From an uncultured Lachnospiraceae bacterium (GTDB taxonomy: Bacteria; Bacillota; Clostridia; Lachnospirales; Lachnospiraceae): a stretch of 43,876 nucleotides of DNA. The translations under genes and the position numbers were made by a program. The DNA lies in assembly GCA_949472775.1 (NCBI GenBank), contig CASWVG010000020.1, forward strand, positions 1 through 43,876. The letters are read 5' to 3'. The number at the start of each line of letters is the position of its first letter. Positions within the stretch are counted from its first letter, which is position 1. Under the pieces are notes generated by a model that saw only the letters and a program-made list of their open reading frames with translations, was not told the origin of the DNA and ran no database searches. Shown here piece by piece: positions 1 to 43,876 of this stretch.

Positions 1-75
1 AATGGTCTGGAGGATATTCATAAGATTATTATGAAGGAAAAGCAGCCAAAAGAAACCCCCACCTCTCAAGATTGA
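1..75 (+). CDS. C-terminal tail of an unidentified gene entering from the left edge
   Basis: Frame 1 is open from base 1 to a TGA at 73-75 and encodes 24 residues, lysine- and glutamate-rich, ending KETPTSQD. It is followed directly by a good terminator hairpin, which supports a real gene end. Nothing in so short a tail identifies a family. It lies next to recombinase and permease fragments, so it may belong to a mobile element, but that is inference. Confidence 0.3.
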   Translation, partial: NGLEDIHKIIMKEKQPKETPTSQD

Positions 76-90
76 GGGGCAGGGGAGTTG

Positions 91-112
91 AATAGGCGAA
101 GCCTATTTTTTA
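91..112 (+). terminator. Rho-independent terminator after the left-edge gene
   Basis: AATAGGC (91-97), GAA loop, GCCTATT (101-107), then a run of T. The stem is a perfect 7 bp. It lies 15 bp after the stop at 75 and would end that transcript. The permease fragment frame begins inside it, so the fragment has no promoter of its own here. Confidence 0.65.
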
Positions 113-718
113 TTCCTGCTTGTCACAGGGCTATTGTACGGTTTACGCCCGGAGAATTACGTTAGTGGGTGGGGAGTAAGCGATTTTGCACTCACATACA
201 GTATCTATGAAAATGAAGATTTAATTTCCAGTGAAATGGTTTCAGAGATCAGCCAGATTGATGGCATTGAGAATTTGCGGTTGACCTATGCGCCTTATCC
301 TCAAGTAACAGCAGATGTTTTAGGAACAGGACTGTCCGTGATATTGCTGCTGGCTGGCGTAATGAATTTTATTAATACGATGGTGGTCAATGTAAGCACC
401 CGGCGCTATGAATTAGCTATCCTTGAAAGCGTCGGAATGACAAAGCGGCAAATCAAACGGATGTTGTCTATGGAAGGGTGCTATTACTGGGGCGTTTCCT
501 TTTCACTTGTGGTCACTATTGGAACAGCAATTTACATCATGCTATATGTGATATTTAGCAAAGTGATTTCTTACGCTGTTTTCTCATATCCATTTATTCC
601 GCTGGCACTGGTGTCTGGACTGGTGCTGCTTATTTGCCTAATTGTGCCAATATGGGCATATAAGGCGGATATTAAGCTCCCGGTTGTGGAGCGGTTGAGA
701 ATTTCAGAGAAAGGGTAG
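92..718 (+). pseudogene. FtsX-family ABC permease, C-terminal fragment
   Basis: The frame is open from 92 to the TAG at 716-718; the first plausible start codon is a TTG at 134. What remains is the end of an extracytoplasmic domain, then a membrane helix (about residues 62-84 from the TTG), the loop containing RRYELAILESVGMTKRQIKRM, and two more helices. The conserved 'E-x2-G-MTKRQ' loop between helices is the signature of MacB/FtsX-like permeases, which normally run to 400-800 residues with an N-terminal helix and a large external domain. These are missing here. The fragment starts in a terminator hairpin and ends against a recombinase remnant, so it is best read as a truncated relic. No ATPase partner is present nearby. 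Confidence 0.75.
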
Positions 719-719
719 C

Positions 720-939
720 GGGATTGTACTCGTGATGCTTCGTATTCTCTGGTTTCATCCAGGATTCTGGTTACAGGATGTCCTTTTCCGTGGATTACGA
801 TTATCTCCACAAACTCCCATAACAGGGTAGGGGTGAGTTCTTCAAAGCTGGCGTACTTGCGGATTGCTTTCATAAACTTTTCAGCGTTTGCTGTGGCTTC
901 CAGCGTCCTTGAAAATGACGGTCTTAGAAGAACATATTG
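720..939 (-). pseudogene. Large serine recombinase, C-terminal fragment (DUF4368-like)
   Basis: On the minus strand an open frame reads TLEATANAEKFMKAIRKY, then YASFEELTPTLLWEFVEIIV, then IHGKGHP. This resembles the end of transposon-type large serine recombinases (TnpX/DUF4368 class), where a 'KY-x-ELTP-x-L-x-EFV-x-I-x-VH' stretch follows the coiled-coil. The catalytic and DNA-binding regions are absent: an in-frame stop at 940-942 closes the fragment upstream, and downstream the frame runs into antisense of the permease fragment. It is a remnant marking an old integration boundary, not an active enzyme. The family assignment rests on this one conserved segment. Confidence 0.55.
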
Positions 940-1027
940 TCAATAGATCAGTGATAGAAAATTTAAGAGGGCTGTGATATACTCAAACCAGTTCAAACAG
1001 CAAATTTGCATTGTACGAGGTAAGAGT

Positions 1028-1684
1028 ATGAAAAACCCCTGGGAAGAAATTTCATTAACTGATTATGAAAATCACATGAAACTTGATTCGGTTATGCAGT
1101 TGCAAGTTATGAATGAAATGATGAAAGGTCAATTTTATACATATCCTGTATCAAGTATAATGATATTTGGTATTGCGGGTGGTAACGGTCTTGAATATAT
1201 CCAAAAAGATAAGTTTGACAAAATATATGGCATTGACATCAATTCTTTTTACCTGCAGACAGTCGCTCATAGGTATTCGGAACTGAACGGCCTTTTGGAA
1301 TGTCTGTGTATTGATCTGATAAATGAAACGGATAAATTACCAAGGGCTGATATGGTCATTGCAAATTTATTGATTGAGTATATCGGATATGATTGCTTCC
1401 AGAAAGCTATCGTACAGACAAACCCAAAGTATGTTTCATGTATTATTCAAATCAATATGGAAGATAGCTGGGTATCAGATTCCCCCTATCTTCCTATATT
1501 TGACGGACTGGAACAAGTGCATCATCAAATGGAAGAACAGTCATTAGAGGAGGCAATGTTCAAAATCGATTACCATGCAATCAAAACTTTAGAACATATG
1601 CTGCCTAATGGTAAAAAACTGGTACAAATAGATTTTGAAAAAGCGCCCCGGCGCACCTCGGTCACGCAATCAGGGCAGCGGTAG
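1028..1684 (+). CDS. Class I SAM-dependent methyltransferase
   Basis: The start is ATG 1028, preceded by ACGAGGTAAGAGT; an in-frame upstream start at 974 has no ribosome site. The product is 218 residues. Motif I is FGIAGGNG (residues 47-54), followed by an acidic strand end (IYGIDIN) and a motif IV-like ADMVIANLLIEYIG. These are typical of Rossmann-fold methyltransferases acting on small molecules or proteins; the substrate cannot be read from the sequence. The last ~14 residues (KAPRRTSVTQSGQR) are encoded by GC-rich DNA unlike the AT-rich body, and they overlap the convergent protease gene by 15 bp. The native C-terminus may therefore have been replaced at a recombination junction. The gene is cytoplasmic and has no obvious operon partner. 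Confidence 0.75.
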   Translation: MKNPWEEISLTDYENHMKLDSVMQLQVMNEMMKGQFYTYPVSSIMIFGIAGGNGLEYIQKDKFDKIYGIDINSFYLQTVAHRYSELNGLLECLCIDLINETDKLPRADMVIANLLIEYIGYDCFQKAIVQTNPKYVSCIIQINMEDSWVSDSPYLPIFDGLEQVHHQMEEQSLEEAMFKIDYHAIKTLEHMLPNGKKLVQIDFEKAPRRTSVTQSGQR

Positions 1685-2248
1685 CAATTTGCTATGTATC
1701 TTTTTTTGAGAGATAATCAAAACAAATAGCAATGATAAAATATATGATAAAGTTATTCTGATTATCATCAATTCATCTGCTCCTGGTTCTGTTACCGTAT
1801 GTAAAGAATTGCTTATAAAATTGTTAAATAAATGTTCGGATGCACCTATCCAGAGCGTTTCTGACAATGCTGCGCACATACCCCATTCATAGGCTGAAAT
1901 TCCAGACAATAGTATATATCCTATGCCCATAAGGGCCACCATAGCGGTATTCATAGAACCGTCAAGGAGAGGATTTATGATGTTGGTAATATGCCATATT
2001 CCGAAAAGCAGAGCCTGTATTATATTAGCTGCCTTTTGAGAATAGTATTGTATGCCAATTATACAAAACGGTCCTCTAAACAATCCTTCTTCTGCATAGA
2101 CATTTATTATGTTGCCAATAATGCACACGATCACGGCGAACAAGGAATCAGAGGGATTCCGTAGTAGTCGGCATAACTTGTTTTGCACATTCCCATAATG
2201 CGTGTCTTTTGGTCTTTGGAACGGATTACCGACAGATTTATGGTGCAC
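1670..2248 (-). CDS. CPBP-family intramembrane protease, N-terminally short
   Basis: The 192-residue frame contains all three CPBP (Rce1/abortive-infection type) motifs: EEGLFR at residues 53-58, FGIWH at 82-86 and an HLFNN motif near 138. The glutamates and histidines form the active site of this glutamic-type membrane protease family. Members usually have two or three helices before the EExxxR motif; only one is visible here, and the first ~20 residues are not membrane-like. The gene is therefore probably truncated at its 5' end or starts further inside. Relatives process prenylated CAAX proteins in eukaryotes, or act in bacteriocin maturation or immunity in Firmicutes. Substrate unknown. 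It is convergent with the methyltransferase and divergent from the polyprenyl synthetase. Confidence 0.65.
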   Translation of the reverse strand: MHHKSVGNPFQRPKDTHYGNVQNKLCRLLRNPSDSLFAVIVCIIGNIINVYAEEGLFRGPFCIIGIQYYSQKAANIIQALLFGIWHITNIINPLLDGSMNTAMVALMGIGYILLSGISAYEWGMCAALSETLWIGASEHLFNNFISNSLHTVTEPGADELMIIRITLSYILSLLFVLIISQKKIHSKLLPLP

Positions 2249-2415
2249 TATGAAGCATAGTTCATTCCTGCACTGGGGAAAAGAAGCAGGATACTCTGAG
2301 GCACACGGTTATAAAGCGGATGTGAGCGGTGGTGGGACAAAACATTTAGAGACGATCGAAAATTTCTATGATATAATCAGAGGGTGCTTTTATTTTAGAA
2401 TAGAGAGGTGCCCAT

Positions 2416-3753
2416 ATGCATACGAAAACATTTTATGTTAGAGAAAATGATGGAGCATTAGAGGACAATCAGGAAATAACATTCTTATTTGATTCAAATT
2501 ATAAAGAATCTGATGATAAGGGAAAGAAATCCGATTTTTGCTACCGGATTGCAACGATTGAAGACTTTTATTCCCTGTTGCAGAATGACAAAAAAGTGCT
2601 GGAGTATGGCGGAAGCTATCTGTTTCAAGTAAATGCGGATCAAGATTTGGATGTAATGTTACATAGCTACCAGTTGTTTTCGTTTATGGTTTTTTACAAG
2701 AACTCAAGAGAACGTTTGAATGAAAAAATGGAAAAATTTAATTCGGGAATATGCAATCAATCGGAGAAGCATATTGCCGAAAATATTTCAGAATTTGCAC
2801 GAATGAATGGGCATGGGAAATTTATTCGTGGGACGTTGGTAAATCTTGGTTATAGTATTTTGCATAGTGATACAGAGTATAGTGATGACTTGGCATTAGC
2901 TTTTGAAATCTATCAAACAGCGATTTTGATAAATGATGATATTATTGATCATGCAAGCTTAAGGAGAAATCAGCCAACAATTCCGCTTCATTATATGAAT
3001 GATTGGAAAAGGAAAGGGATAGAGATAAATGGAAAAGCTTGTGACGTGGCTAATTCAATGGCTATTTGCGCAGGTGGTCTTGGTATGTGTTATGCGAGTC
3101 AAAAGATGGCAGAAGCATACAGTAAGTCAGATCATCTGGGGATTTTATTAAAATACTTTAATCAAGTAGTCATAAAGACTATTCAAGGCGAAGTTATTGA
3201 TGTGATTTTACCATTTGAAGAACGGAATTTCTTTTCAAAGGAAGATGACTTGTTAGGCTCAATTACGGAAATATATCGTTTGAAAACAGCGTGGTATACG
3301 GTGGTAGGACCTTTATGTTCAGGCATGATTTTAGCTGGCGGAGCGGACGAAGATATTAAACAAACAGAAAGTTTTGCAGAGAGTTTGGGAATCGCATTTC
3401 AAATAAAAGATGACATACTTGGAATATATGCAGATGAAGATAGTTTGGGGAAGAATATTGGCTCTGATATAACAGAGTTTAAGCAAACTTTATTATATGC
3501 ATATATACGGAATCAGAAAGAATATTTTAGTAAGCTTCTTCGGTATTATGGAAACGAAAATTTGACTTACGAAGATGTAAGCGCAATTAGAGATTTGTTC
3601 TGCAGGTCAGGCGCTTTGGCGTATGCGGAAAAGGAAATGAATAGGTATTTTGAGTTGGCGAGAAAGCGCTTGCAATCTATGAAATTCATATCGGAAGATA
3701 AAGAAACGATATTATACGGTTTGATATGGTATCTGAAGTTGAGAAATTTTTAA
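2416..3753 (+). CDS. Polyprenyl synthetase-family protein with ~110-residue N-terminal extension
   Basis: The start is ATG 2416 after GAGAGGTG; 445 residues. The C-terminal ~330 residues are a trans-isoprenyl diphosphate synthase fold. The first aspartate motif is DDIID (174-178), followed by ASLRRNQPTI with the usual double Arg. The second aspartate motif is DDILG (332-336), followed by GKNIGSDI. The second motif ends in Gly instead of Asp, a known variant. The family condenses isopentenyl diphosphate onto allylic diphosphates, and some relatives (ComQ) instead prenylate peptides. The N-terminal ~110 residues match nothing I recognise; family members are usually 280-350 residues. A TATAAT box lies at 2372-2377. 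No ComX-like peptide gene was found beside it. The gene is AT-rich and in an accessory region. Confidence 0.8.
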   Translation: MHTKTFYVRENDGALEDNQEITFLFDSNYKESDDKGKKSDFCYRIATIEDFYSLLQNDKKVLEYGGSYLFQVNADQDLDVMLHSYQLFSFMVFYKNSRERLNEKMEKFNSGICNQSEKHIAENISEFARMNGHGKFIRGTLVNLGYSILHSDTEYSDDLALAFEIYQTAILINDDIIDHASLRRNQPTIPLHYMNDWKRKGIEINGKACDVANSMAICAGGLGMCYASQKMAEAYSKSDHLGILLKYFNQVVIKTIQGEVIDVILPFEERNFFSKEDDLLGSITEIYRLKTAWYTVVGPLCSGMILAGGADEDIKQTESFAESLGIAFQIKDDILGIYADEDSLGKNIGSDITEFKQTLLYAYIRNQKEYFSKLLRYYGNENLTYEDVSAIRDLFCRSGALAYAEKEMNRYFELARKRLQSMKFISEDKETILYGLIWYLKLRNF

Positions 3754-3840
3754 ACTTTTTTCTTTTTGGGAAGTGAGAGGGAGGGGAGAAGATTACTCAG
3801 AGGTGAGTCGGAAAGTATATAATGAAAAGAAGGTGTGGGA

Positions 3841-3879
3841 GCAGGAAGTCTGATCAGTGATAGGATGACCTGCTTTTTT
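3841..3879 (+). terminator. Terminator after the polyprenyl synthetase
   Basis: GCAGG (3841-3845) pairs with CCTGC (3869-3873) across a 23-nt loop that can pair partly, followed by TTTTTT. It separates the synthetase from the BlaI-like regulator operon. Confidence 0.45.
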
Positions 3880-3918
3880 AATAAATTCCTAAATTGCTTT
3901 TAAGGTATTGCACTATCA

Positions 3919-3963
3919 CCTACAAAGTGTTAGGATGAATATATACCTACAGAGTGTTAAGAT
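3919..3963 (+). promoter_or_regulatory. Tandem operator pair for the BlaI-like repressor
   Basis: Two 18-bp copies, CCTACAAAGTGTTAGGAT (3919-3936) and CCTACAGAGTGTTAAGAT (3946-3963), differ at two positions and repeat every 27 bp just upstream of the regulator start. Each has an imperfect dyad (TACA...TGTTA) in the style of BlaI/MecI operators. They probably mediate autorepression of the two-gene operon. Confidence 0.65.
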
Positions 3964-3976
3964 AAAAGGAGGACAT

Positions 3977-4351
3977 ATGTCACAACAAATTTCTGATTCC
4001 GAATTGGTACTAATGAAAATTATTTGGAAGAACGGAGGGGCGGCTTTATACTCCCTCATCATGGAGGAATTGGAAAAAGATAAAAACGAATGGAAGAACA
4101 ACACTGTACTAACGCTGCTTTCCCGTCTTGGTGAAAAAAAATTCTTGAAAGTCAAAAAAATCGGTAGGAAGAATGAGTATGTGGCTACGGTAACAGAGGC
4201 AGAATACCAGACCATGCAGACCCATAGCTTTCTTGATAAACTCTATGGTGGGAATGTGAAAAACTTAGTGTCAACCTTGTTGCGGCAGAATATTCTTTCG
4301 GCGGATGAACTGAAAGAGATTGAAACATTTTGGAGAAAAGAAAATGAATGA
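3977..4351 (+). CDS. BlaI/MecI/CopY-family transcriptional repressor
   Basis: The start is ATG 3977 after AAAGGAGGACAT; upstream in-frame starts lack a ribosome site. 124 residues, normal for the family. The N-terminal ~70 residues form the winged helix (ISDSELVLMKIIWKNG, then WKNNTVLTLLSRLGEKKFLK with the recognition helix). The C-terminal ~50 residues are the helical dimerisation region that contains the cleavage site in BlaI and MecI. The repressor binds operators as a dimer and is inactivated by proteolysis triggered by its membrane partner. It overlaps the BlaR1-like gene by 8 bp, so the two are co-translated. The ligand sensed is unlikely to be a beta-lactam, given the partner's C-terminal domain. 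Confidence 0.9.
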   Translation: MSQQISDSELVLMKIIWKNGGAALYSLIMEELEKDKNEWKNNTVLTLLSRLGEKKFLKVKKIGRKNEYVATVTEAEYQTMQTHSFLDKLYGGNVKNLVSTLLRQNILSADELKEIETFWRKENE

Positions 4352-5963
4352 ATTTATAAAAGTAGTATTGTCGCTGTCTGTTTCCGGCACACTGTTACTG
4401 CTTCTCCTATGGGGAGTGAAGCCTCTGTATAAAAACAGATTCAGCAAGCGTTGGCAATATTATATCTGGATAGTTGCTGTGTTGCGGTTTCTGCTTCCCT
4501 TTACGCCTGATACTACGATTGTTGGGAGCTTATTTGAAGGGTTCGACAGTGCGGCAATAGCGAATGAAATCCCTGCAAGCCCCGACGTACCTGTTCCCGC
4601 AGGTATGGGTAAGAGCCAGGCGGAGCCGATACAAACAAACCGGGAAATAAATGCCGCTGCCATGCGGGAGCCATTTAACAAATATATCTGCCTTTTTTTA
4701 ATCTGGTCAGTATTGGCACTGGTTCTGTTTGTCCGTAAGATAACGGTTTATCAAGGATTGATCCAATACATCAAAGCGGGAAATAAAGAGGTGTCGGATA
4801 TAAAAATTTTGAATCTGTTATCTGATTGTGAGGAAAAACTGAATATTAAGACAAGGGTCGAATTGTCCTACAATTCGTTGATTACCTCACCTGTTATGAT
4901 CGGATTCTTTCGGCCGAGAATTGTTTTGCCTGTCCGTGAATTGGAAGATAAAGAGCTGTCTTATATCTTTTTGCATGAGCTGACTCATTACAAGCAGGGG
5001 GATATGTTTTATAAATGGATGATACAGATTGTTGTGTGCGTCCATTGGTTCAATCCTTTTGTATATTTGCTGGAAAAGGAAGTGAATAAATCCTGTGAAT
5101 TGTCATGTGATGAAAAAGTCATATCCTCACTTGAGGAAAACGCAAGGCGCGAGTACGGTGATACATTAATTGCTTTTTTGAAGTCAGATAATCCTTATAA
5201 AAGTTCTTTAGCTTCTGTTACTTTGACGGAGGGAGCGGAACAATTAAAAGAAAGGCTGGGTGCAATTATGAAATTTAAAAAGAGTTCAAAAACGAATATT
5301 GCTATTACAACAATATTCACGTTTGTAGTCGGTTTCTGTTTTTGGACGATTGGGGCGTATGCGGTACCTGTTACTGATAGTAAATCCTTGCCTGGATGGG
5401 AAAAGCAAGCGGCAATGCTGCCTCCGGATTTGACGATTCGTATTGATGATGCGCCCGTACTAATAGAGAATAAGGATACGGATATAATATCCGCGTCATA
5501 CAATCCGAGATATTATGACGTTTCTATCAATCAGTCCTCAGAGGGGGAATGGAGTGTTGATATATCAGTGGTTCATTCAAATACGAATAAATCGATGATC
5601 CTCTATATTCCTAATGTAGAATATAATTCCGTAAAACTTGAGATAGATAACGGAATGTATTCTGGTGGAATTTTGAATGCAAAGAGTATCATTGCCAATG
5701 TTGATAATGGCGGGCTTGATTTTTCACTGAGCAGAAACTTTGACGGCTCGGTAAAAGCAGACGTATTTAATTCCATATTCCATTTAATGTCGCTTGAAAA
5801 TTATGAGAATTTTAATGTAGAAATAATTAGTGATAGCGAGTCATTATGCGATGTACCAGGTTATTTTGAATGGATAAATGAAAAATATATTTATGCTAAT
5901 GGCACGGGTACAAATCTGATGAATATTTCTTTACGAGGAGGAAGTGTTGGAAGTTTTGAGTAA
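4344..5963 (+). CDS. BlaR1-like M56 membrane metalloprotease with a non-PBP sensor domain
   Basis: The start is ATG 4344, overlapping the repressor gene; 539 residues. Membrane helices lie near residues 5-28, 40-55 and 115-135, with a fourth near 330. The zinc site HELTH is at 211-215, with the third-ligand motif ELSCDE about 40 residues later, as in M56 peptidases. Signal binding outside the cell activates the cytosolic protease, which leads to cleavage of the BlaI-type repressor. After the last helix the ~190-residue external part lacks penicillin-binding motifs (no SxxK/SxN/KTG) and reads as repeated short beta strands, reminiscent of DUF4097-like beta-solenoids. The signal is unknown. There is no resistance gene immediately downstream, so the regulated target may be the operon itself or lie elsewhere. 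Confidence 0.85.
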   Translation: MNEFIKVVLSLSVSGTLLLLLLWGVKPLYKNRFSKRWQYYIWIVAVLRFLLPFTPDTTIVGSLFEGFDSAAIANEIPASPDVPVPAGMGKSQAEPIQTNREINAAAMREPFNKYICLFLIWSVLALVLFVRKITVYQGLIQYIKAGNKEVSDIKILNLLSDCEEKLNIKTRVELSYNSLITSPVMIGFFRPRIVLPVRELEDKELSYIFLHELTHYKQGDMFYKWMIQIVVCVHWFNPFVYLLEKEVNKSCELSCDEKVISSLEENARREYGDTLIAFLKSDNPYKSSLASVTLTEGAEQLKERLGAIMKFKKSSKTNIAITTIFTFVVGFCFWTIGAYAVPVTDSKSLPGWEKQAAMLPPDLTIRIDDAPVLIENKDTDIISASYNPRYYDVSINQSSEGEWSVDISVVHSNTNKSMILYIPNVEYNSVKLEIDNGMYSGGILNAKSIIANVDNGGLDFSLSRNFDGSVKADVFNSIFHLMSLENYENFNVEIISDSESLCDVPGYFEWINEKYIYANGTGTNLMNISLRGGSVGSFE

Positions 5964-6051
5964 TATACGCCCGGTTATCACCGTTTCCCCGGTCAATGAT
6001 GAATCACTCTCTAAAGTTTGTAGCAACCTCAATCCGATTGTATTTTGTCTG

Positions 6052-6080
6052 ATCCGCTTTCCCATATGGGGGAGGCGGAT
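6052..6080 (+). terminator. Hairpin after the BlaR1-like gene
   Basis: ATCCGC (6052-6057) pairs with GCGGAT (6075-6080), and the inner CCCATATGGG is self-complementary. Only a short TTTA follows, so it is a weak intrinsic terminator candidate at the right edge of the AT-rich region. The rest of 5964-6239 shows a possible promoter (TTGTAA at 6146-6151, 17 bp, TACCAT at 6169-6174) for the next gene. Confidence 0.35.
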
Positions 6081-6239
6081 TTATGAGTAAAATTAAAACT
6101 GATGAAAGAAAGATATGAGTAACCGTTGCAGTGAAGGGAATCTCATTGTAAGGGCAGTTGTTTTGTGCTACCATAAACACATAAAATGGACTTTTGCAGG
6201 GAAGCGTAATAAACTTGGGAAACCGACAGGAGGATCATC

Positions 6240-7625
6240 ATGGGAATTTCAGCAGGCTTCATGGTGCCGCACCCGCCGCTCATCATACCCGATGTGGGCA
6301 AAGGTGAGGAGAAGAAAATTCAGAGGACAATCGATGCGTACAAAAAAGTGGCGGAGGCGATCGGTCATCTGCAGCCCGAGACCATTGTGCTCCTTTCCCC
6401 GCACCAGATCATGTATGCGGACTATTTTCACATTTCGCCAGGGAAGGGGGCAAGAGGTGACTTTGGGCAGTTTCGCGCCGGACGGACTTCCATGGAAGTT
6501 TCCTATGACACGGAATTTGTCCGTGTGTTGTGCGAGGCTGCGGAGGATATTGGTTTGCCGGCGGGGACGTTGGGAGAACGGGAGAAGAAGCTGGATCATG
6601 GCACCATGGTGCCCCTGTATTTTGCAAATCAGTTCTGGACAGGATACCGTCTGGTGAGAATCGGTCTGTCGGGCTTGCCTTTGGCGGCGCATTACCGATT
6701 GGGACAGTGTATCCAGGCGGCAGCACGGACGCTTGAGAGGAATACGGTGGTGATTGCCAGCGGCGACTTGTCCCATAAACTGAAGGAGGACGGACCCTAC
6801 GGCTATCAGGAGGAGGGACCTGTCTACGATGGGCGGATCATGGACGTGATGGGCAGGGGTGATTTTGGGGAGCTGCTGGAATTTTCGGAAGACTTCTGTG
6901 AGAAGGCGGCTGAGTGCGGGCACCGTTCCTTTACCATCATGGCGGGTGCGTTTGACCGAACGGGCGTGGAGGCAGAGCGGCTTTCCTATGAGGGCCCTTT
7001 CGGGGTGGGGTATGGCGTCTGCTCCTATCGTCCCTGCGGCGATGACGGCACACGGAATTTTCTGGAGCAGTATGAGGAGAAGGAACGGAAGGAGATTCTT
7101 GCAAGGCGGGAAAAGGAAGACGCATACGTCAGGCTGGCGAGGTACACCATTGAGGCGTTCGTAAAGACGGGGACGCTTCCTGAGATGCCGCAGGGACTGC
7201 CGGAGGAATTGTACAAAAGCAGGGCGGGCGCGTTCGTGTCCCTGAAGGAGGACGGAAGGCTCAGAGGCTGTATCGGCACCATCCGGGCGGTCAGAGAATC
7301 TCTTGCAGAAGAGATCATGCGCAATGCTGTCAGCGCCTGTTCGGAGGATACCAGATTCTCTCCTGTGGAGGACTGGGAGGTGGAGCGTCTGACGATCAGC
7401 GTTGATGTGCTAGGGGAGACGGAGAAGATTGCCTCGCCTGAGGAACTGGATGTGACCCGGTACGGCGTCATTGTGACAAAGGGCGGAAGGCGTGGGCTGC
7501 TGCTGCCCAATCTGGAGGGCGTGGACACCATAGAGGAGCAGATCGCCATAGCGAAGCAGAAGGCGGGAATCAGAGACCATGAGAGCGTGGAGCTGGAACG
7601 GTTTGAAGTGATACGGCACCACTAA
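6240..7625 (+). CDS. amrA: AmmeMemoRadiSam protein: fused Memo-like (B) and AMMECR1 (A) domains
   Basis: The start is ATG 6240 with AGGAGG just upstream; 461 residues. Residues ~1-270 are a Memo/class III extradiol-dioxygenase-like domain: MVPHPPLI at the start carries a metal-ligand-type histidine, and SPHQI, DHGTMVPLYF and SGDLSHKL follow as in Memo proteins. Residues ~290-460 are an AMMECR1 domain with AFVSLKEDGRLRGCIGTIRA and the VEELTISVDVL-like stretch. The two domains are separate genes (amrA, amrB) in some organisms and fused in many Clostridia. The system is named from co-occurrence with a radical SAM enzyme, which follows here. The biochemical function is unknown; redox or RNA-modification roles have been discussed for the family. 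Cytoplasmic. Confidence 0.92.
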   Translation: MGISAGFMVPHPPLIIPDVGKGEEKKIQRTIDAYKKVAEAIGHLQPETIVLLSPHQIMYADYFHISPGKGARGDFGQFRAGRTSMEVSYDTEFVRVLCEAAEDIGLPAGTLGEREKKLDHGTMVPLYFANQFWTGYRLVRIGLSGLPLAAHYRLGQCIQAAARTLERNTVVIASGDLSHKLKEDGPYGYQEEGPVYDGRIMDVMGRGDFGELLEFSEDFCEKAAECGHRSFTIMAGAFDRTGVEAERLSYEGPFGVGYGVCSYRPCGDDGTRNFLEQYEEKERKEILARREKEDAYVRLARYTIEAFVKTGTLPEMPQGLPEELYKSRAGAFVSLKEDGRLRGCIGTIRAVRESLAEEIMRNAVSACSEDTRFSPVEDWEVERLTISVDVLGETEKIASPEELDVTRYGVIVTKGGRRGLLLPNLEGVDTIEEQIAIAKQKAGIRDHESVELERFEVIRHH

Positions 7626-7628
7626 TTA

Positions 7629-7692
7629 AGTGAAAAGAACTTCTAGCCACTTGCAGCATAGGCTGCTTCGTGGAGAAGTTCTATATTTCACT
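7629..7692. repeat. Long imperfect hairpin between the two Amr genes
   Basis: Nested arms are AGTGAAA/TTTCACT (7629-7635, 7686-7692), AGAACTTCT/AGAAGTTCT (7636-7644, 7674-7682), CCAC/GTGG (7647-7650, 7670-7673) and GCAGC/GCTGC (7653-7657, 7662-7666). There is no T-run, so it is not a standard terminator. It could stabilise or partially attenuate the operon mRNA. Confidence 0.7.
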
Positions 7693-7694
7693 CG

Positions 7695-7722
7695 GGAGAA
7701 TGCCTGAGAAGCGGCATTCTCC
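7695..7722. repeat. Hairpin repeat, copy 1 (GGAGAATGC arms)
   Basis: GGAGAATGC (7695-7703) and GCATTCTCC (7714-7722) form a perfect 9-bp stem with a 10-nt loop, CTGAGAAGCG. Related stem-loops with the same GAA(A)TGCCTGA...GGCAT core occur at 32103-32127 and 34055-34080. It ends 21 bp before the radical SAM start. Confidence 0.7.
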
Positions 7723-7743
7723 GCATGGACGAGAGGGAGAGGG

Positions 7744-8580
7744 ATGAAAATAATTTGTCAGGTGTGTATGCATCACTGTGCGCTGGAACCCGGACAGACG
7801 GGGCTGTGCAAGGCGAGAAAAAACGAGGGTGGGGAAATGGTCTATGCAAATTACGGCTGGATCACTTCTCTTGCGCTTGATCCCATTGAAAAGAAGCCAC
7901 TGTATGATTTTCATCCGGGAAGCAAAGTTTTGTCTGTGGGCAGTTTCGGTTGTAATCTCAGATGCCCTTTCTGCCAGAATCACGAGATCTCCATGGCGGA
8001 TAAAAAAGCACTTGACGCGGAGCATGTCTCCCCCGGACAGCTTGCGGACTTGGCGCTACTGTGGAAGGAGCGGAAGGAGGCGGGGAACATCGGTGTGGCA
8101 TATACGTACAACGAACCGCTGGTGGGCTGGGAGTTTGTCCGTGACACGGCGCGGCTGGTGAGAGAGTATGGGATGCTTAATGTGCTCGTGACGAACGGTA
8201 CGGCTTCGCTTGCGGTGCTTGAGGAGCTGCTGCCGTGGATAGATGCCATGAACATTGATCTGAAGGGTTTTCGGGAGGCGTATTACCGGAAACTCGGCGG
8301 GGATCTGGAGACGGTTAAGGCTTTTATCGCGAGGGCAGTGGAAAGCTGTCATGTGGAGCTGACTACACTGATTGTGCCGGGAGAAAACGATTCTCTTGAG
8401 GATATGGAAGCGCAGGCCGGATGGATTTCCGATTTACGTCCGTCAATCCCTCTCCATATCACCCGCTTTTTTCCGCGGTATCACATGATGGACAAAGATG
8501 CCACGGACGTGGAACAGTTGTACCGTCTTGCCGGGATCGCGGGGAAATATCTGGAGAAGGTGTATGTGGGGAACGTGTGA
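7744..8580 (+). CDS. amrS: AmmeMemoRadiSam system radical SAM enzyme
   Basis: The start is ATG 7744 after GAGAGGG; 278 residues. The radical SAM cluster motif is CNLRCPFC with C70, C74 and C77. It is preceded by a family-specific N-terminal cysteine region (CQVCMHHC and LCKAR), which could bind a further metal centre. The TIM-barrel body includes TYNEPLVGWEFV, NIDLKGF and the C-terminal ITRFFPRY typical of this subfamily, which is close to pyruvate formate-lyase-activating enzymes. It generates a 5'-deoxyadenosyl radical; the substrate is not established. It lies 118 bp after the fused Memo/AMMECR1 gene on the same strand with two hairpins between, and almost certainly works with it. Confidence 0.94.
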   Translation: MKIICQVCMHHCALEPGQTGLCKARKNEGGEMVYANYGWITSLALDPIEKKPLYDFHPGSKVLSVGSFGCNLRCPFCQNHEISMADKKALDAEHVSPGQLADLALLWKERKEAGNIGVAYTYNEPLVGWEFVRDTARLVREYGMLNVLVTNGTASLAVLEELLPWIDAMNIDLKGFREAYYRKLGGDLETVKAFIARAVESCHVELTTLIVPGENDSLEDMEAQAGWISDLRPSIPLHITRFFPRYHMMDKDATDVEQLYRLAGIAGKYLEKVYVGNV

Positions 8581-8706
8581 AGGAGCAATCATCGTCTGGG
8601 GGTCTGCCGGTAACTGAATTGGAATAGCTGACGAAGACGCTTTGCATGGCGCAGACGAAGGCTAAAGGGATACGGTAATATTTGTGTATGCGGATCTGAT
8701 AGTAAA

Positions 8707-8752
8707 TTGACAAATTTTACTCTATGAATAAAATACGAATGAACTCGTTCAT
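8707..8752 (+). promoter_or_regulatory. Promoter with TetR operator (autoregulatory)
   Basis: TTGACA (8707-8712), 16-bp spacer, TAAAAT (8729-8734), then the palindrome ATGAAC-TC-GTTCAT (8739-8752) over the likely start of transcription. The same palindrome recurs before the membrane protein gene, so the TetR gene that follows probably represses itself through it. Confidence 0.75.
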
Positions 8753-8778
8753 AAAAAGAAGGCGGAAGGAGAGCTTCA

Positions 8779-9345
8779 GTGCGTAGAAAAGACGATACCC
8801 TGCGTGACACATTGCTGAATATAGCCGAAAGTATTGCGGATATGGAAGGGATTGAGGCTGTCAACATTCGTTCCATTGCGAAAAAAGCCGGTATTGCAAG
8901 CGGAACCGTATACAACTACTTTTCAAACAAAGATGAAATTCTGCTGGCTCTTACGGAAGTATACTGGAATCAGGCTTTGCTGGAAATGAGAAATGAGATT
9001 ACGGCTGCATCATTTTGTGAGCAGCTACAGGAGATATTTTATTTTTTGCAAGAGCGCATAGACAAATCCGCCGGAAAACTGATGAACAGTCTTGGCAACG
9101 TGGAAGTGGCAGGACAGGCGCATATGGCGTCCGCGCAGTCGGCATTGGAGGAGACGCTGATTCAGCGTATGGAACAGGATGCGAGGGTTCGAGAAGACGT
9201 CTGGAATGAAACATTTACCAAGGAGCAGTTCGCCCGTTTCATTATGATGAACATGACAATGCTGTTAAGGGCGCGGGCGTCTGATATTTCTTTTTTCATT
9301 ACAGTCATTAGGCGCATTATTTATGAAGTGGGTGCGGAAGAATAG
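8779..9345 (+). CDS. TetR/AcrR-family transcriptional regulator
   Basis: The start is GTG 8779 after AAGGAGAG; 188 residues, normal length. The N-terminal helix-turn-helix is clear: IRSIAKKAGIASGTVYNYFSN (residues ~30-50), followed by KDEILLALTE. The C-terminal ~130 residues are the ligand-binding and dimerisation domain and show nothing diagnostic for a ligand. It carries an operator in its own promoter, and the same operator sits twice before the next gene, which it probably represses. The effector is likely a small hydrophobic compound, as is usual for the family, but this is inference. Confidence 0.93.
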   Translation: MRRKDDTLRDTLLNIAESIADMEGIEAVNIRSIAKKAGIASGTVYNYFSNKDEILLALTEVYWNQALLEMRNEITAASFCEQLQEIFYFLQERIDKSAGKLMNSLGNVEVAGQAHMASAQSALEETLIQRMEQDARVREDVWNETFTKEQFARFIMMNMTMLLRARASDISFFITVIRRIIYEVGAEE

Positions 9346-9372
9346 TTCGCTGATGTCAGAGGATGTTATTTG

Positions 9373-9440
9373 TGAACGTGTTCAAAAAAAGGCGTTGACA
9401 AATCCCCAAAATAGCATACAATATAAATGAACACGTTCAT
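9373..9440 (+). promoter_or_regulatory. Promoter with two TetR operators for the membrane protein gene
   Basis: TTGACA (9395-9400), 16-bp spacer, TACAAT (9417-9422). One operator, ATGAAC-AC-GTTCAT, lies at 9427-9440 over the transcription start. A second, TGAAC-GT-GTTCA, lies upstream at 9373-9384. Both share arms with the operator in the TetR gene's promoter, which argues for direct regulation. Confidence 0.75.
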
Positions 9441-9462
9441 TAAATAAAAAGGAGGAACAGGT

Positions 9463-10122
9463 ATGCCACAGGCAATAGCAGAAACCGTTTTTGACGTACT
9501 GTATCTTGGATTTGCAATCACTGCAGGTCTTACAATGTTAATAAAAGGGAAGGATCCGCTGGTAAAAAAGGCTGGACTGATGGCCGCGCTGCTCGGCGCA
9601 GGCGATTCCTTCCACCTCGTCCCCCGTTCCTATGCGCTTTGGACGACCGGACTGGAAGCGAACGCGGCGACGCTCGGAATCGGGAAACTCATTACATCCA
9701 TCACCATGACGATCTTTTATCTGATTTTATATTATGTCTGGCGCGAACGCTATCAGATCAAGGAGCGCAAAGGCCTTACGACAGCGATGTGGACATTATC
9801 GGCACTTCGCATCGCGCTTTGTCTGCTTCCCCAGAACCAATGGCTTACCTATCGTCAGCCGCTATTGTATGGAGTGCTCCGCAACATACCGTTTGCGATC
9901 ATGGGAGTGATCATTATCGTTATTTTTGCACAGGAGACAAAGAAGGCAGACGATCCGGTATTTCGGTTTATGCCTTTAGCGGTGGGGCTGTCGTTTGGCT
10001 TTTATCTGCCAGTTGTGTTGTTTAGTGGGATATTACCCATTATCGGGATGCTGATGATTCCAAAGACGATGGCTTATGTCTGGATTGTGCTGATGGGGTG
10101 GAAACTTTACAGGCAGGCGTGA
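9463..10122 (+). CDS. TetR-controlled integral membrane protein, family not recognised
   Basis: The start is ATG 9463 with AAAGGAGGAACAG upstream; 219 residues. About seven hydrophobic segments are visible, for example residues 8-27, 37-50, 70-92, 105-118, 135-155 and two near the C-terminus. A distinctive GAGDSFHLVPR segment sits after the second helix, and its His and Arg within or beside the membrane may be functional. There is no transporter or enzyme motif I can name. Its promoter has two copies of the operator of the preceding TetR gene, so it is the regulated target, perhaps a detoxification or lipid-related membrane protein. That role is inference. Confidence 0.85.
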   Translation: MPQAIAETVFDVLYLGFAITAGLTMLIKGKDPLVKKAGLMAALLGAGDSFHLVPRSYALWTTGLEANAATLGIGKLITSITMTIFYLILYYVWRERYQIKERKGLTTAMWTLSALRIALCLLPQNQWLTYRQPLLYGVLRNIPFAIMGVIIIVIFAQETKKADDPVFRFMPLAVGLSFGFYLPVVLFSGILPIIGMLMIPKTMAYVWIVLMGWKLYRQA

Positions 10123-10148
10123 AACTTTTTTACCTGCTGATTCGTATT
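10121..10148 (+). repeat. Conserved 28-bp upstream element, copy 1
   Basis: GAAACTTTTTT followed by a 4-nt variable stretch and GCTGATTCGTATT. A near-identical copy lies at 13667-13694. Each copy precedes a gene for an MxI-x-GIG protein by about 75 bp, so it is a candidate shared promoter or regulator site. It starts at the TGA of the membrane protein gene. Confidence 0.65.
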
Positions 10149-10197
10149 ATTGACAGAGGGAATAACAGACCGTTTCCGGGATCAGGGAGACTGTCAT

Positions 10198-10230
10198 ATG
10201 TACAACAGCTATGGGGGATTTGAAGAATGA
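10198..10230 (+). CDS. Possible 10-residue leader peptide overlapping the next start
   Basis: ATG at 10198, nine bases after a GGGAG ribosome site, encodes MYNSYGGFEE and stops with TGA at 10228-10230. That stop overlaps the ATG of the next gene (ATGA). This arrangement would couple translation of the following protein to the short frame. It could also be a chance open frame covering the real ribosome site. Confidence 0.35.
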   Translation: MYNSYGGFEE

Positions 10231-10817
10231 GCATTCACGGGATAGGGACAACCAGCCACCCGGCAGCCTGGTATGGATTGGAAAAGACAGAGGGAAAGGA
10301 GGCAGAAGGGAATTTCGCAAAAAATGCGGCGCAAGCTTTGCAGGCAGCAGGGCGGTCGACAGCCACTCTGTATGGTACAGACGAAAGCGCCGGGGATACG
10401 GCAATATTCATGAGCGCAGATCTTTTGAACGGATCGTCCATCTCCGTATATAAGACGCCGGACTTTGCGCAGGGAAATCCTGTGTACAAGGTAAAGATCT
10501 GGGACAAAATGGGGAATGTGACAGAACGGATGGTAGATGTGTCAAAGGTGGAGCCGGAGAACTGTGATACGGCCGAAATATATGCGTTTACCGCTGACTT
10601 GAAAGAAAGCGGAAAGGGGAGCTTTGAGGACACCGTACTGAAAGCCGCAGTCGCAAAAGCCGTGAAAAACGCGGAACAGAAAAACGCTGGCGCGTGGAGC
10701 TTTTGGGAGAAAGTGGACTGGGTAAAAACGGTAAAGGATATTATGCAGTCCGAGTATTCCTGCGGCGATTTGCGGGGATATATGGCGTGGAAGAAGTTTC
10801 TCGGATTTTTGGAATAG
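10227..10817 (+). CDS. Small protein with MSI-x-GIG start, unknown function
   Basis: The start is ATG 10227; 196 residues, no signal peptide and no membrane segment. The N-terminus MSIHGIGTT resembles the starts of the genes at 13769 (MGINGIGMA) and 23125 minus (MGISGIAST). Near the end, SEYSCGDLRGYMAWKKF resembles GEYNCTDLLG in the 13769 product, which suggests homology. The middle contains alternating beta-type stretches (VYKVKIWDKMGN and the EIYAFTADL region). Conserved short N-termini of this kind are reminiscent of flagellar-rod/hook or type III-type export substrates, but no flagellar gene is in the window. It is preceded by the 28-bp element and a possible leader peptide. Function unknown. 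Confidence 0.75.
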   Translation: MSIHGIGTTSHPAAWYGLEKTEGKEAEGNFAKNAAQALQAAGRSTATLYGTDESAGDTAIFMSADLLNGSSISVYKTPDFAQGNPVYKVKIWDKMGNVTERMVDVSKVEPENCDTAEIYAFTADLKESGKGSFEDTVLKAAVAKAVKNAEQKNAGAWSFWEKVDWVKTVKDIMQSEYSCGDLRGYMAWKKFLGFLE

Positions 10818-11112
10818 GGTGATCTGGCGGGACAGTAACGGAGCAATGCGGCGGCAGGCAATGACACTTATTCTGACATAGTGACAGCGTTTTGCAAGAT
10901 ACGACAGTAAACAAAACACTGTTTTCCGCTTTTTCTCCCACCTTTATTTGTAAACATTAAACTGGTTCTTGTACTTCTGGCTCGGGTGTTTGACACTTCT
11001 TATTACATCGTATCGCAAAAATCCTTTATTTAAGCCAATCATGGCTTATTTTTTTCAAATTTTGAAAATAATGCGTGCCCTTTTGTACGCTTTGTATATT
11101 ACAAAGCAGTAG

Positions 11113-11346
11113 ACAGATGAGGGGGAAAAGGACATTTTCTGGGTATGTGAAGGAAATGGCATAATCCGGATGTTGCCTTGGCAGATAAAGAAATCAGGAA
11201 GCAGGGAGGCGGTTGTCAGTGGAAAGGACGTAAAAAAGTTTATAAACACACTTGACAATCCGTCTCTGAATGGAAATAGCAAAACGGCATATGCTATTTA
11301 CAATCAATCCTGTCCCTTCAAGGCATTGCACCGGGGCTGGAGGTAA
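11113..11346 (+). other. Open frame in the 565-bp gap, possible small gene or remnant
   Basis: The stretch 10818-11382 holds no clear gene. From 11113 (after TAG) to the TAA at 11344-11346 one frame is open for 77 codons and reads protein-like, with EGNGIIRMLPWQ and VVSGKDVKKFINTLD segments. It has no good ribosome site or start; ATG 11170 is the only internal candidate. It may be the 3' remnant of a lost gene. The rest of the gap shows AT-rich DNA without an obvious terminator. Confidence 0.3.
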
Positions 11347-11382
11347 TGCGGGTAAAGATTAAAAATCGACATGGAGGTAAAG

Positions 11383-12750
11383 ATGGAATCTGTCTGGACG
11401 AAAAGCAGTGAGATGAGGAAACGGGATCCGCTGCCGGGAGATATGGAGGCGCCGGTTGTTGTCATCGGGGCAGGACTTGCGGGAATTTTGACGGCATATT
11501 ACTTAAAGAAAGAGGGCATCCGGGCAGTGGTGCTGGAGGCTGACAGGATTGGCAGCGGGCAGACAAAGAATACCACGGCGAAAATCACGTCCCAGCATAA
11601 CTTAATTTACAGCCGCCTGATCCGGACATTCGGGAGTCGCATGGCGGCGCATTATGCCAGGGCAAACGAGGCGGCAGTCGGGGAGTATGAAAGGCTGATT
11701 CGTGAGAAAGGGATCGACTGCGATTTTGTCAGGTGCCCGGCTTACCTTTATTCCCAGACAGGGGCGGAGTCTCTGAAAAGGGAGGCTGAGGCAGCGGCGT
11801 CGCTTGGTATCAAGGCATCTTTTGGGACAGACTGTGAGCTGCCTTTTTTGGTGGCAGGCGCGACCATGTTTGCGCGTCAGGCGAGATTCCACCCTTTGAA
11901 ATTTCTGGAAAAGATGGCGGAGGAAGTGGAAGTGTATGAGCAGTCCAAGGTGCTGAAGGTGGATGATAGGAGGGTGGAGACGGGCAGAGGGACCGTGACG
12001 GCAGAACATGTCGTGTTTGCCGCCCACTATCCGTTTATCAATGTGCCGGGATACTATTTTGCCAGAATGTATCAGGAGCGGAGCTATGTAATAGCGTTGG
12101 AAGGAGCGGAGAGCCTTGAGGGCATGTACCTGGGGACGGATCCCGGTGGGCTTTCTTTTAGAAACTGCGGCGACTTACTGCTTCTTGGGGGCGGAAGCCA
12201 TCGGACGGGGGTGAACCCGACGGACAGGACGGGCGCAGGATGCAGATACGGGATGCTGAAAAACAGGGCGCAGGAAATCTATCCCGGATGCCGCGAAGTG
12301 TACCGATGGTCGGCACAGGATTGTATGACACTGGACGGGGTGCCCTATATCGGCAGATTTTCCAGACGCAGACCATACTGGTATGTTGCCACGGGCTTTG
12401 GGAAGTGGGGCATGACTTCCTCCATGGTGAGCGCGCGTATCCTGACAGCATTGATCACAGGACGGGATTGCCCGGAGGCGGATATTTTTTCACCCAACCG
12501 GCGTTTTACGGCGCAGGCGGCGAAAGGGCTGGCTGTGCATGGCGCTTATACGGTGAAAGGACTGGCAAAGCATCTTTTGCCGCCGGGAAAAGGGCGGATT
12601 GTTCCAAACTGTCCCCATATGGGGTGCCGTCTGGAGTGGAACCCGGCGGAGGAAAGCTATGACTGTCCGTGCCACGGATCCCGGTTTGACAGGGAAGGGC
12701 ATCTGATTGACGGTCCGGCACAGACGGACTGCAAAAGACGGGAAGGTTAG
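11383..12750 (+). CDS. FAD-dependent oxidoreductase fused to a Rieske [2Fe-2S] domain
   Basis: ATG 11383 has GGAGGT 4-9 bases upstream and is preferred to the in-frame ATG 11371, which overlaps that site. 455 residues. The Rossmann dinucleotide motif is VVVIGAGLAGILTAYYL (GAGLAG at residues 29-34), and the body is of the DAO/glycine-oxidase type, with YIGRF...ATGFGKWGMT near the C-terminal FAD contact. Residues ~400-455 are a Rieske domain: C410-P-H412 and C428-P-C430-H431 ligate the cluster, with extra cysteines at 415 and 430 as in bc1/b6f-type Rieske proteins. It probably moves electrons from an amine or related substrate through FAD to the cluster. Soluble. It is followed by a tocopherol-cyclase-like gene 19 bp downstream. 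Confidence 0.92.
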   Translation: MESVWTKSSEMRKRDPLPGDMEAPVVVIGAGLAGILTAYYLKKEGIRAVVLEADRIGSGQTKNTTAKITSQHNLIYSRLIRTFGSRMAAHYARANEAAVGEYERLIREKGIDCDFVRCPAYLYSQTGAESLKREAEAAASLGIKASFGTDCELPFLVAGATMFARQARFHPLKFLEKMAEEVEVYEQSKVLKVDDRRVETGRGTVTAEHVVFAAHYPFINVPGYYFARMYQERSYVIALEGAESLEGMYLGTDPGGLSFRNCGDLLLLGGGSHRTGVNPTDRTGAGCRYGMLKNRAQEIYPGCREVYRWSAQDCMTLDGVPYIGRFSRRRPYWYVATGFGKWGMTSSMVSARILTALITGRDCPEADIFSPNRRFTAQAAKGLAVHGAYTVKGLAKHLLPPGKGRIVPNCPHMGCRLEWNPAEESYDCPCHGSRFDREGHLIDGPAQTDCKRREG

Positions 12751-12769
12751 CGTGCAAAGGAGTGAAGGG

Positions 12770-13627
12770 ATGGTTACAGGAAAAAGAGGATGGTTTTACG
12801 GATGGTATTTCAAATGCCAGTCCGACACACAGACACTGGCGGTGATACCGGCGGTTCACCAGGCGGGGCGGAAAAAGACCTGCTCCATTCAGATTATCAC
12901 GCAGGAGCAGTCGTGGACGGTTTCTTTTCCCGGGGAAGCATTCCGCCAAAGCGGCAGAACCATTGCTATCGGAAAGAACCGGTTCGGAAAGAGGGGAATC
13001 CGTCTGGCGGTATGCGCACCGGGGCTGGAAGTAAAGGGAAAGCTTGCATTCGGTGATCTTATGCCTTTAAGGTACCATATCATGGGGCCATTTTCCCTGC
13101 TTCCGTTTTTGGAATGCCGCCACACTATAGCAAGCATGAAACACAGGGTGTGGGGAAAGGTGTCTGTCAACGGGGAGACCTATTCTTTTGACGGCGCGCA
13201 GGGCTATTGGGAAGGGGACAGGGGGCGGTCGTTTCCCAGGGAATATATCTGGACACAGTGTAGTTTCCCGGAGGGTGCGCTCATGTTATCCGTGGCAGAT
13301 ATTCCCATGGCCGGTTTCCGTTTCCGGGGCGTGATCGGCGTGGTGCTCCTAGATGGCAGGGAGTACCGATTTGCCACTTATCTGGGGGCAAAGATATCTG
13401 AGATCAAGAATGGGAGAGTGAAAGTCATACAGGGGCGTATGGAACTGGAGGCGGACCTTCTGGAGAGAAACGGAAAACCCTTAAAGGCACCGGCGCGGGG
13501 AGACATGGCGAGGACAATCCGTGAAAGCGCGGCATGTCGGGCAAGATATCGCTTTCGGAAAGATAACCGCACACTTTTATCCTTTGAGACGGACAGGGCA
13601 TCTTTTGAGTATGAATATGGGATATAA
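12770..13627 (+). CDS. Tocopherol cyclase-like protein
   Basis: ATG 12770, with AAGGAG 8 bases upstream, is chosen over an in-frame start at 12707 inside the previous gene. 285 residues. It has features of the tocopherol-cyclase-like family: an N-terminal GWFYGWYFKCQS, a central MKHRVWGKVSVNGETY, and GYWEGDRGRSFPREYIWTQC, the highly conserved W-E-D-W/G-x-FP-x2-YxW type motif. Bacterial members are not tied to tocopherol; plant VTE1 closes the chromanol ring, and bacterial relatives are mostly of unknown function. No signal peptide. It lies 19 bp after the FAD/Rieske gene and is probably co-transcribed with it. Confidence 0.85.
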   Translation: MVTGKRGWFYGWYFKCQSDTQTLAVIPAVHQAGRKKTCSIQIITQEQSWTVSFPGEAFRQSGRTIAIGKNRFGKRGIRLAVCAPGLEVKGKLAFGDLMPLRYHIMGPFSLLPFLECRHTIASMKHRVWGKVSVNGETYSFDGAQGYWEGDRGRSFPREYIWTQCSFPEGALMLSVADIPMAGFRFRGVIGVVLLDGREYRFATYLGAKISEIKNGRVKVIQGRMELEADLLERNGKPLKAPARGDMARTIRESAACRARYRFRKDNRTLLSFETDRASFEYEYGI

Positions 13628-13666
13628 CGACTTTCCGGCTGCTGCTTGTCAACAGTATATTTTTAT

Positions 13667-13694
13667 GAAACTTTTTTGCGGGCTGATTCGTATT
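13667..13694 (+). repeat. Conserved 28-bp upstream element, copy 2
   Basis: GAAACTTTTTT, a short variable stretch, then GCTGATTCGTATT, matching 10121-10148 at all but about three positions. It lies 75 bp before the second MxI-x-GIG gene. The flanking sequence is not conserved, so the element itself is what is shared. Confidence 0.65.
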
Positions 13695-13768
13695 CCTTAT
13701 AGACGGTATGAGTTCTAAAAGAGAACGCGCACTGTCAAAAAAGGCAAAGCACGATGGAGGGTTTGAAG

Positions 13769-14299
13769 ATGGGGATTAACGGGATTGGAATGGCAGGGTA
13801 CTTTACAAAGGGCTATACGGGCAATAATACTGCAAAAACAGAATCGAGAAAGAGTTTCGCGGATGTGGTCAACCAGAAATCAGCGGAAGCAGAGAAGGCA
13901 GAGAAGGCAGAAAAGGACGATCGTGCTTCCCGCGTTTTGAACTCGATTGCGGAACATGCGCCGGAGGAAGTGAGACAGGCGTTTCTGGAGGCGGAGAAAG
14001 AAACGGGCGGCACTTTTACAGTAGGCGGCATGTGGGTGTCAGCAGACGGGAAACAGTCCTGCATTACGCAGATGGCTGTGGATCGCATTATCAGATGGTA
14101 TCATGGTGAATACAATTGTACGGACTTGTTGGGAACATCTGTGGAGAGTGCGGTCAGCGCTGTGAAGAAGTGGATTTATGGGTTAGACCATCCGCTCGGC
14201 GGACAGCCCGCAGGCATGGAGGAAAAAAAGCTGATGGAGATGGAGCGGGCATTTTATGTGTCATTTCTTGATAAAATAAAAAAGCTTTCGGATAGATAA
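13769..14299 (+). CDS. Small protein with MGI-x-GIG start, unknown function
   Basis: ATG 13769 is preceded by GGAGGGTTTGAAG, the same layout as before the 10227 gene; an upstream in-frame ATG at 13754 overlaps that ribosome site. 176 residues, no signal peptide or membrane helix. The N-terminus is MGINGIGMAGYF, followed by a charged AEKAEKAEKDD stretch (residues ~38-55) likely to be helical, and then GGMWVSADGKQSCITQMAVD and GEYNCTDLLG, the latter shared with the 10227 product. It is separated from its relative by the oxidoreductase and cyclase genes. Function not recognised. Confidence 0.8.
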   Translation: MGINGIGMAGYFTKGYTGNNTAKTESRKSFADVVNQKSAEAEKAEKAEKDDRASRVLNSIAEHAPEEVRQAFLEAEKETGGTFTVGGMWVSADGKQSCITQMAVDRIIRWYHGEYNCTDLLGTSVESAVSAVKKWIYGLDHPLGGQPAGMEEKKLMEMERAFYVSFLDKIKKLSDR

Positions 14300-14333
14300 A
14301 CGCTTTATACATAATGATCATAAGGATTTGAGA

Positions 14334-14374
14334 AACGGTGAACCGGTGAGTCAAGCGCCAAGTCACCGTTTTTT
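14334..14374 (+). terminator. Rho-independent terminator
   Basis: AACGGTGA (14334-14341) pairs with TCACCGTT (14363-14370), followed by TTTT. It closes the 13769 gene and isolates the motor operon that follows. Confidence 0.85.
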
Positions 14375-14407
14375 CCATAAAAGGAAATGTATTAATAGTT
14401 TAAGATA

Positions 14408-14512
14408 TCCTTAAGTCGATTGCACTTCGGATTGAAATGTGATAGCTTTAAGTCATAACAGGCAGGAATCAATCCTGCGATAACAGGAATACTAATGGTA
14501 TCGACTTAAGGA
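14408..14512 (+). promoter_or_regulatory. 13-bp perfect inverted repeat enclosing a 79-bp segment with a possible promoter
   Basis: TCCTTAAGTCGAT (14408-14420) and ATCGACTTAAGGA (14500-14512) are perfect inverted repeats, ending 17 bp before the ZorA-like start. Starting at the repeat's edge is TTGCAC (14420-14425), 17 bp, TAGCTT (14443-14448), with a TGA extended -10 (14440-14442), plus a hairpin, GCAGGA/TCCTGC (14462-14478). Two readings are possible: an invertible promoter, or a structured 5' leader with a long closing stem. Confidence 0.6.
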
Positions 14513-14529
14513 AAAGGACGGGAATACGG

Positions 14530-15693
14530 ATGAAGAGCAGGTTGTATTATGTACTGTATTTTTTGTATGTCATTGTGGTGGCTTTTGTTTTGTATCTGAA
14601 CGGTGTGTTTACAGGGGAAGAGATTTCTGTCGTAAACCTTTCGATCAACGTCGGTTTTTTACTTGTGATCGGGATTCTTTTTATCATTTCTTCCGTCAGC
14701 TTCGGGAGGCTTAACAGGATCATTTATGATCTGGAGGATGTGGCGATCCGTCTGCAGAAGGAATATAAGGAGGCTGGCGGGAAAAATCTCTGGGGAAATT
14801 ACAAAGATAACGACAAGGTGTTTGAAGAAAAAGTGTTACAGGAGGCGTTCAACAAATACCGTCTGCGGGTGAGAGGCACAAAGACCAGAAAGAGCGCTGC
14901 GTCTTCCTGTGATCTGGGAGAATACATCAATGAGGATCTGCTGGACAGGGCAGGCATGAACTTCTACAATTCCGGGGTTTCCGGGACGCTTACAGGTCTG
15001 GGTATTCTGGGCACGTTTCTGGGACTTTCCATGGGGATGGGTGCATTCAGCGGCGACGATATTTTTTCCATCTCCGACAATGTGGGTTCCCTGCTTTCGG
15101 GTATGAAGGTGGCGTTTCACACTTCGGTGTACGGTATCTTTTTTTCACTGGTGTTCAATGTGGTTTACCGGAGCATTATGTCGGATGCCTATGAGACGCT
15201 GGGCGAATTTCTGGACGTGTTCCGCCAGACGGCGCAGCCAATTGCCTTGAAAGAGGACGAGAACGCGGCGACCATGCTTGTCTATCAGGCGGGGATGGCA
15301 AATTCCTTGAAGCAGATGCTTGAACTGCTGAAAGGGAATGCGATGGAACAGACGGCGGGCGTGGAGCGCATCGTGGACAAGTTCACGGTGCAGATGCAGA
15401 AGGCATTGGATACGGACTTTCAGAAACTGGGAAATGTCTTAAAGAGCGCGGGTGAGTCACAGGCGGCAAGCGCGGTCAGCGCCGCGGAGATGGTGGAGGC
15501 GGTCACAGCTCTGGTGGAGGTAAACCGCAGCGTGCAGGAGGCGCTTGCCAATGTCATGGAAAGGCAGGAAGTGTTTGCGGGGGAGCTTATGGAGCAGAAG
15601 AAAATGCTGGCGGATGCGTGCAGCGACATGAGCGATGAAATCAGCAGCCAGATCTATACATTTGAACAGATGAGGAACTTATATGAGAAATAG
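14530..15693 (+). CDS. ZorA-like MotA/TolQ/ExbB proton-channel subunit
   Basis: The start is ATG 14530, with AAGGACGGG upstream; 387 residues. Helices lie at residues ~5-24 and 33-55. The conserved core SGTLTGLGILGTFLGLSMGM (about 154-173) and a fourth helix with KVAFHTSVYGIFFSLVFNVVY (about 193-213) match MotA/TolQ/ExbB channels, and the 'GTLTGLGILGTFLGL' form is characteristic of ZorA. Residues ~230-387 form a long cytoplasmic coiled-coil tail, as ZorA has. With its partner it should conduct ions and rotate or transmit force across the membrane. The genes that complete Zorya phage defence (zorC/D or zorE) are absent. It overlaps the next gene by 11 bp. Confidence 0.85.
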   Translation: MKSRLYYVLYFLYVIVVAFVLYLNGVFTGEEISVVNLSINVGFLLVIGILFIISSVSFGRLNRIIYDLEDVAIRLQKEYKEAGGKNLWGNYKDNDKVFEEKVLQEAFNKYRLRVRGTKTRKSAASSCDLGEYINEDLLDRAGMNFYNSGVSGTLTGLGILGTFLGLSMGMGAFSGDDIFSISDNVGSLLSGMKVAFHTSVYGIFFSLVFNVVYRSIMSDAYETLGEFLDVFRQTAQPIALKEDENAATMLVYQAGMANSLKQMLELLKGNAMEQTAGVERIVDKFTVQMQKALDTDFQKLGNVLKSAGESQAASAVSAAEMVEAVTALVEVNRSVQEALANVMERQEVFAGELMEQKKMLADACSDMSDEISSQIYTFEQMRNLYEK

Positions 15694-16600
15694 AAGCAGG
15701 AACAGGGAAGCGTTTGCGGAGCACAGCTACTGGCAGTCCTACTCGGATATGATGGCGGCGCTTCTGCTGATTTTTATCTTGATGATAGCGATCACCCTTG
15801 CCGTATACAGACAGAAGACGGATGATCTGGACCAGACGAGGCTGGAACTGAACGCAGCGCAGAGCGAGCTGGATGCGACGATCGCGGACTTAGAGCTTTC
15901 CAAGGCGGAACTGGAGAAGTCAAACGAGGAGCTTGCCTCCTCTCTGGCGCAGCTGCAGCAGGCATACGACCAGGCGGCACTTACGCAGGAAGAACTGGAC
16001 AACGCCTATCTGGAAATCGAGGACGCCAGACAGGAGCTGACAACGACGAAGCAGGAGTTGCAGGATATCGTCGGTATCCGCACGGATATCATCGGTGCGC
16101 TGCAGTCGGCGTTCAGCAATTCTACCATGAAGGTGGACGCCCAGACCGGCTCCATCACGTTCTCCTCCGATGTGCTGTTCCGTTACAACAGTGCCTCCCT
16201 CACCGCGGACAGCAGGGAGACGTTAAAAAATATTATCCCGATGTATCTGGATGTGTTGTTGCAGGAGCAGTTCCGGGAGTATATTGCGGAGATTATTATA
16301 GAAGGGCACACGGATACAGACGGCGGCTACCAGAGCAATATGGAACTGTCCTACGAACGCGCCAAAGCCGTGGCGGATTTCTGCCTGAACAAAAGAAACG
16401 GGCTCAGTGAGACGGAAATTGAGCAGCTGCAGAAAATTCTAACCGTCAACGGGAAATCGTGGAGCACCCCGGTTTACGAGAAGGACGCGCTTGGAAGCCC
16501 GACGGAGGAAGTGGATATGCCGGCATCCAGAAGAGTGGAGATCAAGTTTCGCCTGAAGGAGGATGAAATGATCGAGAAGATGGCGGGGATATTAGAGTAG
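15683..16600 (+). CDS. ZorB/MotB-like stator protein with OmpA-type domain
   Basis: The start is ATG 15683 inside the end of the ZorA-like gene; 305 residues. A short cytoplasmic end with HSYWQSYSDMMAALLLIF places Asp22 at the start of the single helix, equivalent to the proton-binding Asp of MotB and ZorB. A coiled-coil of heptad Leu/Glu repeats follows (about 45-130). Then comes an OmpA-like peptidoglycan-binding domain (about 145-290) with IIIEGHTDTDGGYQSNMELS and the C-terminal SRRVEIKF. It anchors the complex to the cell wall. The 11-bp overlap implies tight stoichiometric coupling. Confidence 0.9.
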   Translation: MRNRSRNREAFAEHSYWQSYSDMMAALLLIFILMIAITLAVYRQKTDDLDQTRLELNAAQSELDATIADLELSKAELEKSNEELASSLAQLQQAYDQAALTQEELDNAYLEIEDARQELTTTKQELQDIVGIRTDIIGALQSAFSNSTMKVDAQTGSITFSSDVLFRYNSASLTADSRETLKNIIPMYLDVLLQEQFREYIAEIIIEGHTDTDGGYQSNMELSYERAKAVADFCLNKRNGLSETEIEQLQKILTVNGKSWSTPVYEKDALGSPTEEVDMPASRRVEIKFRLKEDEMIEKMAGILE

Positions 16601-16643
16601 GAATTGCGCCCGTGGGCGCTGCTTTTCCCGCTTTCAGGATAGA

Positions 16644-16674
16644 ACAAGCTGTCGGAAAGTTTCCGGCAGCTTGT
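16644..16674. terminator. Bidirectional terminator between convergent genes
   Basis: ACAAGCTG...CAGCTTGT outer arms (16644-16651, 16667-16674) with an inner CGGAA/TTCCG. It sits between the motor operon and the convergent kinase-like gene. Confidence 0.6.
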
Positions 16675-16684
16675 CGGTTATGAT

Positions 16685-17278
16685 CTATTGTCTTCTTCTG
16701 TCAATATATTCTGTCAGCAGTTTCACCGAACCGTCGATGCCCAGCTTGCTGCTGTTCAGGGAAACGTCGTAATTTCTGCAGTCGCCCCATTTCCCGACGC
16801 AGAAACTGTTATGGTATCGTCTGCGGCTCGTATCTTTTTCGCGTATCTTTTTGGCGGCATCACTTTCTGTCAGATGATACAATCGCATAATCCGCTCGGT
16901 TCTCTTTTCACGGTCGGCGAGAATAAATATGGATATCATGCTTTCATACTGCTTCAGGATTGTCTCGCTGCATCGCCCTACGATCACAAAGGAGTCTCCC
17001 GCATCCGCCTTGTCCCGCAGATAGTCAAACTGAAGATACAGAAGATTTTCCTCCGGCGAACTGCTGTAGCCTCTCACGGTCCTTGAAGACAGCGGATTTT
17101 TGTGCTTTTCATCCAGTGTTCTCAAATGATCCATCTTCACGTTCTTTTTCGCGGCAATCTCGTCGAGAAGATTGTGGTCTAGCAGTTGGATGCCATAGTG
17201 ATTCGCCAGTTTCTCAGCGATTTCGTGCCCGCCGCTGCCGTATTCTCTTCCAACGGAAATGATTAATTGCTTTTCCAT
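16685..17278 (-). CDS. Cytidylate kinase-like protein
   Basis: The start is ATG 17278, eight bases after GGAGG; a GTG three codons earlier is possible but overlaps that site. 197 residues. The P-loop is ISVGREYGSGGHEIAEKLA near the N-terminus (Walker A variant GREYGSGG). Also present are the nucleoside-kinase LDHNLLDEIA and the lid-type region with SDAAKKIREKDTSRRRYHN. This is the cytidylate-kinase-like family common in Clostridia, distinct from the essential Cmk. Its substrate is not established. It ends 15 bp upstream of the transporter end side and follows that gene in the same operon, which suggests a linked role, for example in uptake regulation. Confidence 0.88.
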   Translation of the reverse strand: MEKQLIISVGREYGSGGHEIAEKLANHYGIQLLDHNLLDEIAAKKNVKMDHLRTLDEKHKNPLSSRTVRGYSSSPEENLLYLQFDYLRDKADAGDSFVIVGRCSETILKQYESMISIFILADREKRTERIMRLYHLTESDAAKKIREKDTSRRRYHNSFCVGKWGDCRNYDVSLNSSKLGIDGSVKLLTEYIDRRRQ

Positions 17279-17293
17279 CCGTTCCACCTCCCT

Positions 17294-18649
17294 CTATAAA
17301 TATCGGAAATAAATCAAAAGCATGGATAGCAGGACAACGATTACCGTTGCCGGCATCATTTTTTTACAGTAAAGTCCCCATTTGATCACATAGCCTTCCC
17401 GCGACGCCGTCGCAACGCCGACCACATTTGCCGATGCGCCTATGGGTGTGGCGCTTCCGCCGATATCCGTTCCCATAGCCAGCGTCCATGAAAGCATGGA
17501 CAGATCGACGCCGTATGCAGCCGACAGACTTTTAATGATCGGTATCATCGTGGTGGCAAACGGGATATTATCCACGAAGGCGCTGACAACCGCGGACAGC
17601 CATATGATGATCGCAACCATGACCATGACGTTTCCGCCGCTGATTCTGCCGATAAAACCCGCCATGATTTCGAGGATTCCCGTCTGTTCCAGTCCGCCGA
17701 TCACGACGAACAGGCCGATAAAAAACAGCAGCGTTTTATAGTCCACCTTTTTTAATAACTGTGCGGCATATTTCCATGAGGTTATCAAGGTTGCAGCCGC
17801 CACAAGGCACCCGATCGTGGAAACGGTAAGCCCTGTCTGCGCGTGGGTGGTCAGAAGCACAATTGCGGCGGCAAAGATCACACAGCTCACCGCAAATCCC
17901 TTTTTATCGGTAATTGTAGATTCCGGGCTTGGCAGACTGCTGTAATCCACTGACGTTGACGCGTCGGCATTCAGCTCCTTATGGAATATCAGATAAAAAT
18001 ACACCAGTACCGCAATCAGGCAGACGCCTGCAATCACGCCCGTGTTTGTCACAAAGTCCGTAAAAGAATACCCGAGCGAAGTGCCGATGATAATATTGGG
18101 CGGATCGCCGCACATGGTTGCCGAACCGCCGAGATTGGCGCAAAAAATCTCGGACAGGATCATGGGGATCGGATTGAATTTCAAAAGCTGTGAGAGTTCA
18201 ATCGTCACGGCGGCTAAGAACAGAATCACGGTGATGCTGTCGATAAACATTGCCAGTATGGTTGATAAGATCATAAAAGTGATAAACAGCGGTATGACCT
18301 GATAATGCACGAGTCTGGCGATGCGCATACAGAGCCATCTGAAAAAGCCGACGCGCGCCATGCCCTCCACCATGACCATCATGCCGAAGATAAACAGGAT
18401 CGTCTCCCAGTTGATGCCGGTGCTGCTTCCCGACGTCTCGCCCGACAGATACCAGAATTCGGTCATGAAAATACTTTTGATATTCAGCGTCTCAATCACT
18501 GCCGTCATGCTGTGCATTCCCAGACCAAAAACAAAAAGGACCGTCAACAGTGCGCAGACAAGCGAAACTACATGTCTTTCCACAATTTCGGTCACAATAA
18601 AAAGAAACATTGCAATAAAAATGATTACTGCAACAACCTGTGCCAACAT
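17294..18649 (-). CDS. SLC13/ArsB-NhaD superfamily ion transporter
   Basis: The start is ATG 18649 after AGAAGGGA; 451 residues. About eleven hydrophobic helices span the protein in two inverted halves. The half signatures are GGSATMCGDPPNIIIGTSLG (about 178-197) and MGTDIGGSATPIGASANVVG (about 391-410), the paired hairpin motifs of the ArsB/NhaD/SLC13 group. An anion (arsenite, sulfate or dicarboxylate) or Na+/H+ exchange are the family functions; the substrate cannot be chosen from the sequence. It is followed 15 bp later by the cytidylate kinase-like gene and forms an operon with it. Confidence 0.9.
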   Translation of the reverse strand: MLAQVVAVIIFIAMFLFIVTEIVERHVVSLVCALLTVLFVFGLGMHSMTAVIETLNIKSIFMTEFWYLSGETSGSSTGINWETILFIFGMMVMVEGMARVGFFRWLCMRIARLVHYQVIPLFITFMILSTILAMFIDSITVILFLAAVTIELSQLLKFNPIPMILSEIFCANLGGSATMCGDPPNIIIGTSLGYSFTDFVTNTGVIAGVCLIAVLVYFYLIFHKELNADASTSVDYSSLPSPESTITDKKGFAVSCVIFAAAIVLLTTHAQTGLTVSTIGCLVAAATLITSWKYAAQLLKKVDYKTLLFFIGLFVVIGGLEQTGILEIMAGFIGRISGGNVMVMVAIIIWLSAVVSAFVDNIPFATTMIPIIKSLSAAYGVDLSMLSWTLAMGTDIGGSATPIGASANVVGVATASREGYVIKWGLYCKKMMPATVIVVLLSMLLIYFRYL

Positions 18650-18712
18650 ATATTTCCCTTCTTTCTAAAACTGTTATTAAGTTATGCATTTCCTATTTGT
18701 ACAGATACAGTT

Positions 18713-19117
18713 TTAGATTCGCTTTTTCCCGTCAGACTGATAGACGGACTCCGTCATCCGTTCGTTTTGCGTCTGACAGAATAAATATGTTGCCGTATGG
18801 TTTCTATAAAATTTTCTCTTTGTTACAGAATCAATGCTGAGGCAAGGCAAAAAAAGGGACTCATGGACTTCCCTGTATTGCTGCTGATATCCTGACCGTG
18901 TCTGCCATTCCATACTGTGTATGGCAGGCAGCTCGGTTGTGCCGATCGCGTCATTGTAGGTATCTGAATGGACAGGAGCAAGGCTTTCTGATACATTGCC
19001 CGTCATGCCGGACGCAAAAAAATCTCCTGCCGGGTCTGCATTTACATACATTCCCGCGAAGAACAGCGATAAGATTATAAATATGCTGATTAGCCTGCGT
19101 ATCTTCTTGTCTGCCAT
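18713..19117 (-). CDS. Small exported protein, unknown function
   Basis: The start is ATG 19117, though the ribosome site (AGAGAC) is weak; 134 residues. A classic signal peptide is visible: KKIRR, a hydrophobic stretch ISIFIILSLFFAGMYV, then a likely cleavage after VNA (about residue 27). The mature part is polar with two cysteines and ends QSDGKKRI. No family is recognised. It lies 63 bp upstream of the transporter gene on the same strand and may share its transcript. The signal peptide is the main evidence that it is real. Confidence 0.55.
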   Translation of the reverse strand: MADKKIRRLISIFIILSLFFAGMYVNADPAGDFFASGMTGNVSESLAPVHSDTYNDAIGTTELPAIHSMEWQTRSGYQQQYREVHESLFLPCLSIDSVTKRKFYRNHTATYLFCQTQNERMTESVYQSDGKKRI

Positions 19118-19547
19118 CTTATGTCTCTTGTTTCTGTCCTGTTTTTATTTCTGCAATGATTCCTTAAACCGACGGTATTATATCACACTTTTATTTTCAG
19201 GGGAAGATTTATTTTGTTATGGAGCAATTTCCGTTTTATTTGCTAAGTAATGGATGCAGAATGAAGCGCAGGGAGCGCATGGAATGACCTATGGAGTGGT
19301 AGACAGCAATTAGGGATACAAGATAGCAAAATACGTGGGAAAAGGATGAAAACAAACGCCGGAGGGCATGTCCTATGCGGGTGATATCGCAAAGAAGTAT
19401 GGGGTGATTTATGAGATGCTTTTGGAACACGACCAGGCGGTCAGCCTGTCCCCCGGAAAGCGTTGTGTCAAAAGTACCAGAAAGGACTTCCTTTTGTATG
19501 ATGTTCGTGGTATGATATCACCGAAACATTTTAGAAAAAGGAGCGAT

Positions 19548-21581
19548 ATGTACATGGTAACAAAAAAGTCAGACTCCCGCTCTGGACGCAGGATGAGAAG
19601 GAGTCTCAATGGAAGGATATTGAGGAATACCACATTCAATATTTTGGTTCTGGTGGCAGTATGCTGCGTCATTATGGCGCTTTCCATGCAGTCACTGGCG
19701 AACAGTATTTTGCTGGACAGTCTGCAGCCTATGGCCAGGCAGTCGGCAAAGACGGTGGAAGCCAACATTCATATGCTGGCGGACCGTATGATGATGATCG
19801 CCGGCGATTCGAGGATGAGTATAGTGGGCTTTGGGGAGGATGATGCGGTGGCTTCTGACGCGTCGGCAAAAGAGAGCTGGGCTGCAGTTCTGACCGAAGC
19901 GGACGAGATTTATGAGTTTCACACAATTGCCCTGTATGATCTGAACGGGGATCTGGTGCAAGGGATTGACGGTGCGCCGGAAAATCTGGAGGGCGATTTT
20001 TTGGCGCTGCTGCAGGAGACGGACAATCTGACTGTCTATACAAAAACGGTTTTTCAGGACAATCTGGGCATTGAGATAGGTATGCCGGTGAAAGAGGACG
20101 GAGCAACCGCATTTTATGTGGTAGGTGTATATAAATATGATGTGCTCAATGATGTGCTGAGCAGTATCAATATAGGCAAAAACGGACTGGCTTATATGGT
20201 GAACCGGGAAGGGATCGTCACAGGGCATCCGGAGCAGGAGAAGGTCAGAGCCGGAGCCACGCTGTTGGAACTCAGCGGCGGCAGACAAGAGGCTATCAGG
20301 AGTGTGACGACAGGGGAAACAGGCGCGACGGAGTTTGCCATTGACGGTGAACAGGTGCTTGCAGCGTTTTCACCGATCCGCGGGACACAGTGGGCGCTGG
20401 TTATTCAGGTACCCAAGTCAGACTACAATCATCTGATCAACGGTGCCATGGTTGTGGCGGGCATCTGTACGTTTGTGGTGTTGCTGCTTTCTATTCTGGT
20501 GATTCTTCGTATGGCTGGGTCTATTTCAAAGCCGGTAAAAAATGTGACGGGCAGGATGGTTGCCCTCGCCGACGGGGATCTGCACACAGAGGTGGCGGGT
20601 GTCAGTTCCGGGGATGAGCTGGAGGTTATGACCAGAACGCTGGCTGACACGGTGGAGAGTGTCAACCGCTACATATCGGATATCCGCCAGGTGCTCAGCG
20701 GGGTTGCCGACGGCAATCTGCAGATTGAGCCGCGTGTGGAATACAGAGGGGACTTTACACAGATTCGCAACAGTCTTGGCAATATTCTGCAGTCTATGAA
20801 TGAGACCATCACGGGGTTCCGTGCGGCAGCGACCCGTCTTGCCAGTATGGCGGATGAACTGAGCGGACAGTCGGGACAGCTCCATGAGGACTCTCTGGAA
20901 CAGAATCAGGCGACGGAAGCGCTGGTTGACGAGGTGACCCATGTGAAGGAGCAGCTTGTTGACGTTTCCAGAAGCAGCAGCCAGACACGTAACATGACGG
21001 TTGAAATTACCCGAAAGGTACAGGAGGCGAACAACCAGATGACGGCTCTTTCCAACGCCATGGACGATATCAGCGCAAAGGCGCAGGAGATTACGACCAT
21101 CGCCAAGTCGATTGACGATATCGCGTTCCAGACAAGCATTCTGGCTCTGAACGCTTCTGTGGAGGCGGCACATGCCGGAAGCGCGGGCAAAGGGTTTGCG
21201 GTTGTGGCGGAAGAGGTGAAGGATCTGGCGGGCAAAAGTGCCAAGGCAGCCCAGAGCGCGATGGAAATCGTGGAGAATACGAGAGCCGTTATTCAGACAG
21301 GCGTGGAGCTGAATGTCAGCACGGCGCAGTCCCTGCAGTCCATCTACGGCGCTTCCACAGAGATCAGTGAGATTTCGGATCAGCTTGTGGCGGCAGTGCA
21401 GGGGCAGGAGGATGCACTGGTCAGCATGGAGGAGCGTATTGCGACCATATCTGCCATTGCTGACAGGAATCTCCAGAATGCAGGGGGAACAAGTCAGTCC
21501 AGCGGACTTCTGGCGAGGGAGGCCGAGGAGCTGCAGGCGCAGGTAGGGAAATTTGCTTTGAAGGAGGGGGATGACAGATGA
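19548..21581 (+). CDS. Methyl-accepting chemotaxis protein, double-Cache type
   Basis: ATG 19548, five bases after AAAAAGGAG, is chosen; the longer frame to 19368 has no ribosome site. About 677 residues. TM1 lies near residues 28-48. A ~250-residue external dCache-like sensor follows (with DLNGDLVQGIDG and GLAYMVNREGIVTGHPE), then TM2 near 302-325 and HAMP with SISKPVKNVTGRMVALADGD. The cytoplasmic hairpin carries the CheA/CheW contact DDIAFQTSILALNASVEAAH. It senses a small molecule outside the cell and controls CheA. Its stop overlaps the FMN-lipoprotein start. The 430 bp upstream (19118-19547) contain no gene I can support, only a weak promoter-like TATGAT at 19511-19516. Confidence 0.93.
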   Translation: MYMVTKKSDSRSGRRMRRSLNGRILRNTTFNILVLVAVCCVIMALSMQSLANSILLDSLQPMARQSAKTVEANIHMLADRMMMIAGDSRMSIVGFGEDDAVASDASAKESWAAVLTEADEIYEFHTIALYDLNGDLVQGIDGAPENLEGDFLALLQETDNLTVYTKTVFQDNLGIEIGMPVKEDGATAFYVVGVYKYDVLNDVLSSINIGKNGLAYMVNREGIVTGHPEQEKVRAGATLLELSGGRQEAIRSVTTGETGATEFAIDGEQVLAAFSPIRGTQWALVIQVPKSDYNHLINGAMVVAGICTFVVLLLSILVILRMAGSISKPVKNVTGRMVALADGDLHTEVAGVSSGDELEVMTRTLADTVESVNRYISDIRQVLSGVADGNLQIEPRVEYRGDFTQIRNSLGNILQSMNETITGFRAAATRLASMADELSGQSGQLHEDSLEQNQATEALVDEVTHVKEQLVDVSRSSSQTRNMTVEITRKVQEANNQMTALSNAMDDISAKAQEITTIAKSIDDIAFQTSILALNASVEAAHAGSAGKGFAVVAEEVKDLAGKSAKAAQSAMEIVENTRAVIQTGVELNVSTAQSLQSIYGASTEISEISDQLVAAVQGQEDALVSMEERIATISAIADRNLQNAGGTSQSSGLLAREAEELQAQVGKFALKEGDDR

Positions 21582-22018
21582 AACGTATATTTGGCATAGC
21601 GCTTACTCTGGCGGTTATGATGCTGCTCACGGCATGCGGGGAACAGACCGGGATGCAGGATGGTTATTATACCGCACAGGCTTCTGAATTCAGCCACGGC
21701 TGGAAAGAATATATCACGATTATGGTCAAAGGCGGGAGTATTGTTTCTGTGGAGTACAACGCGGAGAATGCCAGCGGTTTTATCAAGAGCTGGGATAACG
21801 CGTATATGCAGAACATGCTGCATGTCGAAGGTACCTATCCAAACGAGTATACCCGTTATTATGCGGGGCAGCTTTTGGAAGGACAGGGAAAAGAGGAGAT
21901 CGATGCGCTGACCGGTGCAACCTCATCCTACGGATCTTTTCAGAAGCTGGAGGCGGCTGTCATAGAACATGCAATGCAGGGAGATTCCAGTATTGCCATT
22001 GTGGACACAGCCCATTAA
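21578..22018 (+). CDS. FMN-binding-domain lipoprotein
   Basis: The start ATG 21578 overlaps the chemoreceptor stop (ATGA), with AAGGAGGGGGATGAC upstream; 146 residues. Signal peptide with lipobox LTAC, Cys20 lipidated. The mature domain is of the FMN-binding type, as found in RnfG/NqrC, and carries DALTGAT (D109-T115), the sequence recognised by the flavin transferase ApbE, so FMN is probably attached covalently to Thr115. It would sit on the outer face of the membrane as an electron carrier. Translational coupling to the chemoreceptor suggests a redox or electron-acceptor sensing pair; no apbE lies in the window. Confidence 0.88.
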   Translation: MKRIFGIALTLAVMMLLTACGEQTGMQDGYYTAQASEFSHGWKEYITIMVKGGSIVSVEYNAENASGFIKSWDNAYMQNMLHVEGTYPNEYTRYYAGQLLEGQGKEEIDALTGATSSYGSFQKLEAAVIEHAMQGDSSIAIVDTAH

Positions 22019-22076
22019 GTGTCGGATTTCCTGTGCCAGGGAGGGCAAAGCGCAGGTCGTTTCATAGACAATACAA

Positions 22077-22117
22077 AAAGAGTACAGGACGGATATATGC
22101 AATGGCCTGTACTCTTT
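22077..22117. terminator. Strong bidirectional terminator
   Basis: AAAGAGTACAGG (22077-22088) pairs perfectly with CCTGTACTCTTT (22106-22117), a 12-bp stem with A-rich and T-rich sides. It ends both the lipoprotein operon and the convergent MGI-x-GI gene. Confidence 0.9.
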
Positions 22118-22147
22118 ATTTATTAAACGATATGTGGCTGAAATTGT

Positions 22148-23125
22148 CTATGCGATAGAAACTTGAAATCCCTGCTGTGCGGCTTGCTCTTCCTGCTGCA
22201 AAGCGCTCAGACCGCTGACCTGAAAGTGCTTTCCTGTATCCTTTTGCGCCGCGCTGTTTACGGATTCCGTATCGAAAGCCGCTTTCATGGAATTACCTGC
22301 GTCCCCTAATATGGAGAATTGGACTGCCATTTCCTGCTGTCTCTGTTTCTGCATGTCCGCGAGCTCAGCCTCTTTTCTCTCCGTGTCCGTGCCATAGTGA
22401 GAGTCCTGTTTGATTTCGCCCTTTAATATGGCAATGCCGTCATCTGTTTTGGATACAAGCATTCCCATACGGTCGGCAATCTGCGTGGAAGTTTCGGCAG
22501 AAACCATGGCATGCATTTCACTGGCGGTCGGTCTGAACTGTTCAGCCGGATCCGTGTATGTCTCTTCTTCCACGGACTCCGTCTCTTCTTCGGCAGCGGC
22601 TTCTTCTTTTGCCTCGTCAGCCGGTCTGGTTTGTGCGGAGGCTGTATTGTCTTCAGCCGGATTCATGGCTTCCTTCAGAATCACGGTGCCGTCACTGCCT
22701 AGGCTGATCACAGTGCCCGGTTGTACAGGCTGTGCCTGCTGGTTTTCAGCGGCAGGATTTTCCTTTTCTATAGTATTTGCGGAGGTCTCCGATGCCGCCG
22801 TTTTGTCTTCGGTGTTCTCCTTACGCAAAGGATTCTGGTCTTTGCGCAGTTCGGCGAGCATGGCTTCTCTTTTCTGCGAGCGGAGAAGCTCTTCCTGGTG
22901 CTGTTTCAGCTCGCTGTCAAGACTGGATTTTTCCTTCAACAGTTTCTTCCGCTCGTCCTCTTTCTCATTGGCAGAAAGTTCTTCCGCGGAAGAGAGCTTC
23001 TGTATCTGCTGTTGCACTTCCGTGATTTCATTCTGAATGTTTTTGCTCTTGTGATCTTTTAAGCCGGTCGAAGACATCTGCATGACCGACATGCTGTTTG
23101 TTGACGCGATTCCGCTTATACCCAT
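22148..23125 (-). CDS. Coiled-coil protein with MGI-x-GIA start, unknown function
   Basis: ATG 23125 has AAGGAG 9 bases upstream; an in-frame ATG at 23146 overlaps that site. 325 residues without signal peptide or membrane helix. The N-terminus is MGISGIASTNSM. Residues ~25-90 are a coiled-coil (EITEVQQQIQKLSSAEELSA... pattern), ~95-190 are a low-complexity Ala/Glu/Pro-rich stretch, and the rest contains an ADRMGMLVSKTDDGIAILKG segment. The start resembles those of the 10227 and 13769 products, but the body does not. Composition and layout resemble cell-surface or flagellum-associated accessory proteins. The function is not recognised. Confidence 0.75.
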   Translation of the reverse strand: MGISGIASTNSMSVMQMSSTGLKDHKSKNIQNEITEVQQQIQKLSSAEELSANEKEDERKKLLKEKSSLDSELKQHQEELLRSQKREAMLAELRKDQNPLRKENTEDKTAASETSANTIEKENPAAENQQAQPVQPGTVISLGSDGTVILKEAMNPAEDNTASAQTRPADEAKEEAAAEEETESVEEETYTDPAEQFRPTASEMHAMVSAETSTQIADRMGMLVSKTDDGIAILKGEIKQDSHYGTDTERKEAELADMQKQRQQEMAVQFSILGDAGNSMKAAFDTESVNSAAQKDTGKHFQVSGLSALQQEEQAAQQGFQVSIA

Positions 23126-23352
23126 AATAGCATCTCCTTCCCCCACTAAGGAACTGCTTAAGAATTAATCTTCACATCTGACTGGTCTCAATCCCCCTGC
23201 AAAGCTATTTTTTAGCAATTCCTAAAGGATGATGTGTTTTCACGTTAGTTGATATATTTATCTATATTTTACTATTATGTGTAGGCAGGATGCAAGACTT
23301 TTTTGTGATAAGTCTCAATTTTCCCCCTGTTTGTTTGAAGATATTTACCGGA

Positions 23353-23402
23353 TTGACAGCCTGGCCGTTCATATGTTAGAATCAAACCGACAGACAGTCG
23401 GT
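23353..23402 (+). promoter_or_regulatory. Promoter and operator of the second TetR gene
   Basis: TTGACA (23353-23358), 18 bp, TAGAAT (23377-23382), then the palindrome ACCGAC-AGACA-GTCGGT (23386-23402) just downstream. A related site precedes the membrane protein gene at 24129. The pattern supports autorepression. The rest of 23147-23426 holds only leader sequence. Confidence 0.7.
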
Positions 23403-23426
23403 AACAAGGACGGGAGAGGGGAAGCA

Positions 23427-24062
23427 ATGCGGATTGTAAAAGAGGCGGAGGAGCGGAAAAACGAAATACTGGACGTGGCGGAGCGGCTGTTTGGCACAAA
23501 GGGCTTCGACCATACAAGCACGGGCGATATCCTGGTGGAAGTGGGGATTGCGCGAGGTACGCTCTACTATCACTTTCAGTCCAAGGAGGAGATATTGGAC
23601 GCGGTCATAGAGCGGATGATCGGACAGATGCTGGCAAAGGCGGGCACGTTTGCAAAGCAGAAGGAAATTCCCGTTTTACAGCGCCTGACACTGATGATCC
23701 GTGCGCTGCAGATCAATGAGGGGTGGGGCGACGGGCTGATGGAACAGATTCACAAGCCGCAGAATGCCCTGATGCACCAGAAGATACAGGAGCGGCTGCT
23801 TGCCGGGATGAATCCCCTGCTTACGGGACTGATCGAGGAGGGCATAGCGGCGGGTATCTGCCACACCGACTATCCGGCGGAGGTGGCGGAGATGACATTT
23901 CTGTACGCAAATACGGCGTTTGATGCGCTAGCGGTGCAGACGGAGGAAGCGCGGCGGCAAAAGACGACGGCGTTTATCTATAATCTGGAGCGGCTCTTAC
24001 AGATGGAGCAGGGGAGTATGATGCAGGCAGTCCTGCCTTTGTTTTCGGCCGATGTGCTGTAA
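23427..24062 (+). CDS. TetR/AcrR-family transcriptional regulator
   Basis: ATG 23427 follows GGGAGAGGGG; 211 residues. The longer frame to 23277 crosses the promoter and operator and is not used. The DNA-binding domain contains TSTGDILVEVGIARGTLYYH with FQSKEEILDAVIERM. The ligand domain is unremarkable. It carries its own operator and a related one 67 bp after its end, before the membrane protein gene, so that gene is its likely target. Confidence 0.93.
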   Translation: MRIVKEAEERKNEILDVAERLFGTKGFDHTSTGDILVEVGIARGTLYYHFQSKEEILDAVIERMIGQMLAKAGTFAKQKEIPVLQRLTLMIRALQINEGWGDGLMEQIHKPQNALMHQKIQERLLAGMNPLLTGLIEEGIAAGICHTDYPAEVAEMTFLYANTAFDALAVQTEEARRQKTTAFIYNLERLLQMEQGSMMQAVLPLFSADVL

Positions 24063-24128
24063 AGTTTTGCGGTTTCACGCGTGAAGCGGGTATGGCGGAT
24101 GCGTAAATCGCATTTTTATTAATTGAAT

Positions 24129-24145
24129 ACCGACTGACTAACGGT
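24129..24145 (+). promoter_or_regulatory. TetR operator before the CPBP-like gene
   Basis: ACCGACTGACTAACGGT matches the autoregulatory site ACCGACAGACAGTCGGT at 13 of 17 positions with the same spacing and outer arms. It lies 42 bp before the ribosome site of the next gene. Confidence 0.6.
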
Positions 24146-24186
24146 CTATTAAGTAAACAATCATACAATGAGGGAGGAAACAACCA

Positions 24187-24810
24187 ATGAAACCAAATTA
24201 TTTAAAGAAGTATATTATCAGCTCTTACGTTCTTGTCTGGGCGCTCATCCTTTTTGTGGCGGGTCCGGCGAGCCTGATTTTCCACGCGCCGCCGGTGGCG
24301 ATGTGGATTGTCCGCAATCTGATTGCATGGTCGCCTACATATCTGCTGCTGATCGGCTGGAAGCAGTTCCAACCGGGAGAGACGAGAATGGATTTTGTGA
24401 AGCGGTGTTTTTCGGGGCGGATCAGACCACTCATGCTTCTGGGTGCGTTCGGGCTGATTTTTGGAATCAGTATCTTGTCGCTGTGCATTTATGCCACGAT
24501 TGAGGGGCAGCCGGTTGTGTCCCATATTGATTTAGGAGCGGTGTCGCTGCCGCTCAGTGTATTTCTGGCGGTTCCCTATATTATTTCCAATATCGTGGTG
24601 ATAACCTGCCTTACCGTTCTGATGAATATCTTCCTGGAAAAAGAGCGGAATCTGCTCTACTCGGTGATGCTGCATTTCGGATTTAATATCGTTTACGTTT
24701 TTCTGGACGCGGGAATCGGGTTTTTTGTAATTCTGACAGTTTTGTATCCGGTGATCACAGCGGCGGCAGTGCTTGTCAGGAATCTGCAGGTGGCAGGGAA
24801 GAAAGAATAA
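24187..24810 (+). CDS. CPBP-like membrane protein lacking the glutamate motif
   Basis: ATG 24187 follows GGGAGGAAACAACC; 207 residues with about six helices. The late segment LLYSVMLHFGFNIVYVF matches the third CPBP motif (H-x3-N at the end of the fold), but no EExxxR and no FxxxH motif is present, so protease activity is unlikely. It is either a CPBP relative with an internal deletion or an unrelated membrane protein with a chance resemblance. The TetR operator upstream makes it the target of the preceding gene. Confidence 0.6.
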   Translation: MKPNYLKKYIISSYVLVWALILFVAGPASLIFHAPPVAMWIVRNLIAWSPTYLLLIGWKQFQPGETRMDFVKRCFSGRIRPLMLLGAFGLIFGISILSLCIYATIEGQPVVSHIDLGAVSLPLSVFLAVPYIISNIVVITCLTVLMNIFLEKERNLLYSVMLHFGFNIVYVFLDAGIGFFVILTVLYPVITAAAVLVRNLQVAGKKE

Positions 24811-24967
24811 TTTGTCTGAATAGGGCGGGAAATGCGCCTGACTGAAACAGATTTTGAAGGGAACGGTATGAGAGAAAGCCATTTGATATATAGAACAGGA
24901 AAATACTGATATACGATTTGTGAAAATTTAATGAATAATAGTATGGAAATTTATAGGGTAACGGTGC

Positions 24968-25228
24968 TATAATAACAAAAGAATCTAACAATGCAGACAA
25001 AAGCAGGGGAGAATTGTCGGTTTTCTTGTTTTTTAGGAAATGCAGCGTTTCATTTATTCTCGACCTAGTAGCCGTAGAAGGAGCGATGTAAAGGCAGTTT
25101 TGTTTCATGTCTGACCGATGCCTCAGGTATCAGTGAAGTCTGGGAGGACGAGAGTTTATCTGATAGGCGGTGAGGACTTTGACAGGTTCTATGGCAGTGT
25201 ATTAGTGTATTTTTAGGAGGGAATAGGA
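24968..25228 (+). promoter_or_regulatory. Long leader region before the second chemoreceptor
   Basis: The 418-bp gap 24811-25228 holds no gene. TATAAT at 24968-24973 is a plausible -10, giving a ~250-nt leader; TTGACA at 25179-25184 is a second candidate -35 but has no good -10. No known riboswitch was recognised in the leader. Confidence 0.35.
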
Positions 25229-26938
25229 ATGTACGAGAAACTGAACAAGTATCGGATTAAAGAGCGTCTGGTACGGGGATTTGTGATTGCGTCGGGGATT
25301 CCGGCTGCAGTTGCGTTAGTAGCACTGATTACCATGATTGTAGTGGCCAGAGTATATTCGGGGGCGCTGGAGGATTATGGATTTGCGCAGGGTAATGTCG
25401 GCAAAGCCATGACGTATTTTGCGGAAGCGCGTTCGTCGCTTCGCGGGGCGATCGGTTATGACGAAGCCGCCGTTATCGAGAGTATGCGGACAAAGCATCA
25501 GGATTGTATACAGAACTTCACCACGGAATTTTCCAATATGGAAAAATACATGGTATCCGCGGAAAACAAGAGGGTTTACAACGATATTTCTTCTAAACTT
25601 CCGGCATACTGGGCACTGGACGGCGAAATTCTTGAGCTTGGCGCTACGACGGACAGAGAGCTGTGTGAGCAGGCGCAGACGCGGGCAATCAACGAATTAG
25701 GGCCGCTCTACGACGAGATTAATGATGAGCTGGTTTCCATGATGGAGATCAAGGTGGAGCGCGGAAACACGACTTCCACTACACTGACGATTGTATGTAT
25801 TCTGTTGACAATAGTGATTGCGGTGATCATTTTTGCGGCGATCTTTACCTCTATCAAGCTGGGCAGAAAAATTGCGGAGAACATCGCGATGCCGCTGCAC
25901 CACTTACAGGAAAGACTTGTGAAGTTTGCGGAAGGTGATCTGACTGATCCATTTCCGGAGGTCAGCTCTGATGATGAAGTGTCTGATATCATCAAATCCG
26001 CAAGTGATATGGCACAGACGTTACAGTTTATCATCTATGATCTGGATTACATATTAGGCGAGATGTCGGCATCCAATTTCACCGTCAGCTCCAAAGACAG
26101 CAGCCGGTATGAGGGAGAGTTCCGTCAGATATACGATTCTTTGAAACAGTTGAAAACCAATATGGTCGACACGCTGCGCTATATCGGGATGTCTTCCGAG
26201 CAGGTTTCCGCAGGGTCTTCCAATCTTGCAGATACTTCCCAGAGTCTTGCGGAAGGTGCGACAGAGCAGGCAGGAGCCGTGCAGGAGCTTCATGCGACGA
26301 TCACAACGATTTCGGAGGCGGCAAGGCGTGCTGCAGATTCGGCGGAGGATGCCTACAGGCAGTCCCAGGAATATGCGGATGTGGCTGACCGCAGCACTGG
26401 AGACATGAAGGAAATGGTGGAAGCTATGGGTCGTATCAGCGAGGCTTCCCATAAGATTGGTAATATTATCTCTGAGATTGAAAATATTGCGTCCGAGACA
26501 AATATGCTTTCCTTGAATGCATCTATCGAGGCAGCGAGAGCGGGAGAAGCAGGACGTGGGTTCTCCGTTGTGGCTGACCAGATCAGACAGCTTGCGGAGC
26601 AGAGCAGCAAGTCAGCTGTGGATACGAGAGCGCTGATTGAAGGTACCATGAGAGAAGTAGAGAACGGCAATAAGGTTGCGGAGCGCGCGGTTTCATCCCT
26701 GGCGATTGTAGTGGAAGGAATCAGAAAGGTGGCGGATTCGTCCAAGGAGCTGAGCACGATTTCCTCGAACCAGATGGCTACCATGAAAGAGGCGGAGCAG
26801 GGCGTAGACCAGATTTCCGATGTTATCCAGACCAATGCGGCGGTTGCAGAAGAATCTTCGGCTACCAGTGAGGAGCTGTCGGCACAGGCAGTTTCCCTGG
26901 ATGAGCTGATTGCCAAGTTCGCATTGCCTGAGAAGTAA
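25229..26938 (+). CDS. Methyl-accepting chemotaxis protein, four-helix-bundle sensor
   Basis: The start is ATG 25229 after AGGAGGG; 569 residues. TM1 lies near residues 18-42. The external helical sensor (about 43-185, rich in Ala/Glu, 4HB_MCP-like) has no Cache features. TM2 is near 187-212. HAMP ([14 protein letters not shown]) follows, and the cytoplasmic hairpin has the conserved [20 protein letters not shown] tip. Many methylatable Glu/Gln-rich positions flank it. It should couple to CheA like the receptor at 19548 but sense a different ligand or signal. Followed by a strong terminator, it is monocistronic. Confidence 0.93.
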
Positions 26939-26976
26939 GGTCGTTAAAGAGGGAGAAAGGTTACAGGTATATAAAG

Positions 26977-27025
26977 AGGGAGGATGGAATGCAGGGTGAA
27001 TCCTGCATTCCATCCTCCCTTTTAT
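26977..27025 (+). terminator. Very strong terminator hairpin
   Basis: AGGGAGGATGGAATGCAGG (26977-26995) pairs perfectly over 19 bp with 27002-27020 around a 6-nt loop, followed by TTTTA. It is unusually long for an intrinsic terminator. Confidence 0.9.
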
Positions 27026-27054
27026 CTTATAATTTGCACTGACTTATATCCTGC

Positions 27055-27200
27055 ATGGCAGAGGGGAATTTATATGCGACAGCCGGAAGACGGAAGCCGG
27101 AGGCGGGGGAGATGCTACTCATACCGCCCAATATGCTGCACGCCGCCTATCCCTGCAGGGTACAGAAGGGATACAAAGAGGCTGGCACTGCAGAAGATAA
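27055..27200 (+). pseudogene. Cupin fragment resembling an AraC-regulator sensor domain
   Basis: The frame from 27055 reads EAGEMLLIPPNMLHAAYP, close to the conserved metal-free cupin strand of AraC-type regulators ('GD-x-LIPP-x-x-LHAAYP'). The sequence before and after is not cupin-like and turns into a low-complexity Gly/Asp stretch. No helix-turn-helix follows. It looks like a relic. The rest of 26939-27504 holds only the terminator and the ECF sigma upstream region. Confidence 0.4.
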
Positions 27201-27504
27201 GGAGCCAGATAACAGGGATGGGGACAGTTACGGGGATGGCTGCAATTTGGGGGATGGCGGAGGGATCCTGTTTGAAAAGCGTGGTGTGGAGGGGGAGACA
27301 GAGGCGGTTCCCCGAAGGAGTACAGGAAGCGCAACAGAGAAATATAAAAATTTGGTGCAGGTGTCACATTTTTGCGCCGCCGTGTGTTTTATTAGTAGCA
27401 GGAGTCAGAGATCTGGATTGTATCCTTTAGCAGGATGGATATAAGATGACTGTCTGGTGAAATGCAAAGCGGAATAAAAGACGGGGACACCCGAAGGCGG
27501 TGAC

Positions 27505-28002
27505 ATGTTGGAGAAGAGGACGGACAGCCCGGATCAGAGCGTGGAGGAGGTTTTTGAGGCATACGGCAATATGCTTTACCGGATTGCCTTTGTGATGATG
27601 AAGAACGCTTTTGACGCTGAGGATGTGGTGCAGGATACACTGATTAAATATATGGAGTATATGGAGAGTGGGAAAACGTTCGGGTCGGAGGAGCATCGGA
27701 AGGCATGGCTGATCCGGGTGAACAGCAATCTCTGCAAAAACAGGCTGCGCTTTTATAAAAATCATCCGAAGATCTCGGTGGAGCAGCTATCCAGATACTA
27801 CGAAAAGGAGGAGGACACGGAGTTGATGGACAGCCTTATGCTTTTGCCTTCCAAATACAGGGAAGTGCTGCTTCTGCACTATGTGGAAGGGTATCAGGGA
27901 AGGGAGATTGCGGGGATGCTCGGACTTTCGGAGTCTGCGGTCAGAAAACGTCTGGAGCGAGGACGGGAAAAGCTGAGGGGGATTTTGGAGGAGACACAGT
28001 GA
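27505..28002 (+). CDS. ECF-type RNA polymerase sigma factor
   Basis: The start is ATG 27505 after GGCGGTGAC; 165 residues. Region 2 has YRIAFVMMKNAFDAEDVVQD (core binding and -10 recognition). Region 4 has LLPSKYREVLLLHYVEGYQG and REIAGMLGLSESAVRKRLER, the -35 helix-turn-helix. It lies 153 bp before a membrane anti-sigma-like gene and then an ABC exporter, the classic layout of an extracytoplasmic stress module. It probably transcribes the operon that follows. Confidence 0.92.
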   Translation: MLEKRTDSPDQSVEEVFEAYGNMLYRIAFVMMKNAFDAEDVVQDTLIKYMEYMESGKTFGSEEHRKAWLIRVNSNLCKNRLRFYKNHPKISVEQLSRYYEKEEDTELMDSLMLLPSKYREVLLLHYVEGYQGREIAGMLGLSESAVRKRLERGREKLRGILEETQ

Positions 28003-28155
28003 CAGGGAGATATATGCGGCGGGAAGCGTCTGTGTATCCGGGGAGGCACCAATAGAACGAAAAAAACGGATACGACAGACAGGCGTGGAAAGAAGCGCGC
28101 TGTAGGTGCGCTTGGGAATCAGAGATGGCATGTCCGGGAGAGGAGTGAGCGTGTC

Positions 28156-28896
28156 ATGGAAGAAAAAGTGTGGAAAGAGAACGAAATGGCGGAAGAAAAA
28201 GAGGCAGAACAGGAAAGGATCATGGAAGAAGAATTGCATGCTTCGGCAAAGAGCGCGGAGAGCCGTCTGCGTGAGGCAGTTGTGCGGATCGTGCCGGACG
28301 AGTCTGCGAGGGAACGCATCATAGAGGGAGCGATGGCAGGGAGACATGGAAGGAGAAGGCTGACGCCCAAAATACCGGCGGCGGCTCTGGCGGCATGTCT
28401 GCTTTTTTCCCTCCTGCTTTTTGCAAAAACAGGGATGATCGGGGATGATGTGGTGGTTTATGCCGCCACGGAGGAGCACGGTTGGCAGAAACTGAAAGAG
28501 GGGGAACGGATTCTGCTGAAGATGGAGACCTTTGAGACGATCGAGGAGGGCGAACCGGAGTTCTGGGAGAACGGGAGATGCAGTTATCATCCTTATAAAT
28601 GTACCTTCCGGGTGGAGGTGCCGGAACACTATCTCTATGACAAACAGATGGTTATGATCAAGGATGACAGTATTTTTGAACATGGAGACAAGATTGAATG
28701 GTGGGTCGGTCCGGAGCGGCAGGAGGATGCGGGCAGGGTCATGCAGAGTGCGTTCCGGCTCTGGATCGTGGATGAGAATCTGGAACGGCAGGCGGCGCTG
28801 GAGCTGGAACTGACCAAGGAGGACGGAAAGTGTTACGCCGAACTGAAACGCGTGTGGGAGAGTGAAGCATATAAAAAGAGCCGGCATAAGAAATAG
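28156..28896 (+). CDS. Membrane anti-sigma-like regulator of the ECF factor
   Basis: The start is ATG 28156 after AGGAG; later in-frame ATGs (28186, 28222) are possible. 246 residues. Residues ~1-70 are cytoplasmic and highly charged, as expected for a sigma-binding part. One helix follows (IPAAALAACLLFSLLLFA, about 75-93), then a ~150-residue external domain rich in beta strands. There is no zinc-finger (ZAS) motif. Its place right after the ECF gene is the main evidence that it holds the sigma factor at the membrane. The external domain may sense an envelope signal or the substrate of the ABC exporter. Confidence 0.7.
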   Translation: MEEKVWKENEMAEEKEAEQERIMEEELHASAKSAESRLREAVVRIVPDESARERIIEGAMAGRHGRRRLTPKIPAAALAACLLFSLLLFAKTGMIGDDVVVYAATEEHGWQKLKEGERILLKMETFETIEEGEPEFWENGRCSYHPYKCTFRVEVPEHYLYDKQMVMIKDDSIFEHGDKIEWWVGPERQEDAGRVMQSAFRLWIVDENLERQAALELELTKEDGKCYAELKRVWESEAYKKSRHKK

Positions 28897-28937
28897 GATA
28901 TCGGGACAAGAAAAACAGGTTGGACACGGAGGCAAAT

Positions 28938-30170
28938 ATGAAGTTTTTTATGAGGCAGATTGCCAGAAATATCGTGCGGCATAGAAAAAAGAGTATCCTG
29001 CATATACTGATCGGCGTGATGACCGTTCTGATTCTGGACGTTTACGCTGGCAATATGGACAGCACCGAGAAACAGCTTGCAGATCTCCCCAATGTGCTCG
29101 AAGTCACGGCCAGGATCAGCACGCTGAACGGTTCCCAGCGGGAGGGCATGACAATCAGGGAAGACCGCATGATGGGCGTGCGGGAATCTGTGTATGTGAA
29201 GGACCCGGTATTTACCGTGCGTCTGAAATTCGGGTTTGGCGCGTTTACGGTGGAGGAATATAAAGAAAATCTGAACCATTACGGCATGGGCATGAATGCG
29301 CCGGAGGGCGTCTCCGGCATGAAGCGGGAGGAGATCACATGGATGGATGGCGTGGACGCGGGCATTCTTGAGACGGCAGAAAAGGTATGTATTCTGGATA
29401 CCGCTCTTATGGAGGAGAAGGGTTACCGTCTCGGGGATGATGTTATGTTAACTGTATTTTACTACCGCTATGCCATTGAGGGGAGCGAAGTGTTTATCGA
29501 GCCGCTGATCACGGATACATACAGGATTGTGGGAAGTATGCAGATCGGGGAATACATGGGGAACTGGGTGCCGCCGGAGGTCATCCTTCCACTTGACTAT
29601 ATGCGCGGGGCATATCACAGTCAGGGCATTGATTTTTATGCGGACTCCGGCTTTTTTACGGTGAAGGATCCGTTCCAGCTCAATGCGCTGAAGGCGCAGA
29701 TGCACGACGAAGTGAAATTCCTGTCGGTGATCACCCGGGCGAAGCCGCGCACGGACGGCAATGCGCTGACGATCATGGACGAGGCGTTTATCCGCTCTGC
29801 GGAGACGCTGTCGAAGAATCTGGCGCTCCTTCGGGGGATGCTGCCGTTTCTTGTGGCGATTGTCATCTTTATCGGGTATCTTTGCAGCTATCTCTCCCTG
29901 CAGAGCAGGCGGGAGGAGTACGCGCTCCTTCGCTCTCTCGGGACGGGGCGGCGCCGGAGCTTTTTCCTGCTCTTCGGGGAGACGGCGCTTGTGGAGGCGG
30001 CGGCATGTCTTCTGGGGAGTCTGTTGGCGGCGGTTTTCCTGCGCCCTGCGGTGGGTGTGCTCGCCCTGTCGGGGTCGATGTTCTTTCTTGCCTTTCTTTC
30101 CGGGGCGGCGATGGCGATTCTGGCGCTTCACAGGCTCAGCGTGATGGAGATGCTGACAAAGAAAGATTAG
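28938..30170 (+). CDS. FtsX-family ABC permease
   Basis: ATG 28938 follows GGAGG by 5 bases; an earlier TTG frame is rejected. 410 residues. TM1 lies near residues 18-36. An external domain (about 40-290) follows, then three C-terminal helices near 295-320, 345-370 and 375-398. The cytoplasmic loop has SRREEYALLRSLGTGRRRSF, the FtsX/MacB permease signature. It differs from the two duplicated permeases that follow; the three may form alternative complexes with the single ATPase downstream. Likely role: export or extraction of a lipid, peptide or antibiotic from the membrane. Confidence 0.88.
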   Translation: MKFFMRQIARNIVRHRKKSILHILIGVMTVLILDVYAGNMDSTEKQLADLPNVLEVTARISTLNGSQREGMTIREDRMMGVRESVYVKDPVFTVRLKFGFGAFTVEEYKENLNHYGMGMNAPEGVSGMKREEITWMDGVDAGILETAEKVCILDTALMEEKGYRLGDDVMLTVFYYRYAIEGSEVFIEPLITDTYRIVGSMQIGEYMGNWVPPEVILPLDYMRGAYHSQGIDFYADSGFFTVKDPFQLNALKAQMHDEVKFLSVITRAKPRTDGNALTIMDEAFIRSAETLSKNLALLRGMLPFLVAIVIFIGYLCSYLSLQSRREEYALLRSLGTGRRRSFFLLFGETALVEAAACLLGSLLAAVFLRPAVGVLALSGSMFFLAFLSGAAMAILALHRLSVMEMLTKKD

Positions 30171-30202
30171 GCATGTTCTAAATTTGTACTGGAGGAGTGT
30201 TT

Positions 30203-32092
30203 ATGAGAAGCTTCAGAAGCAGTTTAATCAGACTTGTACGGACGCCTGTTAAGACGGCGCTTTTCTTCCTGCTGCTCTCCTTTACAGTGGCGCTGGTCTG
30301 TGCGGGAGGAAGTCTCTGGAAGCTCTGCAGTGACAATCTGCGGCGGTTCGAGGAGATCTTTGTGACCATAGGCACGGTGGAGCAGACGCCGGAGCGGACA
30401 CAGCAGGAAGCCGTATGGTATGCGGATCTTGCAGACTATCGGTATTATAACCGGGCGGTTTACGGGGAGACCATTTCCCCCGATGTGCTGGACTTCGAGG
30501 GTGCGGGGTATCTGAGCGGGCCGGAGCAGCGCGCCTACTACGAGGCGCTGCCGCAGGACTATGCGTTTAAAGAGTGGGAGGGCGGTTTATGGCAGTTTAT
30601 GGTGGTGGAGGCATCCCCGCTTGAAGACTGCGTGCCTGCGGGTCCCGTGAAGATGGAGCTTAAGAATGTGCTGTACAGCACGTATCCGCCCAACGTTTTC
30701 TACTTTTATCTGTGCGACCATAACAATGACAGCCCGGAACCGCTGTATGCGGATAAGACTTATGTGATGGCGCTGGCGGACGGGATTGCCCACGACTGGA
30801 AAGAAAACGGCGCCGAAGCCAAATTTGAATACGAGCCGTTGGAAGGACCTTACTCCACACAGGCGGACGCGGATGGGAACCGGCTGCCCACCGATCTGAC
30901 GGGGGATTGGATCGCGGAGGTGACGCCGGGATTTTACGAGACGAAGGAAGGGCAGGACTGGCTGCGGCTCTGTGAGGAATGTGTGCTGCGCGGCTCGAAG
31001 CATCTGTCCTTTCCCGTGACGGCGACGGAGGACTTGAATCTGGTCATGGCGTTTTATAACAAACAGGCGTATCTTGCGGAGGGGGAACTCTTTTCGGAGG
31101 AGGACTATCAGCAGGGAAACAAGGTGTGTCTCATTTCTGCCGCCTTTGCCAGAGTGAACGGACTGCGGGTGGGGGATCCCCTGCATCTGGCGCTGCGTTA
31201 TGCCAACTACGCGACTTGCGCGAATCTGGGCGGTATGGGTGACTGGGGCGGGAGGCTGAAAGCAGACGGCGGGGTGTATGAGGTTTTTGAGGAGAGCGAT
31301 TATACGATCAAGGGCATCTATGATGTGGGTGTCGGCACGTTTGAAGGCGGCTGGGGCTATCTGCTGGAGAGAAACGAGGTATTTATCCCTACGGCTTCCA
31401 TCAAAAACAGCAACGAGGATAACATTGCGTACTACGGACCCATGAAGGGCTACACCACTTCCTTCCGGATTCCCAACGGCAGCGAGAGCATCGAGAATTA
31501 TAAGAGATTGTGGGAGGCACAGGGGATAGACCATCTGGAAATCACTTTTTATGACGGCGGTTACAGCAAGCTGGAGGGAGGATTGAAAAACATGCAGACC
31601 ATGTCAGCCGCTCTCCTGACGACGGGCATTGTCAGTGCGGTTTGTATCGTTATCTTTTTCTGCCATCTCTTTATCACGAAACAGAAAAAGCAGACTGCCA
31701 TCGAGCGGTGTCTCGGCATGACCAGGGAAGCGTGCGCCCGATCCCTTCTTGTCGGCGTACTGGTGATCGCCCTTGCGGGAAGTATGGCTGGCGGCTTCGC
31801 CGGGCAGTTTTTCGCGGGACGTGCGGCGGCGCAGATGGCGTCCGCGGAAACCTTTGACACCCGGTTCAGCAACGGTGAAGTGCAGTTTAGCATGGAAAAG
31901 AGTGAGGAGGAACTGACGGATGAGAATGCGGATGGGAGCGGCGCCGCAAAGTCCGCCTATCTGACAGAGACGGACTGGCGGGTATCGGTGGTCTGTGGAG
32001 GGCTGGTTTTCCTGTTCACGGTGGGAATGGCTTTGGCGGGAATATACAGGAACCTGCGGGAGGAACCGCTTAAGCTTCTGGCGGAGTCGTAG
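30203..32092 (+). CDS. FtsX-family ABC permease, tandem copy 1
   Basis: ATG 30203 follows GGAGG at a spacing of 7; 629 residues. TM1 is TALFFLLLSFTVALVCAGG (about 16-34). A very large external domain (about 35-460) follows, then TM2 (about 470-492), TM3 and TM4. The cytoplasmic loop has ERCLGMTREACARSLL, the helix-loop signature of the family. It is a close duplicate of the 32171 gene, with long identical stretches such as VYEVFEESDYTIKGIY and KNSN-x-DNIA. It lies 32 bp after the first permease, in the same operon. Confidence 0.9.
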   Translation: MRSFRSSLIRLVRTPVKTALFFLLLSFTVALVCAGGSLWKLCSDNLRRFEEIFVTIGTVEQTPERTQQEAVWYADLADYRYYNRAVYGETISPDVLDFEGAGYLSGPEQRAYYEALPQDYAFKEWEGGLWQFMVVEASPLEDCVPAGPVKMELKNVLYSTYPPNVFYFYLCDHNNDSPEPLYADKTYVMALADGIAHDWKENGAEAKFEYEPLEGPYSTQADADGNRLPTDLTGDWIAEVTPGFYETKEGQDWLRLCEECVLRGSKHLSFPVTATEDLNLVMAFYNKQAYLAEGELFSEEDYQQGNKVCLISAAFARVNGLRVGDPLHLALRYANYATCANLGGMGDWGGRLKADGGVYEVFEESDYTIKGIYDVGVGTFEGGWGYLLERNEVFIPTASIKNSNEDNIAYYGPMKGYTTSFRIPNGSESIENYKRLWEAQGIDHLEITFYDGGYSKLEGGLKNMQTMSAALLTTGIVSAVCIVIFFCHLFITKQKKQTAIERCLGMTREACARSLLVGVLVIALAGSMAGGFAGQFFAGRAAAQMASAETFDTRFSNGEVQFSMEKSEEELTDENADGSGAAKSAYLTETDWRVSVVCGGLVFLFTVGMALAGIYRNLREEPLKLLAES

Positions 32093-32102
32093 TGTAGTGT
32101 GA

Positions 32103-32127
32103 GAAATGCCTGAAAAGCGGCATTTTC
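32103..32127. repeat. Hairpin repeat, copy 2
   Basis: GAAATGC (32103-32109) pairs with GCATTTTC (32120-32127) around CTGAAAAGCG, which matches the loop CTGAGAAGCG of the copy at 7695. It lies between the two duplicated permease genes. Confidence 0.55.
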
Positions 32128-32170
32128 CGTAGAGGGCTGGGATTTGGGGAAATGGAATCAGGGGGACTAT

Positions 32171-34051
32171 ATGGCAGCGATCAGAAACAGTTTGACCAGA
32201 CTTGCGTGCACGCCGGTGAAGACGGCGCTCTTTTTCCTGCTGCTCTCTTTCACGGTGGCTCTGGTCTGCGCGGGAGGAAATCTCTGGAAGCTTAGCGGGG
32301 ACAATTTGCGGCGGTTCGAGGAAATCTTTACGACCATAGGCACGGTGGAACAGACGCCGGAGCGGATGGAACAGGCAGCCGTATGGTATGCGGACAGGAA
32401 AGATTATCGGTATTTCAGCCGGGCGGTTTACGGGGAGACCATTTCTTCCGATGTGCTGGACTTTGCGGGTGCGGGATATTTGAGCGGACCGGAGCAGCGG
32501 GCGTACTATGAGGCGCTGCCGCTGGATTATAAACTGAAGGAGGATGAGGAGGGTTTTTCCCAGTATATCATCATGGAGGCTTCGCCCCTTGTGGACTGCG
32601 TGCCGGCAGGGCCCGTAAAGATGGATGTGAAGCGGGTGCTGTACAGCGTCTATCCGGTCAATTTTAACCCGGTCAATCTATGTGACCACAACAATGAACA
32701 CCCGCAGAAGCTGTACGCGGATAAGACGTATCTGATGGCGGTGGCGGACGGGTGGGCACACGATTTTAAAGAAAAGGGTCCGCAGGCAACCTTTGAATAT
32801 GCGCCTATAGAGGGACCTTACTCCACGCAGGCTGACGCGGATGGGAACCGGCTGCCCACGGAGCTTACGGGAAACTGGATCGTGGAGGTGACGCCGGGTT
32901 TTTATGACACGAAGGAAGGGCAGGACTGGCTGAACCTCTGTGAGGAGCATTTGCAGCGAAAAATCCACCTATCGCTTCCCGTGACGGCGACGCAGAACCT
33001 GAACCTGATCATGGCGTTTTATACGAAGCAGGCGTATGTGGCGCAGGGGGAAACTTTTTCACAGGAAGATTACAGACAGGGGAATAAGGTGTGTCTGGTG
33101 TCGGATAGATTTGCCGTAAGAAACGGGCTGAAAGTGGGGGATTCCCTGCATCTGGCGCTGCGTTACGCCAACTACGCGGCGTCCCCGGGCAGGGGCGGCG
33201 CGGAGGGGTATCTGAAAGCGGACGGCGGGGTATACGAAGTTTTTGAGGAGAGCGATTACACCATCAAGGGCATCTATGAGGTGGGCGTCGGCACGGACGG
33301 GGACTGGGGGTATGTGCTTGACAGAAACGAGGTGTTTATCCCTGCCGCCTCCATCAAAAACAGCAATGCGGACAATATCGCGCTCCACGGTCCCATGAAG
33401 GGTTACACCACTTCCTTTCAGATTCCAAACGGCAGCGAGAGCATGGAAAATTATAGAAAGCTTTGGGAGGCGCAGGGGGTCGATCATGTGGAGATCACCT
33501 TCTATGACGGTGGCTACAGCAGGCTGGAGGGCGGGCTGAAAAACATGCGGACCATGTCCGCCGTTCTGCTGACGTCGGGTATGGTAAGTGCGGTCTGTAT
33601 TGTGGTATTTTTCTGCCATCTCTTCATCACAAGGCAGAGGAGGCAGACCGCCATCGAGCGGGGGCTCGGCATGACGAAAAGACAGTGCGCCTGCTCCCTG
33701 CTTACGGGTATTCTCGTCGTCGCTCTCGCGGGCAGCATAGCGGGCAGTCTGGCGGGGCAGTTTTTCGCGGGACGGGCCGTATTGCAGATGGCGACCGCAG
33801 AAACCTTCGACACCCGGTTTAGCAACGGGGAAGTGCAGTTTAACATGGAAAAGAGCGAGGAGGAGATGGCGGATGAGGGCGCCCATGGAAACGGCATCGC
33901 AAAGTCCGTCTATCTGACACAGACGCACTGGCAGACGTCTGCGGTCTGCGGGGGGCTGGTTTTTCTGTTTACGATGGGAATGGCTTTTGTGGGAATACAC
34001 AGGAATCTGCGGGAGGAGCCGCTTGCGCTTCTGTCGGAATGTGAGAAGTGA
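32171..34051 (+). CDS. FtsX-family ABC permease, tandem copy 2
   Basis: ATG 32171 follows GGGGGAC; the in-frame TTG at 32144 lies outside the region homologous to copy 1. 626 residues, same topology as copy 1: TM1 (about 16-34), large external domain, three C-terminal helices, loop ERGLGMTKRQCACSLL. The two copies are alike over nearly their whole length in protein and DNA. Differences concentrate in parts of the external domain (for example around residues 110-170), which suggests divergence in substrate contact. It probably pairs with copy 1 or with the shorter permease around the shared ATPase. Confidence 0.9.
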   Translation: MAAIRNSLTRLACTPVKTALFFLLLSFTVALVCAGGNLWKLSGDNLRRFEEIFTTIGTVEQTPERMEQAAVWYADRKDYRYFSRAVYGETISSDVLDFAGAGYLSGPEQRAYYEALPLDYKLKEDEEGFSQYIIMEASPLVDCVPAGPVKMDVKRVLYSVYPVNFNPVNLCDHNNEHPQKLYADKTYLMAVADGWAHDFKEKGPQATFEYAPIEGPYSTQADADGNRLPTELTGNWIVEVTPGFYDTKEGQDWLNLCEEHLQRKIHLSLPVTATQNLNLIMAFYTKQAYVAQGETFSQEDYRQGNKVCLVSDRFAVRNGLKVGDSLHLALRYANYAASPGRGGAEGYLKADGGVYEVFEESDYTIKGIYEVGVGTDGDWGYVLDRNEVFIPAASIKNSNADNIALHGPMKGYTTSFQIPNGSESMENYRKLWEAQGVDHVEITFYDGGYSRLEGGLKNMRTMSAVLLTSGMVSAVCIVVFFCHLFITRQRRQTAIERGLGMTKRQCACSLLTGILVVALAGSIAGSLAGQFFAGRAVLQMATAETFDTRFSNGEVQFNMEKSEEEMADEGAHGNGIAKSVYLTQTHWQTSAVCGGLVFLFTMGMAFVGIHRNLREEPLALLSECEK

Positions 34052-34054
34052 TGC

Positions 34055-34080
34055 AGGAATGCCTGAAAGGAGGCATCCTT
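34055..34080. repeat. Hairpin repeat, copy 3
   Basis: AGGAATGCC (34055-34063) pairs with GGCATCCTT (34072-34080) with one bulge around TGAAAGGA. It has the AATGCCTGA core of the copies at 7695 and 32103 and lies just after the second permease copy. Confidence 0.5.
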
Positions 34081-34187
34081 CAAGGATTGTGGGAGAAAAT
34101 TATGGGGATGGGATACCAGCAGGAGTGATGGGATTTGGACGGTTTTGGCAATAAAAGGATCGCGCAGGCGGCAGAATGGAGGAAAAC

Positions 34188-34868
34188 ATGGAGAAAATCA
34201 TTGAGGCGGTAAATGTGAGTTACATCTACCAGACAAAGTATCAGAAGACCAAGGCGCTCTCGGAAGTGAGCTGCTCCTTCGAGAGGGGAAAGGTATACGC
34301 CATCACGGGTAAATCCGGCAGCGGCAAGAGCACTTTTCTTTCGCTGCTCGCGGGGCTGGATGTGCCAACGGAAGGGACGCTTGCCGTGGAGGGGGAGGAC
34401 ATGAGGAAGATGAACCGGGACGCTTACCGTCTGAACCGCGCCTCCGTGATCTATCAGGCATTTCATCTGTTCCCCCTGCTGACGGTGATGGAGAACGTCA
34501 TGTTCCCCATGGAACTGCAGCATGTGCCCGCGAAGGAGGCGAAGGCGAGAGCGCAGGAGTATCTGGCGAAGGTCGGGCTGCCGGAGACGCTCTACAAAAA
34601 AATGCCTGGCATGATCAGCGGCGGGGAGCAGCAGCGGGTTGCCATCGCCAGAGCCATCGCCGCGGGTGGGGAGATCCTTCTCGCTGACGAGCCCACGGGG
34701 AATCTGGACAGCCAGAACGAGAAGGTGATCGTGGACCTTCTGTGTAAGCTGGCGCACGAGGACAACTACGCCGTGATCGTGGTGACCCACAACGAGGCGG
34801 TGGCGGCAGCGGCGGATGTGGTCTACGGCATGTCGGACGGGGTGCTGTCGGTGGTGAGAGGCGCGTAA
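34188..34868 (+). CDS. ABC transporter ATPase (MacB/LolD type)
   Basis: ATG 34188 follows GGAGG; an in-frame ATG at 34176 overlaps that site. 226 residues. Walker [11 protein letters not shown]-loop with [17 protein letters not shown], signature [14 protein letters not shown], Walker [15 protein letters not shown]-loop VVTHNEA. The signature starts ISGGE instead of LSGGQ, a minor change. This is the type that partners FtsX permeases in MacB, LolD and BceA systems. It is the only ATPase for the three permeases upstream and the last gene of the ECF-led locus. Confidence 0.94.
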
Positions 34869-34997
34869 ACGCATGACGGTGCGCTGTCAGTTATCCTTTA
34901 TCATATAGAAAATCTCTTTTAGAATCAGGAAGAATTTGCTATACTCATATTGTAACGATAAAAGCCATAGCCGCAATATAGAAAGAAGGTGAAATAT

Positions 34998-35189
34998 ATG
35001 CCAAATGGTCTTGAAATTACAAAAGCAGCGATTGATGATTTTAAAAAAATCCAGGATTACATGATCATTGCAAAAGAAGAAAATGCTGTAAGAACGTATG
35101 AAAAATTAAAAGATGAATATCATTCCTTAAAAGCAATCTTACAAGTGGCGGGTGTCAATCTAACAGATATTGATAAAATAAAAGAGTGA
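34998..35189 (+). CDS. Small helical protein, unknown function
   Basis: ATG 34998 follows GAAGGTG; a GTG at 34989 is in frame but too close to the ribosome site. 63 residues, predicted all helical and highly charged, ending LTDIDKIKE. No family recognised. It is AT-rich compared with its neighbours. A TATACT box at 34940-34945 gives it its own promoter, and it has its own terminator at 35249. It may be a small regulatory or toxin/antitoxin-like protein, but no partner is beside it. Confidence 0.6.
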   Translation: MPNGLEITKAAIDDFKKIQDYMIIAKEENAVRTYEKLKDEYHSLKAILQVAGVNLTDIDKIKE

Positions 35190-35248
35190 TCGGAGATTCA
35201 TAAAGAACACTGGAAAAAATAATCTGCCTGTGCTAAAATAGACACGTT

Positions 35249-35287
35249 GGGACAAAGAAGTCTGAAAAGATTTCTTTGTCCCTTTTT
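35249..35287 (+). terminator. Rho-independent terminator
   Basis: GGGACAAAGAA (35249-35259) pairs perfectly with TTCTTTGTCCC (35272-35282), then TTTTT. It ends the small-protein transcript before purF. Confidence 0.9.
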
Positions 35288-35340
35288 GCGCGTATAAGCA
35301 GAGTCAGAAGGCGGCAGAGTCAGGAAACGGAGGAACGAAG

Positions 35341-36741
35341 ATGGCGGAGATAAAAGAGGCGTGCGGCGTTGTTGGTATGTACGGGCCGGAGGGGGAGAAT
35401 GTGGCGCCCTCCCTCTACTACGGGCTGACAGCCCTGCAGCACAGAGGACAGGAAGCGTGCGGCATGGCGGTTTCCCGAACCGACAGGGAGCGGGGCAACG
35501 TGTGTTTTCACAAGGATCTGGGGCTGGTGAGCGAGGTGCTCACGAAGGAAGTTTTGGAGAAGATGGACGGCAATATCGGTCTGGGACATGTGCGGTATTC
35601 CACCACGGGGGCGTCTGTGGCGGAAAACGCCCAGCCGCTTGTGCTCTCCTACATCAAGGGGACACTGGCTCTCGCCCACAACGGCAATCTGATCAATACG
35701 CCCCAGTTAAAGTGGGAGCTGATCCAGAACGGGGCGATTTTCCACACCACCACGGATTCGGAGGTGATCGCTTTCCACATTGCGAGGGAGCGGGTGCATT
35801 CTGCCACGGTGGAGGAAGCAGTTTATAAAACGGCTCTGAAAATAAAGGGCGGCTATGCGCTGGTCATTATGAGTCCGCGGAAGCTGATCGGGGTGCGGGA
35901 CCCTTATGGCTTAAAACCCCTGTGCCTTGGAAAGCGGGAAGAGACTTATGTACTTGCCTCGGAGTCCTGTGCGCTGGATGCTGTGGGAGCTTCTTTTGTG
36001 CGGGATATTCAGCCGGGTGAGGTGGTCACGATTTCCGGCGGGGAGGTCAGATCACAGATGCTGCCGAAGAAAGGAAAGTGCGCCCACTGTATTTTTGAAT
36101 ATATCTATTTTGCAAGACTGGACAGTACGATGGACGGAGTGCGGGTGTACGACGCCAGAATCCGTGCGGGGCAGATGCTTGCCAAATCCTATCCCGTGGA
36201 GGCGGATCTGGTGACCGGCGTGCCGGAGTCGGGGCTTCCGGCAGCGCAGGGCTACGCGCTGGAGAGCGGCATACCTTTCGGGCTGGCGTTCTATAAGAAC
36301 AGTTACATAGGCAGAACTTTCATCAAGCCCACCCAGACGGAGCGGGAGTCCGCCGTCCGCATGAAGCTGAGCGTGCTGGAATCGGCGGTAAAAGAGAAAC
36401 GGATCGTGTTGGTGGATGATTCCATTGTGAGGGGAACCACCATCGCCAACCTGATCCGTCTTCTTAAGGAGGCAGGAGCCAGAGAAGTGCATGTGAGAAT
36501 CAGCTCGCCGCCTTTTCTCTATCCTTGTTATTTCGGTACCGATGTGCCCACGGGTTCCCAGCTCATCGCGGCAAACCACAGCGAGGAGGCGATCCGGGAG
36601 ATGATCGGTGCGGACTCCCTCGGCTATCTGCGCAGGGAGGACCTTTCTGAGATGGCGGAAGGTATTCCCCTGTGCAAGGCGTGCTTTGACGGGGTGTACC
36701 CTATAGATTGCAGCGGATGCCTGGAAAATCGTCTGTACTGA
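35341..36741 (+). CDS. purF: Amidophosphoribosyltransferase
   Basis: The start is ATG 35341 after GGAGGAACGAAG; 466 residues. It catalyses the first committed step of purine synthesis, PRPP + glutamine to phosphoribosylamine. After a short propeptide MAEIKEA, Cys8 is the glutaminase nucleophile (ACGVVGMYG). ALQHRGQEACGMAV and the N-terminal Ntn-hydrolase core follow. The phosphoribosyl motif is RIVLVDDSIVRGTTIANL. Cysteines KGKCAHCIFE, GIPLCKACFDG and DCSGC match the [4Fe-4S] type of Firmicute PurF. No other pur gene is in the window, so the gene is isolated from a pur operon here. Confidence 0.97.
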   Translation: MAEIKEACGVVGMYGPEGENVAPSLYYGLTALQHRGQEACGMAVSRTDRERGNVCFHKDLGLVSEVLTKEVLEKMDGNIGLGHVRYSTTGASVAENAQPLVLSYIKGTLALAHNGNLINTPQLKWELIQNGAIFHTTTDSEVIAFHIARERVHSATVEEAVYKTALKIKGGYALVIMSPRKLIGVRDPYGLKPLCLGKREETYVLASESCALDAVGASFVRDIQPGEVVTISGGEVRSQMLPKKGKCAHCIFEYIYFARLDSTMDGVRVYDARIRAGQMLAKSYPVEADLVTGVPESGLPAAQGYALESGIPFGLAFYKNSYIGRTFIKPTQTERESAVRMKLSVLESAVKEKRIVLVDDSIVRGTTIANLIRLLKEAGAREVHVRISSPPFLYPCYFGTDVPTGSQLIAANHSEEAIREMIGADSLGYLRREDLSEMAEGIPLCKACFDGVYPIDCSGCLENRLY

Positions 36742-36810
36742 CTGTAAAACCGCTAAAACAAAGCGACGCCTATGCCCCCCGGCCGTTTCGGGGCTGCTCT
36801 TTTCCTGGCA

Positions 36811-36844
36811 GCTCCCGCCTTCTGCACAGACAGAAGGCGGGAGC
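36811..36844. terminator. Bidirectional terminator between purF and the phosphorylase
   Basis: GCTCCCGCCTTCTG (36811-36824) pairs perfectly over 14 bp with 36831-36844 around CACAGA. It separates convergent genes; there is no T-run on the plus strand. Confidence 0.75.
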
Positions 36845-36855
36845 ATGTACGTTCC

Positions 36856-39024
36856 TTATTCCTTATAGTTGATCCACTTCAGCTCCATAGGAGCGAGATC
36901 GAGATGCATTTTGAGAACGCCGTCCATGTAGAGGTCGGTTTTCTTCTGTTCCTGAGTATTGTTGATCACGGCAATCATCCCCATCTTTTCAAAGACAGCG
37001 ATCTCGGTTTCCACATCGGTGACGTAGTACTTTTTCATCTCCTCTTCTCTGTGGGCCGCATAGTAGATGGCGCGCAGCAGAATGCGGCAGTTCTGCGGGG
37101 AGTAGGGCAGTCCCGTGAAGTAGACGCTGCGTCCCTTGCCGTATTCGTTGACCACAAGACGGCTGTACTTACCGTCCATATCGAGAATCTGGTAGTTTTC
37201 ACCCTGGGCGTAGATGCGGCTCTTTCCTTCGCCGAAATCAATGCTGCCTGTCACATCTTCCAGAATAAAGTGCTCCCTGTTCAGCTCATTGTACTTGTCG
37301 GTGCTCATGGAGAAGCCCAGCTCTCTGTCCACGCCGAGAACGTCACTCAACTGGAAGTAGCGTCCCTGATACTGGCAGGCAGTGGGTTCTCCCACGCCGA
37401 TAAAGCCGCCGCCCTCATCCACGAAACGGCGCAGGGCGCAGACCAGTTCGGGATCTTTCCAGACCTCGCCGCCGCTGAAAGCGGTGTAAGCATCCCCGGC
37501 GTTAATGATAACCCGGATGGCCGGATCAATTCCCTGTTTCATCTCATCGAAAGTAATAAACTCCACATCGATGGGCATGCCGCTCAAGGCCTCAATCACA
37601 CCTACATAGGAATAGATTTCGCGGTACCAGAGAGCGTGGTGCACCTGGTTTGCCATCCAGCGGCGAAGATTTCCCCAGCTGTTGAGGACAGCTACCTTAA
37701 AGGGTGCGGTGTATGCCTGGGATCCCTGCATGTTGGCATGGATCTGCCGGAACTCCGTTACAACTTGACTAATGCGGTCAATAAAGCCGGGCCACTCGTT
37801 TGCCAGTTTCAGATAGCCGCCGTAGCCGATCCGGTCCACGGGGGAGCGCAGGATTGCCCGGCGCGCTTTCATCCAGTTGTCTTTCGACTCGCCGATGGGA
37901 TCACCGCCTTCGGTGAACACATCCGGGAAGAAGTAGGGCAGAAGCCGGCCTTCCGTATAAGTTACGCCCTGTATGTCGGAGATCATGCGCAGGGTGACGC
38001 CGTCTCCCACGGATCCTACCACCGCATCCAGTCCGATGTTTTTAAAGTATTTGCCGAAAGGCTCTGTGCCGATCCAGTGGTCGCCTAAAAACATCATGGC
38101 TTCCTTGCCGTAGCTGTGGACAATATCAACCAGCTCTTTGGCAAGCTTGCTCACCTCAATCTGCTGAAATTCCACAAAGTCTAAGAACTGCTTTGAGGGG
38201 CTGCGGAAGATGGAGTTGTGGTAACCTTGGTCCACAATGTATTCCGGGCGGAACGGGTAGCCGGCCCACTTTTCAAACTGCTCCAGAATATAGGGGCTGA
38301 CGCTGGCGCTGTAGCCGAACCATTCCACGAATTTTTCCCGCTTCTGGTCGTCAAAGGTCAGAGTGAACTGGTGGAAAAAGGTCGTGAAGCGCACCACGTC
38401 CACACTGGGATTTTCCTCACACCAGCGGCGCAGCTTCTCCTTCACATAAGCCTGTGTCTTTGGCTGGCGCACATCAAAGGTGAGCTGGTGCGGGGCGTCT
38501 TTCCAGTCGTTGGTGATAAAGTTGTACATATGCACGGGATCCCAGATCAGGAAAGCAAGAAAACTTACGGTATACTGATGATAGGGAACGGTGTCGATCA
38601 CCACTTCGCCCGTGCTCTCATCGTACTGCCAGTGGTCTGTGGAGACAATCTCCCCCGTGGTTCTGTCGATGACTTCCCACCAGCGTTTGGGGTCGTCGAT
38701 GGTATTCACCTTAAGCTGCTGTGTGTGAAATCCTTTCATCAGGCGGATGCGCAGGGATTTGTCCCTGGCAGTCACCCGGTCGCTGATCAGGTATTCCTGC
38801 TGGATTTCTTCGGGATTTGCCTCAGCCCAGGCATTGTCCTTTCTGGTGGTGTAGTAGGTGGCGTAGATTTTCGCGTCCTGGGACAACAGCGCCTCGGGCA
38901 TGTCCGTCCCGTCGCAGTCCCGCAGGGCGTCTGCGCCCAGAAGGTTTTTGAGGCGTATGGTTTCTTCCACCATATCCACATCGGTAGGCAGCGTCAGCCG
39001 CCCGGTAAGGTTTTTTTCTTTCAT
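36856..39024 (-). CDS. GH112 phosphorylase (galacto-N-biose/lacto-N-biose type)
   Basis: ATG 39024 has GGTGA 5 bases upstream; an ATG four codons earlier overlaps the AGGA. 722 residues, the usual length for GH112. The TIM-barrel contains PSVDVVRFTTFFHQFTLTF, YIVDQGYHNS, FLGDHWIGTEPFGKYF and VVGSVGDGVTLRMISDIQGV, all conserved in 1,3-beta-galactosyl-N-acetylhexosamine phosphorylases. The enzyme splits galacto-N-biose or lacto-N-biose with phosphate to galactose-1-phosphate and the N-acetylhexosamine. Some GH112 members act on galactosyl-1,4-rhamnose instead, which cannot be excluded. No sugar transporter, kinase or mutase of the pathway is next to it, which is unusual. Confidence 0.92.
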   Translation of the reverse strand: MKEKNLTGRLTLPTDVDMVEETIRLKNLLGADALRDCDGTDMPEALLSQDAKIYATYYTTRKDNAWAEANPEEIQQEYLISDRVTARDKSLRIRLMKGFHTQQLKVNTIDDPKRWWEVIDRTTGEIVSTDHWQYDESTGEVVIDTVPYHQYTVSFLAFLIWDPVHMYNFITNDWKDAPHQLTFDVRQPKTQAYVKEKLRRWCEENPSVDVVRFTTFFHQFTLTFDDQKREKFVEWFGYSASVSPYILEQFEKWAGYPFRPEYIVDQGYHNSIFRSPSKQFLDFVEFQQIEVSKLAKELVDIVHSYGKEAMMFLGDHWIGTEPFGKYFKNIGLDAVVGSVGDGVTLRMISDIQGVTYTEGRLLPYFFPDVFTEGGDPIGESKDNWMKARRAILRSPVDRIGYGGYLKLANEWPGFIDRISQVVTEFRQIHANMQGSQAYTAPFKVAVLNSWGNLRRWMANQVHHALWYREIYSYVGVIEALSGMPIDVEFITFDEMKQGIDPAIRVIINAGDAYTAFSGGEVWKDPELVCALRRFVDEGGGFIGVGEPTACQYQGRYFQLSDVLGVDRELGFSMSTDKYNELNREHFILEDVTGSIDFGEGKSRIYAQGENYQILDMDGKYSRLVVNEYGKGRSVYFTGLPYSPQNCRILLRAIYYAAHREEEMKKYYVTDVETEIAVFEKMGMIAVINNTQEQKKTDLYMDGVLKMHLDLAPMELKWINYKE

Positions 39025-39213
39025 TTGAGTCACCATTCCTGTTTGAATTTTCTTTGTTGCATTTGTTTTCCGTATTTAATTCCTGCCCATATTACTATTA
39101 ACGAATGTTTTTTATGTTTCGTCTTTCAGTATATGCGCTGGTTTTATATCTATCTTTGCCAGTAGGGAAGCTGAATAACTGAAAAGGCGCAGACTCTGGT
39201 CAGGCTGCCCGTT

Positions 39214-39834
39214 TTATTCCGAAAGATTCAGGTAGCTTAACGTGCCTTCGGGAAGCCCCGTTCCCTGTTCCAACAGGGAGATCAGTCCTCGTATGGTGTA
39301 TTCACAGTCCTCCGGCGTGGTGGATAGAAAGGTGTTGTTCAGCTTTACGCCGAGGACAATCAGTACGATTTCCGCAAGCGCCTCCGGATAGTCGAAATGG
39401 ATTTCTCCGGCGGCAATGCCCTGTCTGATAATTTTCGCCAGATTCGGCTTTAATTCCGAGATCAGGTAATTTAAATATTTCTGATGCAGATAAGCGGATT
39501 CCTGTATCGTGATGGCTCTGCTTTTTTCATTGCCCTGTTTCAGAAAAGCGGCGGCGGAACTGCGGCATGCCTGAAACAGCATCGCCATCCGTGTAAAGGG
39601 CGGGATATCTGTCTGACCGGCAAGGTTTTTTGCGGTCAGTAAAGGCGCTTCATAATTTCTTCTGATCAGTGCGTCTAAAATTGCCTCTTTTGACGGAAAA
39701 TAATAATAGATGCTGCCCTTGCCGATGCCGGCTTTGGCGGCAATGTCGCTGACAGAGATATTCTGTATGCTCTTATCGATCATAAGCTGCTGGAGCGCGT
39801 CCAGAATTCTGTCATATTTTTGTGTGTCTGCCAT
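39214..39834 (-). CDS. TetR-family regulator divergent from the SCP2-like gene
   Basis: ATG 39834 follows AAAGGTG; the longer frame to 39867 has no ribosome site. 206 residues. The DNA-binding domain has NISVSDIAAKAGIGKGSIYYYFPSKEAILDALI. It is transcribed away from the SCP2-like gene. The 225-bp spacer contains two GACC-x3-GGTC palindromes in the other gene's promoter, so it probably represses that gene and maybe itself. It lies 189 bp upstream of the phosphorylase on the same strand, but a shared role is not evident. Confidence 0.93.
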   Translation of the reverse strand: MADTQKYDRILDALQQLMIDKSIQNISVSDIAAKAGIGKGSIYYYFPSKEAILDALIRRNYEAPLLTAKNLAGQTDIPPFTRMAMLFQACRSSAAAFLKQGNEKSRAITIQESAYLHQKYLNYLISELKPNLAKIIRQGIAAGEIHFDYPEALAEIVLIVLGVKLNNTFLSTTPEDCEYTIRGLISLLEQGTGLPEGTLSYLNLSE

Positions 39835-39944
39835 GATGAGCACCTTTCTGGTTGAATATGATGTCATTCATTTTATCATAGTTTAACGGCGCGGACAATC
39901 GCTGGCGGGAAAAAGTATTTAAATAAATACATTCCATAAACCGG

Positions 39945-40003
39945 TTGACCGTGGGTCGAAAAATATGGTATTGTTAGAGAGGATAAAATCGACCGCAGGT
40001 CGA
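39945..40003 (+). promoter_or_regulatory. Promoter with two TetR operators for the SCP2-like gene
   Basis: Site 1, TTGACC-GTG-GGTCGAA (39945-39960), contains the -35 TTGACC; -10 TATTGT lies at 39969-39974. Site 2, TCGACC-GCA-GGTCGA (39989-40003), is a perfect palindrome just downstream of the start. The arms match, so one regulator should bind both and block initiation. Confidence 0.75.
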
Positions 40004-40060
40004 AAAACGTAAAAGTGAGAGAGAAGGGAGCGAAGACTCCCGCTAGGAGGAAAGAGTAAA

Positions 40061-40444
40061 ATGACATACGCAGATTTTTTCTACGACATTAAGGGAAGAT
40101 TTATGGGCGCGGATGTGAGCGACATCCATGAGCATCTGGCTTTTGAGTTTGATATCGAGGACGAGGAAGCGGGTGGTTCTTTCTATGTGGAAGTGAAGGA
40201 CGGTACGCTCTATGTGGAGCCTTACGAGTACTACGACAGAGACGCGAGATTCATCTGCACGCCAGATGTGCTTGTAAAGATTGCGGAGGGTGAGATGGAT
40301 CCCGTGTGGGCGTTCACGACCCAGAAACTGAAAGTGGAGGGCAATATCGATAAGGCGCTGCGCTTGAAGGAGATCATTGAGTCCAAGCAGCGCGAGATGA
40401 AAAAAGCGGCTAAGCAGGAAGAGAAGAAGGCAAAGAAAGGTTGA
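40061..40444 (+). CDS. SCP2 sterol-binding-domain protein
   Basis: The start is ATG 40061 with AGGAGG upstream; 127 residues. The single SCP2-like fold is visible in HLAFEFDIEDEEAGGSFYVE, then DGTLYVEPYEY and DARFICTPDVLVKIAEGEMD with the following hydrophobic-tunnel helix (PVWAFTTQKLKVEGNI). A Lys/Glu-rich tail ends the protein. The family binds lipids, sterols or acyl-CoA. It is controlled by TetR sites in its promoter. Neighbouring alpha/beta hydrolase, condensation-like and acyl-carrier genes suggest lipid or acyl-chain handling. Confidence 0.88.
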   Translation: MTYADFFYDIKGRFMGADVSDIHEHLAFEFDIEDEEAGGSFYVEVKDGTLYVEPYEYYDRDARFICTPDVLVKIAEGEMDPVWAFTTQKLKVEGNIDKALRLKEIIESKQREMKKAAKQEEKKAKKG

Positions 40445-40615
40445 ATAAATACTCAGAAGAGCAATTGTTTCAACCGGGAATTTAAGCCGGCACAAATGCA
40501 TTTGATCGCGGAGCAGAATCGGAGTATTCCTTTGGAAAACCCTTGAAGTCTGCCCGCGTTTCTGGAGTATGCCTGTCGACAAATTTTGCATAAAGGGCTT
40601 CGGAATGGAGGAAAA

Positions 40616-41578
40616 GTGAGTAAAAAAAAGGGAATTCTGAAAAAGACAGTGCTGGGAGCGGGACTTCTGGCGGCGGTATGCGGCGGTGAGATCGCCTATT
40701 TTTACGGGCGCACCATGAAGCGCGGCAGGGCAAAGACCGAGCGGACCATCAAGATGTCGGGCACGGACTGGAGTCAGTACATGCCACTGATGGAAGAGCG
40801 CAAGGCGGCTATGCTGGCAAGGCCCCACGAAGATGTGTGGCAGACGAGTTTTGACGATCTGAAACTGCACGCCACCTATTTTCCGGCGCAGGCGCAGCAG
40901 GGAAAACAGAAGCTTGTGATCTGCTTTCACGGTTACACGAGTCAGGGGATGTCCGACTATATCGGTCTGTCAGATTATTATCAGAAGAGAGGTTTTGCCA
41001 TGCTTTTGCCGGATGCGAGAGCGCACGGTGAAAGTGAGGGAGAATATATCGGCTTCGGATGCCTTGACAGGCAGGACGCGCTTGGCTGGATCAGATGGGC
41101 GGTTGAGAAGCTTGGTGAAGAGACGGAGATTCTTCTGCACGGCACCTCCATGGGTGCGGCAACGCTTCTGATGCTGAGTGGATTAAAACTGCCGGAACAG
41201 GTGAAGGGTATTGTTTCCGACTGCGGTTTTACATCCCCGAAGGAAGTGTTCACCCATGTGCTTCACACCATGTATCATCTGCCTGCCTTTCCCATTATAC
41301 CGGGAGCGGATCTGGTGAACAGGAAGCTTGCGGGTTACGGCATGGATGAGTGCAACGCAAGGCGGGAAGTGGAGAAGGCTAAGGTGCCGATTCTGTTTAT
41401 CCACGGTGGGAACGACACTTTTGTGCCATGGCAGATGTGCCACGATATTTATGAGCACTGCGCTTCTCCAAAGAGCAAGCTGATCGTTGACGGCGCGGCA
41501 CATGCGGAGAGTTACTACAAGGATATGGAGAGCTATGAGGCGGCTCTCACGAAGTTTATCGGTGAAGTGATGGCGTGA
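40616..41578 (+). CDS. Membrane-anchored alpha/beta hydrolase
   Basis: GTG 40616, four bases after GGAGG, is preferred to an ATG frame at 40586 that crosses the ribosome site. 320 residues. An N-terminal helix (VLGAGLLAAVCGGEIAYF, about 11-28) anchors it. The nucleophile elbow is LHGTSMGAATLLML (Ser in G-T-S-M-G). The acid is in GGNDTFVP and the catalytic His in GAAHAESYYKD. The substrate is not clear; serine hydrolases of this type act as esterases, lipases or thioesterases. It lies upstream of the condensation-like gene on the same strand. Confidence 0.9.
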   Translation: MSKKKGILKKTVLGAGLLAAVCGGEIAYFYGRTMKRGRAKTERTIKMSGTDWSQYMPLMEERKAAMLARPHEDVWQTSFDDLKLHATYFPAQAQQGKQKLVICFHGYTSQGMSDYIGLSDYYQKRGFAMLLPDARAHGESEGEYIGFGCLDRQDALGWIRWAVEKLGEETEILLHGTSMGAATLLMLSGLKLPEQVKGIVSDCGFTSPKEVFTHVLHTMYHLPAFPIIPGADLVNRKLAGYGMDECNARREVEKAKVPILFIHGGNDTFVPWQMCHDIYEHCASPKSKLIVDGAAHAESYYKDMESYEAALTKFIGEVMA

Positions 41579-41605
41579 GAAGTATTTCTAAAGGTTCCCA
41601 GTTGA

Positions 41606-41624
41606 ATCGCAGAAAAGCTGCGAT
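41606..41624 (+). promoter_or_regulatory. Hairpin directly before the ribosome site of the condensation-like gene
   Basis: ATCGCAG (41606-41612) pairs perfectly with CTGCGAT (41618-41624) around AAAAG, ending two bases before AAGGAGG. It may regulate translation or be part of a leader. Confidence 0.5.
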
Positions 41625-41637
41625 AAAGGAGGTAGTG

Positions 41638-43032
41638 ATGAAGACAAGAAACGGACACAAGACGTATCCCCTTACGGTGGCGCAGAAGTTCCATATTTTT
41701 TACATGGATTTCTGCCCAAAGAAAGAGGTTGTAAATATCGGCACCAGTCTGACCATTGAGTATGAGCTGGATATCGAGGAGCTGAAGCGTGCGGTTTACA
41801 AGGCGTATGAGCGCTGTGAGTCCATGCGGGTGCGCTTTGCCTACGATAAGAAAGAAGAGCAGTGGTATCAGTATGTGGTGGAGAAAGAAGAGCGTGATAT
41901 CGAGTACGTGGACTTCACGGGTAAAACCATGGAGGAAGCGGCTGAGATTATGACAGGCTGGACACGGGTGCCTTTCCAGAGAGAGGACAGCCCGCTGAAC
42001 CGGGTAGTGATGATTAAGACGCCGGACGGCTGTCAGGGGCTTTATGTGCTGGGAGACCATATGCTGATGGACGCACAGTCACTGATCTGCTTCCTGCGGG
42101 ATGTGATTGAGCTTTACTGTAACGTCAAATTTGAGTATGGCTATCCGCTCGATATGCGTTCTTTTACTGAGCAGTTGGAAAAGGATCTTGCATACGAGGC
42201 GGGAAGCAAAGCGCAGGCAAGGGACAGAGAGTACTTCCAGAAACTGATCGGAGAGTCGGAGCCGATTTTTAACGGCATTGAGGGTCCGGGTCAGCTGGAG
42301 GAAGCGCGGAAAAAATTCCCCGGGACAAGGGCAGCTTTTTCCGCCACTGCAAAAGTGGATTCGGCGCTGGATATCTTCCATCTGGAAGAGGAGCCGACCC
42401 AGAGGCTGATGCGCTTCTGCGAGGAACAGCACATTTCCCTGCAGTGTCTGCTGATTATGGGCATCCGCACATACCTGCAGAAGATGAACGGCAACGACGA
42501 CGTGTCCATTAACGTGGCGTATGCGAGACGCGCTACCCTTCTGGAGAAAAAGTCGGGCGGTACGAGAATCCACTCCTTCCCGTTCCGGACAATTCTCTCC
42601 GAGGAACAGACCTTTATGGAGGGCATTCTTGCGATCCGCAACGGGCAGAACGAGGTGTTCCGCCATACGAATTATAACCCGGTGGAATATTTCGCTTACA
42701 GAAGCAAGCTTTACAATACGCCGCAGGGCGCCACTTATGAGCCCATGTCCCTGACCTATCAGCCCATGACCTTAAAGGAGAAGGGCTTAGATCAGCTCGG
42801 GGATATCCGATATAAGACAAAATGGTATCCCAACGGGGCAACCACGCAGGCAATGTATCTGACAGTGATGCATCGCCCCGACGACAACGGACTGGACTTT
42901 AACTTTGAGCATCAGGTGGCGGCGGTGAGCCGCGAGACGCTGGAGCGTTTCTACTATTACATGTGCAAGATCATGTTCAAGGGAACCGAGAACCCGAATC
43001 TGAAAATCGGGGATATTATAAAGCTGATATAA
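41638..43032 (+). CDS. Stand-alone condensation-domain-like enzyme
   Basis: ATG 41638 follows AAGGAGG; the ORF also extends to an ATG-less upstream region. 464 residues, the size of one NRPS condensation domain plus flanks. The N-terminus has PLTVAQKFHIFYMDF as in C-domains. The active-site motif HHxxxDG appears as D140-H141-x3-D145-A146, so the catalytic His and Asp remain while the first His and last Gly are changed. Late in the sequence, DDVSINVAYARRATLLEKKS and GLDFNFEHQVAAVSRETLERF match the C-domain floor loop and end. It should join an acyl or aminoacyl group on a carrier to an amine or alcohol. A free-standing ACP follows. Confidence 0.85.
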   Translation: MKTRNGHKTYPLTVAQKFHIFYMDFCPKKEVVNIGTSLTIEYELDIEELKRAVYKAYERCESMRVRFAYDKKEEQWYQYVVEKEERDIEYVDFTGKTMEEAAEIMTGWTRVPFQREDSPLNRVVMIKTPDGCQGLYVLGDHMLMDAQSLICFLRDVIELYCNVKFEYGYPLDMRSFTEQLEKDLAYEAGSKAQARDREYFQKLIGESEPIFNGIEGPGQLEEARKKFPGTRAAFSATAKVDSALDIFHLEEEPTQRLMRFCEEQHISLQCLLIMGIRTYLQKMNGNDDVSINVAYARRATLLEKKSGGTRIHSFPFRTILSEEQTFMEGILAIRNGQNEVFRHTNYNPVEYFAYRSKLYNTPQGATYEPMSLTYQPMTLKEKGLDQLGDIRYKTKWYPNGATTQAMYLTVMHRPDDNGLDFNFEHQVAAVSRETLERFYYYMCKIMFKGTENPNLKIGDIIKLI

Positions 43033-43059
43033 CGGTTCAGCCAGACCGGATCTGTAAGA

Positions 43060-43179
43060 CAAATCGTATTTTTACGAATTTGATGTACAGATAAAGGGCT
43101 GAGGGAACGCCGGCTTTAATGAGCCGATCGAGCTTTGCGAAATCTATAGCTGCAAAGCAGTGGAGAGCGCAGTGTGCGC
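43060..43179 (+). other. Run of four stem-loops before the carrier-protein gene
   Basis: Hairpins: CAAAT-CGTA/TACGAATTTG (43060-43082), CGGCT/AGCCG (43111-43126), GCTTTGC/GCAAAGC (43132-43158) and GCGCA/TGCGC (43167-43179). They fill the 209-bp gap between the condensation-like gene and the ACP gene. No T-run follows any of them. They could set the ACP:enzyme ratio by processing or attenuation. Confidence 0.5.
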
Positions 43180-43241
43180 GATTTTGTGGCTGGCTTGGGT
43201 TGGACGTAAACAGAGCAAAAAGAAAGGGAGGTTAACATAAC

Positions 43242-43463
43242 ATGTTTGATCAATTAGCGGAAATCATTACGAACTATGTGGAAGTGAAGAAGGAAGATAT
43301 CAGGCCGGAGTCCCGGTTTATGGAAGATCTCGGTTTTTCCTCTTTCGATTTTATGAGCATGCTCGGCGAGGTGGAGGACACCTTCGACGTGGAGATCGAG
43401 GAGGAGAAGGCTGCGGGCATCCGCACGGTGCAGGAGGCAGTGGATTATCTCGAGAGTTTATAG
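43242..43463 (+). CDS. Acyl or peptidyl carrier protein
   Basis: The start is ATG 43242 after AGGGAGG; 73 residues. It shows the four-helix carrier fold. Ser34, in DLGFSSFDFM, is the likely phosphopantetheine site (the usual DSL is SSF). Helix III carries VEIEEEK. The separate D-alanyl or peptidyl carrier type (about 75 residues) fits better than a fatty-acid AcpP. It lies between the condensation-like gene and an AMP-ligase, so it probably shuttles the activated acyl group between them. Confidence 0.9.
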   Translation: MFDQLAEIITNYVEVKKEDIRPESRFMEDLGFSSFDFMSMLGEVEDTFDVEIEEEKAAGIRTVQEAVDYLESL

Positions 43464-43495
43464 GACTCGTTGCGGCAGAAGGGTGAGGATAAGAT

Positions 43496-43876
43496 ATGAA
43501 TGAATTCAGCAGTACCATCAGAGAAATTTTAGTCAAGGCGTCAAAGGCTTACGGACCGCAGGATGCGATCCGCTATAAGGCAAAGCGTGACAAGGGCAAC
43601 GGTAAAACAGAGACGGTTGTGGAGGCGAAGACATACACGCAGCTTAGAGAGGACAGCGAGCGCTTTTCGGCGGCTCTTGACGGGCTGGGTGAGAAGGGGT
43701 CCCATATCGCGATTGTGGGCGACAACTCCTATCCGTGGATCGTATCCTACTACGGCACGGTGAATGGCGGCAGCGTGGCGGTACCGCTGGATGCGAACCT
43801 GCCGGCAGAAGAACTGTGCGAACTGATCGACCGTTCGGACGCGACGGTGCTTGTCTACGACAAGGCGCGCGAGGCG
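43496..43876 (+). CDS. AMP-dependent synthetase/ligase, 5' part (runs off the edge)
   Basis: ATG 43496 follows GGGTGAGGAT; the frame is open to the last base (127 codons). The visible N-terminal part matches adenylate-forming enzymes: AIRYKAKRD, TYTQLREDSERFSAALDGLG, HIAIVGDNSYPWIVSYYGTV and GGSVAVPLDANLPAEELCEL. The phosphate-binding loop and A8 motif lie beyond the window. It should activate an amino or fatty acid and load it onto the carrier protein 32 bp upstream. Confidence 0.85.
   Translation, partial: MNEFSSTIREILVKASKAYGPQDAIRYKAKRDKGNGKTETVVEAKTYTQLREDSERFSAALDGLGEKGSHIAIVGDNSYPWIVSYYGTVNGGSVAVPLDANLPAEELCELIDRSDATVLVYDKAREA

Follow-up and report, generated by a model that had tools for sequence, protein, structure and literature searches.

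The right-hand end of the window, a stretch of 43,876 bases that makes up the whole of one contig (C20) in a 3.36 Mb, 84.55% complete Lachnospiraceae genome, carries an operon that probably directs the synthesis of lipid amides (N-acyl amides) and that appears to bring its own lipid-handling proteins and its own repressor. The core of this operon belongs to a known kind, the systems of stand-alone ligase, carrier protein and condensation enzyme that produce fatty-acid amides (FAAs) in gut Clostridia, and its most likely reaction, one known from related gut bacteria, is the coupling of fatty acids with a small amine. On the plus strand lie genes for an SCP2-like protein, an alpha/beta hydrolase (ABH), a stand-alone condensation enzyme (C), an acyl carrier protein (ACP) and the start of an AMP-forming ligase (A), with a TetR-family gene divergent from them (Table 1).

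Table 1. Features of the operon and its promoter region, in window coordinates.
Feature	Position	Strand	Match or remark
TetR-family regulator, presumed local repressor	39214..39867	-	Pfam TetR_N, E 8.2e-15; divergent
Candidate operator O1, TTGACCGTGGGTCGA	39945..39959	+	Overlaps -35 box TTGACC
Extended -10 element, TGGTATTGT	39966..39974	+	
Candidate operator O2, TCGACCGCAGGTCGA	39989..40003	+	Perfect 6+6 palindrome
SCP2-like lipid carrier protein, 127 aa	40061..40444	+	Pfam SCP2, E 3.2e-14
ABH, N-terminal hydrophobic helix, Ser-Asp-His triad	40616..41578	+	Best Pfam model Hydrolase_4, E 1.6e-14
C, OaaC-like, presumed N-acyl amide synthase	41638..43032	+	Pfam Condensation, E 1.1e-37
ACP, 73 aa	43242..43463	+	Pfam PP-binding (PF00550), E 4.4e-10
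Ligase (A), first 127 aa	43496..43876, cut by window end	+	Pfam AMP-binding, E 1e-16

Pfam matches bear out all five genes that a first-pass annotation of this DNA had named here (SCP2, hydrolase, condensation enzyme, carrier and ligase), and the upstream TetR-type operator begins exactly at position 39945, which it gave as the start of the cluster. That annotation also expected the cluster to continue past the window and proposed extending the sequence. Contig C98 of the same assembly, the first 55 bases of which are shared with the end of the window, supplies the extension: it encodes the remainder of the ligase in a frame of 407 residues, followed on the opposite strand by a DUF6033 gene, an arrangement also found after the ligase in a congener. 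From this content, the operon consists of five genes plus the TetR gene, with the ligase last; the cluster does continue beyond the window, but only as far as the end of that gene. The likely starts of ABH (the GTG at 40616) and of C (the ATG at 41638), with ribosome-binding sites judged by eye, differ from the starts of the longest open reading frames. A 1,3-beta-galactosyl-N-acetylhexosamine phosphorylase gene lies beyond the TetR gene on the other strand and was rejected as a member of the operon; it is without a match in 9 of 13 congener loci (L025, L026 and L029–L035). A phage origin was rejected as well, there being no phage match, and so was a plasmid origin: 38 plasmid records match, all below 60% identity, and the ten matches listed lie at 21–23%, several of them annotated as non-ribosomal peptide synthetases (NRPS).

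Fatty-acid amide systems made up of OaaA, OaaACP and OaaC in Coprococcus eutactus were reportedly described by Chang in 2021. C is related to OaaC and its catalytic residues are intact. It is a single-domain protein of 464–485 residues, depending on the start codon, and the genome has no other PF00668 match. Among PDB chains it is closest to 12KH (E 2.7e-109 over 457 residues, against 2.4e-9 for the next chain), which is published as OaaC of C. eutactus, a stand-alone enzyme that joins a carrier-bound acyl chain to a free amine and that forms amides in vitro together with OaaA and OaaACP (Singh 2026, PMC13142362). The identity between the two enzymes is 40%. The motif of C, DHMLMDA, is just the altered HHxxxDG (D-H-x3-D-A) that had been read from the sequence before, and DHxxxD(A/S) is found in 104 of 110 aligned C proteins. 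The OaaC study gives (D/H)HxxxD for 127 FAA condensation domains, followed by serine in 42%, alanine in 36% and glycine in 17% (PMC13142362). The helix insertion of OaaC (Gln214–His224) is present in the window C and in 10 other stand-alone C proteins aligned beside OaaC, and is missing from the one modular C aligned (L036). A 49-row tree, which was made by a quick method with one modular C as outgroup, gave long-branch warnings and is used as support only, places the window C with the group of at least 55% identity and OaaC with most of a more distant group at 32–37%; L127 and the single modular C fall outside both, on long branches.

The presumed acceptor-side segment reads WYPNGATTQAMYL in the window C versus WIPNGTSKQKIYL in OaaC. 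Among the 110 C proteins its types include WYPNGATTQAMYL (64 proteins), RYxNGYY (10), WFANGAATKK (7) and WYCNGVCAH (4), and this variety, if the segment does face the acceptor, suggests that members of the clade differ in the amine they use. The different segment, together with the 40% identity to OaaC, may leave room for another donor or another acceptor. An attempt to name the amine from sequence, for which a paper on condensation domains was considered as a source of acceptor residues (PMC8097023), was given up as not possible.

The carrier protein has DLGFSSFD around its presumed phosphopantetheine serine, its best PDB matches are fatty-acid ACPs, and a phosphopantetheinyl transferase is encoded in the genome. 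The ligase frame on C98 has a Pfam AMP-binding match and is 92% identical to residues 110–515 of the ligase of a congener (L023). With a full congener ligase, the top NCBIfam model is a long-chain-fatty-acid ligase (270 bits, below its cut-off of 476), an amino-acid adenylation model is also matched (164 bits, below its cut-off of 317), and no curated cut-off is reached among the 25 models listed; the best PDB match of the ligase is malonyl-CoA synthetase. A modular NRPS was rejected because C, A and carrier are separate genes rather than one polypeptide. The earlier description of the locus as a minimal, non-modular assembly system thus fits, in that the core matches the FAA systems of gut Clostridia with their separate ligase, carrier and condensation genes. 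Those features of such systems that a sequence can decide are all present in the core.

Gene order and strand are kept in relatives, so the locus is not a chance run of genes. In the genus set of 25 genomes, C is present at 65% identity or more in 14, its own included; among the 13 congeners, ABH-C-ACP-A is found in all 13, SCP2 in 10 and TetR in nine, and in one that lacks both SCP2 and TetR the locus is cut by a contig end. From genomes of named species, the best 80 of 262 stretches encoding relatives were kept as loci, in genera that include Roseburia, Blautia, Eisenbergiella, Fusicatenibacter and Lacrimispora. In these best 80 loci, ABH is present in all, ACP and A in 79 each (the single exception is cut off by a contig end), SCP2 in 77 (two of three misses cut likewise) and TetR in 66 (8 of 14 misses cut likewise), the TetR gene being absent from six loci despite the presence of upstream sequence. 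A wider family set comprised 298 genomes, the source genome included and the others filtered at 90% completeness. C was found there at 55% identity or more in 30 genomes (one match partial), with 13 further matches at 32–37% and a remainder at 30% or less, mostly in long open reading frames; each search of this set scored a few candidates per genome, 5 to 7 where more existed, so that weaker copies may escape it.

The two accessory proteins differ in how closely they follow C. ABH, the predicted structure of which (mean pLDDT 83.2) has an esterase/monoglyceride-lipase fold and which is probably membrane-anchored, occurs at 52% identity or more in exactly the 30 of 298 genomes that have C at 55% or more, adjoins C in all 30, and has its next match at 43%; it is therefore tied to C. 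SCP2, the PDB matches of which are lipid carriers or lipid-binding proteins, all weak (best E 3e-6; rabbit SCP2, 1C44, E 4e-4), adjoins C in 28 of these 30 genomes at an identity of 55% or more. It also occurs at that level in 10 genomes without such a C, three of which retain the TetR gene, and as a second copy in one C genome, which makes it a usual but separable member. At L137, TetR and SCP2 are accompanied by a 158-residue ligase fragment, apparently as the remains of a decayed operon; in L138 and L142, TetR and SCP2 persist without C. The suggestion in the first-pass annotation that the SCP2 and hydrolase genes could belong to the system is upheld by synteny and co-occurrence, though less tightly for SCP2, given its occurrence without C.

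All 13 places of the 32–37% group (L117–L129) were inspected. ABH adjoins C in L118 and L119, is one gene apart in L117 and in L121 is encoded on the opposite strand at a distance of about 1.9 kb, and so is within 2 kb of C in four of the 13 places; there is no ABH at the other nine. Its identity at these places is likewise 32–37%, a level also reached by many unlinked paralogues, which leaves position as the sole argument for a link in this group. TetR-like genes are found near C in L117, L118, L120, L121 and L123, and no ligase stands beside C in L128 or L129.

Two TetR-type operators flank a conserved promoter upstream of SCP2. Each of 71 TetR-SCP2 regions has at least one site within two mismatches of TCGACCNNNGGTCGA, and 68 of the 71 have two sites, 43–45 bp apart, where shuffled regions average 0.4 in 71. 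Of 68 aligned promoters, 66 carry the extended -10 element TGNTANNNT at the matching place, against a mean of 0.55 after shuffling. O1 and O2 are the only places in the genome with the exact pattern TYGACCNNNGGTCGA. The exact operator pair is present once each in 8 of the 298 genomes, seven times at a C operon and once at a decayed one (G063); the pattern is strict enough to leave 23 of the 30 C genomes without a hit. The divergently encoded TetR protein would bind at this pair. An extension of the operator to the 32–37% group was rejected, since the site was absent from all five loci checked there, each with a TetR-like gene.

A route for the operon can be proposed from the chemistry reported for OaaC. 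The ligase would activate a fatty acid as acyl-AMP and load it onto the holo carrier protein, and C would then use a small, freely diffusing amine as acceptor of the acyl chain, releasing a fatty-acid amide; by analogy, the window C is presumed to catalyse this OaaC-type reaction with an amine as acceptor. SCP2 most likely shuttles the fatty acid, the amide or both between the membrane and the enzymes, while the most likely task of ABH is to supply the ligase by releasing fatty acids from glycerolipids, the alternative being that it cleaves the product. TetR, on two operators flanking the -35 and -10 elements, would repress the operon for as long as no lipid ligand is present. We infer the roles of SCP2, ABH and TetR, and the product, from sequence and gene context.

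Compared with the OaaA, OaaACP and OaaC systems, the operon is alike in its separate ligase, carrier and condensation genes and in the sequence, motif and helix insertion of C; OaaC is, in addition, a homodimer opened by holo or acyl carrier. The operon is unlike these systems in that SCP2 comes first, that ABH stands beside every C seen, that a dedicated TetR gene is associated with paired operators, and that C, at the identity given above, has another acceptor-side segment. The main text of PMC13142362 does not contain the terms 'hydrolase', 'sterol carrier' or 'TetR', and no description of the six-gene form with paired operators was found in the accessible portions of that paper, of PMC13029680 or of two reviews (PMC10191378, PMC11979265). 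The conserved six-gene form with paired operators is thus a variant not found described in the literature searched. Gut-bacterial fatty-acid amides act on human G-protein-coupled receptors, according to the same main text (PMC13142362), and the amides of related gut bacteria resemble human signalling lipids. If the operon does make FAAs, then many Lachnospiraceae genera share this ability, two hitherto unstudied proteins can be named as partners, along with a repressor whose operator is precisely defined, and direct tests of how these signals are regulated and turned over come within reach.

A free ligase and a free carrier protein are also the layout of DltA and DltC. A D-alanylation operon, or another kind of cell-wall acylation operon, would share this layout, and the DltA model does match the ligase weakly, with 33.6 bits for the part in the window and 77.3 bits for a full-length congener ligase (G024). 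These scores are, however, far below the cut-off of 559.85; a separate dlt-like set on contig C1 comprises a carrier, an MBOAT protein and a ligase that likewise misses the DltA cut-off (253.7 bits), and the operon includes a condensation enzyme and no MBOAT or other membrane acyltransferase, all of which makes cell-wall acylation extremely improbable. Nor are there fatty-acid-synthesis genes in the operon, and a fatty-acid-synthesis operon was rejected for that reason. Neither of the two findings that the first-pass annotation had named as fatal to its reading, an ordinary D-alanylation operon or a fatty-acid operon, was thus encountered. It is also rather improbable that C makes a lipid ester or a lipo-amino acid in place of an amide with a simple amine. 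The variation of the presumed acceptor-side segment, both within the clade and relative to OaaC, would suit such a product, as would the failure to find, in the 84.55% complete assembly, a decarboxylase of the PF00282 family, which can supply aromatic amines or GABA, although amines could come from outside. Against it, the characterised FAA relatives form amides with free amines, as reported in PMC13142362.

There is a lesser chance, though one above that of an ester product, that the core makes N-acyl amides while SCP2, perhaps together with ABH, works in the handling of sterols or membrane lipids and has no more in common with the core than promoter and regulator. The ten genomes with SCP2 and without C, and the retention of TetR in three of them, would fit such a separate role for SCP2, whereas the lack of any ABH at 52% or more outside C genomes does not fit it for ABH. 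A published result in Blautia bears on the same question, a Blautia sp. locus (L086) being among those that carry the full operon. RefSeq locus tags step by five. In PMC13029680 (2026), the SCP2-like protein RS03310 of Blautia hominis HA2291 is raised by cholesterol, binds cholesterol, gives NAD+-dependent oxidation and is read as a cholesterol-transforming protein, and its predicted partner is RS03300, a condensation-domain protein. The two tags leave room for one gene between them, which fits the order SCP2, one gene, C, and RS03310 therefore likely belongs to the same kind of operon; what it shares with the operon described here is an SCP2-like gene separated by two steps of locus tag from a gene for a condensation-domain protein, and what differs is the interpretation given to it (PMC13029680). 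The cholesterol data could support a sterol role for SCP2. When RS03310 was compared by its listed pocket residues only, residues 10, 21, 22, 28 and 30 were found in register in the operon SCP2 family and residues 101–109 mostly were not, and of the 11 pocket residues in the published list (PMC13029680) no more than 6 were matched by any single SCP2 sequence, which speaks against that role. Lipid-amide synthesis with its own lipid handling, the preferred reading, in turn offers an alternative view of the published cholesterol-SCP2 result. A more speculative form of it, which we consider doubtful, has all six genes as one lipid-sensing module that both makes and breaks its product: TetR would sense a host or dietary lipid, a membrane lipase would free a fatty acid, SCP2 would hand this to the ligase, C would make an amide with an amine new to the family, and SCP2 or the hydrolase would then export or destroy the amide. 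If so, then the cholesterol response of the Blautia SCP2 would be FAA synthesis induced by a lipid signal.

The operon's SCP2 gene also occurs apart from an intact condensation (C) gene. At locus L137 the TetR-type operator pair, TetR, SCP2 and a ligase fragment are present, and no alpha/beta hydrolase (ABH), C or ACP gene was found there; this is apparently a decayed operon. SCP2 relatives (52-65%) also lie away from any C operon at L138-L148, with differing neighbours. RS03310, an SCP2-like protein of Blautia hominis, is stated to be 63% identical to rabbit SCP2 (1C44) in section 15 of PMC13029680. Because 1C44 matches the window SCP2 only at E 4e-4, either RS03310 differs or the 63% is another kind of score.

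Among the C genes, a subclade (L029, L030, L032, L103 and L110) carries the motif DHRFLDA, with RYxNGYY replacing the presumed acceptor-side segment WYPNGAT, and perhaps uses a different amine acceptor. In L030, a 94-aa piece of C and a second ABH frame upstream of the intact C look like a partial ABH-C duplication. No ligase adjoins C at L128 and L129, both from the 32-37% group.

Locations of the genes and loci discussed (G000, the window's own genome)
Feature	Location	Remark
1,3-beta-galactosyl-N-acetylhexosamine phosphorylase	window 36856-39036	1064 bits; adjoins TetR; left out of operon
dlt-like genes for an AMP-binding ligase, a PP-binding carrier and an MBOAT protein	L153 (G000:C1:112000-120000)	
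ABH paralogue (33%)	L154 (G000:C8:1-3000)	adjoins the phosphopantetheinyl transferase gene
Possible partial ABH-C duplication	L030 6022-9342	
Apparent operon remnant	L137 (G063:C9:84500-96500), about 5110-6849	
SCP2 relative	L147 (G085:C35)
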